DNA of 64,000 nucleotides. Origin: Halogeometricum rufum. Lineage in GTDB: Archaea; Halobacteriota; Halobacteria; Halobacteriales; Haloferacaceae. The DNA lies in assembly GCF_900112175.1 (NCBI RefSeq), contig NZ_FOYT01000002.1:496001-560000 (forward strand), given 5' to 3'. Numbering within the stretch: the first letter of the stretch is position 1; each line of letters opens with the position of its first letter. Positions 1 through 64,000 of the stretch are shown here, piece by piece. A program made the translations under genes and the position numbers. The notes beneath the pieces are model-generated. The model was not told where the DNA came from, searched no databases, and worked only from the letters and a program-made list of their open reading frames with translations.

Positions 1-386
1 AGCGTGAGAATCCCGAGTCCGACCGTCGGCACGTCCACGAGTTCGATGATGAACCCGCCGAACCCGAGCATGTAGAACGCCGAGGCGAACGCCAGCCCCA
101 TCCAGTTGCCCATGCCGGCGATGCTCCCGAACAGGGGGCCGAGGGCGTGGTTGATGTAGTAGTAGCCGCCGCCGGCCTTCGGCATGGCCGTGCCGAGTTC
201 CGACGCCGAGAGCGCCGTGAAGATGGAGACGACGCCGCCGACGACGAACGAGACGGCGACGACGGGGCCGGCGATTGCGGCCGCCTCGCCGGGCAGGACG
301 AAGATGCCCGCACCGATCATCGTGCCGACGCCGATGGTGAGAGCGGCGAGTGGCCCGAGGTCTTTGGCGAGTTCTTCGTCGGTCAC
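1..386 (-). CDS. APC-family amino acid permease, N-terminal part (runs off left edge)
   Basis: Only about the first 128 residues are in the window. They show a short cytoplasmic head, then the helix-1 signature of the amino acid-polyamine-organocation family ([15 protein letters not shown], residues 19-33), a second hydrophobic helix and the loop [16 protein letters not shown] (69-84). Such carriers move amino acids across the cytoplasmic membrane with a cation. The start is the GTG at 386-384, six bases after a perfect Shine-Dalgarno GGAGGTGA. That GTG overlaps by four bases (GTGA) the stop of the last of five repeated mini-cistrons, and the array in turn overlaps the stop of a universal stress protein gene, so translation is probably coupled. 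Haloarchaeal permeases of this family are often paired with Usp genes. The substrate cannot be told. Confidence 0.9.
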
Positions 387-442
387 GCGGAGTCACCTCC
401 GTGCGACGAAGTCGTGACCGGCGGAGAACAATCGTCGGTCAC
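383..442 (-). CDS. Repeat-encoded mini-cistron 5 (19 aa), coupled to the permease start
   Basis: Encodes [19 protein letters not shown]. Its TGA (385-383) overlaps the GTG of the permease gene (386-384), so a terminating ribosome sits on the permease start. The permease itself begins MTDEEL, matching the MTDD start of the mini-peptides, which supports origin of the repeats from this start region. Confidence 0.45.
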
Positions 443-498
443 GCGGAGTCACCTCCGTGCGACGAAATCGTGACCGGCGGAGAACAATCGTCGGTCAC
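439..498 (-). CDS. Repeat-encoded mini-cistron 4 (19 aa)
   Basis: Encodes [19 protein letters not shown]; it has Ile at residue 11, as in mini-cistron 1, through an ACT to ATT change. SD and four-base overlaps are conserved. Confidence 0.45.
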   Translation of the reverse strand: MTDDCSPPVTISSHGGDSA

Positions 499-554
499 GC
501 GGAGTCACCTCCGTGCGACGAAGTCGTGACCGGCGGAGAACAATCGTCGGTCAC
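495..554 (-). CDS. Repeat-encoded mini-cistron 3 (19 aa)
   Basis: Same peptide as mini-cistron 2 with the same SD and GTGA overlaps. Identical repeats side by side point to recent unequal recombination or replication slippage, so copy number may vary among strains. Confidence 0.45.
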   Translation of the reverse strand: MTDDCSPPVTTSSHGGDSA

Positions 555-610
555 GCGGAGTCACCTCCGTGCGACGAAGTCGTGACCGGCGGAGAACAAT
601 CGTCGGTCAC
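551..610 (-). CDS. Repeat-encoded mini-cistron 2 (19 aa)
   Basis: Encodes [19 protein letters not shown], with SD GGAGGTGA six bases before the GTG and GTGA overlaps at both ends. The single Cys and the Thr/Ile alternation at residue 11 are the main variable points among copies. The peptide is hydrophilic, without a signal or membrane segment. It may serve only to pass ribosomes along the transcript to the permease cistron. Confidence 0.45.
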   Translation of the reverse strand: MTDDCSPPVTTSSHGGDSA

Positions 611-666
611 GCGGAGTCACCTCCGTGCGACGAAATCGTGACCGGGGGAGAACGGTCGTCGGTCAC
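607..666 (-). CDS. Repeat-encoded mini-cistron 1 (19 aa)
   Basis: This is the most upstream of five mini-ORFs. It reads [19 protein letters not shown] and stops at TGA. Its GTG start overlaps the stop of the stress-protein gene by four bases (GTGA), and its own stop overlaps the GTG of the next mini-ORF in the same way. It differs from the other copies by Arg instead of Cys at position 5 and lies in the most diverged repeat. The SD GGAGGTGA used by the next cistron lies inside its last codons. Translation is inferred only from this arrangement; a function for the peptide is unknown. Confidence 0.45.
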   Translation of the reverse strand: MTDDRSPPVTISSHGGDSA

Positions 667-1121
667 GCGGCGTCCTCCTCGTCGGCGTCCGGCAGGGTGA
701 CCACCGGCAGGTCGCTCTCGGTCACGAGCGATTTGCGGGTGTCGCCGGAGAACAGGTCCCACCACCGACTCCCCCCGCGCGGCGTGAACGCGATGCACGT
801 CGCGCCGACGTCGTGGGCGGCGTCGATGATGGTGTCGGCGACGTCGGTGCCGTAGCGGAGGTCCGTCTCCACCTCGACGCCCGCGTCTTCGCCCGCCTCG
901 CGGACGAGTGCGAACAGTTCGTCCGCGAGGTCCTCGCGTTGTTCGACCGACGCCTTGTCCGGGGCGCCGCCGGCCTTCTCGATGACGTGGACGAAGACGG
1001 CGCGCCCCCCGACGGCGGCGACGTGCGGCAGGACGGCGTCGGCCGTCGCGGCGGCGTCGTCGGCGTTCGCGACGGGGACGAGCGGTCGGTCGAACAGCGA
1101 CCGAGGCGACCCCTCAGCCAT
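663..1121 (-). CDS. Universal stress protein, UspA family
   Basis: 152 residues. It has the Usp alpha/beta fold pattern: strand LFDRPLVPVANADD near the N-terminus, a central FVHVIEK strand, and the C-terminal segment TPRGGSRWWDLFSGDTRKSL followed by LPVVTLP. The nucleotide-binding pattern G-x9-G is present, but the usual following Ser is Asp, so ATP binding is uncertain. The ATG at 1121 is preferred over an in-frame GTG at 1142 because GGTGG lies just before it. The stop overlaps the first mini-cistron of the repeat array by four bases, so it is probably co-transcribed with the permease, which it may regulate. Confidence 0.85.
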   Translation of the reverse strand: MAEGSPRSLFDRPLVPVANADDAAATADAVLPHVAAVGGRAVFVHVIEKAGGAPDKASVEQREDLADELFALVREAGEDAGVEVETDLRYGTDVADTIIDAAHDVGATCIAFTPRGGSRWWDLFSGDTRKSLVTESDLPVVTLPDADEEDAA

Positions 1122-1405
1122 GCTGGCCACCGCCGTCGACACCGGGTCCGGTTCGGCGGCCGGGCGTCTCCCGGTCCGCGCCCGCGTCGTCGCGTTCGGC
1201 CCGGAGTCCCCCGACCCTCCGGTCGTCCCCCGCGGAACGAGACGTACGTGTACGTGAACGGATGCGACACAGAGTCATACGAGAGCGATTGTCCCTCCTC
1301 GGCTTTAGAAGTTCGCAAACCGACGTACCGGCGGCCGCGGCCGATTCGGCCTCGACGGACCGACCCGGACCGCCGGCCGACGGGACGTGCCGTCGCCCGC
1401 CCGAC

Positions 1406-1804
1406 TCAGACCGCCGCGACCCACGCGCGGTAGTCGTCGTCGCGGCCGTACACCTCGACGAACACCCGGTCGACGAAGGCGGCGAGGCGGTTCGCGTCCG
1501 ACCGCGCGATGATGCGGAGGTTCGTCCCCTCGGCCTCCTCGGGCGACTCCATCCGGTCGATGCGGAACTCCGGGAAGTCGGTCAGGAGGGTCTTCGCGCG
1601 TTCGAGTTCCGCCTCGGTCAGGTCCATGTTGAACGTCTGGTCGGCGAACTGCACCCACGGCGCCGGGGCGTCCTCCCCGTCCACGTCCGGGTCGTGCTCG
1701 ACTTCGACGGTCAGGAACGGACTCGCGCGCGTCCGGTGGGCGGTGACCGCCTCGGCGAACAGTTTCCGTCGCGCTTTCGGGTCGTCGGCGTCGAATCTGG
1801 TCAT
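1406..1804 (-). CDS. Conserved haloarchaeal protein of unknown function
   Basis: 132 residues, acidic, soluble, without cysteines, signal or membrane segments. It has a plausible alpha/beta order with a run such as MDLTEAELERAKTLLTDFPE (about 60-79) and ends REVYGRDDDYRAWVAAV-like. Composition and the clean ATG start at 1804 fit a real gene. It lies 49 bases downstream of the YeiH-type transporter gene on the same strand, so the two may be co-transcribed. I do not recognise a domain. Confidence 0.75.
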   Translation of the reverse strand: MTRFDADDPKARRKLFAEAVTAHRTRASPFLTVEVEHDPDVDGEDAPAPWVQFADQTFNMDLTEAELERAKTLLTDFPEFRIDRMESPEEAEGTNLRIIARSDANRLAAFVDRVFVEVYGRDDDYRAWVAAV

Positions 1805-1853
1805 ACCGGACGTTCGTCGCCGTCGGTAGAAAAACGAGGGGGACTCGGGCGGG

Positions 1854-2858
1854 TCAGAGCAGCGTCACCACGGCCAGCAACGCGAGGGCGGAGACGACGA
1901 CGAGCGACACCGCGAGGACGGCCACCGGGGCCAGACCCGCGTCGCGCATCGCTTCGAGGCGCACGTCCAGTCCGAGGCCGGCGAACGCCAGCGCGAACAG
2001 GCCGTCGCTCGTCGTCTCGAGGAGGGCGAGCGTCCCCGACGAGAGGAGCCCCGCGTTCGCGGCGAGGGCGACGAACGCGAACCCGACGAGGAAGTTCGGG
2101 ACGCCGCCCAGCACCGACGCCACGCCCGACTCGGTGGAGCGGTCGGCGTCGCGGAACGCGTACCAGAGGGCGACGACGCCGAGGAGGGAGTTCCGGACGA
2201 GTTTCGTCACCGTCGCCCACTGGCCGGCCTCGGCGGAGTGCGCGAAGCCGGCGGCGGTGACCGGACCGGTGCTGTACATGCTCAGGCCGGCCCAGACGCC
2301 GAACTGCCGGCCGGAGAGCGCCAACAGGTCGCCCGCGACGGGAAAGACCAGAAGCGTCACCGCGTCGAACAGCAGGATGGCGGCGACGACGTGCGCCAGC
2401 GACTCGCCGTCGGCGTCGATGGTCCCCGCGACGGCCGTCGCGGCGGAGACGCCGCAGACGCTCGCCCCCGCCGCGAGGAGCGACGCCGTCTGGCGCTGGA
2501 CTTCGAACACCCGTCGCGCGAGCACGTCGACGAAGCCGACGCCGAAGGCGACGGCGGCCGCGGCGAGTCCGAGGACGACGGGTCCGCTCGCGACGAGGTC
2601 GGCGAACGCGACGCGCGCGCCGAGGAGGACGATGCCGGCTTCGAGGAGGCGGCCGTGGAACCGGACGCCCGCGGCGGCCCGGTCGGGGACGCCGACGACG
2701 TTCGCGACGACGGCGCCGAACGCCACCGCGAGGAGGAGCGCGTTCAGTCCGGGAACCACGTCGGCGACGAGAAACGCGAGTCCGGCGAGTGCGGCGAGGA
2801 GCAGGAGGCCCGGGACGGCCGACAGAACCCGCCGAGAGACCCGTCGAGCGTCGGTCAC
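1854..2858 (-). CDS. YeiH/UPF0324-type membrane transporter (putative sulfate exporter family)
   Basis: 334 residues with about ten hydrophobic helices throughout. It shows landmarks of the YeiH family: GIVLLGARVAF in the first half, LLAAGASVCGVSAATAVAG (about 130-148) with the conserved GxSICG-like motif, and GLSMYSTGPVTAAGFAHS in the second half. Members are annotated as putative sulfate or anion exporters, but few have been tested, so the substrate is open. The start is GTG at 2858. The long spacer to adenylate kinase (197 bases) is divergent and holds both promoters. Confidence 0.88.
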   Translation of the reverse strand: MTDARRVSRRVLSAVPGLLLLAALAGLAFLVADVVPGLNALLLAVAFGAVVANVVGVPDRAAAGVRFHGRLLEAGIVLLGARVAFADLVASGPVVLGLAAAAVAFGVGFVDVLARRVFEVQRQTASLLAAGASVCGVSAATAVAGTIDADGESLAHVVAAILLFDAVTLLVFPVAGDLLALSGRQFGVWAGLSMYSTGPVTAAGFAHSAEAGQWATVTKLVRNSLLGVVALWYAFRDADRSTESGVASVLGGVPNFLVGFAFVALAANAGLLSSGTLALLETTSDGLFALAFAGLGLDVRLEAMRDAGLAPVAVLAVSLVVVSALALLAVVTLL

Positions 2859-3055
2859 GGCCGCGCGTCGGTCGGCGCTCGGTTCGTCCCCGCGCCGACG
2901 GGACGGGGAGCGTTCGGGAGCGTCGCGTTCGGCATCTCGTCTGCCGGTTCGTGCGCGGGCCCCTTACTGTGTTGATTTCGGCGCTCGGCGGCTGGAGCGT
3001 CGAAAGGTGAGACGCTATCTTCAACGTTATACCGTCGGCCCGGATTGGGGGGAAC

Positions 3056-3697
3056 ATGGGTAAGCACATCCTGCTGCTGGGCGCCCCCGGCGCCGGAAAG
3101 GGAACGCAGTCGAAGCGACTCGCCGCCGAGTTCGACCTCGAACACGTCACGACGGGCGACGCGCTCCGCGCGAACAAGGACATGGACATCAGCGACATGG
3201 ACTTCGAGTACGACACCCCGCGGGAGTACATGGACGCGGGCGAACTCGTCCCCGACGACGTGGTGAACGAAATCGTGAAGACGGCGCTGCGGGAGGCCGA
3301 CGGCTACGTCCTCGACGGCTACCCGCGCAACCTCGACCAGGCCGAGTACCTCACGGAGATTACGGACCTCGACGCCGTCGTCTACCTCGACGTGAGCGAG
3401 GACGAACTCGTCGACCGACTCACCGGCCGGCGCGTCTGCCCCGACTGCGGCGCGAACTACCACGTCGAGTTCGCCCCGCCCGAGGAGGAGGGCGTCTGCG
3501 ACGAGTGCGGCGCGGAACTGATTCAGCGCGACGACGACACCGAGGAGACGGTGCGCGAACGCCTCAGCGTCTACCGCGAGAACACCGAACCCGTCGTCGA
3601 ACACTACCGCGAGGAGGGCGTCCTCGTCGAGGTGGAAGGCGAGCAGACGCCGGACGACGTGTTCGAGGACGTCGCCGCCGTCGTCGAAGACGCGTAA
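3056..3697 (+). CDS. adk: Adenylate kinase with zinc-binding LID
   Basis: 213 residues. P-loop GAPGAGKGT lies at 9-17, the AMP-binding DGYPRN at 87-92, and a LID domain contains two Cys pairs (128/131 and 148/151) that form a four-cysteine zinc site as in the long bacterial-type adenylate kinases. It interconverts ATP, AMP and ADP in the cytoplasm. A TATA-like CGTTATACC about 27 bases before the ATG suggests a short or absent leader, and GGGGGG just before the ATG could assist. In many haloarchaea adk lies among secY/DUF106/cmk genes; here DUF106 and cmk follow 4-6 kb downstream. Confidence 0.96.
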
Positions 3698-3806
3698 CGA
3701 CCGACCCGCAGCGACCACACTCGTTCTCGAACCCGCCTCGCGAGACGCCGCGTCCACCCCGGGCGTGACGGCGGAGTTTTCCGTTCCGGCGGCGAACGCG
3801 GCGGAC

Positions 3807-6284
3807 ATGGATGCGAAACCGGACGCCGCGACGCCGCCCCGAGTGCTGTTCGTCGGGGGACCCGACTGGGCCGAGTCGGCGGCCGACGCGCTGTCGTCCG
3901 TCGCGTCGGTCACCCGGGTCGACGGCGTCGCGGACGGGCGCGAGCGACTGTCGTCGGGGCGTCCCGACGCCGTCGTCGTGGCGCGGTCCGAGGGCGGCGT
4001 CGCCGCCGTCTCGACGCTCCGCGCCGCCGCGACGGACCTCCCAATCGTCTTCTGTACCGACGCCGGCAGCGAGTCGCTGGCCCGCGACGTCCTCGCCGCC
4101 GGGGCGACGGACTACGTGCCGGCCGACACCGCCGAGTTCGCGTCGTACGTCCGGGAGCGCACGGTCGAAGCGGCCGCCGAGGCCGCAGAGCGCGTCGAAC
4201 TGGAGCGCGAACTCCGACGGTCGGAGGAACTCCACCGCGTCACGCTCAACAACATGACCGACACGGTGCTCATCACCGACGACGAGGGCCGGTTCACGTA
4301 CGTCTGCCCGAACGTCCACTTCATCTTCGGATACACGGAGGCGGAGATTCGCGAACTCGGGAGTATCGACGCCCTCCTCGGCGACGACCTGTTCGACGAC
4401 GCCGAACTCGCCGAGTCGGGCGTCCTGACGAACGTCGAGACCACGGCGACCGACAAGGCCGGCGCGGAGCACACGCTCCTCGTCAACGTCCGCGAGGTGT
4501 CGATTCAGGGCGGGACGACGCTCTATAGCTGTCGCGACGTGACGAAGCGAAAGCAGCGCGAGGAGTCGCTGACGGGACTGCACCGAACGACGAGCGAACT
4601 GCAGTACGCCGAGACGGTTCGGGAGATAGCCCGGCACGTCGTCGAGGACGCAGAGGAGGTCCTCGGCTGTGCGGCGAGCGCGATATTCCGGTTCGACGCC
4701 GAGACGAACCGCCTCGAACCGGTCGCGCAGACGCCGGCGATGGACCGGCTGTACGGGCCGCTACCGTCGTTCAGGCCCTCCGAGGAGAACCTCGTGGGTC
4801 GGGCGTTCGTGACCGGCGACCCCCTGTTCTTCGACGACGTACACGAGTCGCCGGCGCTGTCGAATCCGGCCACGGACCTCCGGAGCGTCGTCGTCCTCTC
4901 GCTGGGCGACCACGGCGTGTTCGTCGCCGGCGTCGACGCCGTCGGCGCGTTCGACGACGTCCACCGCGAAATCGCGGACCTGCTGGCGACGACGACGGAG
5001 GCGGCGCTCGACCGGGTGGAGCGGCAGTCGCAACTCCGCGAACAGGACCGTGAACTCCAGCGACGGAACGACCGACTCGTCTCGCTCAACCGCGTCAACG
5101 AGATAATCCGCGAGGTGGACCAGTCGGTCATCCGCGCGGAGACGCGGGAGGCGGTCGAACGCGCCGTCTGCGAGCGACTGACCGACGGCGACCGCTACCG
5201 GTTCGCGTGGGTCGGGTCGGTCGACCCGGCGTCGGGAACGCTCGTCCCGCGGGCCGAGAGCGGGACCGGACGGGGCTACCTCGACGACGTCGCCCTCGCG
5301 GCCGACGCCGACGGCGACCCGGCGTGCGCGACGGCCGCGACGGGCGAGGAGACGCTGGTCTCGAACGTCGCCACCGACCTGCGGCGGACGCCGTGGCGTC
5401 GCGCCGCCCTCGAACGCGACTTCCAGTCGGCCGTGGCCGTCCCCATCTCGTACGACGGCGTCTCCTACGGCGTGTTGGCCGTCTACGCCGACCGGCCCGC
5501 AGCGTTCGACGGGATGGTCCGGACGGTGATGGCCGAACTCGGCGAGACGGTGGCCTCGGCCATCAGCGCCGTCGAACGGAAGGCGGCGCTCCTGACGACG
5601 GCGGTCACCCGCGTCGAGTACGCCGTCTCCGGCGGCGGGTTTCCGCTCTCGCGCGTGGCCGAACGCGCCGACTGCACGCTCTCGGTCGTCACCGGCATCC
5701 AGCAGACCGTCGAGGACGACTCGGTGTTCGCCACCGTCGAGGGGGCGACGACGGCCGACCTGCGGGCCGTCGCGGACGCCACCGCCGGCGTCGCCGAGTA
5801 CCGCGTCGTCGCCGCCGAGGACGACTCGGCCACCGTCTGGTTCCGCTTCGTCCGGCCGTTCGTCGCCTCGCGCCTCGCGAACCACGGCGTCGTCCTCCGG
5901 CGCGTCGAGGCGACGCCCGCGGGCACGACGCTCGAAATCGACGTCCCCGACGGCGTCGAACTGCACAGCGTCACGCAACTGCTGTCGGGAACGTTCGACG
6001 GCGTCACGCTCCGGTCGAAACGACACCGCGAGCAACCCTCCAGCGGCGAGTTCGCCGCCACCGTCCTGGACCGACTGACCGAGCGACAGTTGGAGGTGGT
6101 CCAGACGGCGTACCACGCCGGCTACTTCGAGGACCCGCGGGCGTACTCGGGGGAGGCCGTCGCGGACGTTCTCGACATCTCGCCCGCGGCGTTCTACCGG
6201 CACGTCCGGACCGTCCAGCGCAAACTGTTCGCCGCCCTGTTCGAGGAGACGCAGTATTCGGCAAGTATTGCAAACTATGGTTGA
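3807..6284 (+). CDS. Bacterio-opsin activator-like PAS/GAF/HTH-10 regulator
   Basis: 825 residues from the ATG at 3807 (an in-frame GTG at 3765 would add 14). Order read from the translation: a receiver-like N-terminal domain (about 10-125), a PAS domain (about 150-260, with DTVLITDDEGRFTYVCPN), a GAF domain (about 270-410), a second GAF (about 435-590), a BAT-type sensor region, and a C-terminal HTH-10 helix-turn-helix (about 770-820, LTERQLEVVQTAYHAGYFE then FYRHVRTVQRKL). No histidine-kinase catalytic motifs were seen, so it is probably a one-component sensor and transcription factor. The signal is unknown. A link with the halorhodopsin gene 8.6 kb away is possible but not shown. Confidence 0.9.
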   Translation: MDAKPDAATPPRVLFVGGPDWAESAADALSSVASVTRVDGVADGRERLSSGRPDAVVVARSEGGVAAVSTLRAAATDLPIVFCTDAGSESLARDVLAAGATDYVPADTAEFASYVRERTVEAAAEAAERVELERELRRSEELHRVTLNNMTDTVLITDDEGRFTYVCPNVHFIFGYTEAEIRELGSIDALLGDDLFDDAELAESGVLTNVETTATDKAGAEHTLLVNVREVSIQGGTTLYSCRDVTKRKQREESLTGLHRTTSELQYAETVREIARHVVEDAEEVLGCAASAIFRFDAETNRLEPVAQTPAMDRLYGPLPSFRPSEENLVGRAFVTGDPLFFDDVHESPALSNPATDLRSVVVLSLGDHGVFVAGVDAVGAFDDVHREIADLLATTTEAALDRVERQSQLREQDRELQRRNDRLVSLNRVNEIIREVDQSVIRAETREAVERAVCERLTDGDRYRFAWVGSVDPASGTLVPRAESGTGRGYLDDVALAADADGDPACATAATGEETLVSNVATDLRRTPWRRAALERDFQSAVAVPISYDGVSYGVLAVYADRPAAFDGMVRTVMAELGETVASAISAVERKAALLTTAVTRVEYAVSGGGFPLSRVAERADCTLSVVTGIQQTVEDDSVFATVEGATTADLRAVADATAGVAEYRVVAAEDDSATVWFRFVRPFVASRLANHGVVLRRVEATPAGTTLEIDVPDGVELHSVTQLLSGTFDGVTLRSKRHREQPSSGEFAATVLDRLTERQLEVVQTAYHAGYFEDPRAYSGEAVADVLDISPAAFYRHVRTVQRKLFAALFEETQYSASIANYG

Positions 6285-6382
6285 ATACTGAACCTCCCGC
6301 GACGGAGTGGGGTCACAGTTCAACGAACACGTTCAACCTAATATTCCTATTACCCCTGATAGGGCGAAGCGCCCGAGATACC

Positions 6383-6535
6383 ATGTCGTTCTGGAAAGAC
6401 AGCCCCGCGAAACCGGCCGAACAGTCCACCTACGAATGCTTCGAGTGCGGGAACGTGGTCGAATCCGGGTCGGGTCCGGCGACCTGTCCCGAGTGCGGCG
6501 GCGCGCTGAGAAACCGCGGGACACCGATGGAGTGA
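6383..6535 (+). CDS. 50-aa rubredoxin/rubrerythrin-like zinc peptide
   Basis: 50 residues with two knuckles, CFECG (19-23) and CPECG (35-39), the spacing of a rubredoxin-like or zinc-ribbon fold. Its stop is one base before the ATG of the glutamate dehydrogenase gene, so the two are almost certainly co-transcribed. Similar small rubrerythrin-like proteins are widespread in haloarchaea; metal content and role are unknown. Confidence 0.8.
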
Positions 6536-6536
6536 G

Positions 6537-7832
6537 ATGGCCGCGAACACCGACCGGGCCGCGGAGGAGACGGCGTCGCCGCCGGCCGAGGAGGCGTCCG
6601 CCGTCGAAACCGCCCGCACACAACTGAACCGGGCCGCGGAGCGACTGGACGTCGACCCGAACGTCGTCGAACGCCTCCGACACCCGCACGCCGTCCACGA
6701 GGTGCGGATGCCGGTCGAACGCGACGACGGCACGTTGGAGGTGTTCGTCGGCTACCGCGCGCAACACGACAGCGTCCGCGGGCCGTACAAGGGCGGCATC
6801 CGGTTCCACCCCGGCGTGACGCGCGACGAGTGCGTCGGCCTGTCGATGTGGATGACGTGGAAGTGCGCGGTGATGGACCTGCCGTTCGGCGGCGCGAAGG
6901 GCGGCGTCGTCGTGAACCCCAAGGACCTCTCGGAGGGGGAGACCGAGCGGTTGACCCGCCGATTCGCACAGGAACTGCGCGACGTCGTCGGCCCGCACAC
7001 GGACATCCCCGCGCCGGACATGGGGACGGACGCGCAGACGATGTCGTGGTTCATGGACGCCTACTCGATGCAGGAGGGCGAGACGGTGCCCGGCGTCGTC
7101 ACCGGTAAGCCGCCGGTCGTCGGCGGCAGTCACGGGCGCGACGGCGCGCCGGGCCGGAGCGTCGCCATCGTCGCGCGCGAAGCGGCCGCCCACCACGGCA
7201 TCGACCTCTCGGGGGCGACGGTGGCCGTGCAGGGGTTCGGGAGCGTCGGCGCGAACGCCGCGCGTCTCCTCGACGACTGGGGAGCGACCGTCGTCGCCGT
7301 CTCAGACGTGAACGGCGCCGTCTACGACCCCGACGGACTGGACACGCACGCCGTGCCGACCCACGAGGAGGAACCCGAAGCAGTGATGACGCACGAGGCG
7401 CCCGAGACGCTGTCGAACGAGGCCGTTCTCGAACTCGACGTGGACATCCTCGTGCCCGCCGCCGTCGGCAACGTCCTCACCGCCGACAACGCCGACCGCG
7501 TGCGGGCCGACGTGGTCGTCGAGGGGGCGAACGGACCGACGACGGCCGCCGCCGACGAGATGCTCGACGACCGCGGCGTGCCGGTGATTCCGGACATCCT
7601 CGCCAACGCGGGCGGCGTCACCGTCTCGTACTTCGAGTGGTTGCAGGACATCAACCGTCGGGCGTGGCCGCTCGAACGCGTCCACGCGGAACTCGAAGAG
7701 GAGATGCTCGCGGCGTGGGACGCGGTCCGCGCGGAGTTCGACGACGGCGCGCGGACGTGGCGCGACGCCGCCTACGCCGTCGCGCTTCGGCGCGTCGCGG
7801 CCGCACACGACGCGCGCGGCGTCTGGCCCTGA
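6537..7832 (+). CDS. gdhB: Glutamate dehydrogenase, NAD(P)-dependent
   Basis: 431 residues, the usual length of the family. The substrate-binding [11 protein letters not shown] (82-92), the catalytic lysine in GGAKGG (Lys121), the PAPDMGT loop and the Rossmann motif VQGFGSVG (231-238) are all present. It interconverts glutamate with 2-oxoglutarate plus ammonia and links nitrogen assimilation to the citrate cycle. The first 20 residues are an acidic, Ala/Glu-rich tail typical of haloarchaeal copies. Haloarchaea usually have several gdh paralogs, so the symbol is tentative. The gene follows the 50-residue zinc peptide by one base. Confidence 0.95.
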
Positions 7833-7928
7833 CCGCCCGGATCACCCTCGCGGACGCCGGCGGCCCTCCGCGCGAACACGAATCCAGAGTAAAAGCTTGA
7901 TAACCGGTGAGTAACTACTCTCTCGGCA

Positions 7929-8852
7929 ATGGCACGAATCGAACCGAAGGTGCGTGACCTCGTCTCCTCTGACCCGGAGATGCGGGACGCCGTCGAGACG
8001 GTCCTCGCGCGGGCCGACGACGGCGAAGTCAAGTGGGTCGACGTGAAGGGAGACATCACCAGCGGTCACTGGGGGCGTCTCATCGAGAAGGGCGTCCTCG
8101 TCGACGGCGACGAGGGGTTCCGACTCGCCGACCCCGAGGCGACGCGGGCGGCCCTCGAGACCGAGTCGACGAGTTCGTCGGGCGCGTCGTCCTCGTCGTC
8201 GGTCGACGACGACGACCTCGGCGACTCCTCGTGGTCCACCTACGACAAGATGGCCGCCGTCGTGACGGTGGGTCTGTTCGCCGCGTACGGGTGGAAACCG
8301 CTCCGCGACATCATCGGCAACGTGATGAACGTCGTCCTCGGACCGCTGACCGACCTGCTACCGTTCTACGCGGTCATCATGGTCATCGCGCTGGCGACCG
8401 GGCTCTACTCCACGCTCCTGCAGGCGAACCTGATGGACATGGACAAGATGTCGATGTACCAAGAGCGGATGAAGGACATTCAGGAGCGACGCAAGGAGGC
8501 CCAGAAGAACGACGACGACGAGGCCCTCGACGCCATCCAGCAGGAGCAGATGGAGGCGATGGGCGACCAGATGGGCATGTTCAAAGAGCAGTTCCGCCCG
8601 ATGGTGTGGATCATGTTCCTCACCATCCCGGCGTTCCTCTGGATGTACTGGGCCATCGGCGTCGGCGGCAACGCCGAGGCGCACGTGACGATGCAGAATA
8701 TCGTCCTGCCACTCGTCGGCGAAGTTAGCTGGACCGAGGGCGTCCTCGGCCCGATGCAGGCGTGGATCGTCTGGTACTTCCTCTGCTCGATGGGGTTCAC
8801 CCAGATAATCCGCAAGAGCCTCAACATCGACATCTCGCCGTCGGCGTCGTAG
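7929..8852 (+). CDS. DUF106/EMC3-type membrane insertase homologue
   Basis: 307 residues. After an N-terminal cytoplasmic domain (1-85) and a Ser-rich linker come hydrophobic segments near 108-125 and 147-168, a charged coiled-coil stretch rich in Met, Gln and Lys (about 172-215), and two more helices near 227-247 and 277-293. This is the layout of archaeal DUF106 proteins, related to YidC/Oxa1, Get1 and EMC3, which help insert membrane proteins. The neighbourhood (adk before, cmk and truB-type gene after) is the conserved archaeal setting for DUF106. GTAAAAGCTT upstream is a probable TATA element. Confidence 0.9.
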   Translation: MARIEPKVRDLVSSDPEMRDAVETVLARADDGEVKWVDVKGDITSGHWGRLIEKGVLVDGDEGFRLADPEATRAALETESTSSSGASSSSSVDDDDLGDSSWSTYDKMAAVVTVGLFAAYGWKPLRDIIGNVMNVVLGPLTDLLPFYAVIMVIALATGLYSTLLQANLMDMDKMSMYQERMKDIQERRKEAQKNDDDEALDAIQQEQMEAMGDQMGMFKEQFRPMVWIMFLTIPAFLWMYWAIGVGGNAEAHVTMQNIVLPLVGEVSWTEGVLGPMQAWIVWYFLCSMGFTQIIRKSLNIDISPSAS

Positions 8853-8856
8853 GTTT

Positions 8857-8930
8857 TCGACGCCGCACTGCCCGACGGCGTCATAGACTCGACGCCGCAC
8901 TGCCCGACGGCGTCGTAGACTCGACGCCGC
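8857..8930 (+). repeat. Two-and-a-bit copies of a 32-bp hairpin-forming repeat
   Basis: The unit starts at 8857 and 8889, with a partial copy at 8921. Each full unit contains GACGCCG and CGGCGTC arms (8859-8865 with 8876-8882, and again 32 bases later) around a ten-base loop. Lying directly behind the DUF106 stop, the tandem hairpins could shape or end its mRNA; there is no T-run, so classical termination is not evident. Confidence 0.8.
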
Positions 8931-8996
8931 GGACCGCCTCGCTCCGCCGCCGCCCTCCGTGCGGTACCGCCCCGCACACTCGTCGGTAAAGACAAC

Positions 8997-9007
8997 CTCT
9001 TTTAGCC
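8997..9007 (+). promoter_or_regulatory. TATA element of cmk
   Basis: CTCTTTTAGCC is centred about 25 bases before the ATG at 9027. That is the spacing expected for a leaderless haloarchaeal transcript. Confidence 0.6.
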
Positions 9008-9026
9008 GTACCGTCCGAGAGTCTCT

Positions 9027-9605
9027 ATGTTGCTGACTGTCTCCGGTCCACCGGGTGCCGGAAAGAGTACGACCGTCGCCACACTCGCCGAGGCGTTCGG
9101 CCTCGAACACATCTCCGGCGGCGACATCTTCCGCCAACTCGCCGCCGAACGCGACATGACGGCCGTCGAGTTCAACAGACTCGCCGAGGAGGACGACCAG
9201 ATAGACCGCGACTTGGACCGTCGCCTCCGCACCATCGCTCTGGAACGCGACGACGTCCTCCTCGAATCGCGCCTCGCCGGGTGGCTGGCGGGCGACGCCG
9301 CCGACATCCGCCTGTGGCTCGACGCGCCCCTCGACGTGCGCGCGAAGCGCATCGCCGCGCGGGAGGACAAGTCGCTCGACACCGCCCGCGAGGAGACGCA
9401 CGCTCGCGAGGAGAGCGAAGCCCTGCGCTACGAGGAGTACTACAACATCGACATCACCGACCTCGGCATCTACGACGTGACGCTCAACACGGCGCGGTGG
9501 AGCGAGGAGGACGTGCCGGACATCCTGACCGCCGCCGTCGAGGCGTACGACCCCGACGACGACGAGGGGAAGTTCCCGGTCGAGGGCGTCGAGTACGACT
9601 TCTGA
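9027..9605 (+). CDS. cmk: Cytidylate kinase (archaeal AAA-17 type)
   Basis: 192 residues with the P-loop GPPGAGKST at 7-15, the NMP-binding segment GGDIFRQLA, and an Arg-rich lid ([10 protein letters not shown], about 109-118). It phosphorylates CMP/dCMP with ATP. Archaeal copies are compact like this one. The gene for the TruB-type pseudouridine synthase starts three bases after its stop, the standard archaeal cmk-truB pair. Confidence 0.93.
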
Positions 9606-9608
9606 ACC

Positions 9609-10481
9609 GTGACCGACCTTCGCGACCCTCCCCACGACCGTTCGCTCGCGGACCTGCTCTCGTTCGGCGTCGTCAACCTCGACAAGCCCCCCGGTCCGTC
9701 GGCGCATCAGGTCGCCGCGTGGGTCCGAGACATGGCGGGCGTCGAACAGGCGGCGCACGCCGGCACGCTCGACCCGAAGGTCACCGGCTGTCTCCCGATG
9801 CTCCTCGGCGACGCCACCCGGATGGCGCAGGTGTTTCTGGAAGGATCCAAGGAGTACATCTCGGTGCTGGAACTCCACAAGCCCGCGCCGTCGGACTTGG
9901 AGAGCGTCGTCGCGGAGTTCGAGGGCGAAGTGTACCAGAAACCGCCCCGAAAGAGCGCCGTCTCCCGCCGCCTCCGGTCGCGCGAGGTGTACGAACTCGA
10001 CCTGCTGGAGGTTCGGGACCGGCAGGCCCTCCTGCGGATTCGCTGCGAGAGCGGGACGTACGTCCGGAAGCTCTGTCACGACATCGGGCTGGCGGCCGGC
10101 ACCGGCGCGCACATGGGGCACCTCCGCCGGACGGCGACGGACCCGTTCGACGACACCGACCTCGTGACGCTGTACGACCTCGCGGACGCCCTCGCGTTCG
10201 CCGAGGCGGGCGACGAGAGCCTCCTCCGCGAGGTGGTCGCGCCCGCCGAACGCGCCCTCACGCACCTCCCGCACGTCACCATCGCTCACTCCGCGGCCGA
10301 ACAGGTCGCCGAGGGCGCACCGGTGTACGCGCCCGGTGTGTTCGATGCCGACGACGCCGAACGCGGGTCGCTCGTCGCCTGCGTCACGCCCGACGACGCG
10401 GCGGTCTGCCTCGGCCGACTGGTCGGCGACCCCGACGCCGAGTCGGGCGAAGTCGTCTCTCTCGAGCGCGTGCTGGTCTGA
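9609..10481 (+). CDS. Cbf5/TruB-type RNA pseudouridine synthase
   Basis: 290 residues from a GTG start. The catalytic motif HAGTLDPKVTG carries the nucleophile Asp55, preceded by VVNLDKPPGPSAHQV and followed by GSKEYI and ESGTYVRKLCHDIG. The C-terminal third (about 205-285) is a PUA RNA-binding domain. This is the archaeal Cbf5 architecture: it modifies rRNA within H/ACA RNPs and can act on tRNA position 55. It sits three bases behind cmk and is presumably translated from the same mRNA. Confidence 0.93.
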   Translation: MTDLRDPPHDRSLADLLSFGVVNLDKPPGPSAHQVAAWVRDMAGVEQAAHAGTLDPKVTGCLPMLLGDATRMAQVFLEGSKEYISVLELHKPAPSDLESVVAEFEGEVYQKPPRKSAVSRRLRSREVYELDLLEVRDRQALLRIRCESGTYVRKLCHDIGLAAGTGAHMGHLRRTATDPFDDTDLVTLYDLADALAFAEAGDESLLREVVAPAERALTHLPHVTIAHSAAEQVAEGAPVYAPGVFDADDAERGSLVACVTPDDAAVCLGRLVGDPDAESGEVVSLERVLV

Positions 10482-10584
10482 ACGCACTTTCACCCGCGAC
10501 CCGACGCCGGTTCGCGTGCCCCCGACGCAGCGACGGGAACACCGGTATCCGACGACTTTTGCCCGTGCCCGCAGAGACCGAGAC

Positions 10585-11676
10585 ATGCACGTAGGAAGCG
10601 TCGAATCGGAACCCGGCGCGGTCGTCAGCGGCTGGTTCGAGGTGACCGACCTCCCGACGGGCGGGAGCGAACGACTCCCCGTGGTGATAGCCGAGGGCGA
10701 CGCCGACGGCCCCACCCTCTGGCTCACCGGCGGCGTCCACGGCGACGAGGCCACCGGCGTCGCCGTCGCGCAGGACGCGATGCGGGACGACTTGGCGGAC
10801 CACCTCTCGGGAACGGTCGTCTGCGTCCCCGTCGTCAACCCGGCGGGTCTCCGGCGGAACGACCGCCGGTCGTACTACGGCGACGACGACCCGAACCGTT
10901 ACTTCCCGGACCCCGAGTCCACGTCCTCGCGGCCGCCGAGCGTTCAGGAACGCATCGACGAACGCCTGTACGAGGCGTTCGCGGCGTCGGCCGACGCGCT
11001 GGTCGACCTCCACACCGCGCAGGTGGGGTCGATGCCGTTCGTCATCCGCGACCGGGTGCTGTACGGCGAGCGTCGCGACGAGTCCGCCGCCGAGGAACTC
11101 GCCGACGAACTCGACCGCCTCGCCTCGGCGTTCGGCTTTCCGCTCCTGACCGAGTACCCCGCGGGCGAGTACGTCGAACAGAGCCTCCAGCGTTCGACGG
11201 CCGGCGCGGCGTTGAACGCCGCCGGGATTCCGTCCGTCACCGTCGAACTCGGCGGCCACAGCGTCGTCGAGGAGGACGTCCGCGCGGCGGGCGTCGCCGG
11301 CGTCTACGGCGTCATGGTCGAACTGGGGATGCTCGACGCCGGCGACGTGCCCGACGGCGTCGGCGAACCGGGTGCCGGCGTCCCCGACGCGCCGGTGGAC
11401 TACCCGGTTCGCCGCGCGGTTCACCCGCGGGTGTCGACGCCGGGACTCGTCCGCCACCGCGTCGAACCCGGCGACGTAGTCGCGACCGGCGACGCCGTCG
11501 CCGACGTGGTGACGCCGCAGGGGGACCGCCGAGCGACGGTCGAGTCGGAACACGACGGCTACGTCGTCGCTCGCCGCGAGGGGTTGGCCGCCTACGAGGG
11601 CGACCCGGTACTGAGCATGGCCGTCAGGGACGAGGGCGAACTGGTGGTCCCCCGCGACGCCGACGCGGAAGCGTGA
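10585..11676 (+). CDS. Succinylglutamate desuccinylase/aspartoacylase-family zinc hydrolase
   Basis: 363 residues from the ATG at 10585. Zinc ligands are in GGVHGDEATG (His52, Glu55) and DLHT (His143), and a candidate catalytic Glu lies in VTVELGG near 222. A C-terminal domain of about 90 residues resembles the biotinyl/lipoyl-like barrel seen in many members, with VEPGDVVATGDAVADV. The family removes acyl groups from amino acids, but most haloarchaeal members have unknown substrates. There is no link with an arginine-catabolic operon here. Confidence 0.88.
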   Translation: MHVGSVESEPGAVVSGWFEVTDLPTGGSERLPVVIAEGDADGPTLWLTGGVHGDEATGVAVAQDAMRDDLADHLSGTVVCVPVVNPAGLRRNDRRSYYGDDDPNRYFPDPESTSSRPPSVQERIDERLYEAFAASADALVDLHTAQVGSMPFVIRDRVLYGERRDESAAEELADELDRLASAFGFPLLTEYPAGEYVEQSLQRSTAGAALNAAGIPSVTVELGGHSVVEEDVRAAGVAGVYGVMVELGMLDAGDVPDGVGEPGAGVPDAPVDYPVRRAVHPRVSTPGLVRHRVEPGDVVATGDAVADVVTPQGDRRATVESEHDGYVVARREGLAAYEGDPVLSMAVRDEGELVVPRDADAEA

Positions 11677-11752
11677 CCGTGTCACCGAGTGACCCCGTCG
11701 CGTCGAAACGAAGCACTTAACGGTCGGACACTCCTTCTGTCGAATACACCCT

Positions 11753-11823
11753 GGGACCGTGGGGTAGTGGTATCCTCTGCCGATGGGGTCGGTAGGACCT
11801 GAGTTCGACTCTCAGCGGTCCCA
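11753..11823 (+). tRNA. tRNA-Pro (anticodon GGG)
   Basis: 71 bases. The acceptor arms GGGACCG and CGGTCCC pair fully, with discriminator A and no encoded CCA. The anticodon stem TGCCG/CGGTA encloses the loop ATGGGGT, with GGG at 11785-11787. The T arm CTGAG/CTCAG encloses TTCGACT. A weak TATA-like ACTTAACG lies about 35 bases upstream. Its last 23 bases plus four flanking bases are repeated exactly at 11910-11936. Confidence 0.97.
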
Positions 11824-11936
11824 CTTCACTTCTGACGGCGCTACGCGACGAGCGAAGCGAGTCGCCCGCGCCGTCTGTCGAGCGTACACCGGTGAGAGAC
11901 GGACGAGCAGAGTTCGACTCTCAGCGGTCCCACTTC
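11801..11936 (+). repeat. 27-bp exact direct repeat: tRNA-Pro 3' end and its downstream copy (att-like)
   Basis: GAGTTCGACTCTCAGCGGTC plus CCACTTC occurs at 11801-11827, inside and just behind the tRNA, and again at 11910-11936. The 82 bases between hold a hairpin with arms GACGGCGC and GCGCCGTC. A repeated tRNA 3' end is the usual scar of tyrosine-recombinase integration, here with almost all of the element gone or only its attachment site left. Confidence 0.85.
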
Positions 11937-12491
11937 CACCTTTTTACTTCGTCGGGTTTCCTCGCGAGCCGTCGGCTCGCTGCGGGAACCGCTCCTCGCA
12001 AAAATCTGGACCAAAAAGAGCCGCGAGACTCGCTTCGCTCGCCTCGCGGGACGACCCGCTCGAGAGACGGGCGTCTCTCGCCGGGAGCGTACGCGGGTGG
12101 TGCTACTCACTCTCGAGACGGAGCCTCGAAGTTGGACCGGCCCCGTGGACGCCCCCGTATCGACTCCGGCGTTCTGCCTCTGGGCCCGAGACGAGGACGC
12201 ATCGGTCGTGCGGTAAAAACGGGAGGGGGAATGGGACTGCGAGCCGTCAGGAAGGGGTTGGGGGAGAGGGGAATCCCCCGACGGGTGGGATGCGCCCTAC
12301 GCCGAACAGAAAAGGTCCGATGTAGGGCGGTTGAATATTCAGGGATACTGTATAAAGTAGGTGGTGAAACGCGGCCGGTGTGGCTACAGGTTCACTAGCG
12401 CACGGAGACTCACGCTCGCTGACATAGCCCGGCCCGCGAATCGAGCGTCGAATCCAACACAGACAAACCGGTTCCCGGCGAACGACCGGTA
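11937..12491. other. 555-bp stretch without a recognisable protein gene; several hairpins
   Basis: No convincing ORF was found. The stretch holds inverted repeats: CGAGAGAC/GTCTCTCG at 12061-12080 with loop GGGC, and CGCCCTAC/GTAGGGCG at 12293-12300 and 12322-12329. There is also a G-rich run (12225-12275) and a TATA-like TATAAAG at 12351-12357. It could be a structured RNA, or remains of the element that duplicated the tRNA end. I looked for RNase P and SRP RNA signatures and did not find them. Confidence 0.5.
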
Positions 12492-12929
12492 ATGGTTGTC
12501 GAGATGACGCCGTCTGCGGTCGATACTCTCCTCACCGAATCCGGGTCGGGCGTGCTATCGTTGGCCGACGGGGCGGAGACGTACGCGGTCCCCGAATCGT
12601 TCGGCTACGACGGAGACGCCCTCTACTTCCAACTCGTGTACCACGAGACGAGTCGAAAGATGGCGTTCGTTCGGGCGACGGAGGTGGCAACCTTCACCGT
12701 GTACACCGACGACCCCGCCGAGAGCGTCCTCGTCCGCGGTCGCCTCGAACGAGTCCCCGACGCCGACCGGGCGGCCGCGTCGGCGGCCATGGCGGACAAC
12801 GCGGAGATTCCGGCGCTGAACGTCTATCCGGACACCGAGGCGGAGGACCTCTCGATGGCGTTCTACCGGCTGATCCCCGAGACGGTCTCCGGGCGTGAAC
12901 TCACGCGCTCCGACGGCGAAGCGGACTGA
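12492..12929 (+). CDS. Pyridoxamine 5'-phosphate oxidase-like (PPOX) flavin-binding protein
   Basis: 145 residues of the split-barrel PPOX type: an N-terminal helix, GVLSLADGAETYAVPESFGY then ALYFQLVYHETSRKMAFV, and VLVRGRLERV. Proteins of this pattern in haloarchaea bind FMN or F420, or have lost the cofactor. The closest characterised relatives include nitroimidazole-resistance-like proteins. ATG at 12492; a second in-frame ATG four codons later is possible. It stands alone, 65 bases from the convergent ilvD. Confidence 0.82.
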   Translation: MVVEMTPSAVDTLLTESGSGVLSLADGAETYAVPESFGYDGDALYFQLVYHETSRKMAFVRATEVATFTVYTDDPAESVLVRGRLERVPDADRAAASAAMADNAEIPALNVYPDTEAEDLSMAFYRLIPETVSGRELTRSDGEAD

Positions 12930-12994
12930 GGTTCGGCGCGGGAGACGCAGGACGAGTATCGGTCAGAGTACGGAGACTGTCCGAAGTCGCGCGG

Positions 12995-14743
12995 TTACCG
13001 CTTCGCGCCGGGGTTCGTCACCGCACCGTTCGCCGCGGAGCCGAAGTCGTCGGCGTACTTCGCCAGCACGCCCGTCGTGTAGTTGGGTTCGGGCGGTTCC
13101 CAGTCGTCCTTTCGCGACGCCAGTTCCTCGTCCGAGAGGTCGACCGACAGGTCGCGGTTCGGGATGTCGACGGTCACCTCGTCGCCGTCTTCGAGGAGGG
13201 CGATGGGGCCGCCGTCGGCCGCCTCGGGGGCGACGTGCCCGACCATCGGACCGCGCGTGGCGCCGGAGAACCGGCCGTCGGTGAGGAGTGCCACGTCGTC
13301 CTCGTGGCCCTGCCCGACGACGGCGGCGGTGACGCCGAGCATCTCGCGCATGCCGGGGCCGCCCGTCGGCCCCTCGTTGCGGATGCAGATGACGTCGCCC
13401 GACTCGATGTGGCCCTCCTGCACGTAGCGCATCGCCTCCTCCTCGCTCTCGAAGACGCGCGCGGGGCCCTCGTGGTGGAACGTGTCGTCGCCGGTGACCT
13501 TCAGGACGGCGCCGTCGGGCGCGAGGTTGCCGGTGAGAATCTTGATGGCGCCCTCCTCCTGATACGGGTCGTCGACGGTGTAGATGAAGTCGCCCGACAC
13601 GTCCTCGTCGGCCGGCAGGTCGAGGTGGTCGAGTTCCTCGGCGACGGTGCGGCCGGTGACGGTCATCGCGTCGCCGTGGAACAGGCCCGCGTCGAGGAGG
13701 CGGCGGACGACGACAGGGACGCCGCCCTGTTCGTGCAGGTCGTTCATCACCTTCGTGCCGCCGGGTTGGAGGTTCGCTATCTTCGGCGTCCGGCGGGATA
13801 TCTCGTCGAACTCCTCGATGGAGAGGTCGATGTCGGCCTCGGCGGCGAGTGCCAGGAGGTGCAGGACGGCGTTGGTCGACCCGCCGATGGCCACCTGCAG
13901 GGCGATGGCGTTCTCGAACGACTCCTTCGTCAGGATGTCCGAGGGGCGCAGGTCGTTCTCGACGGCTTCGAGGACGGCCTCGCCCGCGCGGCGGGCGACG
14001 TCGTAGCGTTCGGCGGACTCCGCGGGGGCCGACGCGGACCCGAGCGGGGCCATCCCGAGCGCTTCGGAGATGGAGGCCATCGTGTTGGCGGTGAACATCC
14101 CGCCGCAGGAACCGGCACCGGGGCAGGCGTGACGCTCCATGTCGTCGAGTTCCTCGGCGCTCATCTCGCCCTCGGCGTAGGTGCCGACGCCCTCGAAGAC
14201 GTTCTGGACGGTGATGTCGCGCCCCTCGTGTTCGCCGGGCATGATGGACCCGCCGTAGAGGAACACCGAGGGGAGGTCCGTCCGGATGGACGCCATCATC
14301 ATCCCGGGGAGGTTCTTGTCGCACCCCGCGACGGTGACGAGGGCGTCCATCCGTTCGCCGAACGCGACGAGTTCGACGGAGTCGGCGATTATCTCCCGGG
14401 AGATGAGCGACGCCTTCATCCCCTCGGTGCCCATCGAGATGGCGTCCGAGATGGTGATGGTGCCGAACTCGATGGGCATCCCGCCCGCCTCGTCGACGCC
14501 CTCGATGGCGGCGTCGGCCACGTCGTCGAGGTGGACGTTACACGGCGTGATGTCGGCCGCGGGGTTGGCGACGCCGACCATCGGCGACCCGAGGTCCTCG
14601 TCGTCGAACCCCATCGCCCGGAACATCGCGCGGTGGGGGGCGCGGTCTGCGCCCTCTGTCACCTCCGAACTCGGGAGGCTGGCATCTTTTCCGCTGGAGA
14701 ACGGTTCGTCGTCCTCCTCCTCGCGGGGTTTCTGACTGCTCAT
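12995..14743 (-). CDS. ilvD: Dihydroxy-acid dehydratase
   Basis: 582 residues, the family length. Iron-sulfur cysteines are at Cys68 (TPCNVH), Cys141 (GCDKNLPG) and Cys213 ([14 protein letters not shown]). The enzyme dehydrates 2,3-dihydroxy-acids in branched-chain amino acid synthesis. No other ilv genes are in the window. A TATA-like CTTTAAG (14773-14767) is about 27 bases before the ATG, so the transcript is probably leaderless. Confidence 0.96.
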
Positions 14744-14766
14744 ACAGGCCCCTATCCGTCTGTACC

Positions 14767-14773
14767 CTTAAAG
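14767..14773 (-). promoter_or_regulatory. TATA element of ilvD
   Basis: CTTTAAG on the minus strand, centred 27 bases upstream of the ilvD ATG. Confidence 0.55.
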
Positions 14774-14935
14774 TGCCGCGCCCGGACAGTATTTACATCC
14801 AATCGTCGGCGCGACGACGGGCCCGACGGCGTCGGGGCCCGGCCGCGGAGCGACCGGCCGGGAGTGTCAAGCAGGAGATAACTACATGCCGGTCGCGTCC
14901 CTAGGAACTGTCGGACCGGCACTCGAAGCGGCGAG

Positions 14936-15805
14936 ATGCCGGACAAGACCCGACATATGCCATCGACAGTTCCACAGTTGTCTGCGGCGGTCGTACAGTC
15001 CGACAGCTTCGCGCAGGCGACGCAACCGGAGGTCCTCGAAGCGATACGTAACGACCCGCTGCTCGCGTCGTCGCTGTGGGTCAACATCGCGCTCGCCGGC
15101 CTGTCGATACTGCTGTTCGTCTACATGGGACGAGACGTCGCGGAACCGCGCGCCAGGCTCATCTGGGTCGCGACCCTCCTCGTCCCGCTCGTGTCGATAT
15201 CCAGCTACGTCGGATTGGTGTCGGGGCTGACGGTCGGCGTCCTGGAGATGCCCCCGGGCCACGCGCTGGCGGGTCAGGAGGTCCTCTCCCCGTGGGGGCG
15301 GTATCTGACGTGGACGTTCTCGACGCCGATGATTCTGCTCGCCCTCGGTCTCCTCGCGGGGACGGACACGACGAAGCTGTTCACCGCGATTACGATGGAC
15401 GTCGGGATGTGCGTGACCGGGCTGGCGGCGGCGCTCGTCACGTCGTCGCACCTGCTCCGCTGGGTGTTCTTCCTCGTCAGCTGTGCGTTCTTCGTCGCGG
15501 TGCTGTACGTTCTCCTCGTGGAGTGGCCCGCGGACGCGACGGCCGCGGGGACCGACGAGATATTCGAGACGCTGAAGCTGCTGACGGTCACGCTGTGGCT
15601 CGGCTACCCGATCCTGTGGGCGCTCGGAAGCGAGGGGTTCGCCGTGCTGAGCGTGGGACTCACCTCGTGGGGCTACTCGGGCCTCGACATCCTCGCGAAG
15701 TACGTCTTCGCGTACCTGCTCCTCCGCTGGGTCGCCCAGAATCAGCGCGTCGTCGGGTCGGCCCCGTCCATTCGGGACGACGCGGCGACTGCGACCGACG
15801 ACTGA
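14936..15805 (+). CDS. hop: Halorhodopsin, light-driven chloride pump
   Basis: Seven-helix retinal protein of 289 residues (an alternative ATG at 14957 gives 282). Helix C reads RYLTWTFSTPMILLA. The positions equivalent to bacteriorhodopsin Asp85, Thr89 and Asp96 are Thr125, Ser129 and Ala136, the TSA pattern of chloride-pumping halorhodopsins. The retinal Schiff-base lysine is Lys255 in DILAKYVFA. Other family stretches, VSISSYVGLVSGLTVG and MPPGHALAGQE, are also present. It pumps chloride inward under light in the cytoplasmic membrane. The gene stands alone, without the retinal-synthesis or opsin-regulator genes that sometimes accompany opsins. Confidence 0.96.
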   Translation: MPDKTRHMPSTVPQLSAAVVQSDSFAQATQPEVLEAIRNDPLLASSLWVNIALAGLSILLFVYMGRDVAEPRARLIWVATLLVPLVSISSYVGLVSGLTVGVLEMPPGHALAGQEVLSPWGRYLTWTFSTPMILLALGLLAGTDTTKLFTAITMDVGMCVTGLAAALVTSSHLLRWVFFLVSCAFFVAVLYVLLVEWPADATAAGTDEIFETLKLLTVTLWLGYPILWALGSEGFAVLSVGLTSWGYSGLDILAKYVFAYLLLRWVAQNQRVVGSAPSIRDDAATATDD

Positions 15806-15820
15806 GGCGGCGTCGTCGTC

Positions 15821-16483
15821 TCAGTTCTCTCTGCCCGCCAAGCCGGCGAGGTGGGGAAGTTCCGCGAGCAGTATCTCCTCGACGCCCAGTCGGACCGCGT
15901 TCTCGCTCCCGGGGAGACAGCAGACGGGCGTCGAGTCGACGATGCCGGCCGTCGCGCGGGTGGCGACGACGCGCGTGCCGATTTCGTCGGCGGAGAGCCG
16001 GCGGAACAGTTCGCCGAATCCGGGGAGCGTCTTGCCCGCGAGGTCCTCGACGGCTTCGACGGTCACGTCGTCGGGAGTGACGCCCGTCCCGCCCGACGTG
16101 ACGACGGCGTCCACGTCGTCGCGGTCCACGAGGCGGTTCACCGTGGACTGGACGCCGTCGAAGTCGTCGGCGACGAGTTCGCGGACGGTCACCTCGTGCC
16201 CGCCGTCCTCGAACGCGGCGACGATTGCGTCGCCCGCGTCGTCCTCGTCTATCGACCGGGAGGAGGAGACGGTGACGACGCCGACGCCGAGCGTCTCGAC
16301 GTCGTGACTGTGGTGGTCGTGATGGTCGTGGCCGTCGTGCTGGTCGTGTTCCTCGTGATGGTCGTGACCGTCGTGCTGGTCGTGTTCCCCGTGGTGGTCG
16401 TGATGGTCGTGGCCGTCGTGCTGGTCGCGTTCCTCGTGGTTGCCGTGTTCCTCGTGACTGTCGTGGCTATCGTGGTCGTTCAC
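15821..16483 (-). CDS. moaB: MoaB/MogA-type molybdopterin protein with histidine-rich N-terminal tail
   Basis: 220 residues. Residues 1-60 contain 24 histidines in repeats of HDQHDGHDHH (three copies) separated by Glu and Asp. From about 64 follows a MoCF/MogA domain: VGVVTVSSSRS, DAVVTSGGTGVTPDD (about 120-134) and CCLPGSENAVRLG near the end. MogA/MoaB adenylylate molybdopterin before metal insertion. The His-rich head is unlike typical members and looks like a metal (Ni, Zn, Co or Cu) store or sensor. It ends 16 bases from the convergent halorhodopsin gene. Confidence 0.9.
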   Translation of the reverse strand: MNDHDSHDSHEEHGNHEERDQHDGHDHHDHHGEHDQHDGHDHHEEHDQHDGHDHHDHHSHDVETLGVGVVTVSSSRSIDEDDAGDAIVAAFEDGGHEVTVRELVADDFDGVQSTVNRLVDRDDVDAVVTSGGTGVTPDDVTVEAVEDLAGKTLPGFGELFRRLSADEIGTRVVATRATAGIVDSTPVCCLPGSENAVRLGVEEILLAELPHLAGLAGREN

Positions 16484-16528
16484 GACCGACCGGTTCGGCC
16501 CCGCCGGACAAAGTTCTCGCGCCCTCGG

Positions 16529-17350
16529 CTACTCGTCGCCGGCGTTCGCGACGCCGTCGACCGTGAGTGCGGTCGCCGCCGCGGACAGGTCGTCGAACCA
16601 CTGCTCGGCCCACGCGTACGCCTCGTCGGTGTCGTTGACGATGATGCCGCGGACGCCGGTGTCGCTGTAGACGACGACGCCGGCCTCCTCCTCGGTTATC
16701 CACACACCGAAGGAGAACGGGACGTCGACGCGCGAAATCGACACCTGTTCGTCTCGCAGTTGCGCGGCCAGGATGTCACGGGTGCTCGGCGAGGCCACCA
16801 TTCGGTCGAGGACGTCGCCGTCGATGAGCATCTCGATGCGGGCCTCGCCCTCCTTCGCGGCATCGTAGAACGACTGCAGGTGCCCGGAGAGGACGACCGG
16901 AGCGATGCCGCGCACGTGCGAGGCGTCTTCGATGCTCTCGAAGAGGCGTTCGACGACGCCGTCCGGCATCGTCGGGGTCGTCACCTGCACCTCCGCACCG
17001 TCGAGGAACACCGGGTCGAACGGCGTATCCGGGGGAAGGTGGCCGAGGGCGGCGACGGCGTCGCTCACGGTCCGCATCCGGTCGTGGAACGCCCCGACGG
17101 CGTCCAGAGCGCACTCGGCGGCCATCGTCGCCTCGTACTCGCCGCCGGCCTGTCTCACCAGACCCGCGTCGAGGAGTTCGCGAATCGCCCGGTCGACGGT
17201 CGAACGCGAACTGCTGACCGTCTCCGTCAACTCCCGCTTTGTTTGAGGTTCCCGAACGATGGCCCGAAGAACGCCTTCCCGGCTGAGAACTACCTCTTCG
17301 ATGTGCCGTCCGTCTCCCGGCATCGTCTCCACATCGTAGACGACCCGCAT
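16529..17350 (-). CDS. Winged-helix transcriptional regulator with FilR1-type C-terminal domain
   Basis: 273 residues. Residues 20-85 form a winged helix (VLRAIVREPQTKRELTETV, then TVDRAIRELLDAGLV). The rest (about 100-265) resembles the FilR1/DUF1724 effector domain found in many haloarchaeal regulators: SHVRGIAPVVLSGHLQSFYD, ARIEMLIDGDVLDRMV and VVVYSDTGVRGIIVND. The start may instead be Met10. It is divergent from the MDR oxidoreductase gene (156 bases apart), so it could control that gene or itself; this is inference. Confidence 0.85.
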   Translation of the reverse strand: MRVVYDVETMPGDGRHIEEVVLSREGVLRAIVREPQTKRELTETVSSSRSTVDRAIRELLDAGLVRQAGGEYEATMAAECALDAVGAFHDRMRTVSDAVAALGHLPPDTPFDPVFLDGAEVQVTTPTMPDGVVERLFESIEDASHVRGIAPVVLSGHLQSFYDAAKEGEARIEMLIDGDVLDRMVASPSTRDILAAQLRDEQVSISRVDVPFSFGVWITEEEAGVVVYSDTGVRGIIVNDTDEAYAWAEQWFDDLSAAATALTVDGVANAGDE

Positions 17351-17506
17351 GAAGATTGTGAATCACTCTCGCACGGCCTCCGGCCGGCACCGTCGCGGCC
17401 GGCGATTCCGAGGACGGGTACGCCGCGAATATCGTCGTTCGTCGAACTAACGGTAAGACGTGTGTGGAGACGGGGGCTTTTGTCGTCTCCCCGTGACGGG
17501 GTGTCT

Positions 17507-18547
17507 ATGCAGGCTGTGCAATTCGCGGAACACGGCGGGCGCGAGGTAATCGAGTACGGCGACTTCCCGGACCCTGAGGCCGGACGGGGGGAAGTCGTGG
17601 TGGACGTGAAGGCGGCCGCGCTGAACCACCTCGACATCTGGACGCGAAAGGGGATGCCCGGCATCGACCTGGAGATGCCGCACATCCCGGGCAGCGACAT
17701 GGCCGGCGTCGTCCACGAAGTCGGCGAGGGCGTCACCCGCTTCGAACCCGGTGACCGCGTCGCACTCATCGCGGGCGTCGCCGGAGAGAACACCGAGTTC
17801 TCCCGAAAGGGCGACCCGACCCTGTCGTACGACTTCCACATCATCGGCGAACACGTCCGCGGCGTCCACGCCGAGTACGCCGCCGTCCCCGAGGAGAACC
17901 TCGTCCCCGTGCCCGAGGGCGTCGACTGGGAAGTCGCCGGGTCGTCGTCCCTCGTGTTCCAGACGGCGTGGCGGATGCTCGTCGACAGGGGCGAACTCCG
18001 CCCCGGCGAGTCCGTCCTCGTCCTCGGCGCGTCCGGCGGCGTCGGCCACGCCGCGGTCCAGATAGCCGACCACGCCGGCGCGGAGGTGTTCGCCACCGCC
18101 TCGACGGACGAGAAACTGGAGTACGCCCGCGACTGCGGCGCGGACCACACCATCAACTACGAGGACGAGGACTTCGCCGCGGAGATTCGCGACGCCACGG
18201 GCCGCCGCGGCGTCGACATGGTCGTCGACCACATCGGCGCGGCGACGTACGAGGACTCCCTGAAGAGTCTCCGGAAGGGCGGCCGCGTCGTCACCTGCGG
18301 GGCGACGACGGGCCCGAACCCCGACGCCGGCCTGAACCGCATCTTCTGGAACCAACTGTCGGTCATCGGGTCGACGATGGCGACGCCCGGACAGGCCGAC
18401 GAGGCCCTTGACCTCGTCTGGGACGGCACCTTCGAACCGCGCGTTCGCGAGGTGCTGCCGATGAGCGAGGCGGCCCGCGCCCACGAGATGATAGAGAACC
18501 GTGAGGGCTTTGGCAAGGTGGTGGTAATTCCCGATAGTGAGCTCTGA
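17507..18547 (+). CDS. Zinc-type alcohol dehydrogenase/quinone oxidoreductase (MDR superfamily)
   Basis: 346 residues. GroES-like N-terminal domain (LNHLDIWTRKGMPG, IPGSDMAGVV) and a Rossmann domain with LGASGGVGHAAVQIA (about 173-187), then YARDCGADHTINY. The catalytic-zinc Cys of true alcohol dehydrogenases is replaced by Asn in ALNHLD, so a quinone-oxidoreductase or crotonyl-reductase role is more likely. Several haloarchaeal homologues are annotated simply as zinc-binding dehydrogenases. The ATG at 17507 was chosen because it is the family start. The following small membrane-protein gene overlaps its end by 11 bases. Confidence 0.9.
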   Translation: MQAVQFAEHGGREVIEYGDFPDPEAGRGEVVVDVKAAALNHLDIWTRKGMPGIDLEMPHIPGSDMAGVVHEVGEGVTRFEPGDRVALIAGVAGENTEFSRKGDPTLSYDFHIIGEHVRGVHAEYAAVPEENLVPVPEGVDWEVAGSSSLVFQTAWRMLVDRGELRPGESVLVLGASGGVGHAAVQIADHAGAEVFATASTDEKLEYARDCGADHTINYEDEDFAAEIRDATGRRGVDMVVDHIGAATYEDSLKSLRKGGRVVTCGATTGPNPDAGLNRIFWNQLSVIGSTMATPGQADEALDLVWDGTFEPRVREVLPMSEAARAHEMIENREGFGKVVVIPDSEL

Positions 18548-18848
18548 GGACGACGACACGGGCGGATACGTCCACCGACCCGACGGCACCGCCGGGAGCG
18601 ACGCCGGTTACGAGGAACCCGAACCCGCGGGGTTCGGCACGCGCGGGTGGGGACTCGTCGCCGTACTGGTGCTGTGTACGCTCGTCGTCCCGGGAATCAT
18701 CTACCTCGACCCGTCGGTGTTCGCGTCGCTCGGCATCCCCTACACCGTCGCGCTCCTCGTCCTCCCCCTCCTCCCGGCCGGCATTCTCGGCCTCACCGCC
18801 GTCTGGTCGATGACGGGCGCGACGAACGGCGGCGACGAGGACGACTGA
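18537..18848 (+). CDS. Small two-helix membrane protein, conserved haloarchaeal type
   Basis: 103 residues from a GTG that overlaps the end of the MDR gene by 11 bases, implying co-translation. An acidic head (1-35) is followed by two hydrophobic segments (about 38-56 and 66-92) and an acidic tail GGDEDD. No catalytic motif is present, and the function is unknown. Confidence 0.75.
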   Translation: MSSEDDDTGGYVHRPDGTAGSDAGYEEPEPAGFGTRGWGLVAVLVLCTLVVPGIIYLDPSVFASLGIPYTVALLVLPLLPAGILGLTAVWSMTGATNGGDEDD

Positions 18849-18939
18849 CCGCCGCGGCGGCGAGCGCTTTGTTTGTTCGACCATAAGTACGTTAGCGACA
18901 AGACTTATCTTCTTCCGTGGGAGACAATCACATGCACAG

Positions 18940-19290
18940 ATGTTCGAGCAGTTCTCGAGCGGTTACTACCTGGGTCGCCTGTACGTCGAACCGTACGACG
19001 GCGACGTTCCCGCGATACAGCGAACCGACCACACGCACGTCAACGAACGACTGTACGCCGAGGCGGAACTCGTCCGCCTCGACGTGCCCCTCGTGATGAA
19101 ACTCGACGCCGGGCACTTCCCCGTCGTCGGCGACGAGAGCGTCCCGTCGGGCACACTCGCCCTCCCGCAGGAGTTCGCGGACGCGAACCTCCCCGACGAC
19201 AGGGACGTCCTCCTCGCGAAACCGGAGCGAGCGACGGAACTCCTCCGCTACGCGGGGTACGACTTCGACGACGACGCCGTGATGGCCTGA
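18940..19290 (+). CDS. Conserved haloarchaeal protein (DUF5802-like)
   Basis: 116 residues beginning MFEQFSSGYYLGRLYVEP, a start I associate with the small haloarchaeal DUF5802 family. It is soluble and acidic, with LDVPLVMKLDAGHFPVVGDE in the middle and no cysteines. A TATA-like GACTTATC lies about 35 bases upstream. Function unknown; the family name is from memory. Confidence 0.75.
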   Translation: MFEQFSSGYYLGRLYVEPYDGDVPAIQRTDHTHVNERLYAEAELVRLDVPLVMKLDAGHFPVVGDESVPSGTLALPQEFADANLPDDRDVLLAKPERATELLRYAGYDFDDDAVMA

Positions 19291-19357
19291 GTCCTCGGTC
19301 GGCGCGGTTCGACCGCCGCAGCGGTCGCTTTAATACCGCCTCTCGCGAGCGTTCGCC

Positions 19358-19963
19358 GTGTACGCCCACTACTGCTGGGAACCGGTCGACGGCGTCGGGT
19401 TCGAGGACTGCGCCGTCTCGTTCTCCCCCGGCATTCAGGCGGACGGACTGGTGGTCGCCGTCGGCGGAGACGACGACGCGACGAGAGTGAGATACCGCCT
19501 CCGGACGGACTCGGAGTTCCGAACCGAGACGGTCCGAGTCGACCGCTTCGACGCCGGCGAGGGCGACGACGCCGCGGCGTCCGATTCGCTCTCGCTCGTC
19601 GCCGAGGGCGGGTCGTGGACCGTCGACGGCGAACCGGCTCCCGCCCTCGACGACTGTCTCGACGTAGACGTGGCGGTGACGCCGCTGACGAACACGCTCC
19701 CGATTCGGCGTCTCGGACTGGCTCCGGGGGAGTCGGCGGCGATAGCCGTCGCGTACCTCGACCCGCGAACGCTGGACGTGTCGCGCGCGGAGCAACGGTA
19801 CACGCGGCTTCCGTCTGCAGGCGAGAGCGACGGCGACGGGGACCGCTACCGGTACGAGAGTCTCACGTCCGGGTTCACCGCGACGGTGGCCGTCGACGCC
19901 GCGGGCGTCGTCCGCGACTACCCCGGCGCGTTCCGCTGCGTCCGGAGTCCGTCCGAGACCTGA
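19358..19963 (+). CDS. Putative glycolipid-binding protein (PF06475-like)
   Basis: 201 residues from a GTG start. The segment GSWTVDGEPAPALDDCLDVD (about 87-106), then LTNTLPIRRL, is the signature of the putative glycolipid-binding family known from bacteria such as Pseudomonas. An all-beta fold is expected, and no signal peptide is seen. The ligand in archaea is unknown. The next gene starts 73 bases downstream. Confidence 0.8.
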   Translation: MYAHYCWEPVDGVGFEDCAVSFSPGIQADGLVVAVGGDDDATRVRYRLRTDSEFRTETVRVDRFDAGEGDDAAASDSLSLVAEGGSWTVDGEPAPALDDCLDVDVAVTPLTNTLPIRRLGLAPGESAAIAVAYLDPRTLDVSRAEQRYTRLPSAGESDGDGDRYRYESLTSGFTATVAVDAAGVVRDYPGAFRCVRSPSET

Positions 19964-20036
19964 CGGTCGACGGCGAGCGCGACCGTTCGACCGAAGGCGC
20001 ACGTTCAAGTGCACCCAGTCCGCGCGTCGTACCAAG

Positions 20037-20933
20037 ATGCTGGACGAGTTGCTGGGACGGGCGGAACTCAAGGCGCGCATCGAGGAGTTGGAGGAGGAGA
20101 AACACCACCTCGAACGCCGCGCGGAGGCCGAGGAGGAGCGTCGCGCGGAGGCGGTCAAGGAGCGTCAGGAAGCCGAAGCCGAGGTCAACCGCCTCGAAGA
20201 CCGCATCACGGAGTTGGAGGACCGAGTCGACCGACTCGGCGGCGACGAGGAGGCGGACGTAGACTACCGCGGCACCGAGGACCTGTTCGGCGAGCGACTG
20301 GACGAGGTTCTCGCCCGCCTCGACTCGTTCGCGACCGGCCCCGAGGGCGCCTTCTCGGCCGTCGTCGGCGACGACGTGCCGGCGACGGTGGCCGACGCGT
20401 TCGGCGACCGAAGCGCTCTCGTCCGCCGGGCCGCTCCCTGTCTCTGCCTCACCGACGACGCCGGACTCGTCTCCGTCGCCCTCGACGCGCCGACGCCGCC
20501 GAACGAGTTCGCCGCGTGGGACGACCGGTTCAGAATCGAGCGCTCGTGGTTCGTCCCCGAGGAACCCGTCCGCGTCGCCCTCGTCCGGTCGGACCTGTTC
20601 GCCCTCGGCGTCTACGACGGCGAGTCGGTGACGCTCGTGGACGAGGTGGAGTCCGACGTGATGAACGCCCACTCGAAGGGCGGGTTCTCGCAGGCGCGGT
20701 TCGAGCGACGGCGCGACGAACAGGTGGACAACCACCTCGACAGGGCGACGGAGGCGCTCGACGCCCACGAGGGCGTCGCCGACGGACTCGTCGTCCTCGG
20801 CGAACGCACCGTCCTCGGCGACTTCCGTGAACGAGCCGACCGGGTGGCGACGGTGGACGCCTCCGGCGACCCGGAGGACGCGTTGCGGGAGGCCGTCCGA
20901 GAGTTCTGGACGACGCGGCTGTACCGCCTGTAG
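20037..20933 (+). CDS. Vms1/Ankzf1-type peptidyl-tRNA hydrolase or release factor
   Basis: 298 residues. Residues 5-68 are a highly charged coiled coil. The rest is an eRF1-like VLRF1 domain with KGGFSQARFERRRDEQVDNH at about 214-233, where Gln219 matches the catalytic-loop glutamine of the family. Eukaryotic Vms1/ANKZF1 frees stalled nascent chains from tRNA during ribosome quality control; archaeal members are predicted to do the same. There is no ankyrin or zinc finger here. The gene appears monocistronic. Confidence 0.88.
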   Translation: MLDELLGRAELKARIEELEEEKHHLERRAEAEEERRAEAVKERQEAEAEVNRLEDRITELEDRVDRLGGDEEADVDYRGTEDLFGERLDEVLARLDSFATGPEGAFSAVVGDDVPATVADAFGDRSALVRRAAPCLCLTDDAGLVSVALDAPTPPNEFAAWDDRFRIERSWFVPEEPVRVALVRSDLFALGVYDGESVTLVDEVESDVMNAHSKGGFSQARFERRRDEQVDNHLDRATEALDAHEGVADGLVVLGERTVLGDFRERADRVATVDASGDPEDALREAVREFWTTRLYRL

Positions 20934-20946
20934 TCGGGCGGGCCCG

Positions 20947-21336
20947 CTATCCGACCGGCTCTCGCCAGTTCACCACGGCGTTGCCGACGGCGAACGCGTC
21001 GTCTCCCGACCTGTCTCGGAGAATCTGTAGCGAGTTCGTCCCCGTCTGGAGGCTCGCCTCCCCGAGCGAGTCCATCCAGTACTGCCACCCGTCGCCAGGT
21101 GGGATGTCGAACCCGGTCAGCGGGTCGCCGTTGAGGACGATTTCGTGCCCGAAATCGCCGACTTCGTACACTTGGAGTTCGACGTAGACGTCCCGGACGT
21201 CCGCGACGGGAACGGTGAACTCGTGTCTGGTGGTGCGCTCCCCCACGAATTCGGCCCAGTCGACGCTCAGACTGTCCTCGGTAGGGCCGAGGTGCTCCAT
21301 AATCGGGAGGAGCGCGTAGTTGGCTCGGTGCGCCAT
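20947..21336 (-). CDS. Conserved haloarchaeal beta-rich protein (DUF7383-like)
   Basis: 129 residues from the ATG at 21336. The pattern is mostly beta (HEFTVPVADVRDVYVELQVY, HEIVLNGDPLTGFDIPPGDG, GTNSLQILRD), reminiscent of jelly-roll or carbohydrate-binding folds, with no signal peptide. Convergent with the Vms1-type gene, 13 bases apart. The family number is from memory and the function is unknown. Confidence 0.75.
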   Translation of the reverse strand: MAHRANYALLPIMEHLGPTEDSLSVDWAEFVGERTTRHEFTVPVADVRDVYVELQVYEVGDFGHEIVLNGDPLTGFDIPPGDGWQYWMDSLGEASLQTGTNSLQILRDRSGDDAFAVGNAVVNWREPVG

Positions 21337-21498
21337 ATCTACTCGGACTGACGGGGAGTCGACACAAAGCCTTTCGGAGCGCGGCATCGGCGGGCGCGGT
21401 CCCCTCGGCCGGGGCGGTCGCCGTCCCGACGGAACGATGGATCTCCGTGGGTCGAACCACCCGAAATTAAGCGTCCGGTCGTCGTCGTCCCACGCACG

Positions 21499-22551
21499 AT
21501 GACTGCCGCGCAGGCCGACGGCGGCGACCCGAGACGGGTCGTCGTCCTGGCGCACGAGAAGTTTCCCGACGCAGCGAAGACGGCGACTGGCGTCCTCAAG
21601 TACGCGGACTACGACGTCGTCGCCGTCCTCGACCGAGACAAGCCCGGCACCGTCGCGTCCGACCACCGCGCGGACCTGCCCGACGTGCCCGTCGTCGCCT
21701 CGATGGACGACGCGCCGGCGGCGGACGCCCTGCTGGTCGGCATCGCCCCCATCGGCGGCGGCTTCGACGAGTCGTGGCGCGACGACGTCCGCACCGCCAT
21801 CGAACGCGGCTGTGACATCATCGCCGGCCTCCACTACTTCCTGAACGACGACGAGGAGTTCGCCGCACTCGCCGCCGAACACGGCGTCGAACTGAACGAC
21901 GTGCGCAAACCCCACGAGGACCTGTCGGTCGCACAGGGGACCGCCGCCGACGTGGACGCCGACATCGTCCTCACCGTCGGCACCGACTGCTCGGTGGGGA
22001 AGATGACCGTCTCCTTGGAACTGCTCGAGGCGGCGCGCGAACGCGGCGTCGACGCCGGGTTCATCCCGACGGGGCAGACGGGCATCATGATCTCCGGGTG
22101 GGGTAACCCCGTCGACCGCGTCGTCTCGGACTTCACCGCCGGCTCCGTCGAGGAGATGATTCTGGAAGTCGGCGACGAATACGACGTGCTGTTCGTCGAG
22201 GGACAGGGGAGCATCGTCCACCCCGCGTACTCCGCCGTCACTTGCGGCATCCTCCACGGCGCGATGCCCGACGCGATGGTCCTCTGTCACGTCGCGGGCA
22301 AGGAGGTCATCCACGGCTACGAGTCGTTCGACCTCCCGCCGATTCCGGAGTACGTCGACCTGTACGAGTCGCTCGCCGCCCCCGTCCACGAGTCGTCGGT
22401 CGTCGCCGGCGCGTTGAACACCGCCGACGTCGACGACGACGAGGCCGCCCGCGACGCCGTCGACGCGTACGCCGACGAACTCGGCGCGCCCGCGACGGAC
22501 ATCGTGCGGTTCGGCGCCGACGAGATACTCGACGCGGTGTTGGAGGACTGA
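21499..22551 (+). CDS. dgcN: DUF1611 protein, probable D-glutamate N-acyltransferase DgcN
   Basis: 350 residues of the DUF1611 type: an N-terminal Rossmann-like half (about 12-110) and a C-terminal P-loop-like half with GTDCSVGKMTVSLELLEAA (about 157-175) and FVEGQGSIVHPAYSAV (about 233-248). In marine Proteobacteria a DUF1611 protein (DgcN) acts with an enolase-family racemase (DgcA) to convert D-glutamate to L-glutamate through N-acyl intermediates. The same pair occurs here with only two bases between the genes, so this assignment is reasonable but indirect. A related role in muropeptide or gamma-glutamyl recycling is the alternative. Confidence 0.83.
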   Translation: MTAAQADGGDPRRVVVLAHEKFPDAAKTATGVLKYADYDVVAVLDRDKPGTVASDHRADLPDVPVVASMDDAPAADALLVGIAPIGGGFDESWRDDVRTAIERGCDIIAGLHYFLNDDEEFAALAAEHGVELNDVRKPHEDLSVAQGTAADVDADIVLTVGTDCSVGKMTVSLELLEAARERGVDAGFIPTGQTGIMISGWGNPVDRVVSDFTAGSVEEMILEVGDEYDVLFVEGQGSIVHPAYSAVTCGILHGAMPDAMVLCHVAGKEVIHGYESFDLPPIPEYVDLYESLAAPVHESSVVAGALNTADVDDDEAARDAVDAYADELGAPATDIVRFGADEILDAVLED

Positions 22552-22553
22552 CC

Positions 22554-23597
22554 GTGCTCCTGACGACCGAGTTCGAACGGGTGTCGTACCCCCTGGCCGA
22601 CGACTTCACCATCTCCCGCGGCACGCAGACGGCGGCCGAGAACGTCGTCGTCCGCATCACCGACGACGGCGGCATGACCGGCGTCGGCGCGGCGGCCCCC
22701 TCCGCTCACTACGGCGAGACGGCCGACACCGTCGAGGCCGTCCTGCCGGAGTTGCTCGACGTCGTCGAGTCCGTCGGCGACCCGCACGGCATCGCCAAGA
22801 TAGAGCGCGGGATGCGCGAACGCGTCGGCCGCAACCCCGCCGCCCGCGCCGGCGTCGAAATCGCCCTCCACGACCTCGCCTCCAAGCGCCTCGGACTGCC
22901 CCTCTACCGCCAGTGGGGACTCGACGCGGACGAGGCGCCGCCCACCTCCTTCACCATCGGCCTCGACGACACCGAGACGATGCGCGAGAAGACCGAGGAG
23001 GCCGTCGAGGCGGGCTTTCCCGTCCTGAAGGTCAAACTCGGCACCGACCGCGACGAGGAGATAGTCGAGGCGGTGCGCGACGCCGCGCCCGAGGCGACGA
23101 TTCGCGTGGACGCAAACGAGGCGTGGACGCCGCGCGAGGCCGTCGCGAAGACCGAGATGTTGGCGTCGTACGACGTGGAGTTCGTCGAGCAACCCGTCCC
23201 GGCCGCCGACCCCGAGGGACTGCGGTTCGTCTACGAACGCGCCGCGCTCCCACTGGCCGCCGACGAGTCCTGCGTCACCCTCGCGGACGTGCCGCGGGTC
23301 GCCGACCGCACCGACGTCGTGAACCTGAAACTGATGAAGTGCGGCGGTCTCTCGGAGGCGACGCGGATGGTCCACGCCGCCCGCGCGCACGGACTGGAAG
23401 TGATGCTGGGCTGTATGATCGAGTCGAACGCCGCCATCGCCGCCGCGTGTCACCTCGCACCCCTGCTGGACTACGCCGACCTCGACGGCGCGCTCCTCCT
23501 CGGCGAGGACGACTACGAGGGCGTCCCCATCGAGGACGGCGAGATTCGACTCCGCGACCTGAACCGAAGCGGGACGGGCGCGCGGCGGACAGACTGA
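22554..23597 (+). CDS. dgcA: Enolase-superfamily dipeptide epimerase / N-acyl-D-glutamate racemase DgcA
   Basis: 347 residues from a GTG two bases after the dgcN stop. It has the muconate-lactonising barrel with KVKLGTD (lysine base, about 158-164), metal ligands in VDANEAW, FVEQPV and AADESC, and the second lysine in NLKLMKCGG. Motifs match L-Ala-D/L-Glu epimerases; pairing with DUF1611 favours the DgcA role of racemising an N-acyl-D-glutamate. The product would feed the glutamate pool that glutamate dehydrogenase uses. Confidence 0.88.
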   Translation: MLLTTEFERVSYPLADDFTISRGTQTAAENVVVRITDDGGMTGVGAAAPSAHYGETADTVEAVLPELLDVVESVGDPHGIAKIERGMRERVGRNPAARAGVEIALHDLASKRLGLPLYRQWGLDADEAPPTSFTIGLDDTETMREKTEEAVEAGFPVLKVKLGTDRDEEIVEAVRDAAPEATIRVDANEAWTPREAVAKTEMLASYDVEFVEQPVPAADPEGLRFVYERAALPLAADESCVTLADVPRVADRTDVVNLKLMKCGGLSEATRMVHAARAHGLEVMLGCMIESNAAIAAACHLAPLLDYADLDGALLLGEDDYEGVPIEDGEIRLRDLNRSGTGARRTD

Positions 23598-23658
23598 CGA
23601 GTAGACGCCCGACGGCCGACAGTCGACCGTCCGTCGCTCGACGAACCGAGCGCCTCGC

Positions 23659-24825
23659 TCACTCCCAGTCGAGGTCCTCGGACCGACTCGCCGAGCGTAG
23701 GATGAACGGGCCGATGGAGAGCGTCCGCTTGGCGACGGTGGCGATGCGGAGCATGTACGACAGGAGGATGCCGAACGGGAGCAGCGACAGCGACGCCGCG
23801 AGACTGACGACGATGACGAGGTTGTGGACGCCGGCGGTCGACCCCGTGATGCTGCCGGGGTTGTCCAAGAAGAGGATGGCCGACGAGGAGATGACGAGCG
23901 TCGGGACGGCCGCGTACAGCATCGCCCGCGAGAGGTTGATGAGTTCCCACTGGAAGTAGAGCGTCTTGAAGTGCTCTCTGGCGGGGCCGAAGTAGGTGAG
24001 CGTGTTCACCACGTTGTCGAGGGCGTCGCGCGCCTCGTCGTTGAGGCTATCACGGAACTCGTTGCGGAGCCGTCGCGCCTCGTAGATCTTCCACGAGTAG
24101 TTGAAGTCGAGTGCGGCGAACAGCACGTCGAACGTCCCGAACTGCTCGTCTTCGAGTTCGTCCGACACCTCGCCGGCGTGCGAGATGAGCCCCTCGACGT
24201 ACGCCGAGACGCGGTCTTCGGTCTCCGCCTGCCCCTTCGCCGCCTCCTGCAGGTCGTTCGCGCGGTTCTGGACGGCGTCGATGAGTGCGCGCAGGAACGC
24301 CGACGGTTCCGGCGGCGCCGCGGGAACGTCCAGGTCCTCCTCGACGTCGGCGCGGAACGACATCGCGCCCTCCATCCGGTCGCGCTGGTCGCCCAGCGGC
24401 CCGAGTTCCTGCGAGAGGACGAGCGAGTTGATGGAGACGACGAGCGTCACCCCGGTGATGGTCGCGGTCACGAACGCCTGAAACAGCGTCTCGATGGGGT
24501 CGCCGGACACGATGGCGGCGACCAACGGCGCCGGGTCGAGGATGCCGAACGTCAGCATCGCCACGAGGGAGACGACGATCGGGATGAACGCGACGAACCA
24601 GCGGTTCGCGTCGAGGAGGAACCACAGTTTGACCCGGTTCTCCCCGGCGCGTTCGCGCATCGTGTCGCTCGGCTCACCGTCGCGACGGCTCTCCCCGTCG
24701 GCCTCGGGCCGGTCATCCTCCTCGTTGTCAGGCCGGTCACCCTCGTCGCTGTCGGGTCGGTCACCCTCGTCGGCAGACGCGTCGTCGTCGCCCGAGTCGG
24801 ACCCCGTCTCGTCGTCGGCAACCAT
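23659..24825 (-). CDS. Four-helix membrane protein, unknown function, next to pspA
   Basis: 388 residues. A long Asp/Glu/Arg-rich tail with repeats of DEGDRPD or near copies (1-55) is followed by hydrophobic helices near 72-92 and 104-132. A large central cytoplasmic domain (about 135-300) has coiled segments, and helices near 310-330 and 340-362 follow. No known domain was recognised. The order pspA then this gene on the minus strand, 91 bases apart, suggests a membrane partner for PspA, but that is inference. Confidence 0.75.
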   Translation of the reverse strand: MVADDETGSDSGDDDASADEGDRPDSDEGDRPDNEEDDRPEADGESRRDGEPSDTMRERAGENRVKLWFLLDANRWFVAFIPIVVSLVAMLTFGILDPAPLVAAIVSGDPIETLFQAFVTATITGVTLVVSINSLVLSQELGPLGDQRDRMEGAMSFRADVEEDLDVPAAPPEPSAFLRALIDAVQNRANDLQEAAKGQAETEDRVSAYVEGLISHAGEVSDELEDEQFGTFDVLFAALDFNYSWKIYEARRLRNEFRDSLNDEARDALDNVVNTLTYFGPAREHFKTLYFQWELINLSRAMLYAAVPTLVISSSAILFLDNPGSITGSTAGVHNLVIVVSLAASLSLLPFGILLSYMLRIATVAKRTLSIGPFILRSASRSEDLDWE

Positions 24826-24916
24826 CAGTTCCGTATTGCTTTCGAGAGAGACGGTATAGGTATCGTGGCCACTCGCGGTGCGGAAGCGGCCGGACGAGGA
24901 GAGCGGCGACGACGGT

Positions 24917-25744
24917 TCAGGCGTCGTCTTCGTTCTTCAGTTCCTCGAGTTCCGCCTCGACGTCCTCGTCGGCGACGTCCATCTCCTCCAGTTCCTCGTC
25001 GACGTCGGCGCTCGACGTCTCCTCGTCGCTCTCGGCCGGTGCCGACGACTTGCCCATCTCGGTCTTCAGCGTCTCCAGTTCGGTGTCGACTTCGGCGTTC
25101 GTCCGACCCGTCTCCAGTTCGCGGTCGATGGAGTCCTTGTCGGACATCGCGTCGTCGAACGCGCCGGTGTCGACGAGTTCGTCCATCGCGGCCGACCGGG
25201 CCTCCATCTCGTCGGTCTGGTCCTCCGCGCGTTCGAGGGCGCGAGAGACGTCGCCCATCTCGTCGCCGACGCCAGACATCGCCTCGGAGACGCGCGAGGA
25301 GGCTTCGGCCGCCTCGTACCGCGCCTTCATCGTCTCCTTCTTCGTCCGGAACTCCTCGATGCGGTTCTGGAGTTCGTTCTTCTTGTCGACGAGGTTGTCC
25401 TGCGTGTCCTGGAGGTTGGCGATCTGCGTCTCCAGTTCCTCTATCTGGTTCATCTTCGCCTGCTTCTTCTCCAAGGCGCGACGGGCCAAGTCGTCGCGGT
25501 CCTGTCTGACCGCCTCGCGGGCCTGTTCGTTGTGTTTCTCGACGTTCTCCTCCAGACGGCGCTTCTGAATCTCCAGACGCTTCTTCTGCGTCGTCAGGTC
25601 GGCGATTCCCTGCTTGACCTGCTGGAGTTCGTCGCGCATCTTCTCGTAGGAGTAGTCGAGCGTCTCCGTCGGGTCCTCCGCGCGGTTGAGGAGGGAGTTG
25701 ATTTTCGAGCGGACGACGTAAGACGCGCGTGAGAGGATTCCCAT
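24917..25744 (-). CDS. pspA: PspA/IM30 (ESCRT-III-like) membrane-stress protein
   Basis: 275 residues. The start MGILSRASYVVRSKINSLLN and the ensuing continuous helical coiled coil (about 25-165: QVKQGIADLTTQKKRLEIQK and so on) are diagnostic of PspA/Vipp1. An acidic tail (about 205-275) is typical of haloarchaeal members. PspA binds stressed membranes. It is divergent from the hydrolase gene, with only 52 bases between the starts. Confidence 0.93.
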   Translation of the reverse strand: MGILSRASYVVRSKINSLLNRAEDPTETLDYSYEKMRDELQQVKQGIADLTTQKKRLEIQKRRLEENVEKHNEQAREAVRQDRDDLARRALEKKQAKMNQIEELETQIANLQDTQDNLVDKKNELQNRIEEFRTKKETMKARYEAAEASSRVSEAMSGVGDEMGDVSRALERAEDQTDEMEARSAAMDELVDTGAFDDAMSDKDSIDRELETGRTNAEVDTELETLKTEMGKSSAPAESDEETSSADVDEELEEMDVADEDVEAELEELKNEDDA

Positions 25745-25796
25745 AGCCCTATCTTGTTCACGCTGGCCTTAAAACCTCACGCGGTCAAGGTGTCGC

Positions 25797-26468
25797 GTGA
25801 GCGAGACGGTCCTGATACCGGGCGGACGCGACGTGCGGGCGACGCTCGACGTCGCCGGGAGCGACGGCGAGAACGCGGGCGACGACGCCGGTGGCGACGG
25901 CGAACCAGTCGACGGGACTGCGTCCGAGGCCGTCGTCGTCGCCTGCCCGCCCCACCCGCAACACGGTGGGCACCGCGGCGACGGGCGCCTCGTCGCCGTC
26001 AGCGACGCCCTCGGTCGGCGCGGCGTCGACTGCCTCCGGTTCGACTACGGCGCGTGGGACGAGGGGCATGGCGAACTCGCCGACGCCCACCGCGCAGTCG
26101 AGTGGGCCGCCGACCGGTACGAACGGGTCGCCCTGTTCGGCTTCAGTTTCGGGGGCGCGATGGCGTTGTTGGCGGCCGCGGGCGGGGCGGACGTGCGGGC
26201 CGTCTCCGCCCTCGCGCCGGCGCACAGACTCGCCGAGGACCTCGACGTCGTCGCCGCGTTCCCCGACGTGCCCGTCCCCGTGCAGGTGGTGTACGGGACG
26301 CGCGACGACGTCGCCGCCGCCCACCTCGTCGCCGAACGCGCCCGCGAGTTCGAGCAGGCGGTGGTCGAACTCGAGGCGGACCACTTCTTCGTCGGACAGG
26401 AGGAGAAGGCGGCGACGGCGGTGGTCGACTTCCTCGTGCCGTGGCTTCAGCCCCCGGCCTCGCGGTAA
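25797..26468 (+). CDS. Alpha/beta hydrolase, dienelactone-hydrolase-like
   Basis: 223 residues from a GTG start. The nucleophile elbow GFSFGG lies near 119-124, the Asp in YGTRDDV near 167 and a His in EADHFF near 200, in the order Ser-Asp-His. An unusual acidic insertion GENAGDDAGGDGEPVDG occurs at about 24-40. Substrate unknown. Its last 22 bases overlap the end of the convergent membrane-protein gene. Confidence 0.85.
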   Translation: MSETVLIPGGRDVRATLDVAGSDGENAGDDAGGDGEPVDGTASEAVVVACPPHPQHGGHRGDGRLVAVSDALGRRGVDCLRFDYGAWDEGHGELADAHRAVEWAADRYERVALFGFSFGGAMALLAAAGGADVRAVSALAPAHRLAEDLDVVAAFPDVPVPVQVVYGTRDDVAAAHLVAERAREFEQAVVELEADHFFVGQEEKAATAVVDFLVPWLQPPASR

Positions 26469-26851
26469 CCGGCGGCGGCGTTGACGAGGACGGCGACGAC
26501 GCCCGCGGCGACGATGAACGTCCAGAACGCCGCCCACGCCGCCGCGGCCACGTCGGCGAGGAAGACGTACGTCGCCGCGCCGGCGACGAGGGCGACGGCG
26601 AACGGGGCGACGAACGGCGGGTCGGTCCAACTGCCGCCCGCGTTGTAGTACTCGACGGCGTACGCCCAGAGGTTCCCGACGGTGAACTGGAAGACGACGA
26701 GGCCGAACAGACCGCCGAGGACGGCGGTGAGGACGGGGAGCGGTTCGAGGGGTCGCCCGCGAAGCGACCACGCGGTCCCCGCGAGGAACACGGCCAGCAT
26801 CACGGCGTGCCACGGGCGCGGGGTCGGTCGAAGTCGTCGCTGGAGGGACAT
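26447..26851 (-). CDS. Four-helix membrane protein, unknown function
   Basis: 134 residues from the ATG at 26851. Hydrophobic segments lie near 16-30, 36-56, 78-96 and 102-124. A conserved-looking NLWAYAVEYYNAGGSWTDPP loop links helices 2 and 3. It ends tail-to-tail inside the hydrolase gene (22-base overlap). No family recognised. Confidence 0.7.
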   Translation of the reverse strand: MSLQRRLRPTPRPWHAVMLAVFLAGTAWSLRGRPLEPLPVLTAVLGGLFGLVVFQFTVGNLWAYAVEYYNAGGSWTDPPFVAPFAVALVAGAATYVFLADVAAAAWAAFWTFIVAAGVVAVLVNAAAGYREAGG

Positions 26852-26931
26852 ACGCGGACGTAACCGCCGAGTGACAAGAACGTGTCGCGTGGGAAGTGCC
26901 GTGGCGGGACGGCGCCGGTCGGTGGCCGGTG

Positions 26932-27279
26932 TCAGTCGTCGGCGCGTTCGGCGTCGAGGGCGTCGTTCGGGAAGCACTCCCCGAGGTCGTGAATCATGTC
27001 GATGGTCTCGGTCTTCGTCTGGGCGTCGAGGTCTTCGAGCGTCTCTATCTGGTCGAGGGCGCGCCGGAGAAGCGGGAGACTCAGTCGGCCGTCGACGTGG
27101 CAGACCGGGAGGTAGAGGTCGGTGAACGACTCCGGCGGGATGCCGGACGTCGAGAGGAGGAAGTAGTCGTCGATGTCGGACATGTCGTCGACCGAGAAGT
27201 CGTCCGCCTCGTACGGCGTCTTGGGGGCGTCTTTCGTCGCACCGCGGACCGACGGAACGTGCAGGGTGTATTCGGACAT
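26932..27279 (-). CDS. Conserved haloarchaeal protein of unknown function
   Basis: 115 residues, soluble and acidic, starting MSEYTLHVPSVRGATKDAPK, with helical C-terminal half LRRALDQIETLEDLDAQTKT. One Cys pair (Cys80 and Cys102) is not a knuckle. Composition suits a real haloarchaeal protein. Function unknown. Confidence 0.7.
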   Translation of the reverse strand: MSEYTLHVPSVRGATKDAPKTPYEADDFSVDDMSDIDDYFLLSTSGIPPESFTDLYLPVCHVDGRLSLPLLRRALDQIETLEDLDAQTKTETIDMIHDLGECFPNDALDAERADD

Positions 27280-27354
27280 TACTGTTCGTGCGTCGAGCGG
27301 GCGACTGAAAGGCTTTGTTGCCGGCTGAGGTGGCCGTTATCGGCCGGTACACTA

Positions 27355-28641
27355 TTATGAGGGGCCGCTCGGGCGTCGCTCACCCGCCGACCCGCCCGAC
27401 GGCCCGTCACGCTCGGAGTCCGACGGTTCGTCCATGTGGTAGCCGACGACGGCCGTGACGAGACTCGCGGCGGCCAGCGTGCCGAGTGCCGGCGCGAACG
27501 TCCCGGTGCGGTCGTAGACGAAGCCGACGGTGAACGGCCCGAGGAAGCCGCCGACTTCCCCGACGGTGAATATCAGCCCCGTCGCGACGGCGGTGAGGCG
27601 CGGTCCGATACCGTCCATCTCTATCGGAATCGCCCGGACGAGCGGTGCCAATCCGCCGATGGCGAAGACGCCGACGAGGAGGAGCGACGCCGACAGCGTC
27701 CACAGCGAGGTACCGACGACCAGTCCCAGCAGTCCGAGCGTCCCGGCGACGCCGCAACCGACTATCGGGAGTCGACGCGTCGAGAGGCGGTCCGAGAGCG
27801 CGGGGACGCCGACGATGCCGAGCACGCGGACGAGGACGAACAGGCTCGTCAGCGTCCCCGCCAGCGCCGGCGTCATGCCGCGCGTCTCCAGAATCGTCGC
27901 GAGCCAGTTCGACAGGCCGTGACTGATGAACAGCCGCATCGTGCCGACGACCACCAGCAGCAACAGGCCGTAGTGGGTGAACACCGAGCGGAGGTCGCTC
28001 GCTATCGACGCCCGCGCGAACGTCTGGTCTCCGTCGTCCGCGCCGAACCGCTCGACGCGACCCCACAGCGCCCACGACGCGACGACCCACAGGAGGGCGA
28101 ACCCGACGACGAGGACGCCGCCGTAGCGGAAGAACTGCCGCCACCCGGCCCCGAACTGGCCGACGAGTGGCCGCGCGACGGCGAACACCGTCGCGCTCCC
28201 GAGCGTCGCGCCCACCGTGTAGACGGACGACACCGTCCCCGCGCGTTCGGCCGGGAACAGGTCGGAGACCAGTTTCGGCAGGCCGAAGGTGACGGCGGTG
28301 CCGCCGACGCCGAGGAGGAGCGTCGGCGCCAGAACGGAGGCGAACCCGGTGGCGAACCCCCGGATGAGGTGCGCGACGCCGACGACGAACAGGCCCGCAC
28401 CGAGCGCTCGCCGCGCACCCAACCGGTCGATGACGAGGCCCGACAGGAGCGAGAGGGGGATGTAGCTCAGTTGCACCGCGCCGGTGACGACTCCGGCCTC
28501 GGTGCCGGACAGCCCCAACTCCTCGATGACCGGCACGAGGAACGCCGCGAGCGAGAACCACGAGAACGTGAAGCAGAAGTAGCCGGCGCTGGCGAGGACG
28601 AGCAGGACGTACGACTCCGCCGAGACGCCGTCGTCGGTCAT
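27355..28641 (-). CDS. Major facilitator superfamily transporter
   Basis: 428 residues with twelve predicted helices. The loop between helices 2 and 3 reads GLVIDRLGARRALG (about 62-75), a version of the MFS motif G-x3-D-R-x-G-R-R. A matching ALSDRLSTRRLPIVG occurs in the second half. An acidic, Gly/Ser-rich tail ends the protein. The substrate cannot be inferred. It sits at the left border of the AT-rich island, and its upstream region lies next to the duplicated tfs tail. Confidence 0.9.
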   Translation of the reverse strand: MTDDGVSAESYVLLVLASAGYFCFTFSWFSLAAFLVPVIEELGLSGTEAGVVTGAVQLSYIPLSLLSGLVIDRLGARRALGAGLFVVGVAHLIRGFATGFASVLAPTLLLGVGGTAVTFGLPKLVSDLFPAERAGTVSSVYTVGATLGSATVFAVARPLVGQFGAGWRQFFRYGGVLVVGFALLWVVASWALWGRVERFGADDGDQTFARASIASDLRSVFTHYGLLLLVVVGTMRLFISHGLSNWLATILETRGMTPALAGTLTSLFVLVRVLGIVGVPALSDRLSTRRLPIVGCGVAGTLGLLGLVVGTSLWTLSASLLLVGVFAIGGLAPLVRAIPIEMDGIGPRLTAVATGLIFTVGEVGGFLGPFTVGFVYDRTGTFAPALGTLAAASLVTAVVGYHMDEPSDSERDGPSGGSAGERRPSGPS

Positions 28642-28728
28642 TCGCGTCGGTGGCTCCGTGCGTCCACCTCCGCGGCCGGGTCTAAATCGGCGGCGGTATC
28701 GGCAGTCCGACGCGGGAATCGGCTTCGG

Positions 28729-28774
28729 TCAGTTATACCCGCGCCACCGCCGTCCGCAGTTCTTGGACTTGGAA
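28729..28774 (-). pseudogene. Decayed copy of the tfs 3' end (left att-like repeat)
   Basis: These 46 bases match 30025-30070, the end of tfs, at 41 positions. Translated on the minus strand they read SKSKNCGRRWRGYN followed by TGA, against FKCKNCGRRWRGYN in the intact gene. One zinc cysteine is changed, and no frame continues upstream. It is a gene-tail fragment, not a working gene. Confidence 0.85.
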
Positions 28775-28887
28775 GATTGCGGCTCAGAGGGGTTTGCTTA
28801 TGATAGATTCGAGCGAAAGACGGAGCTAATCTCGTTAGCGAACCCCCGCGAAGTCGAGCCAAGCAAAAAATCGTGTAGTGTCGGACT

Positions 28888-29262
28888 TCAGGTTTGCTTG
28901 TACCAGACCTTGCTTCCGATATGTCCGGTGTAATCTGCAATCTCAGCTTTCACGTAACTTCGGAGTTCGTCAAGGCCCATTGCGTTGACCTTCTCGTCGG
29001 GTAAGTCTCCGAACATCCGAATTACGGTTCTCGCGTGCTCCTTCGTATCAAGGACCCACATCTCGCCCTCAATCGTGGAGCCGATGATTTGGCCCTCCTC
29101 CTTCTTCTGGACCTCATCTGAGTCGTGAAGGCCGTTCAGGACCATTCTGGTATAGTCGGTTGATGAGTCGATTTCTTCCGCTATCTCAGCGGCACGAAAC
29201 CACTCATCCTCGCTCTCAACGTATTCAATGACTCTCTCAGCGACAGTTGTTGTAGTTGACAT
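28888..29262 (-). CDS. Island-borne winged-helix DNA-binding protein
   Basis: 124 residues from the ATG at 29262. Residues 5-60 form a winged helix (ERVIEYVESEDEWFRAAEIA, then TRMVLNGLHDSDEV). The C-terminal half has VIRMFGDLPDEKVNAMGLDE and ends IGSKVWYKQT. Its codon use is much less GC-biased than the neighbours, as in haloviral and plasmid genes. It may control the element it lies on. No partner gene is adjacent. Confidence 0.8.
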   Translation of the reverse strand: MSTTTTVAERVIEYVESEDEWFRAAEIAEEIDSSTDYTRMVLNGLHDSDEVQKKEEGQIIGSTIEGEMWVLDTKEHARTVIRMFGDLPDEKVNAMGLDELRSYVKAEIADYTGHIGSKVWYKQT

Positions 29263-29302
29263 TCTTGGCGGTGGGTGCCGACTATTCCCAGTACCTCGGA
29301 CT

Positions 29303-29581
29303 ACTTTCACCGGGACCAAAGCACAGAAATACCATCCATGCCAAGGCAGAGGTATCCCGAGGCAGGGCAATCCCCTGTCGGCGGGTAGGGGCAATCGGCC
29401 TGCGTGAACCGTTCTGTGTAGGAGCCGAGTGGTTCGCGCAGGGCGGTTCACCCTTCATTTCCGTTGTTACTGATTCGTCATAGCATGTTGCTCGGAAACA
29501 CGTCTGTGCACTACTTAACGTTTTCGCCGCCAGAATGTCCCAAAATGGGGGGTTTAACTGTAATCAAAGCACGGTGAAAGT
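29303..29581. repeat. Inverted 10-mers with shared CAAAGCAC motif inside the island
   Basis: ACTTTCACCG (29303-29312) is the exact complement of CGGTGAAAGT (29572-29581). Both lie next to a directly repeated CAAAGCAC (29317-29324 and 29565-29572). They bound about 260 bases without a recognisable gene and could be end sequences or protein-binding sites. Confidence 0.55.
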
Positions 29582-29589
29582 GGGTTGCT

Positions 29590-29700
29590 ATGAACGATAA
29601 TCGCATTACATCGGAGGGTTATACAGTCGAAACACAGGTATATTCCTCGTTAGAAAGGGGGTATAGTCAATTTCGGTTACGATTTGTTGTTTGCTTATAA
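29590..29700 (+). CDS. Possible 36-aa small ORF in the island
   Basis: ATG at 29590 and TAA at 29698-29700 give a 36-residue peptide starting MNDNRITSEGYTVETQVYSS. It directly follows the inverted repeat. No clear SD is present. It is a plausible small protein in an AT-rich island, but chance cannot be excluded. Confidence 0.25.
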   Translation: MNDNRITSEGYTVETQVYSSLERGYSQFRLRFVVCL

Positions 29701-29807
29701 AGGTATAATGGGGGTAGAAGTCTGACAACTCTGGCAGAGTCCCGAAACGCTCACTCGACATTACTACTCAACATATACGAACAGCCGACTAACTGCCTCG
29801 TCGTTGC

Positions 29808-29942
29808 ATGAGCGACGGCACCCCCCATTCCACCGAGGCATCCTCCATCTGGTCTACGAAGCCGAAATGGGGCACCTTCCCTGCGATATACCGGCTCCCC
29901 GGTGTCTCCCCAGTATCCCATACTACCGTATTCTATGTGTAG
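29808..29942 (+). CDS. Possible 44-aa small ORF in the island
   Basis: ATG at 29808 and TAG at 29940-29942, starting MSDGTPHSTEASSIWSTKPK. A TATA-like ACATATACG lies about 32 bases upstream, consistent with a short-leader transcript. The acidic, Ser/Thr-rich start looks haloarchaeal, but there is no homology evidence. Confidence 0.3.
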   Translation: MSDGTPHSTEASSIWSTKPKWGTFPAIYRLPGVSPVSHTTVFYV

Positions 29943-30024
29943 AGTTCACTGATGCAATCCTGCCAGCAAATCTACGGACTTCGGAAAATCGAATCCGGCG
30001 ATAACAGTCCTTAAAAAGTCTGTA

Positions 30025-30348
30025 TCAGTTGTAGCCGCGCCACCGCCGCCCGCAGTTCTTGCACTTGAAAAAGCGCGTCGGCGGTTCGTCGGCCGACCCG
30101 GTCTGTTTGATGGTGTACCACGCCTCGCCGTGGCCGCACTCCTCGCAGGTCACGTCCGTCGCCGTCGGTTTCCCCTCGAAGTCCGCGCCCTCCTCCGTCT
30201 CGATGACGTCCGAGTCGTCCTGCGCTTCGGTCGAGACGAACTCCGCGGCGCGGTCTGTGTCCTGTTCCTGCGTCGCGCCGCAACTCGAACAGACCATCTC
30301 GCCGTCCTGATTGTGCATCATCGAACCGCACTCGTCGCAGAACTGCAT
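30025..30348 (-). CDS. tfs: Transcription factor S (TFIIS-like RNA polymerase cleavage factor)
   Basis: 107 residues from the ATG at 30348. The N-terminal zinc ribbon uses Cys 4, 7, 20 and 23, and the C-terminal ribbon Cys 68, 71, 96 and 99. The catalytic loop reads GSADEPPT (84-91), with Asp87-Glu88 in place and the usual preceding Arg replaced by Gly. TFS rescues backtracked RNA polymerase by stimulating RNA cleavage. Its last 46 bases form the right-hand repeat of the AT-rich island. Confidence 0.94.
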   Translation of the reverse strand: MQFCDECGSMMHNQDGEMVCSSCGATQEQDTDRAAEFVSTEAQDDSDVIETEEGADFEGKPTATDVTCEECGHGEAWYTIKQTGSADEPPTRFFKCKNCGRRWRGYN

Positions 30349-30403
30349 ACGCCGACCTACGGCCGCGGTCACTAATGTGTTGCACGCCTCGGCGCGACGG
30401 GCG

Positions 30404-30991
30404 TCAGTCCTCGTCGACCATCGGACAGTTCCGCACGCGGAACCGGTCCGTCTCGACCACTTCGACTATCTCCGTCCCCTCGTGGGTACAGGCCAGTTCC
30501 GGCGGGGCCGCGAGGTGGGGACACTGCTGGCAGAACTCCGACTTCGGGACCACGTGGTCGTCGTGGCCCGGCAACTCGTCGTCGACGGGTTCGGCCGCGT
30601 CGCCGGCGGGACCGACCCCCGTCGCCCCGTCGTCCTCCTCGACCAGTCCGGCCCACATCGCCTCGGAGTCCACCGTCTCGACGGCCATCGACTCGAACAG
30701 CGACTCGGCGTCGTCCGCCGCGGCCGCACCGTCGACCCGGCCGTCGCGTCCGTCCGTCCGACCCGCGTCGCGTCGCTCCGACCGCCGGCGTTCGATGCGT
30801 CGAACGAGGTCCGAGAGCGGTGCGTCGTCCGTCGCGTCTGCGGCGTCCGCCGGACCGTCCTCGCCGATTCCGTCCGTCGCATCCGTCGGACCGTCCTCGC
30901 CGATTCCGTCCGCCGCGGCCGCGTCGTCGCCGTCCTCGTCGCCCCCGAGACGCCGAGCGACGTCCGAGAGGGGTTCGTCGTCGTCGGTCAT
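30404..30991 (-). CDS. Acidic conserved haloarchaeal protein with C-terminal cysteine cluster
   Basis: 195 residues. The Asp/Ala/Gly-rich N-terminal half has a duplicated DGIGEDGP (28-35, 39-47 region) and a short helix PLSDLVRRIERRRSERRD. The C-terminal part holds Cys154, 157, 168 and 189 (CQQCPHL, CTHEG, NCPM), a likely zinc site. It overlaps the coiled-coil gene by four bases (ATGA), so the two are translationally coupled and may interact. Function unknown. Confidence 0.75.
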   Translation of the reverse strand: MTDDDEPLSDVARRLGGDEDGDDAAAADGIGEDGPTDATDGIGEDGPADAADATDDAPLSDLVRRIERRRSERRDAGRTDGRDGRVDGAAAADDAESLFESMAVETVDSEAMWAGLVEEDDGATGVGPAGDAAEPVDDELPGHDDHVVPKSEFCQQCPHLAAPPELACTHEGTEIVEVVETDRFRVRNCPMVDED

Positions 30992-31806
30992 CGTCCGTCC
31001 TCCTCCCCGTCGACTTCGAACACCGGTTCCGGGCCGTCGTCACCGTCGGTCGGTCGTTCGAGGGCCGGTCGGCGCCCGGTCGTGAGCGACGGCGACCCGA
31101 ACAGCCCCTGTTTCTCGCGGACGCCGTCGAACGTCTCCCCGCAGTGCGGACAGTACGGCAGGTCGAGGAGGGCGACGTCGACAGACCTCTCGCACGACTG
31201 ACAGTTTGCGGTCGAGACACCCTTGCGGTTCGCCTCGCGCTTGAGTTCGGTGGCGGCCGTCCGTTCCGCGGCGGCCCCTTCGGCCTCCGCCGTCCGGCGC
31301 CGCAGGTCGTGAACGGCGCTCGCGACGGCGTCGAGTTTCTCTTCGGTCTCCTCGGTGGCGTCGGTGAGGTACTCCAGCACCTCCTCGTAGTTCTCGAAAC
31401 CGTCGTCCAGTCGCCGTTGGAGCGTCGAGACCGTCTCGCGAACCTCCGCGACGGCGTCGTGCGCTCGCTCGGCCTCCGACTCCGCGGCCGCCACGTCGCT
31501 CGCCAGTTCCGGGTGGTCGTGGTCCGCCGGGGCCTTCGCGTCGGCCTCGCGTTTGACCTGAATGACGCGTTCGCGCACGTCCGTCACCTTCTCGTCGAGG
31601 TCAGCCTCCAGGTCGGCCACGCGGCCGTCGAGTCGGTCCAGTCGCTCGACCGGCGTCGCCAGCGACTCGTCGCCCTCGTCGACGAGACGGTACGCCGTGA
31701 GCGCTCGCCTCACCAGTTCCGACCGGTCGACGTCCGACTCCGCGGTCTTCTGTTCGACCCACCGCTCCAGTTCGTCAGACAGCGTCTTCGCCCGTTCCCC
31801 TCCCAT
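30988..31806 (-). CDS. Coiled-coil protein with C-terminal zinc ribbon and RHH-like start
   Basis: 272 residues. The first 45 residues (AKTLSDELERWVEQKTAESD, then RSELVRRALTAYRL) resemble a ribbon-helix-helix DNA-binding unit. Residues 55-185 are a long coiled coil, and Cys202/205/219/222 form a zinc ribbon. The tail is acidic. It is upstream in a two-gene unit with the cysteine-cluster protein. DNA binding is a guess from the N-terminus. Confidence 0.75.
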   Translation of the reverse strand: MGGERAKTLSDELERWVEQKTAESDVDRSELVRRALTAYRLVDEGDESLATPVERLDRLDGRVADLEADLDEKVTDVRERVIQVKREADAKAPADHDHPELASDVAAAESEAERAHDAVAEVRETVSTLQRRLDDGFENYEEVLEYLTDATEETEEKLDAVASAVHDLRRRTAEAEGAAAERTAATELKREANRKGVSTANCQSCERSVDVALLDLPYCPHCGETFDGVREKQGLFGSPSLTTGRRPALERPTDGDDGPEPVFEVDGEEDGR

Positions 31807-31863
31807 TCAACAGAACCTTACGTTATTCTGACTTAAAGATTGGCAGCGCGGCGCACGGCACGG

Positions 31864-32700
31864 TCAGCGAATCTTCCTGACGTCGCTCACGTCGAACCCG
31901 CCGTCGTGTATCTGCGTCTCGAACTGGACGATGTCCTCGGACTCCAGTTGCGAGAGGACGCCGCGGAACTCCTGGACGACGAGCGTTCGCGCCCGCTTGG
32001 AGCCGCCGGTCTCCCACTCGAACTGGAGCGTCCCGTCGACGGCGTCCATCAGGTGGGCGAGTTCGGTCCGTTCGAGCGTGTCGCGTCCGACGAGTGCGAG
32101 GATGAGTCCGCCCCACCGGTACGCCGCCTTGTTGACGCCGCGCATCACCATCGCGATGTCGTTCCACGACATCTCGTCGGAGATGCCAGCCACGAGGTCG
32201 GTGATGGAGTCGATGACGACGAGGTTGCCGCTGGCGTGTTCGCTCAGGTAGTTGCCCAGCGCCGTCAGCACCGAATCGCGGTTGTGGCGTTCGCCGAGGT
32301 CCTGCAGCGTCGTCGCCTCCCCCTGATACCACTCGCGCGGAATCGGGCTGGGCCGGAAGTAGGTCGCCGAGAGGTCGTGAAACCGGATTCGGTCGGTGGC
32401 GGCGTCCACGAGCGACCGGTCGAACACGTACGACATCTCCCGCCGGAGGCTCCGTTCGTCGTCGGTGAAAGAGAGGTAGTGCACCTCCGAGGGGGGCTCG
32501 GAGTCCTCGTGGAGGTCGCCGTAGTAGAGGTCGAACAGGTCGTCGTCGGCCTCGTAGACGGCGTTCATCGTCGCGCTCGTGAACATGAACTCGCGGGCGC
32601 CCGCGCCGGGTTCGCCGGCGAGGAGGACGACCGAACCGGGCGGTGCGCCGCCGTCCACGATACGGTCGAGGCGGGAGACGCCGAACGGGATACTGCTCAT
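31864..32700 (-). CDS. HTR-like RecA/KaiC-superfamily protein with degenerate P-loop
   Basis: 278 residues of the RecA/KaiC fold: an FGVSRLDRIVDGGAPPGSVV lead-in, a P-loop region GEPGAGARE (29-37) and Walker B LVVIDSITDL (160-169). The invariant Lys-Ser/Thr of Walker A is replaced by Ala-Arg-Glu, so ATP hydrolysis is doubtful. Proteins of this kind are called HTR-like in haloarchaea and may be tied to sensory or regulatory complexes. The adjacent downstream genes do not clarify the role. Confidence 0.85.
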   Translation of the reverse strand: MSSIPFGVSRLDRIVDGGAPPGSVVLLAGEPGAGAREFMFTSATMNAVYEADDDLFDLYYGDLHEDSEPPSEVHYLSFTDDERSLRREMSYVFDRSLVDAATDRIRFHDLSATYFRPSPIPREWYQGEATTLQDLGERHNRDSVLTALGNYLSEHASGNLVVIDSITDLVAGISDEMSWNDIAMVMRGVNKAAYRWGGLILALVGRDTLERTELAHLMDAVDGTLQFEWETGGSKRARTLVVQEFRGVLSQLESEDIVQFETQIHDGGFDVSDVRKIR

Positions 32701-32724
32701 GCCCCGGACTCACGTCGGGGTCCG

Positions 32725-33702
32725 TTAACCGTTTCGCCGAATCGTCGCGCCCTCGTTTCGCCCGCGGACGAGGCGTACTTCGCCGGCCACGTCGGCGGCG
32801 TCGAGGGCGGCCCGTCCCGCCGCCCGCGCCGCGTCGGCGTGGTCGGCGTCGGTGACGGCGTACACGGCCGGCCCCCACGACGACTGCCCCGCGCCGTAGC
32901 AGGCGGGGTCGTCCTCCAGCGACGCGACGAGTTCGCCGACCGGCGGGCGGTAGACCCCGCCCTGTTCGTCGGCGTACCACGCGCCGTTCAGCCGCCCGAT
33001 TTCCGAGACGGCCTCCCCGAACCGCGCGGCGCTCCCGTCGGCGACGGCCGGGAGCAGTCGGCGGGAGAGGACGCCCGAGATGCGGTCGGCCACGCCGGGG
33101 TCGGCGCGTTCGACCACGGAGCGCATGCTCTCGTCCTCCTCCTCGCCGCTCCGGCCCGAGTCGGCGTCGGGGACGACGACGACGAAGCGCCAGTCGTCGG
33201 GGACGGCGTGGCGGACGGCGACCGGGGGGACGGTCCAGTCGCCGTCGGCCGGGCGGTCGGTGGTGAACCGGGCGGTGGGGTGGCCGCCGTCCACGAGGAC
33301 GCCGCCGTCCTCGAACGCGGCGACGCCGATGCCCGACCGGCCGCCGCGGCCGAGGCGGGGGGCGAGTTCCCGGACCGACACCGTGCGGTCGTGCGCGCGG
33401 GCGACCGCTTCGAGGACAGCGAGCGCCAGTTGCGTTCCGCTGCCGAGACCGGCGTGTCGCGGGAGGGCGGACTCGACGGCGACGGCGGCCCCCGGAACGT
33501 CGAGGGCATCGACGGCGCGTTCGACGTACGCTCGCGCGTCCGCGTCCGGGCAGTCTATCTCCGTCGCCGGTTCGGCCGCGACGACGGTCCGCGGTTCGTC
33601 GAGTCCGACGCCGAGTCCGCCGTACAGTCGCTGATGGGCGAGGCTCAGGTTGAGGAAGCCGAAGTGGAGGCGGGCACCGGTCGAGACGCGGACGCGACTC
33701 AT
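32725..33702 (-). CDS. Beta-ribofuranosylaminobenzene 5'-phosphate synthase-like GHMP protein
   Basis: 325 residues. It starts with TGARLHFGFLNLS and carries the GHMP glycine-rich motif PRHAGLGSGTQLALAVLEAV (about 87-106), GRGGRSGIGVAAFEDGGVLV and the C-terminal YGAGQSSWGPAVYAV. These are landmarks of RFAP synthase, the first pterin-arm enzyme of methanopterin synthesis. Haloarchaea are thought to use folate-type C1 carriers, so its product in this host is an open question. ATG at 33702. Confidence 0.87.
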   Translation of the reverse strand: MSRVRVSTGARLHFGFLNLSLAHQRLYGGLGVGLDEPRTVVAAEPATEIDCPDADARAYVERAVDALDVPGAAVAVESALPRHAGLGSGTQLALAVLEAVARAHDRTVSVRELAPRLGRGGRSGIGVAAFEDGGVLVDGGHPTARFTTDRPADGDWTVPPVAVRHAVPDDWRFVVVVPDADSGRSGEEEDESMRSVVERADPGVADRISGVLSRRLLPAVADGSAARFGEAVSEIGRLNGAWYADEQGGVYRPPVGELVASLEDDPACYGAGQSSWGPAVYAVTDADHADAARAAGRAALDAADVAGEVRLVRGRNEGATIRRNG

Positions 33703-34546
33703 CGGTGGACGTTCCGGACCGGCGAGTATGTGGGTTTCGACGGTGGCAACATCGCGGCGTCCGCGCCGTCGGCGCGGGGGACTGTCGCAGAACGTTCGGA
33801 CTCGTCCGGCGTCTCGGGTCACGGCGCCGACCGGTCGCGGGTCGAGGGCCGAACGACGGGGAGGAGTGGGGGTGCCTCGGTCTGCCTGACGTGCGCCGGG
33901 TTCGTGAGGGGGTGGGGTGGTGGGAGTGGTCACGACCCGGCGGGCACGGGCCGGACGCCCGCCGGCGGGGTCGGCGGGCGTCCGCGGTCTGTGTCGGAAT
34001 GGGCGACGTCGCGTGCGGGGCACGCGCCGGCCCCCGACGGCTCGCTGCGGACCGTCGGGGGCCGCCGTCGCCGCCCGACTGCGACGAGCGGATCTGCGTG
34101 GGCGGCCGTCGACCACCGAATCGCCGACTGTGGGGTGTCTTCGAGCGTGGTGGCCGTCCGGCCGTCCGGTGCGTCACCGCGTCTTTCGCTTGGAGCGGAG
34201 ACCACTTCAACCGGGGCGACGCTGAACCCGAATTCAGCCGTTTCCACCGGTAAGCCGACATTAAATCGGAGTTAATTCGGCTGAAGGGTCACCCGGTCCC
34301 CGCGGCGAATCCGCCGAATCGCACGACTGGGCCGCGTCATACACGTATCAGATTCCTGAGCGTATTTGGCGGCCGCCTCGCCGTTCTCGGGACGGACTCC
34401 GGCGGCGGTCGGTTCGGGGCGGGTCGACGACTCGCGCGCGAGAACGCGGAGTGCGCGACCGGTGCGGCCGAGGGGGGCGGCGGACGCGCGACTCGCGAGG
34501 GGAGAGACTCGGGAGAACGAGTGGACCGAAGAGCGGTGGGTCGCAG
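33703..34546. ncRNA. 844-bp non-coding stretch with two long perfect hairpins (candidate structured RNA)
   Basis: No frame here has credible protein character. Two strong inverted repeats stand out: 33953-33963 with 33973-33983 (11 bp, loop 9), and 34028-34040 with 34052-34064 (13 bp, loop 11). Further right, TTCAGCCG and CGGCTGAA bracket an AT-rich patch (34234-34280) that contains ATTAAAT, usable as a minus-strand TATA box (GATTTAATG). A minus-strand transcript from about 34235 would include both hairpins. I found no RNase P or SRP RNA signature. Confidence 0.35.
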
Positions 34547-34870
34547 TCAGACCTCGACGAGTTCCTCGGCGACCACGTCGGCCGCGAGGAGGTTCGGGTC
34601 CACGGCGAGGTCGGTCTGGCCGCGGGCGAACTCCGGGAGCGAGTCGTGCGAGTAGGTGACGATTCGGACGTCGGGGTTCTCCTCGCGAGCGACGGGGATG
34701 ATGGAGGCGTCGTCCATGTCGGTGAGGACGAGCGTATCTACGGTGTCGATGCCCGCCTCGAGCAGGGCGTCGCGGTTGGCGACGCCGTCGAAGCGAATCA
34801 ACTCGACGCCGAGGGCCGCGATGGCGTCGCCGAGTCCGTCTTCGTCGGGTCCGGTGATGAGCACGGTCAT
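34547..34870 (-). CDS. Small TrkA-N/Rossmann-like protein (DUF7126-like) of the pyrG-guaA operon
   Basis: 107 residues with an alpha/beta pattern: [20 protein letters not shown], then [20 protein letters not shown], resembling a half Rossmann or TrkA-N fold. Its ATG overlaps the guaA stop by four bases (ATGA), so it is made with GMP synthase. The link with two glutamine-dependent nucleotide enzymes suggests a role in nucleotide metabolism, but the function is unknown. Confidence 0.8.
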
Positions 34871-35784
34871 TCGTACTCGATGGTCGCGGGGGGCTTGTGC
34901 GTTACGTCGTAGACGACCCGCGCGACGTTGTCGTTCTGACCGGTGATGCGCGATTGGATGCGCTGGAGCGTCTCCCACGACAGTTCCTGCGCTCGGGCGG
35001 TCATGCCGTCGCGCGACTCGACGGAGCGAACGGCGACGATCCAGCCGTGGACGCGGTTGTCCCCCTTCACGCCCGTCCCCTTGCCGATGACGGCGGCGAA
35101 CGCCTGCCAGGGGTCGTACTCCTCCAGTTCCTCTTCGACGACGTGGCACGCCTCGCGGGCCACCTCGACCTTCTCCTTCGTCACCTCGCCGATGACGCGG
35201 ACGGCGAGTCCGGGGCCGGGGAACGGCATGCGCTCGGAGACGACTTCCTCCAGACCGAGGGCGCGGGCCACCTCCCGAACCTCGTCTTTGTAGAGGTCGC
35301 GGACGGGTTCGACGATGCCCTCGAAGTCCACCACGTCCGGCAGGCCGCCGACGTTGTGGTGGGACTTGATGTTGCCCTCGGACTCGATGCGGTCGGGGTA
35401 GATGGTCCCCTGCACGAGGTAGTCCGCGCCGACGTCCGTCGCCTCGCGTTCGAACTCGCGGATGAACTGCTCGCCGATGGCCTTTCGCTTCTCCTCGGGG
35501 TCGACGACGCCCTCGAGAGCGCCGAGGAACCGGTCTTCGGCGTCGACCACGCGGAGCGACTCCATGTAGTCGAACGTCTCGTGGATGCTCTCCGTCTCGC
35601 CCTTCCGCATCAGGCCGGTGTCGACGTAGACGGGGGTGAGTTGGTCGCCGATGGCTCGGTAGGCGAGTGCGGCCGCGACGGAGGAGTCGACGCCGCCGGA
35701 GAGGGCGATGACGGCGTTCGCGTCGCCGACCGTCTCCCGAATCTCCTCGGTCGCCTCGTCGACGAACGAGTCGGTGTCGACCAT
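34867..35784 (-). CDS. guaA: GMP synthase, ATP-pyrophosphatase subunit
   Basis: 305 residues. The PP-loop SGGVDSS is at 29-35, followed by the dimerisation domain with [16 protein letters not shown] and the end KPPATIEYE. Archaea split GMP synthase into a glutaminase and this ATPase subunit; the glutaminase gene is not in the window. It aminates XMP to GMP. The start codon overlaps the pyrG stop (TAATG), and its own stop overlaps the next gene, forming a tight three-gene operon. Confidence 0.95.
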
Positions 35785-37445
35785 TACGCCTGCACCTCCG
35801 GGTCCGCGGCGAGTTCGCGCGCGTCGAGGTCACCGAGGACGGCCTGCAGGAATCCCACGAACGGCGGACTCGCCCGGTCGGGGCGCGACCGGAACTCGGG
35901 GTGGAACTGCGTCCCGAGGAAGTACGGGTGGTCGGTCCGTTCGAGAATCTCCATCCGGTTGTCCGCCCGCCCGGAGAACGTCAGCGCGCCGTCTTCGAGT
36001 TCGTCGATGTAGTCGGGGGCGACCTCGTAGCGGTGCCGGTGGCGTTCCGTGCAGGCGGTGGCGCCGTAGACGTGTTCGGCGAGGGACCCTTCGCCGATGG
36101 CCGTCTCGTGGGCACCGAGACGCATCGTTCCGCCCATGTCCTCCGTCTCGTACTGCTCGGGGAGCAGGTCGATGACGGGGTAGGAGGTGTCGGGGTCGAT
36201 TTCCGCCGAGTGGGCGTCCTCGTGGCCGAGGACGTTGCGCGCGTGTTCGACGACGGCCATCTGGAAGCCGAGACAGAGGCCGAGGAACGGCACGTCGTTC
36301 TCGCGGCAGTAGCGAATCGCCTCTATCTTGCCCGCGGTGCCGCGCGTGCCGAACCCGCCGGGGACGACGACGCCGTCGGCCTCCTTCAGGCGGTTCGTGT
36401 GCTTGTCCAGCATCTCGTCGGAGTCCACCCAGAGGACGTTCACCTCCGTCCGCGTCTCGATGCCGGCGTGTTTCAGCGCCTCGTTGACGGACATGTAGGC
36501 GTCTTCGAGGTCGTACTTGCCGACGAGGGCGACGTCGACCTCCTGCTCCCGGTCGCGCGTGACGAGTTCGCGCCAGCGGTTGTCGCGTTCCGGCTTCGGC
36601 CGCGCCTCCACCGAGAGGTTCAGCCGTTCCATCACGAACTCGTCGAGGCCCTCCTCCTCGACCATCAGGGGGACGTGGTAGATGTCCTCGACGTCGGAGT
36701 TCGAGAACACCGCCTCCGTCGGCACGTCGCAGAACAGCGCTATCTTCTCCTTCGTCTCGGGGTCGAGTTTGTCCTCCGAGCGCCCGACGAGGACGTCGGG
36801 TTGCAGGCCGATGCTCCGCAGTTCCTTCACGGAGTGCTGCGTCGGCTTCGTCTTCTGCTCGCCGTTCTTCGAGTACGGGACGAGGGTGACGTGCGTGAAG
36901 AGGATGTCGTCGTCCTCCTCCTCGTGGGCGAACTGTCGGAGCGCTTCGAGGAACGGCATCCCCTCGATGTCGCCGACGGTGCCGCCGACTTCGACGATGC
37001 AGACGTCCGTCCCCGCGGCCGCCTCGCGGATGCGTCGCTTGATGTCGTCGGTGACGTGCGGGATTATCTGCACCGTCTTCCCGAGGTAGTCGCCGGCGCG
37101 TTCCTTCTGGATGACGTGCTGGTACGTCTTCCCCGTCGTCACGTTGTGGTCGGAGGTCATGTCCTCCCCGAGGAATCGCTCGTAGTTCCCCAGGTCGAGG
37201 TCGACCTCGCCGCCGTCCTTCAGGACGTACACCTCGCCGTGCTGGTACGGGTTCATCGTCCCGGCGTCGACGTTCAGATACGGGTCGATCTTGACCGCGG
37301 TGACGTCGAACCCGGCGTTCGAGAGCAGACGGCCCGTACTCGCGGCGGTGATGCCTTTGCCCAGTCCGGACATCACACCTCCTGTCACGAAAATGAACTT
37401 CCGACCCAGAGACGGGTCGTACCCGGTTTCGGGTTCCTTCGGCAT
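35784..37445 (-). CDS. pyrG: CTP synthase
   Basis: 553 residues from the ATG at 37445. The synthetase domain has [16 protein letters not shown] near the start, [20 protein letters not shown] and [11 protein letters not shown]. The C-terminal class-I glutaminase has the nucleophile in FLGLCLGFQ and the His-Glu pair in FHPEF near the end. It converts UTP to CTP with glutamine and ATP. It is the first gene of the pyrG-guaA operon. Confidence 0.96.
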
Positions 37446-37606
37446 ACCGACTGTGTGCCAGCCCACGTCAAAACCGTTTCGGAGCGACCGATTCCGTGCC
37501 ACACACCCCCACGTGTTTCCGGGTTGAAAGTACACGCGCGTCCGGTTCTCGTCCCGACGGGGCGTCCGAAGGTACTACCCTCGGGGCGCCGTACCCTCGT
37601 CCACCT

Positions 37607-38377
37607 GTGTACGACTACCACCTCCACTCGAACTACTCCGACGGCGACTTCCTGCGGGCGATGGTCGCCGCGGCGGCGTCGGCGGGACTGTCGGGCGTCG
37701 GCGTGGCCGACCACTGCATGGTCGTCTCCACCGACTGGGCGCGCGAGTCCCGCCGCGAGTTGGGGTTCAACCTCGACACGACGTACGAACGCCGCCGGGA
37801 GGCCATCGAGTCGTTGCGCGAGGAGTTCGACCTCCGCGTCTTCGACGCCGCGGAGGTGGACTACGAACCCGGCCACGAGGCGGAGATACGTGCGTTCCTC
37901 GCCGACGCCGATTTCGACTACGCCGTCGGGAGCGTCCACGCACTCGACGGCGCGAACGTCCACGCCACCGGCCACTTCGAGGGGATGTCCGAGTCCCGGC
38001 GGCGCGAACTGGTCGAGCGGTACTTCGAGAAACTCGAATCGCTCGTGGCGTCGGAACTGTTCGAGATAGCCGCCCACGCCGACCTGATAGAGCGGAACCC
38101 CGCGCTCCGCGGGTTCGCCACCAGAGAGCAGTACGAGCGAGTCGCCGACGCCTTCGCGTCGTCGCGGACGGTGCCCGAGGTGAACGCCGGACGCGTCCGC
38201 AGCGAGTACGGACGGTTCCACCCGACGACCGAGTTCTTCGAGGTGCTCCGCGAACGCGGCGTCGAGTTCACCCTCGGGTCGGACGCGCACGCGCCCGACG
38301 AAGTCGGTCCGCTGGCCGCCGAACTCCGCGCGTTCGTCGCCGACAGCGGCCTCGACCCGGTGACGCTCGCCGTCTGA
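37607..38377 (+). CDS. PHP-domain phosphoesterase (histidinol-phosphatase-like)
   Basis: 256 residues from a GTG start (YDYHLHSNYSDGD). PHP metal ligands are visible: HLHSNYSDG, GVADHC, the Glu in DAAEVDYEPGHE, HALDG, AAHADLIERNP and the final GSDAHAPDEVG. Such proteins dephosphorylate histidinol phosphate or other small phosphates. No his genes are near, so the substrate is uncertain. It is divergent from pyrG. Confidence 0.88.
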   Translation: MYDYHLHSNYSDGDFLRAMVAAAASAGLSGVGVADHCMVVSTDWARESRRELGFNLDTTYERRREAIESLREEFDLRVFDAAEVDYEPGHEAEIRAFLADADFDYAVGSVHALDGANVHATGHFEGMSESRRRELVERYFEKLESLVASELFEIAAHADLIERNPALRGFATREQYERVADAFASSRTVPEVNAGRVRSEYGRFHPTTEFFEVLRERGVEFTLGSDAHAPDEVGPLAAELRAFVADSGLDPVTLAV

Positions 38378-39718
38378 CTACTCTTCGGCCTCGCCCTCGA
38401 CGGTCCCTGCCTCGGTCTCCCGCCGTCGAACCGCCGGTTTCGCGTCGTCCGAGAGCGCCCGCGGCGAGGGCGTGTCGTCGTCCGCCGCCCCCTCGCTCTC
38501 CTCGGCCGGGTGGTCGTCGTCGACGTCGACGGTGACGGCGTCCGCGCCGAGTTCGGCATCTGCGTCCGCGTCCGCACCCCCGCCCGTCTCGCCGTCCTCG
38601 GCGCGGTCGGTGTCACTCTCGCCCGTCGCGTCGGTCGCCGGCCCCGTCTCCCGCGCGACGACCTCGTCGTCTTCGAGGTCCACGCGTTCGACGCCGGGCA
38701 CCTCCAGAATCAGGTCGGGACCGAACGCCGCGGCGGGCGTCTGGTACCCCGTCGGCGCCTCGCCGGCGAGCGTCTTCTCCGCGCAGAGCAGGGCCGTCTG
38801 GACGGTCACGTCGTAGGTGTCGGGCGTCCGGAGGCGCGAGACGACCCGGTCGCGCGAGGAGCGAACCTCCCCCCAGATGCGCGTCTCCGAGGACTCGCGC
38901 TTCTCCGCGTCGGGGCCCTCCACGTACCGTTCGACGGCGTATTCGAGGAGCGACTGGACCGGTTTCGTGTCGAGGAGGCCGCCGAGGTACCGCGTCGCCG
39001 CGAAGGCCCGCCGCGCGTTCGACGGGAGCGAGAGGTACACCTCGACGTTCGGGATGCCCGTCGTGAACGTCGCGGTGGAGACGTCGCCCCAGGGGAAGGT
39101 GACGGCGCGGTGGAGGCCGTCGCCGAAGTCCACGGCGCGCGTCTTGTGCGCCATCGGCACCCAGCGAAGGTCGCCGTCCCGTCGCACCGCGCCGCCGTCG
39201 GCCGCGTTGCCGAGAACCGTCTTGAGCGTTCCCGGCGAGACGCCGCCGTCGGCCTCGAGGGCGAGAGCGAGGTGCGTCGCCTCGGGGAGGCGGGACTGCA
39301 GGTGGGCGGCCAGACAGTCGGTGGGGACCACGTCGAACCCGACGCCGGGCAGGAGGGTGACGCCGGCGTCCTCGGCGTCGTCGCTCCGGCGCTTGATTCG
39401 CTCGAACACCTGCAGTTCGCCCGTGATGTCGAGGTAGTGCGTCCCCGTCTCGACGCAGGCGTCGACCATCTGGTCGGCCGTCTCGTCGAACGGGCCGGCG
39501 CAGTTCAGGACGAGGGAGACGTCGTCGAGCATCGTCGCCGCCTGCGACACGTCGAACGTCCGGTAGGGGAGGTCGAGTTCGTCGGCCACGTCGCGGGTCC
39601 GCTTTGCGTCCCGGCCCGCGAGGACCACGTCGAGTTCACGGTCGGCCGCTTCCTCGGCGACGAGGCGACCGGTGTATCCGTACGCGCCGTAGACGAGAAA
39701 CTGAGAGTCGTCTGCCAT
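38378..39718 (-). CDS. Saccharopine dehydrogenase-family (trans-acting enoyl reductase-like) oxidoreductase
   Basis: 446 residues. N-terminal Rossmann motif VYGAYGYTGRLVAEEA (about 8-23), LVLNCAGPFDETADQMVDAC and DITGELQVFE are those of short saccharopine-dehydrogenase-like reductases, such as those acting on polyketide or prenyl chains. Residues after about 355 form a long Asp/Ala/Glu-rich tail of low complexity, unusual for the family. It ends exactly one base beyond the convergent PHP gene. Confidence 0.85.
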   Translation of the reverse strand: MADDSQFLVYGAYGYTGRLVAEEAADRELDVVLAGRDAKRTRDVADELDLPYRTFDVSQAATMLDDVSLVLNCAGPFDETADQMVDACVETGTHYLDITGELQVFERIKRRSDDAEDAGVTLLPGVGFDVVPTDCLAAHLQSRLPEATHLALALEADGGVSPGTLKTVLGNAADGGAVRRDGDLRWVPMAHKTRAVDFGDGLHRAVTFPWGDVSTATFTTGIPNVEVYLSLPSNARRAFAATRYLGGLLDTKPVQSLLEYAVERYVEGPDAEKRESSETRIWGEVRSSRDRVVSRLRTPDTYDVTVQTALLCAEKTLAGEAPTGYQTPAAAFGPDLILEVPGVERVDLEDDEVVARETGPATDATGESDTDRAEDGETGGGADADADAELGADAVTVDVDDDHPAEESEGAADDDTPSPRALSDDAKPAVRRRETEAGTVEGEAEE

Positions 39719-39853
39719 GGTTCGGCGTTGGGTCCTCGGCCGGTTATTCGTACCGGCTCCGCCCCCGGTCGCGGGCCGGCGAACCGGCGTTCGGAACCCC
39801 GACTGGACTGCCGGGACCGGTGCCGTTGACACCGCGGCGTCCGAGGCGGCGGT

Positions 39854-40654
39854 ATGGAGATTCCGAGACTCGGCTTCGGCACGTATCAGATGGACGAACG
39901 CGAGGAGTGCGTCGAGGCCGTCGAACTGGCGATGGAGACGGGCTACGAACACGTCGACACCGCGCAGGGCTACGACAACGAGGAGTACGTCGCGGAGGGC
40001 CTGGACGCCTCGGGCGTGGACCGCGACGAGGTGTTCGTGGCGACGAAACTCGACACGGACAACCTCGCGTCCGACGACGTCGTCGAGACGGCGCAAGAGA
40101 GCGCGGAGCGACTGGGTACCGACAGCATCGACCTGCTGTACGTCCACTGGCCGATCAACACGTACGACCCCGAGGAGACGCTCCCCGCACTCGACGAACT
40201 CGTCGACGACGGACTCGTCGAACGCGTCGGCCTGAGCAACTTCCGCCCCGACCAGATGCGGGAGGCCATCGAGACACTCGACGCGCCGGTCTACGCGCAT
40301 CAGGTCGAGATGCACCCGATGCTCCCGCAGGAGGAACTGCACGAACTCGCCGTCGAGGAGGACCACCAACTCGTCGCCTACTGCCCCATCGCCCGCGGGA
40401 AGGTGGCCGACGTGCCCGAGATTCGGCAGGTCGCCGAGAAGCACGACGCGACGGCCGCGCAGGTGTCGCTGGCGTGGTTGATGGACAAGGAGAACGTCAC
40501 GGCCATCCCGAAGGCCGCCTCGCCCGACCACGTCGAGGAGAACTACGAGTCGCTCGAACTCGAACTGGACGACGAGGACCGCGAGACCATCGGCAGTATC
40601 GAGACGCGAGAGCGCATCGTCGACTTCGACGAAGCGCCGTGGAACCAGGTCTGA
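39854..40654 (+). CDS. Aldo/keto reductase
   Basis: 266 residues of the TIM-barrel AKR type. Catalytic residues Asp35 and Tyr40 lie in HVDTAQGYDNEEY, the Lys in VATKLD and the His in YVHWP. The NADPH-binding end IPKAASPDHVEENYE is present. It reduces carbonyl compounds; the physiological substrate is unknown. It is preceded by the divergent saccharopine-type gene, 135 bases away. Confidence 0.92.
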   Translation: MEIPRLGFGTYQMDEREECVEAVELAMETGYEHVDTAQGYDNEEYVAEGLDASGVDRDEVFVATKLDTDNLASDDVVETAQESAERLGTDSIDLLYVHWPINTYDPEETLPALDELVDDGLVERVGLSNFRPDQMREAIETLDAPVYAHQVEMHPMLPQEELHELAVEEDHQLVAYCPIARGKVADVPEIRQVAEKHDATAAQVSLAWLMDKENVTAIPKAASPDHVEENYESLELELDDEDRETIGSIETRERIVDFDEAPWNQV

Positions 40655-40757
40655 ATCCCCCCGCCGACCCGCGTCGGTGACGCCGCGGTCTGACTGACCA
40701 TCACATCACCCGTCTTCGACGTTCTCAGGTGCTAACAAGTCCGAATAGGGTAGTAAG

Positions 40758-40766
40758 TTTTACAAA
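40758..40766 (+). promoter_or_regulatory. TATA element of the 55-aa zinc protein gene
   Basis: TTTACAAAT is centred about 27 bases before the ATG at 40789, the placement for a leaderless transcript. Confidence 0.6.
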
Positions 40767-40788
40767 TATTCGTGCGAAATTTCGAGAC

Positions 40789-40956
40789 ATGGGAGTCGCC
40801 GTAGTGGCGTGCCCACACTGTGGGCAGATGGTAGAAGCTGAGTGCCCGACAGGCGTCTGCACGGAGGGCGTCCGCAGACGGCTGAAAGCCGAGTACCGGG
40901 CGACTCGTAACACCTGTCCGGAGTGCGGGTCGCAGTACGACATCAGGGAGCCGTAG
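40789..40956 (+). CDS. 55-aa zinc-finger protein
   Basis: 55 residues with CPHCG (8-12) and CPECG (43-47), plus a middle Cys pair in ECPTGVC. Two-knuckle spacing over 30 residues suggests one or two zinc sites. Haloarchaea encode many such micro-zinc proteins with regulatory roles. The leaderless promoter is clear, which supports the gene. Confidence 0.75.
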   Translation: MGVAVVACPHCGQMVEAECPTGVCTEGVRRRLKAEYRATRNTCPECGSQYDIREP

Positions 40957-41019
40957 CCGCCGTCGGGGGACGGCAGCCTCCGGTGCCGAGCGACGCGTCT
41001 TCGCCGCTCTCCTCCGCGG

Positions 41020-43713
41020 TCACCCGGTGTTCTTCATCCCCGCCGCGATGCCCTTCACGGTCAGCCGAAGCGTCCGCTCCTCGTCTTCGGTCCGGTGGGT
41101 CTGCGACAGCAGGTGGGTCTGGAGCAGGTTCAGCGGGTCCACGTAGGGGTTCCGCCGACGCAGGCTCTCGTCCAGCCACTGGCGCTTCAGGAGCGATTCC
41201 CGGCCGCTCACGTCGAGGACGATGTCGCGGGCGCGTTCGTACTCGTCGTACAGGCGCGGGTAGAACCGCTCGCGCAGGTCGTCGTCCGCGAGGGCCGCGT
41301 AGTGCTCGGCGATGCCGAACTCCGTCCGCGCGAGGGCGAGCGAGGCGTTGTCGAGCGTCGTCTGGAAGAACGGCCACTCGTCGTACATCTCGCGGAGGGT
41401 GGCGACGTCGCCGCCGTCGTCGAGGTACGCCTGGATGCCCGCGCCCAGCGCGTACCAGCCGGTGATGATACAGCGGGACTGCGTCCACGAGAACACCCAC
41501 GGGATGGCCCGCAGGTCCTCGACGGTGCGTTCGCCGGACCGGGAGGCGGGGCGTGAGCCGAGGTTGAGGTCCTCGATGACCGTGATGGGCGTCGCCTGCT
41601 CGAAGTAGGAGACGAAGCCCTCGGATTCGAGCAGGTCCTGGTACTCCCGCCGGGCGGCAGTCGCCATCGTGTCCATCGCGTCGGCCCACTCCTCGGGCAC
41701 CTCCTCCTCGGGCACCTTGATGGCCTCGTGTCGCGACCGGACCTGCGCGTTCAGCATCTGTTCGAGGTTGCGTTCGGCGATGCGCGGGTTGGCGTACTTC
41801 TCGGCGATGGCCTCGCCCTGTTCGGTGAACTTAATCTGGCCCGTCACCGTCTCGTTCGGGAGCGCCAGCATCGCCTCGTTCATCGGGCCGCCGCCGCGGG
41901 AGATGGACCCGCCGCGGCCGTGGAACAGGCGCATCGTCACGTCGAAGTCGTCGCAGATGGTCGCGAGGCGGCGCTGGTTCTTGTAGAGGTCCCAGTTGGC
42001 CGCGAGGTAGCCGTTCTCCTTGTTCGAGTCGGAGTAGCCGAGCATTATCTCCTGCAGGCCGTTGCGGGCGGCCAGCACCTGCTCGTACGCCTCGTTCTCG
42101 AACAGCGTCCCCATGATGCGGCGCGCGCCGTTCAGCGCCGACTCCGTCTCGAGGAGCGGCACCACGTCGAGGCCGCAGTGGTCGGGCAGGGAGACGACGC
42201 CCGCTTGGTCGGCGAGGAACAGCACTTCGAGGACGTGGCTCGGCTCCTCGGTCATCGAGATGCAGTAGGTGTCGATGGCGCCGACGCCGTACTCACGCTG
42301 CCACTCGCCGAGCTTCTCGAAGCGCGTCAGCACGCGCTGGGCCGTGTCCGAGATGTCGCCGGGGTCGGCGAGGTCCAGCAGGGGTTCGTCCTGCAGGATG
42401 GCCTCGGTCAGCACCTCGACGCGGCCCGCCTCGTCGCGGCCGCGGTAGTCGATTCCCTCGTGTTCGAGCGCCTCGTGGACCGCCTCGGTGTGGTTCTCCT
42501 GGTGGTCGCGCAGGTCGAGGCTGGCGAGCGTGAAGCCGAACGTGTCCACCTGCCGCATCAGCGGGCTCACGTACTCGTCGGCGACGACGTCCGCGCCGTT
42601 GGCGCGGAGGCTCGCGTCGATGGTCTCGAGGTCCTCGAGGAGTTCGTGGTGGCTCGCGTAGCCGTCGGGGCGAACGTCCTCGATGCGGCGGATGCGCTCG
42701 CGCATCAGCTTCAGCTTCTGCCGGTAGGGCTCGTCGGGGTAGCGCTCCTCCGTCTCCTCGGCGACGACGGGGAGGCGTTCGCGGTCCGCCATCAGCGAGC
42801 GCTCGAAGTCGGCCCCGACGTCGATGCGGGACCCGTCCTGACTGAGGACGCCGGACAGGCGCTTGAGCGCGTCGCTGTACTTCTCCAAGACGACCGTGCG
42901 CTGGCGAGCCAGCGTGTCCTCGGTGACCTCTGGCGTGACGAACGGGTTGCCGTCGCGGTCCGACCCGGCCCACGAGCGGAACTCGAACAGTTTCGGCACG
43001 TCCACCTCGGGGTACTCGTCTGCGAGGACGTCCTCGAACTCGGCGTACACCTCGCCGACCACGTCGAACAGGATGGACTCGAGGTACCACTGGACGTTCC
43101 GCGCTTCGTCCTGCGGTTCGGGGCGGCGGTCGCGGACCTGCGAGGTCTGCCAGAGGCTCGTCACCTCTGCGTCCACCTTCCGCCAGAGCTGCTGCCGTTC
43201 GCGGTCGGTGAGGAGGCGTTCGTCCATCTCCTCGATGCGCGCGGCGATAGAGCGCAGTTTCGCCTTCACCGTCTTCCGCCGGGCCTCGGTCGGGTGCGCG
43301 GTGAACGTCGGTTCGATGAGGACGTCGTCGAGGATGCGCTGGACCGTCTGGGGGTCGGCGTCGCCGTCCGCGAACGACTCGACGGTGGCGAGCAGGCCGT
43401 CCTCAAGGTCGCCGGCCTGCGACGCCTCGCGGATGGTCCGGACGCGCTCGCGTTCCTCCGCGAGGTTGATGAGTTCGAAGTAGGTGGTGAACGCGCGGGC
43501 GACGACGCTCTCGCCGTCGGGCGAGAGCCCGTCGAGTACCTGCAGCAGGCGCGCACGGGAGTCGAGGTCGCCCTTCCGGTAGTCGATGGCGGCGGTCCTG
43601 ATGTCTTCGACGGTCTGGAACGAACTGGTGGACGACTGCTCCTCCAGCACGTCGCCCAGGAGCGCCCCGAGCTCCCGGACGTCCCGCCTCACGTCTCGCG
43701 TGTGTAACTCCAT
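41020..43713 (-). CDS. ppc: Phosphoenolpyruvate carboxylase
   Basis: 897 residues from the ATG at 43713, the length of the long bacterial-type enzyme. Catalytic His is in EPTFTAHPTEARRK, and other conserved stretches are FRSWAGSDRDGNPFVT, GYSDSNKENGYLAANW, LFHGRGGSISRGGGPMNEA and the C-terminal end RLTVKGIAAGMKNTG. It carboxylates PEP to oxaloacetate, replenishing the citrate cycle and linking to glutamate formation. Long spacers on both sides suggest a single-gene transcript. Confidence 0.97.
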   Translation of the reverse strand: MELHTRDVRRDVRELGALLGDVLEEQSSTSSFQTVEDIRTAAIDYRKGDLDSRARLLQVLDGLSPDGESVVARAFTTYFELINLAEERERVRTIREASQAGDLEDGLLATVESFADGDADPQTVQRILDDVLIEPTFTAHPTEARRKTVKAKLRSIAARIEEMDERLLTDRERQQLWRKVDAEVTSLWQTSQVRDRRPEPQDEARNVQWYLESILFDVVGEVYAEFEDVLADEYPEVDVPKLFEFRSWAGSDRDGNPFVTPEVTEDTLARQRTVVLEKYSDALKRLSGVLSQDGSRIDVGADFERSLMADRERLPVVAEETEERYPDEPYRQKLKLMRERIRRIEDVRPDGYASHHELLEDLETIDASLRANGADVVADEYVSPLMRQVDTFGFTLASLDLRDHQENHTEAVHEALEHEGIDYRGRDEAGRVEVLTEAILQDEPLLDLADPGDISDTAQRVLTRFEKLGEWQREYGVGAIDTYCISMTEEPSHVLEVLFLADQAGVVSLPDHCGLDVVPLLETESALNGARRIMGTLFENEAYEQVLAARNGLQEIMLGYSDSNKENGYLAANWDLYKNQRRLATICDDFDVTMRLFHGRGGSISRGGGPMNEAMLALPNETVTGQIKFTEQGEAIAEKYANPRIAERNLEQMLNAQVRSRHEAIKVPEEEVPEEWADAMDTMATAARREYQDLLESEGFVSYFEQATPITVIEDLNLGSRPASRSGERTVEDLRAIPWVFSWTQSRCIITGWYALGAGIQAYLDDGGDVATLREMYDEWPFFQTTLDNASLALARTEFGIAEHYAALADDDLRERFYPRLYDEYERARDIVLDVSGRESLLKRQWLDESLRRRNPYVDPLNLLQTHLLSQTHRTEDEERTLRLTVKGIAAGMKNTG

Positions 43714-43822
43714 GACCAAGGCTATACTCGCATCTGTGTAAAAGCCACGAGTCGTTAGAAAAAATTGCCCGCCGCTCGGGCGCGGCGGCACGCTTTTGAA
43801 CGCGTCGGGCCTCCGTACGACT

Positions 43823-44041
43823 ATGTTGCTCAGAGCGGCCCTCCTCGTGCTCGGACTCGTCGAACTCCTCCGGCCGAAGCAGGTGGTGGACTTCTGGATG
43901 AACCTCGCGACGACGGGCGACGCCGAGGTCCGCCGGTGGGTGTACGCGGCCGCGCGATTCGAAGGGCTCTGTCTCGTCCTGTGGGCGGTGACCCGCGGGC
44001 GCGGCGGGTCCGACGCCGAGGGCGACGGCGCCTCGGACTGA
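43823..44041 (+). CDS. 72-aa membrane-associated protein, conserved haloarchaeal type
   Basis: 72 residues from the ATG at 43823. A hydrophobic N-terminal helix LLRAALLVLGLVELL is followed by RPKQVVDFWMNLATTGDAEV and a second hydrophobic stretch FEGLCLVLWAV. No function known. It lies 102 bases upstream of the Rieske gene. Confidence 0.7.
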   Translation: MLLRAALLVLGLVELLRPKQVVDFWMNLATTGDAEVRRWVYAAARFEGLCLVLWAVTRGRGGSDAEGDGASD

Positions 44042-44142
44042 GACGCCGACGACGCGGCGGTCAGACGGGTGATTCGACGGACGGACCAGTTCGTGGGGTC
44101 GGGTTTCGTCACCCTTTTTACCGGCGGGGCGAAGGTTCGTGT

Positions 44143-44979
44143 ATGAGCGACAAGTACCCGGAAGACTCGGGTCGTCGCCGGTTCGTCAAAGGTGTCGTGG
44201 GGGGCGCGGCACTCGCCGGCGTCGGCGCATCGGGCGCGGCCGCCATCAACTCCGCGACCACCTCTCCCGGCGCAGGCGGGGGTTCGACGCAGGCGATGGC
44301 CATCGAGAACACCGACGGTCCCGCACCGCGCGGGATGCCGCAGGTACCCATCGAAATCGACTCCGAGGGGTACCTCAAGGGCGTCTGGCCCGAAGTGAAG
44401 ACCATCGAGCAGCAGGGGGTCCAGATTCAGGTCGCCGAGACCGAAGACTACGAGGGCTCCGGCGTCACGTACACCTCCGAGTGGTTCCAGTACTGCGGCG
44501 TGGAGTCGTACGCGGGCATCGAACCCGACTACGACTCGGACAACTACTTCATCTCGGGGTCGAACCCCGGATACGACTGGCAGTCCGAGGCGTACTCGGA
44601 GGGTGACCGCCTCCACGTGGACGACTTCTCGGACTACCGCGAGTGGGGCAACGGCGTCGGGCAGTCGGGCATCGGGAAGGGCGCGACCGGCCGCTGGCGG
44701 TCCGAAGACGCCGAAGACGTCATCCCGATTCAGGTCCTCCGCTCCGAACGCATCGAAGAGGCCGCCCAGAACGACCCGTGGCTACAGGCGTCCACGCAGG
44801 ACGGCTTCATCGCGTGGCTGAACAAGTGTACGCACTTCTGCTGCGTGCCGAAGTACAAGACCGAGGGCTCCGAGAAGTTCAACGCGGAGAACGACGTCTA
44901 CTGTCAGTGCCACCAGTCGGTGTACGACCCCTTCAGCATCGTCGAGACCCTGTTCGTCGCTCGTCCGCGTCCCGACTGA
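44143..44979 (+). CDS. Rieske iron-sulfur protein with Tat signal
   Basis: 278 residues from the ATG at 44143. A twin-arginine signal (GRRRFVKGVVGGAALAGVGA, 10-29) leads to export with the cofactor in place. The cluster motifs are CTHFCC (Cys229, His231) and CQCHQSVYDPF (Cys254, His257), with Cys for the usual Gly in box I. It is the electron-carrying subunit of a bc-type complex. In other haloarchaea cytochrome b genes follow, but here an aldehyde dehydrogenase does. The C-terminus stops at VARPRPD. Confidence 0.92.
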   Translation: MSDKYPEDSGRRRFVKGVVGGAALAGVGASGAAAINSATTSPGAGGGSTQAMAIENTDGPAPRGMPQVPIEIDSEGYLKGVWPEVKTIEQQGVQIQVAETEDYEGSGVTYTSEWFQYCGVESYAGIEPDYDSDNYFISGSNPGYDWQSEAYSEGDRLHVDDFSDYREWGNGVGQSGIGKGATGRWRSEDAEDVIPIQVLRSERIEEAAQNDPWLQASTQDGFIAWLNKCTHFCCVPKYKTEGSEKFNAENDVYCQCHQSVYDPFSIVETLFVARPRPD

Positions 44980-45075
44980 TTCGACCGACGGACGCGTCCC
45001 CGATACCCCCGCGGTCCCCGACTCTCGTCGCTTCGTTACCCCTCGCTTATACGAGACGCGACCGAACGACGAGTC

Positions 45076-46656
45076 ATGACGCTCTCGACGCCGACAACCG
45101 TCCGACGGTCCCGCCTCGACGCCCTCGCGGACGCCGTCGTCACCGTCGCCGACCGTCCTTCGCTCGCAGTCGAGTCGCCGTTCGACGCGGAGACGGTGGG
45201 CGAGGTGCCGGCCTGTTCGCCAGACGACGTGCGCGACGCGTTCGACCGCGCCCGCGCGGCGCGAGCGGAGTGGGCGGACAGACCGCTGAGCGAGCGAATC
45301 GCCGTCTTCGAGGAGTTCCACGACCGGGTGCTCGACGAACAGTCGTCGCTGTTGGACGTGGTGCAGGCCGAGACGGGCAAGGCGCGACTCGACGCCCACG
45401 AGGAGGCCGTCGACGTCGCCGCCACCGCGCGGTACTACGCCAACCACGCCCGCGCGTTCCTCGCGAGTCGCCGGCGAACCGGCGCCGTCCCCCTCCTCAC
45501 GCGGACGACCGAACACAGGAAGCCCGTCGGCGTCGTCGGCGTCATCTCGCCGTGGAACTACCCCCTCACGCTCTCCATCTCCGACGCCGTCCCGGCGCTC
45601 CTGGCCGGCAACGCCGTCGTCTGTAAGCCGGACGAGGGGACGCCGTTCACCGCCCTGCGAATTCGCGAACTGCTCGTGGAGTCGGGCCTGCCCGCCGACC
45701 TGTTCGCCGTCGTCGCCGGCCGCGGCGACGAACTCGGCGAGGCCCTCGTCTCCGCGTCCGACTACGTCTGCTTCACCGGCAGTACCGAGGTGGGCCGCAC
45801 CGTCGCGGCGACGGCGGGGCGGAACCTCGTGGACTGCTCGCTGGAACTCGGCGGGAAGAACCCGATGCTCGTCCTCGCGGACGCCGACGTGGACGCCGCG
45901 GCCGAGAACGCCGCGCACGCCTGCTTCTCGAACGCGGGACAGCTTTGCCTCTCCGTCGAGCGAATCTACGTCGACGCCGACGTGCGCGAGGCGTTCCTCG
46001 ACGCGTTCGTCCGCGAGACGCGGCGACTCACCCTCGGGGCCGGATACGACTTCGACTACGACGTGGGGACGCTCACCTCGGCGGCCCAGTTGGAGAAGGT
46101 GGAGGCGCACGTCGAGGACGCCGTCGACGAGGGGGCGTCGGTGCTGACGGGCGGCCGCCGCCGCGAGGACGTGGGGCCGTACGCGTACGAACCGACGGTG
46201 CTGACCGACGTGACCGAGGAGATGACGTGCGCCACCGAGGAGACGTTCGGGCCGGTCGTCGCCGTCCACGAGGCGTCGGGCATCGCCGACGCCGTCGAAC
46301 GGGCGAACGAGGGACCGCACGGCCTGAACGCGAGCGTCTGGTCCGGCGACACGGCCCGCGCCGAACAGGTCGCCGAACGCGTCGACGCGGGCACCGTGAA
46401 CGTCAACGACGGCTACGCCGCGGCGTGGGCGTCGCTGGACGCGCCGATGGGCGGCGTCGGCGACTCGGGCATCGGCCGTCGGCACGGCGAGGTTGGGATG
46501 ACGCGCTTCACCGAGTCACAGACCGTGGCGACGCAACGCGGCCGACCGCTCACCCGTCCCGCCGAGGTGCCGCGCCGCCTCTGGACGCTCCTGTTGAACG
46601 CGAACGAACGACTGACGAGTCGACTCACCGCGTGGCGGCGAGGTGGGGGCGGATGA
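45076..46656 (+). CDS. Aldehyde dehydrogenase, succinate-semialdehyde-type
   Basis: 526 residues. The NAD site VISPWNYPLTL, the general base in LELGGKNPM (Glu near 257), the nucleophile in SNAGQLCLS (Cys291) and EETFGPVVAV are all present. A C-terminal extension of about 45 residues (RRLWTLLLNANERLTSRLTA) exceeds usual family length and might contact membranes or the partner enzyme. Its stop overlaps the next start (ATGA), pairing it with a reductase that may produce its aldehyde. Confidence 0.93.
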   Translation: MTLSTPTTVRRSRLDALADAVVTVADRPSLAVESPFDAETVGEVPACSPDDVRDAFDRARAARAEWADRPLSERIAVFEEFHDRVLDEQSSLLDVVQAETGKARLDAHEEAVDVAATARYYANHARAFLASRRRTGAVPLLTRTTEHRKPVGVVGVISPWNYPLTLSISDAVPALLAGNAVVCKPDEGTPFTALRIRELLVESGLPADLFAVVAGRGDELGEALVSASDYVCFTGSTEVGRTVAATAGRNLVDCSLELGGKNPMLVLADADVDAAAENAAHACFSNAGQLCLSVERIYVDADVREAFLDAFVRETRRLTLGAGYDFDYDVGTLTSAAQLEKVEAHVEDAVDEGASVLTGGRRREDVGPYAYEPTVLTDVTEEMTCATEETFGPVVAVHEASGIADAVERANEGPHGLNASVWSGDTARAEQVAERVDAGTVNVNDGYAAAWASLDAPMGGVGDSGIGRRHGEVGMTRFTESQTVATQRGRPLTRPAEVPRRLWTLLLNANERLTSRLTAWRRGGGG

Positions 46657-47723
46657 GCGTCTTCCTGACGGGCTTTCCGGGCTTCCTCGGGTCGGCGCTG
46701 GTCGGTCGCCTCCTCGACCGAACCGACCGAATCGACTGTCTCGTGCAGTCGAAGTACCGCGACGACGCCGCACGTCGGGCCGCCGAACTCGCGGGCGACG
46801 ACTGGGAGGCGGACATCGCCCTCCACGAGGGCGACATCACCGACCCGAGGTTGGGACTGTCCGAGGAGACGTACGACCGCCTCGCCGGCGACGCCGAGGA
46901 GGCGTTCCACTTCGCCGCGGTGTACGACCTGGGGGTCGAGGCGGAACTCGCGGAGCGAGTGAACGTCGACGGGACGAGACACGTCCTCGACTTCGCCGAA
47001 GCGGCGGACGCCCGACTCCACCACGTCAGCACCTGCTACGTCAGCGGGCGGTACGACGGCGTGTTCACCGAAGAGATGCTCCGGGAGGGGCAGTCGTTCA
47101 CCAACCACTACGAGGAGACGAAGTTCCGCGCGGAGGTGGCCGTCCGCGAACGGATGGCCGAGGGCCTGTCGGCGACGATATACCGGCCCGCGATAACCGT
47201 CGGCGACAGTCGGACCGGCGAGACGCAGAAGTACGACGGTCCGTACCACGTGATTCGGTACCTCCTCCGGCAACCGCGCGTCGCCGTCCTCTTCACCCCC
47301 CTCGGCGCGTCGGATACCGAACTGAACGTCGTCCCGCGCGACTACGTGGTGGACGCCATCGACGCGCTCTCGCGGATGGACCGCTCCGCGGGCGTCACGT
47401 ACAACCTCTGTGACCCGCACCCGCCGACGGCCGTCGAGGCGCAACGCGTCCTCGCCGAGGCGGCGGGTCGGCGCGTCGTCTCCGTCCCCACGACGCAGTC
47501 GCTCCTCGAACGGCTTCTCTCGGCGGGTCCGGTCCGCGCGGCCACCGGGTTCGACCCCGCCGTCGTGCCGTACTACACGCACCCCACGCGCTACGTCGCG
47601 CCGAACGCGCGGCGCGACCTGTCGGGGACGGGCGTCTCGCCGCCGCCGTTCGCCGCGTACGCCCCCGCGCTGGTCGAGTTCGTGCGCGAGCACCCGGACA
47701 TCTCGTCGGCGGCGATGACCTGA
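46653..47723 (+). CDS. Extended SDR / thioester-reductase-like oxidoreductase
   Basis: 356 residues with the Rossmann motif LTGFPGFLGSALVG (5-18), HVSTCYVSGRYDG and the YxxxK pair in HYEETKFRAE (near 152-156). These features match NAD-dependent epimerases and the C-terminal reductase domain of carboxylic-acid reductases and fatty-acyl reductases. Coupling with an aldehyde dehydrogenase by ATGA overlap supports metabolism of a long-chain aldehyde or acyl thioester, though sugars are possible. Confidence 0.85.
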   Translation: MSVFLTGFPGFLGSALVGRLLDRTDRIDCLVQSKYRDDAARRAAELAGDDWEADIALHEGDITDPRLGLSEETYDRLAGDAEEAFHFAAVYDLGVEAELAERVNVDGTRHVLDFAEAADARLHHVSTCYVSGRYDGVFTEEMLREGQSFTNHYEETKFRAEVAVRERMAEGLSATIYRPAITVGDSRTGETQKYDGPYHVIRYLLRQPRVAVLFTPLGASDTELNVVPRDYVVDAIDALSRMDRSAGVTYNLCDPHPPTAVEAQRVLAEAAGRRVVSVPTTQSLLERLLSAGPVRAATGFDPAVVPYYTHPTRYVAPNARRDLSGTGVSPPPFAAYAPALVEFVREHPDISSAAMT

Positions 47724-47781
47724 GGCGACGGTCGGACGGGGGACGTGCGCGAGCGGTCGGACCCGAGACGAGAACGGGGGG

Positions 47782-48069
47782 TCAGACGCGACGCCGTCCC
47801 GCGCCACCGCTGACGGGCGGGAACAGGGCGAGTTCGTCGTCGTCGTCGACCGTCTCCGAGAGCGAGGCGTCGTCGCCGTTTCGGAGGAGGTTCACGTGGT
47901 CCGCGAGCGTGTCGTCTTCGAAGACGCGGACGCGCAGGCCGTCGTGGCCGTCCAAGAGGGCGTCGAGTGCGTCTCCGACCGTCGCGTCGTCCCCGACGGT
48001 TACGGTGGTCTCTCTCGCGCCGGCCACCTCCGCGAGGTCGGCGAACAGGCGCCAACGTACGGTCGTCAT
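47782..48069 (-). CDS. samp1: SAMP1/MoaD-type ubiquitin-like protein with C-terminal extension
   Basis: 95 residues of beta-grasp type: TVRWRLFADLAEVAGARE, DDATVGDALDALL and DELALFPPVSGG match small archaeal modifier protein 1. Normally such proteins end at Gly-Gly, the residues activated by the E1-like UbaA and joined to target lysines. Here Gly88-Gly89 are followed by AGRRRV and then the stop, so the di-glycine is not terminal. Unless trimmed, it could not be conjugated or thiocarboxylated. Convergent with the SDR gene. Confidence 0.88.
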   Translation of the reverse strand: MTTVRWRLFADLAEVAGARETTVTVGDDATVGDALDALLDGHDGLRVRVFEDDTLADHVNLLRNGDDASLSETVDDDDELALFPPVSGGAGRRRV

Positions 48070-48132
48070 GTGTCGATATTCCCCGCCGGGGAGTCATGAG
48101 TATTGCGCCACGGGCGCGTCGGCCGCCGACGC

Positions 48133-49386
48133 TCAGTCGTCGTCGTCCGAGCGGTCGGCGGCCGCCGGCCCCGACTCGTCGGTCTCCGCGGACCCGTCGT
48201 CGGGGGCCGACGCCGCGCGCGTGATGCGGCGAATCGTCTCCGGGCGGGCCACGAGGAACAGCACGTCGCCGGGGGCGAGTTCCCGCGCGCGCCTCGGGAT
48301 GGTCTCGACGGGGGCGTCGGACGGGTGGACGGCGACGACGGTGGCGTCGAGCGTCGACAGCGTCGCGCTCGCGAGTTCGCTGCCCGCCTCGACGGTGACC
48401 GTCTCCATCGTCTCGTCGGCGCTCCGCAGGAGCGACGTGAACTCGTGTTCCGCGCCGGGGTCGGAGGGCAGCGTCAGGAGTCGGTACGTCTCCTCGTGGT
48501 CGAGGCGTTCGGCCTCCGCCTCGTCGAGGAGGACGGTGGCCACGTCGCCGGCCGTCGCGCGGAGTTCGGCGCTGGCGACGCGTTCGGGGTCGCCGTCCTC
48601 GCCCATCCGCCAGAGTTGCACGGCGTCGCCCGCCGAGGCGCCCGCGCCGGGGTCTGCACGTACCGCGACGGCAGCGACGCCGGGCGGCATCGTCGGCCCC
48701 AGACCGGCGACGCGGCGGCCGACGGCGAGGTACGAGACGTTTCGCTCGTCGTCCAGTTCCACGTCGACGTGGCCGACGCCGTAGTCCTCCTTGATGCGCG
48801 TGACGAGTCGGTCGGCGAGTTCCTCGCGGGAGAGGGTGCGCGGGAACAGGAGTCGCTTGCCCGCCATCGCCTCCTTCCGGTCCGTGGGGACCGGGTCGTA
48901 GCCGTCGATGTCGCCCACGTCGGACGCCTCCGCCGGGAGTTCGACGGCGGTGACGCGCCCGACGGTCCGGACGATGCGGCTCACCTCGGCGTCTATCGAA
49001 CGCGCGCCGGCGACGGCGAACACGTCGGTTGCGAGTCGGTCGCCGACCGCCCGTCCGACCGGCGAGAGGGCGACGGCGGCGACGAGGATGGTCGAGTTCA
49101 GGAGTATCCGCGGCGGGTCGAAGACGGCCGTGGGGTCCTGCGTCGTCGTCCGGAGGAGTCCGACGGCGTTCAGGTAGAAGGCGGCCGCGGACCCGCCGAA
49201 CAGCGCCGAGAGCCACCTCGGGACCGGTTCGCGGGTGTACCACCGGTAGACGAGTGCCGCGGCGGCGGAGATACCGGCCGAGAGGGCGGTCAGCCCGACG
49301 ACCAGCGCTCCGTCCTGCAGGAGACTGCCGACCAGTCGGACCGCGGAGTCGAGTTGGAGGACGAGGCGGGGGGCGGCGAGCGTCAC
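48133..49386 (-). CDS. Membrane protein with cytoplasmic TrkA-C-like domains (II)
   Basis: 417 residues from a GTG that overlaps the stop of the preceding gene by four bases (GTGA). Three hydrophobic segments lie in the first 115 residues. A large cytoplasmic region follows with a PTDRKEAMAGKRLLFPRTL segment and a C-terminal TrkA-C/RCK-C-like fold (VEAGSELASATLSTLDATVV, LAPGDVLFLVARP). It closely parallels its upstream partner in layout, suggesting an old duplication and a heteromeric assembly that senses ligand or ions. Confidence 0.82.
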   Translation of the reverse strand: MTLAAPRLVLQLDSAVRLVGSLLQDGALVVGLTALSAGISAAAALVYRWYTREPVPRWLSALFGGSAAAFYLNAVGLLRTTTQDPTAVFDPPRILLNSTILVAAVALSPVGRAVGDRLATDVFAVAGARSIDAEVSRIVRTVGRVTAVELPAEASDVGDIDGYDPVPTDRKEAMAGKRLLFPRTLSREELADRLVTRIKEDYGVGHVDVELDDERNVSYLAVGRRVAGLGPTMPPGVAAVAVRADPGAGASAGDAVQLWRMGEDGDPERVASAELRATAGDVATVLLDEAEAERLDHEETYRLLTLPSDPGAEHEFTSLLRSADETMETVTVEAGSELASATLSTLDATVVAVHPSDAPVETIPRRARELAPGDVLFLVARPETIRRITRAASAPDDGSAETDESGPAAADRSDDDD

Positions 49387-50669
49387 GACACCACCTCGGT
49401 GAACGCCGCCAGGTCGGGGTAGGCCCCGGCGACCACCAGTTCGTCGCCGACGGCGACGGCCTGACCGCCGCGTGGCGCGATGGTCCACCGACCGTCCCGT
49501 CGCACCGCGAGGACGACGACGCCGTACACCTCGCGGACGTTCGCCTCACCGAGGGTGACGCCGTCGAGGACGCCCCCGTCGCGGACGGTGACGCGTCGGA
49601 ACCGCTTGCCCGCGCGGCGGAGGAGCGTCACCAGTTCGAACTCGCGACGCACGCCGCGGGAGCGAACGAGGAGGGCCACGTCGGCCGCGGACAGCACCGT
49701 CGTCGCGTCCTGCCGACGGACCGAGAGCGTGACGCGCGCCTCGCCGCCCGCCGCCGTGGGGACGGTGACCGTCTCGACGGGCGGGGACACGTCGACGCCG
49801 CCGTCGGACCGGAGCCCCGACGAACCTCGCGAACCCGCGGTTCGCTCGCCGCCGTCCGTCACGGCCGCGTCGTCGCCGCCTCGCTCCGCCTTCTTCCCGC
49901 CGGCGTCGTCTGCGACGCCCAGCACCGTGGCGGAGACCCGCTCACCGTCCGCGAGCACCGTCACCTCGTCGCCGCGGGCGGTCCCCGTCGGCACGAGCGC
50001 GGTGGTGGAGACGGCGCGCGTCCCCGGTTCGAGCCGCTTCGACAGGCCGCTCATCGCCGGGGCGGCCGCGATGGTCGCCCGCGCGTGTTCGTCCAGCGTC
50101 ACCGACGCCTCCGCGAGGTCGAACGCCGTCCGCAGGCGCTCCTCGACGCGCGTCTCCAGTTCCAGGAGCGGTACGTCGGCCGGGAACGTCCACTCGCTGG
50201 CCCGAATCTCGTCGCGGAGCGTCGCCGGCAGGGGCGGGTAGCCTTCGACGTCGCCGACTTCGCCGACGACGCTCACGCGGACCTGCCCGCGGCCGCCGAC
50301 GAGTTCCACCACGTCCGAGGAGAGCGTCCGCGCGGTGAGTTCGCGCAGCGAGAGTTTCCGCGGGAGGTTCGCGCCCATCTTGTCGCCCATGCTGTGTGCG
50401 TACAGCGTCACCATCAACACGACGAGCAGCGCCACGGTGAGGCGCACCTGGTCGTCCGAGACGGTGACCGCCGGGTCCGCGAGGGCGAGCAGACCGCCGT
50501 TCAGCCCCGCGATGGCGACGCCCAGACCGACGACCGCCAGCCCCGGAATCGAGACGCCCGTGAAGTACCGAAACGTGAAGCCGAGCGCCCACGCGATGAG
50601 GGCCGGGACGAACCCGGTCAGCACGCCGAGGTAGAGCCCGTAGAGCAGTTCGACGGGGAGTGGTTCCAT
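49383..50669 (-). CDS. Membrane protein with cytoplasmic TrkA-C-like domains (I)
   Basis: 428 residues. Three hydrophobic helices (about 10-30, 42-65, 77-95) are followed by LPRKLSLRELTARTLSSDVV, a middle beta-rich part and a C-terminal RCK-C module (VRDGGVLDGVTLGEANVREV, GGQAVAVGDELVVAG). A low-complexity acidic/Gly-rich insert lies near 255-290. Homologues are found in haloarchaeal genomes as adjacent pairs, as here. A regulatory role for potassium or other cation transport is inferred from the domain. Confidence 0.82.
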   Translation of the reverse strand: MEPLPVELLYGLYLGVLTGFVPALIAWALGFTFRYFTGVSIPGLAVVGLGVAIAGLNGGLLALADPAVTVSDDQVRLTVALLVVLMVTLYAHSMGDKMGANLPRKLSLRELTARTLSSDVVELVGGRGQVRVSVVGEVGDVEGYPPLPATLRDEIRASEWTFPADVPLLELETRVEERLRTAFDLAEASVTLDEHARATIAAAPAMSGLSKRLEPGTRAVSTTALVPTGTARGDEVTVLADGERVSATVLGVADDAGGKKAERGGDDAAVTDGGERTAGSRGSSGLRSDGGVDVSPPVETVTVPTAAGGEARVTLSVRRQDATTVLSAADVALLVRSRGVRREFELVTLLRRAGKRFRRVTVRDGGVLDGVTLGEANVREVYGVVVLAVRRDGRWTIAPRGGQAVAVGDELVVAGAYPDLAAFTEVVS

Positions 50670-50730
50670 CTGGACGTTCCTCTCGGCGGGAACGATTTAC
50701 GTGTATCGCCCGCCGTCTCTCGGGACACCG

Positions 50731-51114
50731 ATGACAGACGACGACCGACGGGTCCAACCCGTCACCCTCGCCGAGGCGTTCGAATCGTTCGACGAGACGT
50801 GGTCCCCGCGACTGGCGGCGGAGTTGAACGGACAGGCGGTGAAGCTGGCGAAGATGGACGGCGAGTTCGTCTGGCACAGTCACCCCGACGCGGACGAACT
50901 GTTCCTCGTCGTCGCGGGGTCGATGACGCTCGAACTCCGCGCGGGCGACGACGTGGAACTGGCGGCCGGCGAGATGGCCGTCGTCCCGCGCGGCGTCGAA
51001 CACCGCCCCGTCGCTCCGGAGGGGGCGGACGTGCTCCTGTTCGAACCGTCGGGGACGGCGAACACCGGCGACGCCGCGGGCGACGAGAGAGCCGCAGACG
51101 TGGTAGACCTGTGA
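50731..51114 (+). CDS. Cupin-domain protein
   Basis: 127 residues. Metal-binding cupin box 1 reads WHSHPDADELFLVVAGSM (His48, His50, Glu54 region), and box 2 PRGVEHRPVA contains the last His. The acidic tail is typical. It is probably a mannose-6-phosphate-isomerase-like or dioxygenase-like small cupin; the ligand is unknown. It is divergent from the TrkA-C pair. Confidence 0.88.
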   Translation: MTDDDRRVQPVTLAEAFESFDETWSPRLAAELNGQAVKLAKMDGEFVWHSHPDADELFLVVAGSMTLELRAGDDVELAAGEMAVVPRGVEHRPVAPEGADVLLFEPSGTANTGDAAGDERAADVVDL

Positions 51115-51174
51115 GGCGAGCGGCATCGCTTCGCTGTCGTGCCCGTTAAGTAGCGAACCCGCCACCGGTGAAAT

Positions 51175-52401
51175 ATGGTGCTCGAACGGGACTGGGTGGG
51201 CGCGCGCGCGTCGATGGTGCTGGCGTTCCTCGTTGGCGTCGTCTCCGTCGTCACGGGCATCGCCAACATCACCGTCACCATCGACGCGCCCGACTTCGTC
51301 CTGTTCGGCGTCACCCTCCCGGGCTACGTCCAGCAGGTGGCGGCGTTCACCGGCACGCTCACGGGGTTCGTCCTCCTCGTCACCGCGTTCGGCCTCCGTA
51401 AGCGCCTGCGCGCGGGGTGGTACGCGACGATGCTTCTGTTCCCCGTCACCGCCGCTCAGGGGGCGTTGCAGTCGAACGAGCAGTCGCTCCCGCTCATCGG
51501 GCTCTCGGCCGTCGCGTTCGTCGTCGTCGGGCTCAACTTCCGCGCCTTCGACCGCGAACTGGAGCTGACGACGACGCAGTTGGCCGCGCTGGCCGCTCTC
51601 GCGGGCGCGCAGGCGTACGGCACCGTCGGCGCGTTCGCCCTGCGGGAACACTTCGACGGCGTCCGGAACCTGCTGGACGCGTTCTACTTCTCGCTCGTCA
51701 CCGGGAGCACCGTCGGCTACGGCGACATCACGCCCAACTCGGCCGTCGGCGAACTGTTCGCCCTCTCGGTGCTGCTCGTCACCGTGTCGTCGTTCGCCGT
51801 CGTCCTCGGTGTCGTCTTCACCCCGCTCATCGAAGCGCAACTCTCCAAGGCACTCGGACGCATGACCGAAGAACAACTCGACCTTCTGGAAAACCACGTC
51901 CTCGTGCTCGGCTACGGGGACCTGACGGAACCGATACTCGAAGAACTCAGCCCGAAGTCGGACGTCCTCATCCTCACCGACAACGAGGAGCGGACGCGCC
52001 GCCTCACCGAACGGGGGTACACCGTCCTCACCGCCGACCCGAGCGACGAGGAGTCCCAACGGCGCGCCCGCGTGGCGTCGGCCAGGGCCGTCGTCGTGGC
52101 GACGAACAACGACGCCGAGGACGCCCTCGCCATCCTGACCGCGCGTCAACTCAACCCCGAGGTGACCATCGTCGCCGCGGCGACCCAGCGCGAGAACGTG
52201 AACAAACTCAAGCGCGCCGGCGCGGACACCGTCATCAGCCCCGCGGCTCTCGGCGCGCACTTCCTCGCGGAGTCCGCCCTCGGCGGCGAGGGCGTCGAGG
52301 AACTCGAACGGCGACTGCTTGCCGAGGAACCGTCGAAGGACGGCGGCGCGCAGGACGTGTTGGAGGACGAGGACGACGAGAACGGCGGCGACGGCGACTG
52401 A
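51175..52401 (+). CDS. Potassium channel with RCK (TrkA-N) domain
   Basis: 408 residues. Four N-terminal hydrophobic segments (about 12-32, 52-72, 82-92/105-122 and 135-153) precede a pore helix and the selectivity filter TVGYGD at 179-184. After a last helix come VLVLGYGDLTEPILEEL (Rossmann, about 242-258) and the TrkA-N NAD-binding fold to about 370, then an acidic tail. It is a gated K+ channel, important for osmotic balance in a salt-in halophile. It stands next to other TrkA-C membrane proteins. Confidence 0.93.
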   Translation: MVLERDWVGARASMVLAFLVGVVSVVTGIANITVTIDAPDFVLFGVTLPGYVQQVAAFTGTLTGFVLLVTAFGLRKRLRAGWYATMLLFPVTAAQGALQSNEQSLPLIGLSAVAFVVVGLNFRAFDRELELTTTQLAALAALAGAQAYGTVGAFALREHFDGVRNLLDAFYFSLVTGSTVGYGDITPNSAVGELFALSVLLVTVSSFAVVLGVVFTPLIEAQLSKALGRMTEEQLDLLENHVLVLGYGDLTEPILEELSPKSDVLILTDNEERTRRLTERGYTVLTADPSDEESQRRARVASARAVVVATNNDAEDALAILTARQLNPEVTIVAAATQRENVNKLKRAGADTVISPAALGAHFLAESALGGEGVEELERRLLAEEPSKDGGAQDVLEDEDDENGGDGD

Positions 52402-52410
52402 CGACGCCGG

Positions 52411-52494
52411 CGACGGTCCGGCGGGGAAGCCGACGACGATTCGGCGGGGAGGCCGACGACGGTTCGCCGGGGAGGCCGACGACGACTCGGCGAG
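52411..52494. repeat. 23-bp tandem repeat between channel and HPP genes
   Basis: Copies of CGACGACGATTCGGCGGGGAGGC occur at 52431, 52454 (one change) and partially at 52477, with a shorter degenerate copy at 52411. The array fills the gap between two convergent genes, and no ORF is implied. Confidence 0.8.
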
Positions 52495-52527
52495 TGTGCG
52501 CGCCGCCGACGACGGCGGCCGGTGCGG

Positions 52528-54003
52528 TCAGGGCGTCCCGCGGTCGAAGATGGCGACGTCGCACTCGACGCTCCGAAGTCGCTCGAACGTCGGCGGGGAG
52601 ACGAACCGCGAGGCCGCCGAGCGCTCCTGACTCGACCCGAGGACGAGCAGGTCGTACGACCCCGCGTTCGCGGAGATGAACGACTGCACGTCGGACCGCG
52701 AGACGCGCGTCTCGATGGGGCCGTCCGCCGTCTCCGCGAAGTTGGCAAGTCGCGTCTCGGCCGTCCGGCGTTCCACCTCGCTGTTGATGCAGGTGGTGAC
52801 GCTGACGACGCCGTTCCGGCCGGCGAGGCGGGTCGCGAAGTCTATCATCGCGTGGGCGGTGTCGCCCGGGCGCGACACCAGCACGAGGATGCGCTTCCAG
52901 CGTTTGGTGTCGCCGACCGAGCGGAACGCGACGGCGTCCAGCGGACTCTGGAAGATGCCGCGGACGTACTCCGAGAGGAGGCCGCGGTCCTCCTCGTACG
53001 GCGTCACCACGAGGTCGCAGTTGGCGTTCTGCGCGGCCTGCACCGTCGTCGGGACGGGGTCGCCCGCGGCGACGACGACTTCGCAGGGGACGCCGACGCT
53101 CGTCCGGATGTCGGCGGCGCACGACTCGAGTTCCGACACCGTCTCGTCCGCCTCCGCGGAGAGTTCGGCGTCGGCGTCGTCGTCGCCCTCGGTCGTGGCG
53201 ATGTCGGCCTCGTCGGGGTCGATCGCCGTATCGGGCGCCTCCGCGACGATGCCGAGCAAGACTACTTTCCCGGCGTCGTGGGCCGCGGCGAGGCGCGCGC
53301 CGAACAGGGCCGTGCGCGGGGCGTCGTCGCCGCGCATGGGGACGAGGACGTGGTCGTCGCCGTGGACCGTCTCGTACAGGTACTGCGCGCGGCGTTCGTA
53401 GAACCGTTCGCGCCAGACGACGAACGCGCCGGCGACGATGGCCGACGCGAGGAAGATGTTGACGACGTACGCGACGGCGCTCTCCGTCTGGGACACCGCC
53501 GTCGCGGGGTTGGAGACGAGGGCGAGGAGCGCCGTCGAGAACGCCGACGGCGCCTCGACGTCGATGGCCCACGTGACGACGCCGGTGAGGAACACCGCCA
53601 GCGCGGCGCTCACGGGGTGCGGCGTCGCCGTCTGCGGTTCGCCGTACGTCGCCACGATGAACCACAGCGACACGAGGCCGCAGACGGCCCCGATGGTCAG
53701 GCTCCCGACGAAGCGAACGGGGTCGGCGTACCGCCCCTCGGGGTCGGAGAACAGCGTGTACGTCCCCGACGCAAGCGGCGGGAACAGGAGGTACGAGAGC
53801 GTGCCGATGCGTCCCGTGAGGAACGTCACGAACCCGATGATAAGCGGGACGAACAGCAGGATAGAGAGATGCAGCAGGTTACTCGTGTTCTCCAGCCAGC
53901 GACGGAACTCCGACAGCTCACGCCGTTCGACCCGGCGAACCCGGGCGAGGAGCGGCGAGATTCGCGCCAGCAGCGAGGCGGCGACCCGTCGGAGTCGAGA
54001 CAC
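52528..54003 (-). CDS. HPP-family membrane protein fused to universal stress domains
   Basis: 491 residues from a GTG start. The N-terminal part has HPP-type helices (about 45-205) with FLTGRIGTLSYLLFPPLASG and DPEGRYADPVRFVGS. From about 230 there are two Usp-like units, DHVLVPMRGDDAPRTALFGA and KRILVLVSRPGDTAHAMID. HPP proteins transport nitrite or other ions in plants and cyanobacteria; here the Usp half suggests nucleotide-dependent control. It begins three bases after the nucleoside phosphorylase gene, so they are one operon. Confidence 0.88.
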   Translation of the reverse strand: MSRLRRVAASLLARISPLLARVRRVERRELSEFRRWLENTSNLLHLSILLFVPLIIGFVTFLTGRIGTLSYLLFPPLASGTYTLFSDPEGRYADPVRFVGSLTIGAVCGLVSLWFIVATYGEPQTATPHPVSAALAVFLTGVVTWAIDVEAPSAFSTALLALVSNPATAVSQTESAVAYVVNIFLASAIVAGAFVVWRERFYERRAQYLYETVHGDDHVLVPMRGDDAPRTALFGARLAAAHDAGKVVLLGIVAEAPDTAIDPDEADIATTEGDDDADAELSAEADETVSELESCAADIRTSVGVPCEVVVAAGDPVPTTVQAAQNANCDLVVTPYEEDRGLLSEYVRGIFQSPLDAVAFRSVGDTKRWKRILVLVSRPGDTAHAMIDFATRLAGRNGVVSVTTCINSEVERRTAETRLANFAETADGPIETRVSRSDVQSFISANAGSYDLLVLGSSQERSAASRFVSPPTFERLRSVECDVAIFDRGTP

Positions 54004-54006
54004 GGC

Positions 54007-54735
54007 TTACGCGAGTGTCGTGACCGCGTCCAACGTCAGCTTGATGGCCCGTTCGACGTTGTTCTTCGCCTTCTCCGGCAGTTCCTCGTCGGAGTCGGCG
54101 CCCTTCTGCGTCCCCTTCACGAGGTTGCCGTCCACCGTGCAGATGGCGCCCGCTCGGAGTCCGCGCCGCCGCGCGAGGGAGAACAGCGTCGCCGCCTCCA
54201 TCTCGACGGCGAGGAGGCCCGCCTCGTTCCACGCCTCGACGTACTCCTCGGACTCGTTGTAGAACGCGTCGTCGGAGACGATGGGGCCGACGTGGACGTC
54301 CTCGTCGTTCGCTTCCGCCGAGTCGACGAGGGCGGACAGCACGTCGTAGTCGGGGACGGCCGGGATGACCGCCGACTCGTAGCGCTTGGAGGTCCCCTCC
54401 TCCTTCGCGGCACCCGTCGCCACGATCATGTCGCCGATTTCGACGTGTTCCTGCAGTGCGCCGATGGTGCCGACCCGGACGAACGTCTCGACGCCGACGC
54501 GCGCGAGTTCCTCGACGGCGATGGCGGCCGAGGGACAGCCGATGCCGGTCGAACAGATGGTGAGCGGGACGCCCTCGTAGGTGGCGTTGACGACCTTGTA
54601 CTCGCGGTTCTCCGCGACTTCCTCGACGTTCTCGCACTGCGCGGCGATTCGCTCGACGCGCCCGGGGTCGCCGGGGACGAGTGCGATGTCTTCCACGTCG
54701 CCCTCCTCGACGAGCAGGTGGGGTTGCTTGGCCAT
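54007..54735 (-). CDS. udp: Uridine/nucleoside phosphorylase
   Basis: 242 residues. Phosphate-binding GDPGRVERIA and VRVGTIGALQ, the ribose-contacting VEMEAATLFSLA (about 173-184), and STGIGCPSAAIAVEEL match the uridine phosphorylase branch of the NP-I family. It splits uridine or a related nucleoside to base plus ribose-1-phosphate, feeding pentose use (compare deoC). The start is ATG at 54735 and the HPP gene follows. Confidence 0.92.
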   Translation of the reverse strand: MAKQPHLLVEEGDVEDIALVPGDPGRVERIAAQCENVEEVAENREYKVVNATYEGVPLTICSTGIGCPSAAIAVEELARVGVETFVRVGTIGALQEHVEIGDMIVATGAAKEEGTSKRYESAVIPAVPDYDVLSALVDSAEANDEDVHVGPIVSDDAFYNESEEYVEAWNEAGLLAVEMEAATLFSLARRRGLRAGAICTVDGNLVKGTQKGADSDEELPEKAKNNVERAIKLTLDAVTTLA

Positions 54736-55189
54736 ACACGAGCCTCACGCGACGGGCTGAAAAGCGCCGCGGTCCGGAGAGCGGCGGACCGAGTCGCACC
54801 GACGGCCCTCACCCGAGTTCCGGCGCTCTCACCGCGTTCGTCGCCGCCTAACGGGTGATTGGCATCCCTTAACGACGACGACAGTCACGATATTCGACTG
54901 ATAACTAAGCCCGTCCGGGGCGTTGCACTCGATGGCCGTCGAAGACCGGTCCGCTCCGAGAGGTTCCATCCCATCCCCCCCCTCGACCGAACGGGCGCGT
55001 TCCCCCTCGCCCGACCTTGCGTCACCATCTCCGGGGCGGAACGGTTCGGCCACCGTGCGACGCGGCGCGCCAGACCGGCGCTCGCTGCCGCGCGAGTATC
55101 CCCCCGGTTCACTCGCGTCTCGACGCGCCGTCACCCGGCGCGCGGCGTCGCGGCGGCCGCTTCGACGGTATCACACTCTCCCTTTCAGC
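54736..55189. other. 454-bp spacer without a convincing gene
   Basis: It separates divergent udp and a membrane-protein gene. An AT-richer patch with GATATTCGACTGATAACTAA at 54889-54908 could hold promoter elements. An open frame from about 54923 runs into the next gene, but its Arg/Ser/Pro-rich composition looks unlike a haloarchaeal protein start. Confidence 0.5.
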
Positions 55190-55672
55190 ATGTCACTCAC
55201 ACCGAACACGGCCGGCGTCGACGCGAACGACTCCGCCGCAGCGTGGCGGTTCGCCGTCGCCTGCGTCGCCACGCGCCGGACGCTCGCCGTCGCGACGGCG
55301 TTCGCCGCCGCACTCGGCCTGCTTCCGCTGTACGAGTCGGTGTGGTGGTGGGACCTCCTGACCCACACGCTCGCCGGGGCGGCCATCACCGGCTGGCTCC
55401 TGCTCTCCCGCCTCCGCCTCGCGTGGGTCCTCGTCACCCTCGCCGCCCTCTCGGGCGCGTGGGAGGTGGCCGAGTTCGCGACGCCGAACTACGTCTTCGT
55501 CGCCGGCGGGGCGGCGGACACCGCCGTCGACGTGGCGTGTAACTTCTTCGGGGCGGCCGTCGCCGCGGCCGGGTTCGGACTCGTCCGGACCGCCGGCGGA
55601 CCGGCCGCCGACGGCGACGCGGGCCGCCGCACCCGTCCTCGTGACTCGGGCCGGACGCCGACCGACGACTGA
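55190..55672 (+). CDS. Four-helix membrane protein (DUF2238/VanZ-like)
   Basis: 160 residues from the ATG at 55190. Hydrophobic segments span about 32-50, 55-75, 80-97 and 108-130, with VWWWDLLTHTLAGAAITGW and GAWEVAEFATPNYV, the D-x2-T-H and WE features of the YjdF/DUF2238-type small membrane proteins. The longer frame upstream is not favoured. Function unknown. Confidence 0.75.
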   Translation: MSLTPNTAGVDANDSAAAWRFAVACVATRRTLAVATAFAAALGLLPLYESVWWWDLLTHTLAGAAITGWLLLSRLRLAWVLVTLAALSGAWEVAEFATPNYVFVAGGAADTAVDVACNFFGAAVAAAGFGLVRTAGGPAADGDAGRRTRPRDSGRTPTDD

Positions 55673-55759
55673 CTTGTCCGCCAGCTGACACCAAGGCTCT
55701 CAGCGGTGAAAATCGGGGCGCTGCAGTTATGGGTGCGGACTCGGACGCCACGGGTACGA

Positions 55760-56074
55760 ATGCGGAATGGACCGAGTTCGAACGTAGAGGACCGCGCGAG
55801 AGTGTGGGGCCACATTCTCGAGACACTTCGACGACGCGGGCGCGTCGAAGCCGACCGCGTGGCGACGGAGTTCGAGTACGCCGTCGGCGAGATACGGACC
55901 ATCTGTCGGGAGATGGCCGAGATGGGGTGGCTCGAACGCGCCGAGACGGACCGGTGGTGGACCGCCGGCGAGTCCGCCGCGGAACTGCTGGGGGCCTACC
56001 CGGCACTCAAAGCCGATGTCGCCGCGCCGGAACGGCCGTCGGCGCGGACAGGTACGGAACAGCCGGCGGACTGA
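55760..56074 (+). CDS. Small winged-helix protein
   Basis: 104 residues if started at the ATG at 55760 (a GTG at 55706 gives 122). VWGHILETLRRRGRVEADRV then REMAEMGWLERAETDRWWTA is a clean winged-helix pattern. The start is unclear: another frame from 55729 begins with an acidic haloarchaeal-looking head, so a frameshift near 55790 is conceivable. DNA or RNA binding is inferred from the fold. Confidence 0.7.
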   Translation: MRNGPSSNVEDRARVWGHILETLRRRGRVEADRVATEFEYAVGEIRTICREMAEMGWLERAETDRWWTAGESAAELLGAYPALKADVAAPERPSARTGTEQPAD

Positions 56075-56120
56075 CCGGACCGGACGCGTCTGCAGTTCTC
56101 GAAGGCGGCGGCCGACCCGA

Positions 56121-56630
56121 CTACAGACCGGCGGTGAGTAGCGGAAGCACGACGACGAGCGTCACCCCGAACACGAACGACGAGCGGAGCCACTGGCCGC
56201 GGACGGCCGTCGAGCGCTCCTCGTAGACGCGCTTGCCGGCCTTCGGGAGGACGAAGTGCGCGAAGAAGACGTAGACGAAGCCGACGACGGCTATCGTCGC
56301 CAGCGCGTGCGGGAGGACCATCACCGACCCCGCCGAGAGCAACGGCGGGACGACGGCGGTGAGAGCGGCGTACGCGGCCGCGTAGAGGACGCCGGCGACG
56401 ACGCCCGCGCCGTAGTGGACGACGTGGGCGTCCACCTCGGACACCTCGTCCGGCGTCGTTCCCCGGAGTATCGAGGCGGCGATGTAGGCGGGCGTGAACC
56501 CCTCTTCCTGCCTCGCCATCGGGAGCCCCATGACGAGTGCGGCGACGAGGCCCGAGAGCCCGCTCAGACCGACGAACGCGAGCGTCCTCCCGAGCGGCCC
56601 GGCCAACTGGCCGGGGAGTGTAGGCGACAT
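56121..56630 (-). CDS. Four-helix membrane protein, unknown function
   Basis: 169 residues from the ATG at 56630. Hydrophobic segments lie near 13-38, 70-95, 101-122 and 144-166. A central loop EEGFTPAYIAASILRGTTPD and YGAGVVAGVLYAAAYAALTA are the most conserved-looking parts. Tail-to-tail with the winged-helix gene. No family assigned. Confidence 0.75.
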   Translation of the reverse strand: MSPTLPGQLAGPLGRTLAFVGLSGLSGLVAALVMGLPMARQEEGFTPAYIAASILRGTTPDEVSEVDAHVVHYGAGVVAGVLYAAAYAALTAVVPPLLSAGSVMVLPHALATIAVVGFVYVFFAHFVLPKAGKRVYEERSTAVRGQWLRSSFVFGVTLVVVLPLLTAGL

Positions 56631-56673
56631 CGGTCGTGCTACGGCGCGGAGGGGCAAAAACGGACGGGCATCG

Positions 56674-57537
56674 TCACTCGCCGAGGAACGCCTCGATCTC
56701 CGTCCACGAGAGTTCCTCGCGCGCGCCGGGGACGCGCGAGACGAACGCCCCACAGGCGTTGGCGACGGCCAGCGACCGCTCGAAGTCGTCGCCGGCGACG
56801 CGGGCGGCGAGGAACCCCGCGGCGAAGGCGTCGCCCGCCCCCGTCGTGTCCACGGCGTCGATGGGGTAGCCCGGGTGGGCGACGCGGCCGCCGGGGAGGC
56901 GAACCTCCGCGCCGTCCGGGCCGTGCTTGAGGACGAGCGTTCGGTCGGTCAGGTCGAACGCGTCGAGGGCGAGGGCGGCCTCGCGGTCGTTCAAGAACAG
57001 GTAGTCCACCTCGGTCACTACCTCCTCGTACCCCCGGTCGTCGATGCGTCTGCCGGGGTCGAAGCTGACGGGAACGCCGGCGGCCGACGCCCGGTCGGCC
57101 AGTCGCGTGGCCGTCTCGGGCGGTTGGCTCGTGAGGTGGAGGTGGTCGGCGTCTCGGAGCACGGACTCGGGCAGGTCCGTCGCCGCGAACGCCTCGTTCG
57201 CGCCCGGACAGCCGAACACCATCACCTCGCCCTCCGGCTGGACGACGATGTACTTCGTCGTCGTCTCGAGGTCCGGCGACGTCACGACGTGCTGGCAGTC
57301 GACGCCCTTCTCGGTCAACTCCGCGCGGGCGGCCCGGCCGCGTTCGTCGTCGCCGACGCTCCCGAGCAGCGAGGTGTCGAGGCCGAGGTCGGAGAGGCCG
57401 ACGGCGACGTTGGAGGCGCTCCCGCCGCCCGCGGCGGTCCGGGAGTCGACGGTCGACTCCCCGTCGGGTTCGGGGAGCGAGTCGACCCGGAGCGTCACGT
57501 CCCAGTTCACGTGGCCGGCGCAGACGACGCGTGGCAT
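56674..57537 (-). CDS. PfkB-family carbohydrate kinase
   Basis: 287 residues. N-terminal AGHVNWDVTLRV, the sugar-binding GGGSASNVAVGLSDLG (about 37-52) and the anion-hole/catalytic DTTGAGDAFAAGFLA (about 221-235, base Asp in GAGD) are typical of ribokinase-fold kinases. In haloarchaea related enzymes phosphorylate ribose, fructose, KDG or nucleosides. The exact sugar is undetermined; neighbouring deoC hints at pentose metabolism. Confidence 0.9.
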   Translation of the reverse strand: MPRVVCAGHVNWDVTLRVDSLPEPDGESTVDSRTAAGGGSASNVAVGLSDLGLDTSLLGSVGDDERGRAARAELTEKGVDCQHVVTSPDLETTTKYIVVQPEGEVMVFGCPGANEAFAATDLPESVLRDADHLHLTSQPPETATRLADRASAAGVPVSFDPGRRIDDRGYEEVVTEVDYLFLNDREAALALDAFDLTDRTLVLKHGPDGAEVRLPGGRVAHPGYPIDAVDTTGAGDAFAAGFLAARVAGDDFERSLAVANACGAFVSRVPGAREELSWTEIEAFLGE

Positions 57538-57688
57538 GGCAGACGTGTGGAATCCCCCGGCACCTACAAAAAGCCAACTGCGACGAACGACGCGGCGAGG
57601 TGCGGTCCGATGGGAGAGAGAACGGTGTCGAGGGGTCTGGCGGGCGACGCGCGCGGTCGGACGGGGGACGCGGTGTCGAGGGGTCCGC

Positions 57689-57889
57689 CTACCCGAACCG
57701 GCGGGCCACCTCGTACGCCGCCGTCGCCGGGAGCATCACCGCCAGAAGCGCGAACACGACTTCCTCGACGGTCGGTCCGGTCGGCGTCAGCGCGCTGTAG
57801 AACACGACCGCGCCCGTCGCGAGGACGCCGACGACGGCGGCGACGTACCGCGGGTCGGTCCACGAGGGAGGGGACTCGGCGGGGGACAC
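57689..57889 (-). CDS. 66-aa two-helix membrane protein
   Basis: 66 residues from a GTG at 57889. Two hydrophobic segments (about 16-34 and 43-59) are separated by ALTPTGPTVEEV. The clear membrane pattern and acidic balance favour a real small gene. It lies downstream of DUF63 on the same strand with 65 bases between. Confidence 0.6.
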   Translation of the reverse strand: MSPAESPPSWTDPRYVAAVVGVLATGAVVFYSALTPTGPTVEEVVFALLAVMLPATAAYEVARRFG

Positions 57890-57954
57890 GGGAGAGGGAC
57901 GGACGCGGCGACCGAAATAAGCCGCGTCTCGACGCGGGGGTCGGCTCCTCGCCC

Positions 57955-58773
57955 TCACGCGCCGCCGAGGACGCTGAACAGGATGAGGTTGTGCGCGCCC
58001 GGGCCGAGGCCGACGGCGGCGACGAAGCCGAGGAGGACGTTCGCCTCCGTCGGGTCCTCGCGCACGTAGTCGGCGAACAGGGCGACGACGCCCGAGACGA
58101 CGAGGAGTTTGACGAGGACGAACAGCCACACCGTCCCGAGGAACGGTTCCGTCGGGAGCGTCGCCGCGAACTCGATGATGGCCCGCGAGAGCGGGGTCCG
58201 TTCGGCGAACCCGAGGACGTCGATGCCGACGGCGGTCGAGACGGCGTCGAGCGAGTGACCGAAGACGGCGAGGACGCCCACCGGCGCGGTGATTCGCGCC
58301 TCCGGGTAGACGCGGGCGAGGAGGACCCACGCGCCGGCGGCGACGGCGGCGGCGGCGACGAGTCCGAGAGCGGGGACGAACGGCGCGAGCGTCCCGTCGG
58401 ACGCGCCGACGAGGAACGCGGCGGCGACGGCGGCGGCGGCGAGGAGGGTGCCGACGCCGGCGAGGACGGGCGCGACGGCGTCCGCGGCCCACGCCGCGCA
58501 CGCGAGGAACGTGCCGACGCCGAGGACGCCGACGGAGAGGTAGACGGCGGGCGTGCCGCCGAGGGGGCGGAGGACGGCGGGGAGGGCGTCGACGGCGTAG
58601 AGAACGTGGACGGCCGAGCCGAGCACCATCCACGGGACGAACGCGAGGACGCGCCGCGGCGTGACGGCGGGGCGGCGGCGGGCCGCCGCGGCGACGACGG
58701 CGGCGACGGCGACGAGGAGGCCGACGAGGTACGGCAGCGGTGGCAGCGCGAACCCTTCGGGGAGTATCGCCAT
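57955..58773 (-). CDS. DUF63 membrane protein
   Basis: 272 residues with about eight hydrophobic helices. PRRVLAFVPWMVLGSAVHVL, FGHSLDAVSTAVGIDVLGFAERTPLSR with the D-x2-S-T segment, and GLGPGAHNLILFSVLG at the end are features of archaeal DUF63 integral membrane proteins. The polar residues inside helices suggest an enzyme or transporter, but none has been characterised to my knowledge. Confidence 0.88.
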   Translation of the reverse strand: MAILPEGFALPPLPYLVGLLVAVAAVVAAAARRRPAVTPRRVLAFVPWMVLGSAVHVLYAVDALPAVLRPLGGTPAVYLSVGVLGVGTFLACAAWAADAVAPVLAGVGTLLAAAAVAAAFLVGASDGTLAPFVPALGLVAAAAVAAGAWVLLARVYPEARITAPVGVLAVFGHSLDAVSTAVGIDVLGFAERTPLSRAIIEFAATLPTEPFLGTVWLFVLVKLLVVSGVVALFADYVREDPTEANVLLGFVAAVGLGPGAHNLILFSVLGGA

Positions 58774-58878
58774 GCTCTGTGGCGCGGCGGGCGTCCGTGA
58801 AAGCCTTACGAAACCCCGCGGTGGCCGCCGAAGCCGGCTATCGGTCCCTTTTACGTACCGGCGCGGTCACCTCCCCGC

Positions 58879-59517
58879 ATGGACCGAACGGAGTTCGCCG
58901 CGCGCATCGACCACACCGTCCTCGGGCCGGAGACGACGTTCGCGGACGTTGAGACAGTCCTCGACGAGGCGGCCGAGTACGGGATGAACGCCTGCATCCC
59001 CCCGTGCTACGTCGCCGAGGCGGCCGACTACGCGCCGGACGTGACGCTCGCCACCGTCGTCGGCTTCCCGCACGGCCAGCACTCGACGGCCGCGAAGCGC
59101 GCGGAGGCCGTCGACGCGTGGGAGAACGGCGCCGACGAACTGGACATGGTGATAAACGTCGGCCGACTGAAGGCCGGCGACGACGACGCCGTCGCCGCGG
59201 ACGTCGCCGAAGTCGTCGCCGCCGTCCCCATCCCGGTGAAGGTCATCCTCGAGACGGCGCTTCTCACCGACGAGGAGAAACACCGCGCCTGCGAGGCGGC
59301 CGTCGAGGCCGACGCCGACTTCGTGAAGACCGCCACGGGGTTCGCAGACGGCGGCGCGACGGTCGCCGACGTGGAACTGATGGCGGAGTACCTCCCGGTG
59401 AAAGCCAGCGGCGGCGTCGGCTCCTACGAGGAGGCGATGGCGATGTTCGACGCCGGCGCGGAACGCATCGGCGCGTCGTCGGGCGTCGACATCGTCTCGG
59501 GCTTCCCCGCGGAGTGA
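58879..59517 (+). CDS. deoC: Deoxyribose-phosphate aldolase
   Basis: 212 residues. The Schiff-base lysine lies in [11 protein letters not shown], the second lysine in FVKTATGF, and ANVVGFPHG-type and [13 protein letters not shown] phosphate-binding loops are present in slightly varied form. It cleaves 2-deoxyribose-5-phosphate to acetaldehyde and glyceraldehyde-3-phosphate in nucleoside breakdown, which fits with the nucleoside phosphorylase gene 4 kb away. Leaderless-type context. Confidence 0.95.
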
Positions 59518-59550
59518 GGTGAGCGCGGGTCGGCCGTCGGCCCCGAACAG

Positions 59551-59736
59551 TCACTCCACCGCGTAGACGCGGGGTTCGGCGTCCTCGCCGCGTTCGCTCT
59601 CGCCGCCCTTCGTCGCGAAGAACAAGGCGCCGTCGGCGACGGTGACCCCGCTCTCGACGTAGCCGTCGACGGGGACCCGCCACCGGACTGCACCGAACGC
59701 CGCGAGGAAGCGCCGTCTGGACGTGGTGGAGGGCAT
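59551..59736 (-). pseudogene. Truncated Tat-exported PQQ-like beta-propeller protein
   Basis: 61 codons from the ATG at 59736. A Tat-type start (STTSRRRFLAAFGAV) is joined directly to RWRVPVDGYVESGVTVADGA and LFFATKGG, a single blade of the PQQ-binding propeller, then ends RVYAVE. Full-length relatives have some 350-450 residues with many blades. The middle is evidently deleted in frame, so it is a remnant or a tiny exported peptide. Confidence 0.65.
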
Positions 59737-59898
59737 CGACTCGTTCGTGACAGTCGGGGGGGGGCATGAGCGTTTCCGTGCGTCGCCGACGCCGTCACCG
59801 TCGCCGATGCCGTCACCGTCGCCTCGGGCGTCCGGCGCCGCCCGTCGCCCCCAACCGTCGGCCTTTTGGCCGCGCAGGAGAGACCTCAGAACGACCGA

Positions 59899-61152
59899 AT
59901 GGCCCGATATCACATCGAGACGTACGGCTGCACCTCCAACCGCGGTGAGAGCCGCGCCATCGAGAGCGCGCTCCGCGATGCCGGCCACTACCGCGTCGAG
60001 GGGCCCGAGGAAGCCGACGTCGCCATCATGAACACCTGTACGGTCGTCGAGAAGACGGAGCGCAACATGCTCCGACGGGCCAAAGAGCTGGAAGAAGAGA
60101 CGGCGGACCTCATCGTCACGGGCTGTATGGCGCTGGCGCAGGGAGAGGAGTTCCGCGAGGAGGACGTGGACGCCCAGATACTCCACTGGGACGACGTGCC
60201 GAGTGCGGTGACGAACGGCGAGTGCCCCACCCCGGGGCCGGACACCGAACCCGTGCTGGACGGCGTCGTCGGCATCCTCCCCATCGCCCGCGGCTGTATG
60301 TCGAACTGCTCGTACTGCATCACGAAGTTCGCCACCGGGCGCGTGGACTCGCCGCCCGTCGAGGAGAACGTCGAGAAGGCGCGGGCGCTCGTCCACGCCG
60401 GCGCGAAGGAGATTCGTATCACCGGGCAGGACACGGGCGTGTACGGCTGGGACGACGGGGACAGGAAGCTCCCCGAACTGCTCGACCGCATCTGCTCGGA
60501 GATAGACGGCGAGTTCCGCGTCCGCCTCGGGATGGCGAACCCCGGCGGCGTCCACGGCATCCACGAGGAGTTGGCCGACGTGTTCGCCGAACACGACGAA
60601 CTCTACAACTTCATCCACCTGCCCGTCCAGTCGGGGTCCGACACCGTGCTGGCGGACATGCGACGACAGCACCGCGTGGACAAGTTCGTCGAGATCGTGG
60701 AGACGTTCGACGAGCGACTCGACTACTGGACGCTCTCGACGGACTTCATCGTCGGCTTCCCCACCGAGACGGAGGCGGACCACGAGCAGAGCATGGCGCT
60801 CTTCCGCGAGGTGCGCCCCGAGAAGGTGAACGTCACGCGCTTCTCGAAGCGCCCCGGCACCGACGCCGCCGAGATGAAGGGCCTCGGCGGGACGGTGAAG
60901 AAGGAGCGCTCGAAGGCGATGTCCGAGTTGAAGATGGACGTCGTCGCCGAGGCGTACGAGTCGATGGTCGGCGAGACGCGACGGGTGATGGTCGTCCAGG
61001 AGGGCACCGGCGACTCCGTGAAGTGCCGCGACGACGCCTACCGGCAGATAATCGTGCAGAACGCCTCCGAACACGGCGTCGAACCCGGCGACTTCCTCGA
61101 CGTCGAGGTGACGGGTCACCAGACGGTGTACGCGTTCGGGAAGCCGGTGTAG
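59899..61152 (+). CDS. tRNA methylthiotransferase, MiaB/MtaB/CDKAL1 type
   Basis: 417 residues from the ATG at 59899. UPF0004 cysteines in YGCTSNRG, NTCTVVEKTE and TGCMA bind one cluster. The radical-SAM motif RGCMSNCSYC binds the other. A C-terminal TRAM domain (about 350-415) binds tRNA. Archaeal members add methylthio groups to t6A37. The final 50 bases are the left-hand copy of a repeat whose partner lies beyond the next gene (61930-61979). Confidence 0.93.
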   Translation: MARYHIETYGCTSNRGESRAIESALRDAGHYRVEGPEEADVAIMNTCTVVEKTERNMLRRAKELEEETADLIVTGCMALAQGEEFREEDVDAQILHWDDVPSAVTNGECPTPGPDTEPVLDGVVGILPIARGCMSNCSYCITKFATGRVDSPPVEENVEKARALVHAGAKEIRITGQDTGVYGWDDGDRKLPELLDRICSEIDGEFRVRLGMANPGGVHGIHEELADVFAEHDELYNFIHLPVQSGSDTVLADMRRQHRVDKFVEIVETFDERLDYWTLSTDFIVGFPTETEADHEQSMALFREVRPEKVNVTRFSKRPGTDAAEMKGLGGTVKKERSKAMSELKMDVVAEAYESMVGETRRVMVVQEGTGDSVKCRDDAYRQIIVQNASEHGVEPGDFLDVEVTGHQTVYAFGKPV

Positions 61153-61154
61153 AC
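61105..61154 (+). repeat. Tail of the methylthiotransferase gene, left att-like copy
   Basis: 50 bases over the last codons (EVTGHQTVYAFGKPV) and stop match 61930-61979 at 46 positions. Inside is the dyad GGTGAC-GG-GTCACC (61108-61121), the kind of symmetry seen at recombinase core sites. Confidence 0.85.
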
Positions 61155-61203
61155 GGGCGGCGAGTGCGGCGGAACGGGACCGGCGCACGTCGTCGCTCGG
61201 GAG

Positions 61204-61863
61204 TCAGCCGTCCGGTCTGTCCTCCGACCTGTCGATGGGCGCTTCGAGACTGTCGGCCAGTCGCGACTGGAGCGCGACGTTGATGGGAACCAACAGCAGC
61301 CACGTCAGGATGCCGAGAGCGGGGTCGAACGCGGCGACGCCTATCGAGAGGACGAACACGAACGGGGAGGCGAGGAACCGTGCGGCTTGAATCTGTACGG
61401 TGCGGGACGCCAGCCCCTCTTTGAGGAGTCGTTGCCGCGAGGCGTACGACCAGAGGAGCGTGAGACAGAGACCGGTGAGGGCGAGAGCACCAGCGAGGAA
61501 CATGACGCCGAACTGGTTCGGATACGTCGCGAACATGCTGGATGCGAACGGAACGAACGCGAGCACGAGGAGGAAGACGAGGTTGAGCCACACGACGCCC
61601 CTGTCGTGTCTCTCGATGTGCACGAAGAGACGACGGTGGTTGACCCAGTAGGACCCGATGACGAGGAAACTGAGGACGTATCCGACGAACTCGTGCCACT
61701 GTTCGAAGACGAGGGTCGGAACTGCGGCAGTCGGGGTCCCCGGCGGCACCTCCGGAACGGTGAGTTCGAGCACCAACAGCGTGATGGCGATAGCGATGAC
61801 GCCGTCGCTCAGTGCGAGGAGTCGGTCCGTTTCGGTCGACTCTCGACGGAGTGGTATCCCCAT
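61204..61863 (-). CDS. TMEM175/DUF1211-type potassium channel-like protein
   Basis: 219 residues from the ATG at 61863. The first helix carries the family signature LLALSDGVIAIAITLLVLEL (about 14-33), and there are six hydrophobic segments in all, with GSYWVNHRRLFVHIERHDRG after helix 3. Prokaryotic TMEM175 proteins form K+-permeable tetramers. It sits inside the putative cassette bracketed by methylthiotransferase tails. Confidence 0.88.
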   Translation of the reverse strand: MGIPLRRESTETDRLLALSDGVIAIAITLLVLELTVPEVPPGTPTAAVPTLVFEQWHEFVGYVLSFLVIGSYWVNHRRLFVHIERHDRGVVWLNLVFLLVLAFVPFASSMFATYPNQFGVMFLAGALALTGLCLTLLWSYASRQRLLKEGLASRTVQIQAARFLASPFVFVLSIGVAAFDPALGILTWLLLVPINVALQSRLADSLEAPIDRSEDRPDG

Positions 61864-61907
61864 GAGATGCCAAACGACAGCAACGAGCAAGACTATTGCT
61901 TCGCCGG

Positions 61908-61945
61908 GGTGGCCGTGCGGGGTCACTCCGAAGTGACGGGCCACC
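61908..61945. repeat. Long hairpin at the right repeat border
   Basis: Outer arms GGTGGCC (61908-61914) and GGCCACC (61939-61945) enclose inner arms GTCACT (61922-61927) and AGTGAC (61932-61937). The dyad straddles the beginning of the right-hand repeat, a position where a recombinase would act. Confidence 0.7.
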
Positions 61946-61979
61946 AGTCGGTGTACGCGTTCGGGAAGTCGGTGTAGAC
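61930..61979 (+). pseudogene. Duplicated tail of the methylthiotransferase gene (right att-like copy)
   Basis: Reads SEVTGHQSVYAFGKSV then TAG in the frame of the gene's end, with 46 of 50 bases identical to 61105-61154. No further coding similarity upstream was seen. It marks the right end of the cassette. Confidence 0.85.
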
Positions 61980-62097
61980 CGCGAGACGAACCATCTCTTC
62001 GAAACGCGGCGGACGACGGATTTCGAGAGTCGTGCTTAGGGAGTCCCGTTCGGTCGGAGCGGACGAACGGGAACAGAACTCGGACGGAGCGACGTAC

Positions 62098-62988
62098 TCA
62101 CTTTCTGTAGCCGGCCAGTACCCGGACGTCCGGTTCCCGATTGACGGTTCCGACGAGGCGGAGGCCGTGTTTGTAGCCGAGGTAGATCAGGTTGTACGCG
62201 AACGTACCGTTGTTGTACGCGCCACGGGGTTCGAAGTGGACCCTGGCCGTGATGTCCTCGTCGAGGGGGACGCGGAAGTTGATCCACTCGATTCGGCCCT
62301 TCCCCTCGGCGGCCTCTTCGAGGACCTCGACGGCTTCCTCCGGGGAGAAGTTCTGGATGTAGGGCGCCCACGAATCGCCCCGTCGTTTCGCTCCCAGTTT
62401 GTCGTAGAGGGTCTCGATCGTGCCGTCGGCGAACTCGACGGCCATCGGGATGAGCTTCGTCTTGGGAGTGTTCTTCGCTTTCGCCCTCTCTTCGGAGGGG
62501 AGGTCGAGGAACACGACCTCCCGAGGCACCCGTTCGATCTCGGCGGGGTCGAACCAGTCTCGGTCCTGCTTCGCGTCGTCGACGAAGAATATCCGGTCGG
62601 AGTGGTTCACCAGATACTGCGTCGTCAACTGGATCAACTGCCGTTGCGGCGTCTCGATCGGTTGCAGATCGATCGTCTTCGTCTCGGTCTGGCTACTGTC
62701 TCGACTGAACCCGAACCCCCCGCTCGCCTTGACGTTGAACGGACCGAGTACGTTGGCCAGGCTCCCAGCGAGCGCCAGGGGATTGACGTCGATGTCCAGG
62801 TTCGCACCCAGGTTCCGCGCCGTCTCCTCCGTAATCTCGATGTGTATCGACTCTTCTCTCGACACCTGGGGCTGGAGGACCGCATCGTAGAATGCGTTGA
62901 GTTGCGTGTCGTCGATGAAGAACGGTGCGTCGAGCATCCATTGCAACTTCTCGTCTAAGGCCGAGTGGGTGGAACCGAGAGTACTCAT
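62098..62988 (-). CDS. Unrecognised protein (weakly DUF6414-like), divergent from the peptidoglycan-binding gene
   Basis: 296 residues from the ATG at 62988. No signal peptide or membrane helix. FFIDDTQLNAFYDAVLQPQ near the start, a middle with NLGANLDIDVNPLALAGSLA, a charged stretch DLPSEERAKAKNTPKTKLIP and a beta-rich end. The first part slightly resembles DUF6414 proteins, but I am not sure. Codons are less GC-biased than in most of the window. The leaderless promoter is strong (TTTAATATT). It could be a regulator or immunity-type partner of the divergent gene; that is a guess. Confidence 0.7.
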   Translation of the reverse strand: MSTLGSTHSALDEKLQWMLDAPFFIDDTQLNAFYDAVLQPQVSREESIHIEITEETARNLGANLDIDVNPLALAGSLANVLGPFNVKASGGFGFSRDSSQTETKTIDLQPIETPQRQLIQLTTQYLVNHSDRIFFVDDAKQDRDWFDPAEIERVPREVVFLDLPSEERAKAKNTPKTKLIPMAVEFADGTIETLYDKLGAKRRGDSWAPYIQNFSPEEAVEVLEEAAEGKGRIEWINFRVPLDEDITARVHFEPRGAYNNGTFAYNLIYLGYKHGLRLVGTVNREPDVRVLAGYRK

Positions 62989-63010
62989 AAGAAGTGACAA
63001 CAATAGAACA

Positions 63011-63020
63011 AATATTAAAC
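63011..63020 (-). promoter_or_regulatory. TATA element of the gene at 62098-62988
   Basis: GTTTAATATT on the minus strand, centred about 27 bases upstream of the ATG at 62988, implies a leaderless mRNA. Confidence 0.65.
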
Positions 63021-63218
63021 TTTGCCTCGGCTGCGAGTCGAGTGACACATCATCGCACGTACCGGTGTCTGTGTCGACATCTCAGCCGCGAACCACTCTC
63101 GGATCCTGTCGCGGTACTATATATCGCTTCTGTGGTCGTTCCGATACCAGGAGAACGAGCGACGCGTACATACTCTCAGCTGTATTACATCTACACGTCG
63201 TTTCGACGAGTGAACATC

Positions 63219-64000
63219 ATGACCTCAGCAAAGCAGCGGTTCTACGTACTCGACAGCTCGATCGAGGGGACGCTTCGACAGGCCGCGAAGAAAGCAATCG
63301 CGAACGCCGCGCCTCTGGGTTCTCGATTCCTCCCCACCGAGAAGACCGGTGGGTTCGACGACCTCCGTGAGAAGCTTCGGGAGCTGTCGGAACCGGACCA
63401 GATTCGAGAGAACGGAAAGATATCCGATATGACGATCGTGGCACACGGCTACGCCGGTGGCGTATTCTCCCTCGGCGACGACTTCGTCACCGAAGGAAAG
63501 CTCGACGAGATCGACGGGCCGTTCGACGTGTTCGCCGACCACGCCCGAATCGACATCGTCAGGTGTGCATCGAGTACCCTCCCGATCGAAGAGGCGGACC
63601 GTCGATCGCTCTATCGCAAAGTGGGCCAAAAGCTCCTGCCACGCGGCGGTCGCGTCTGTGGGACGAAGAACGATGTCGAATTCTCCTGGGGAGGGGGCGT
63701 TCGGCTGACTAAACCGGGGTCCGGTGGAAACGTCCCTCTCGGTGGGTCCTATCCTACGACGTTCCACTCGTTGGAATATCTAAAATACAACCCGCAGGAG
63801 TGCGAGGAGATTCCGGGACCGAACGAGTCGTCCCGAGTGTATCGAACGCTTCGGTACGGGGACCGTGGAGAGGACGTCGAGCAACTCCAGAAGTTCCTCC
63901 GCGTGAAGCCGGATGGGAAGTACGGACCCTTCACGAAGTCTTCGGTGAAGCGTTTCCAGCGACAGCAGGGCTTAGCCGCGACCGGAATCGTAGACGCCGG
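63219..64000 (+). CDS. Peptidoglycan-binding-domain protein with DUF4347-like N-terminal domain (runs off right edge)
   Basis: The visible 260 residues start MTSAKQRFYVLDSSIEGTLR at the ATG at 63219. Residues about 65-125 (SDMTIVAHGYAGGVFSLGDD, then RIDIVRCASS) resemble the DUF4347 or CHAT-like caspase/hydrolase-type fold, with the His-Gly and later Cys in plausible catalytic places. Residues about 213-260 form a PG_binding_1 domain (YGDRGEDVEQLQKFL, YGPFTKSSVKRFQRQQG). Haloarchaea have no peptidoglycan, so an antibacterial or storage/attachment role is possible. No secretion signal. Codon use differs from the neighbours. Confidence 0.75.
   Translation, partial: MTSAKQRFYVLDSSIEGTLRQAAKKAIANAAPLGSRFLPTEKTGGFDDLREKLRELSEPDQIRENGKISDMTIVAHGYAGGVFSLGDDFVTEGKLDEIDGPFDVFADHARIDIVRCASSTLPIEEADRRSLYRKVGQKLLPRGGRVCGTKNDVEFSWGGGVRLTKPGSGGNVPLGGSYPTTFHSLEYLKYNPQECEEIPGPNESSRVYRTLRYGDRGEDVEQLQKFLRVKPDGKYGPFTKSSVKRFQRQQGLAATGIVDA

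Follow-up and report, generated by a model that had tools for sequence, protein, structure and literature searches.

CIMEs and the integrase-less genomic islands of bacteria consist of cargo flanked by att sites, without an integrase of its own. In archaea, integration at the 3' ends of protein-coding genes was mapped for 14 of 68 thaumarchaeal elements, including one in a Zn-finger gene that receives a new stop codon from the element (PMC6563490, Krupovic et al. 2019). Tyrosine recombinases of archaea have been reviewed (PMC8371274), and the few protein-gene sites given there do not include tfs, the gene for transcription factor S. We analysed a 64-kb stretch of the Halogeometricum rufum genome (the window, whose positions are used below) in which the end of tfs is repeated on the far side of an AT-rich island.

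The target gene is intact. It encodes 107 aa with matches to PF01096 (E=4e-17) and PF02150 (30025-30348, minus strand), and its operon position is conserved in relatives. Its last codons and stop (30025-30070, minus strand) recur at a spacing of 1,296 bp at 28729-28774, also on the minus strand, with 41/46 identities, and a repeat finder extended the similarity to 53 nt at 85%. The homology starts at the first base of the tfs stop codon and reaches as far as the FFKC codons; by a binomial estimate, the chance of an equal match within 4 kb is ~1e-10. Across the whole H. rufum genome, a degenerate tfs-tail pattern matched twice, both times at the island, and most of 392 Halobacteriales genomes contain a single match. 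A sequence-only reading of this DNA had proposed a 3'-end repeat some 1.3 kb apart, an intact gene keeping one copy and the loss of a zinc Cys codon from the outer copy. All three hold; in the outer copy TCC indeed replaces TGC.

The island itself (28775-30024) is 1.25 kb long, with a GC content of 49-54% against 68-72% in the flanking DNA and 68-70% in the genome. Its only credible cargo gene encodes a putative winged-helix protein of 124 aa (28888-29262, minus strand), whose family matches are weak: DUF7343 in Pfam at E=0.001, under the cut-off, and phrog_2440 ("transcriptional regulator") at E=0.003. This protein is rare in the order and absent from the one sister-genus genome searched, and it had no relative in the viral contigs or plasmid collection searched. 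Its structure prediction was too poor for use (mean pLDDT 45.5), and the sole match to a solved structure, 8fje, spans 27 residues and was set aside. No integrase homology was detected between the tail copies. The island also contains no Cas1 (casposase), no SNJ2-type integrase and no structural genes of an SNJ2-like pleolipovirus, and the winged-helix ORF alone has family support. Thus, the drop in GC and the missing integrase were both as first described, and the winged-helix gene stands as putative; two micro-ORFs proposed with it gained no support from family or homology searches. At the protein level, 292 other genomes held no second copy of the island.

Do other elements use the same site? 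Most genomes with two close tfs tails on the same strand have an insert between them. Looking for other cargo between tfs tails, a check suggested by the sequence-only reading, we found eight two-tail elements besides the window island, six of them with integrases. The inserts of G020 (5.4 kb), G147 (6.1 kb) and G216 (4.1 kb, Halarchaeum acidiphilum) have a tyrosine integrase gene beside the outer tail copy; all three integrases belong to one clade, and PF00589 was found in the G216 protein. When named genomes were searched with the Halarchaeum integrase, it recovered, besides itself, only proteins of Haloglomus halophilum (NZ_CP101166) and Halovenus salina (NZ_CP112972), both located at tfs with a displaced tail. 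Further searches revealed no member beyond these five; hits in G476 and G493 most probably belong, judging from identity and contig position, to these two species again. The five integrases are 71-90% identical to one another and group together with a support of 1.0; other haloarchaeal integrases show ~38% identity to them or less. All five elements, 3.6-6.1 kb long, have an intact tfs on one side and a displaced tail of the gene on the other. Complete members therefore have a common layout, with the clade integrase next to the outer site and the intact gene and displaced tail as flanks. The G216 and G020 elements have a weak match to the DUF1424 Rep, below the Pfam cut-off. The G216 Rep had no match among plasmid records, and a search of viral contigs for the integrase and outer arm found none.

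The remaining tfs tails are more varied. Besides a tyrosine integrase, the 7.8-kb insert of G264 (L084 3436-11313) encodes an MjaI-type restriction-modification pair and a serine resolvase. Its integrase is only 14-16% identical to the clade and unrelated to it, so two lineages at the least make use of tfs. The inserts of G304 (1.6 kb, no recognised integrase) and G370 (1.9 kb, integrase-less) each lie between two tfs tails. In the ~2.7 kb that follow tfs, G051 has an AT-rich island (L048) with a SacI-type restriction enzyme and a D12 methyltransferase, and with no recognisable outer tail. A second tail in G248 was not counted as an element: it lies 22.9 kb away, has three mismatches and seems to be a chance match or an old remnant. 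The AT-rich tfs tails of G106, G317 and G346 have no low-GC island directly behind them. Similar ORFs of ~72 aa, membrane-like, adjoin the tfs tail in G014 (L036 15210-15432) and in the G020 element (L083 8866-9081); G014 has no second tfs tail and may keep the stub of a former element. The window island and its integrase-bearing relatives show that mobile DNA of haloarchaea docks repeatedly at this protein-coding gene.

How does the window island relate to these elements? We built profiles of the element arms from five other elements only and scored them across the window. The outer arm (28774-28805, plus strand, 32 nt), which reads AGATTGCGGCTCAGAGGGGTTTGCTTAT inward from the displaced tail, scored 37.0 and ranked first of 127,938 positions, the next best scoring 1.4; none of 20,000 shuffles at fixed register equalled it. 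Its segment TTGGAAGATTGCGGCTCAGAGGGG is identical to Haloglomus at 23/24 positions, and TTGSAAGAKTGYGGCTMAG, the outer arm expected of the family, directly adjoins the displaced tail. The inner arm (29945-30024, plus strand) also ranked first, of 127,958 positions, with a score of 19.8 and a runner-up at 8.4. It carries GATGCAATC at 29951-29959, 74 nt from the tfs stop; in the five others this motif lies at 62-83 nt, and 60-85 nt is the range that defines the family. The window island thus has the family arm sequences at both of its ends, and it occupies the family location, between an intact tfs and a displaced tail with homology running from the stop codon. A pattern joining tail and outer arm matched only G000 and G020 among 170 genomes of the host family and only G147 and G216 among 26 genomes of another host family, and a reversed-pattern control gave no matches; across these 196 genomes the junction is confined to tfs-tail elements. 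At the inner side, the window end is near-identical to one in G051 (~80-82% identity to the tfs-proximal end of its tfs island), and G051 has the inner motif in common with G370. Since the window and G051 islands differ in cargo, one end is common to quite different cargo. Between the arms, nothing convincing is common to the window island and the complete elements. At 29689-29704, GTTTGCTTATAAAGGT is identical at 16/16 nt to the outer arm of the Halovenus element; this may be a promoter box or the trace of an earlier element end, and we dropped it as family evidence, as it resembles a common archaeal promoter box.

We also compared these loci with empty sites. Within the host family, the gene order of tfs, a variable stretch, a hydrolase, pspA and further genes has largely been kept. 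The other species of the genus, four in number, each have a single tfs tail and lack the island. Three of the four have after tfs a gene that reads, in translation, as glycosidase-like (L031-L033), at the place where the window has an MFS transporter gene beyond the outer tail (27355-28641); the MFS homologues of these three species are located elsewhere in their genomes. Because the sisters have a different gene after tfs and their MFS gene elsewhere, none of them provides a base-exact empty site for the window. Removal of the element and one tail from G264, G216 and G370 left an unbroken alignment to the empty sites of relatives over 0.5-1.2 kb. Relatives lacking the island, to which the sequence-only reading had pointed as a check, have the single tail expected of an empty site.

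Comparison with sister empty sites also gave the direction of exchange. Out of 45 positions, the outer and gene-side tails matched at 42 and 30 in G020, 43 and 31-33 in G147, 39-40 and 30-33 in G264, and 41 and 36 in G216. Thus, wherever sister genomes permit this comparison, complete elements have supplied the gene-side tail, and the outer one is what the host had before. The switch points in these comparisons suggest that crossover took place within the Lys-Cys codons, ~34-43 nt from where the stop codon starts, which would correspond to ~30058-30067 in the window. In the window, by contrast with the AT-rich gene-side tails of G020 or G264, the tail on the gene side is like that of the host (44/45 to a sister), and the outer tail has drifted slightly (41/45 to the tail of sister G003). 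G304, in which no integrase was recognised either, has this pattern too.

The island is very probably an integrated, integrase-less member of a group of small haloarchaeal integrative elements whose attachment site is the 3' end of tfs. The repeated tail, the drop in GC, the junction pattern and the inner end in common with G051 all speak for it. The proposal of site-specific integration at the tail of a protein-coding gene is accordingly supported by the clade-integrase elements at tfs, the family arms at both island ends and the empty sites. To it our comparison adds the cognate integrase clade, the arms themselves, the swapping of cargo behind a common end and the absence of the clade from the genome. 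A tyrosine integrase of the clade would have recombined the circular element with the conserved Lys-Cys codons of tfs, and the element's own copy would have replaced the last ~12 codons and the stop, leaving tfs functional. The window copy would later have lost its integrase by internal deletion or cargo replacement, or else came in as a non-autonomous element on which an integrase acted in trans; in its present form, with one putative winged-helix gene, it presumably cannot move unaided. Three observations count against this explanation: a clade integrase is absent from both island and genome, the gene-side tail is not element-like as it is in G020, G147 and G264, and the sister species offer no base-exact empty site for the window. 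Given the host-like tail, the explanation needs either gene conversion at a later time or an attP tail that came from within the genus.

Whether the island is a decayed remnant or a living mini-element is a question within this explanation. No clade integrase lies beside the outer site or anywhere in the H. rufum genome, where the best match has 33% identity, so the window copy is at most a non-autonomous or decayed member. If alive, it would keep its att and arm ends as a substrate and be moved in trans by the integrase of a co-resident element, like a CIME. The two ends are intact in sequence and position, and other integrase-less two-tail islands exist (G304 and G370, the latter with the inner motif it has in common with G051). 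However, the genome offers no cognate integrase, the protein-level search yielded no second copy, and the core of the outer site has C-to-G changes relative to most elements. We regard a living mini-element as possible but somewhat doubtful, and lean towards a deletion remnant.

Two further readings dispense with an element altogether. A local tandem duplication or illegitimate recombination could alone yield a 46-nt repeat of the tfs tail, with AT-rich DNA entering independently between the copies, but it leaves unexplained both why the island side of each copy is homologous to elements with an integrase and why the repeat starts exactly at the stop codon, as in other elements; we consider it very improbable. 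Other haloarchaeal genes with tfs-like N-termini exist, so that the outer copy might be what is left of a former tfs paralog. Yet its similarity stops at the FFKC codons and gives way to the element arm, and in no relative examined does the outer fragment continue as a full tfs paralog or does a paralog occupy that place, which makes this origin less credible still. Both readings are rejected because neither explains the arms.

A different arrangement was seen at four loci. In G036 (L093 4413-10033), G214 (L091/L156), G236 (L097/L155) and G009 (L154 8398-9101), tfs is truncated at or shortly before the end of the FFKC codons, and a complete tfs lies tail-to-tail beside the truncated copy. The complete copies cluster with one another across two families (support 0.94), and the truncated copies of G214 and G236 group with relatives from their own host families. 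The displaced tail of G036 is found 5.3 kb off and is oriented as expected. In the stretches read at these loci, we identified no integrase. These loci suggest a separate type of element that breaks the host tfs and brings a complete replacement. Taken jointly, and tentatively, the tfs tail might be an order-wide hot spot, targeted by two or more unrelated lineages of tyrosine integrases, with the window island as a trans-mobilised mini-element and this further type as one that swaps the whole gene. Mobile DNA would then pass an RNA polymerase cleavage factor, in part or as a whole, from genus to genus.

With every integration, the zinc-ribbon tail at the C-terminus of a transcription factor is rewritten, which makes the att site a piece of protein on which selection acts. 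Since the site collects restriction-modification cargo (MjaI-type in G264, SacI-type in G051), screening of tfs tails offers a cheap route to small defence-carrying or plasmid-like haloarchaeal elements. The tfs elements add a recurrent protein-coding attachment site to an archaeal mobile-element biology in which tRNA targets dominate, along with a cognate integrase clade and diagnostic end sequences that expose integrase-less relatives.

Like the tfs elements, the thaumarchaeal elements integrate at protein-gene ends and supply the last codons and stop; they belong to a different archaeal phylum, the targets listed for them do not name tfs, and their att sites tend to be short (13 bp for the Zn-finger gene; PMC6563490), compared with ~46 nt at tfs. 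The nearest named relatives of the clade are the SNJ2-type integrases of the pleolipoviruses SNJ2 and HHPV4, likewise tyrosine integrases of haloarchaeal elements, but these are only 24-30% identical to it. SNJ2 uses a tRNA end instead of the tfs tail (PMC8371274), and its genome measures 17 kb against the 3.6-6.1 kb of the clade elements. The likeness to small haloarchaeal plasmids with a DUF1424 Rep is limited to the weak matches in G216 and G020, and the window island has no Rep. With bacterial CIMEs and integrase-less islands the window island has the att-flanked layout in common, and it differs from them in its archaeal host and its tfs target. In the literature searched, which mostly lay outside subscription papers, tfs was nowhere described as an attachment site in archaea. 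Mechanisms of this kind are known; what appears to be new is the target, together with the integrase clade and the integrase-less relatives.
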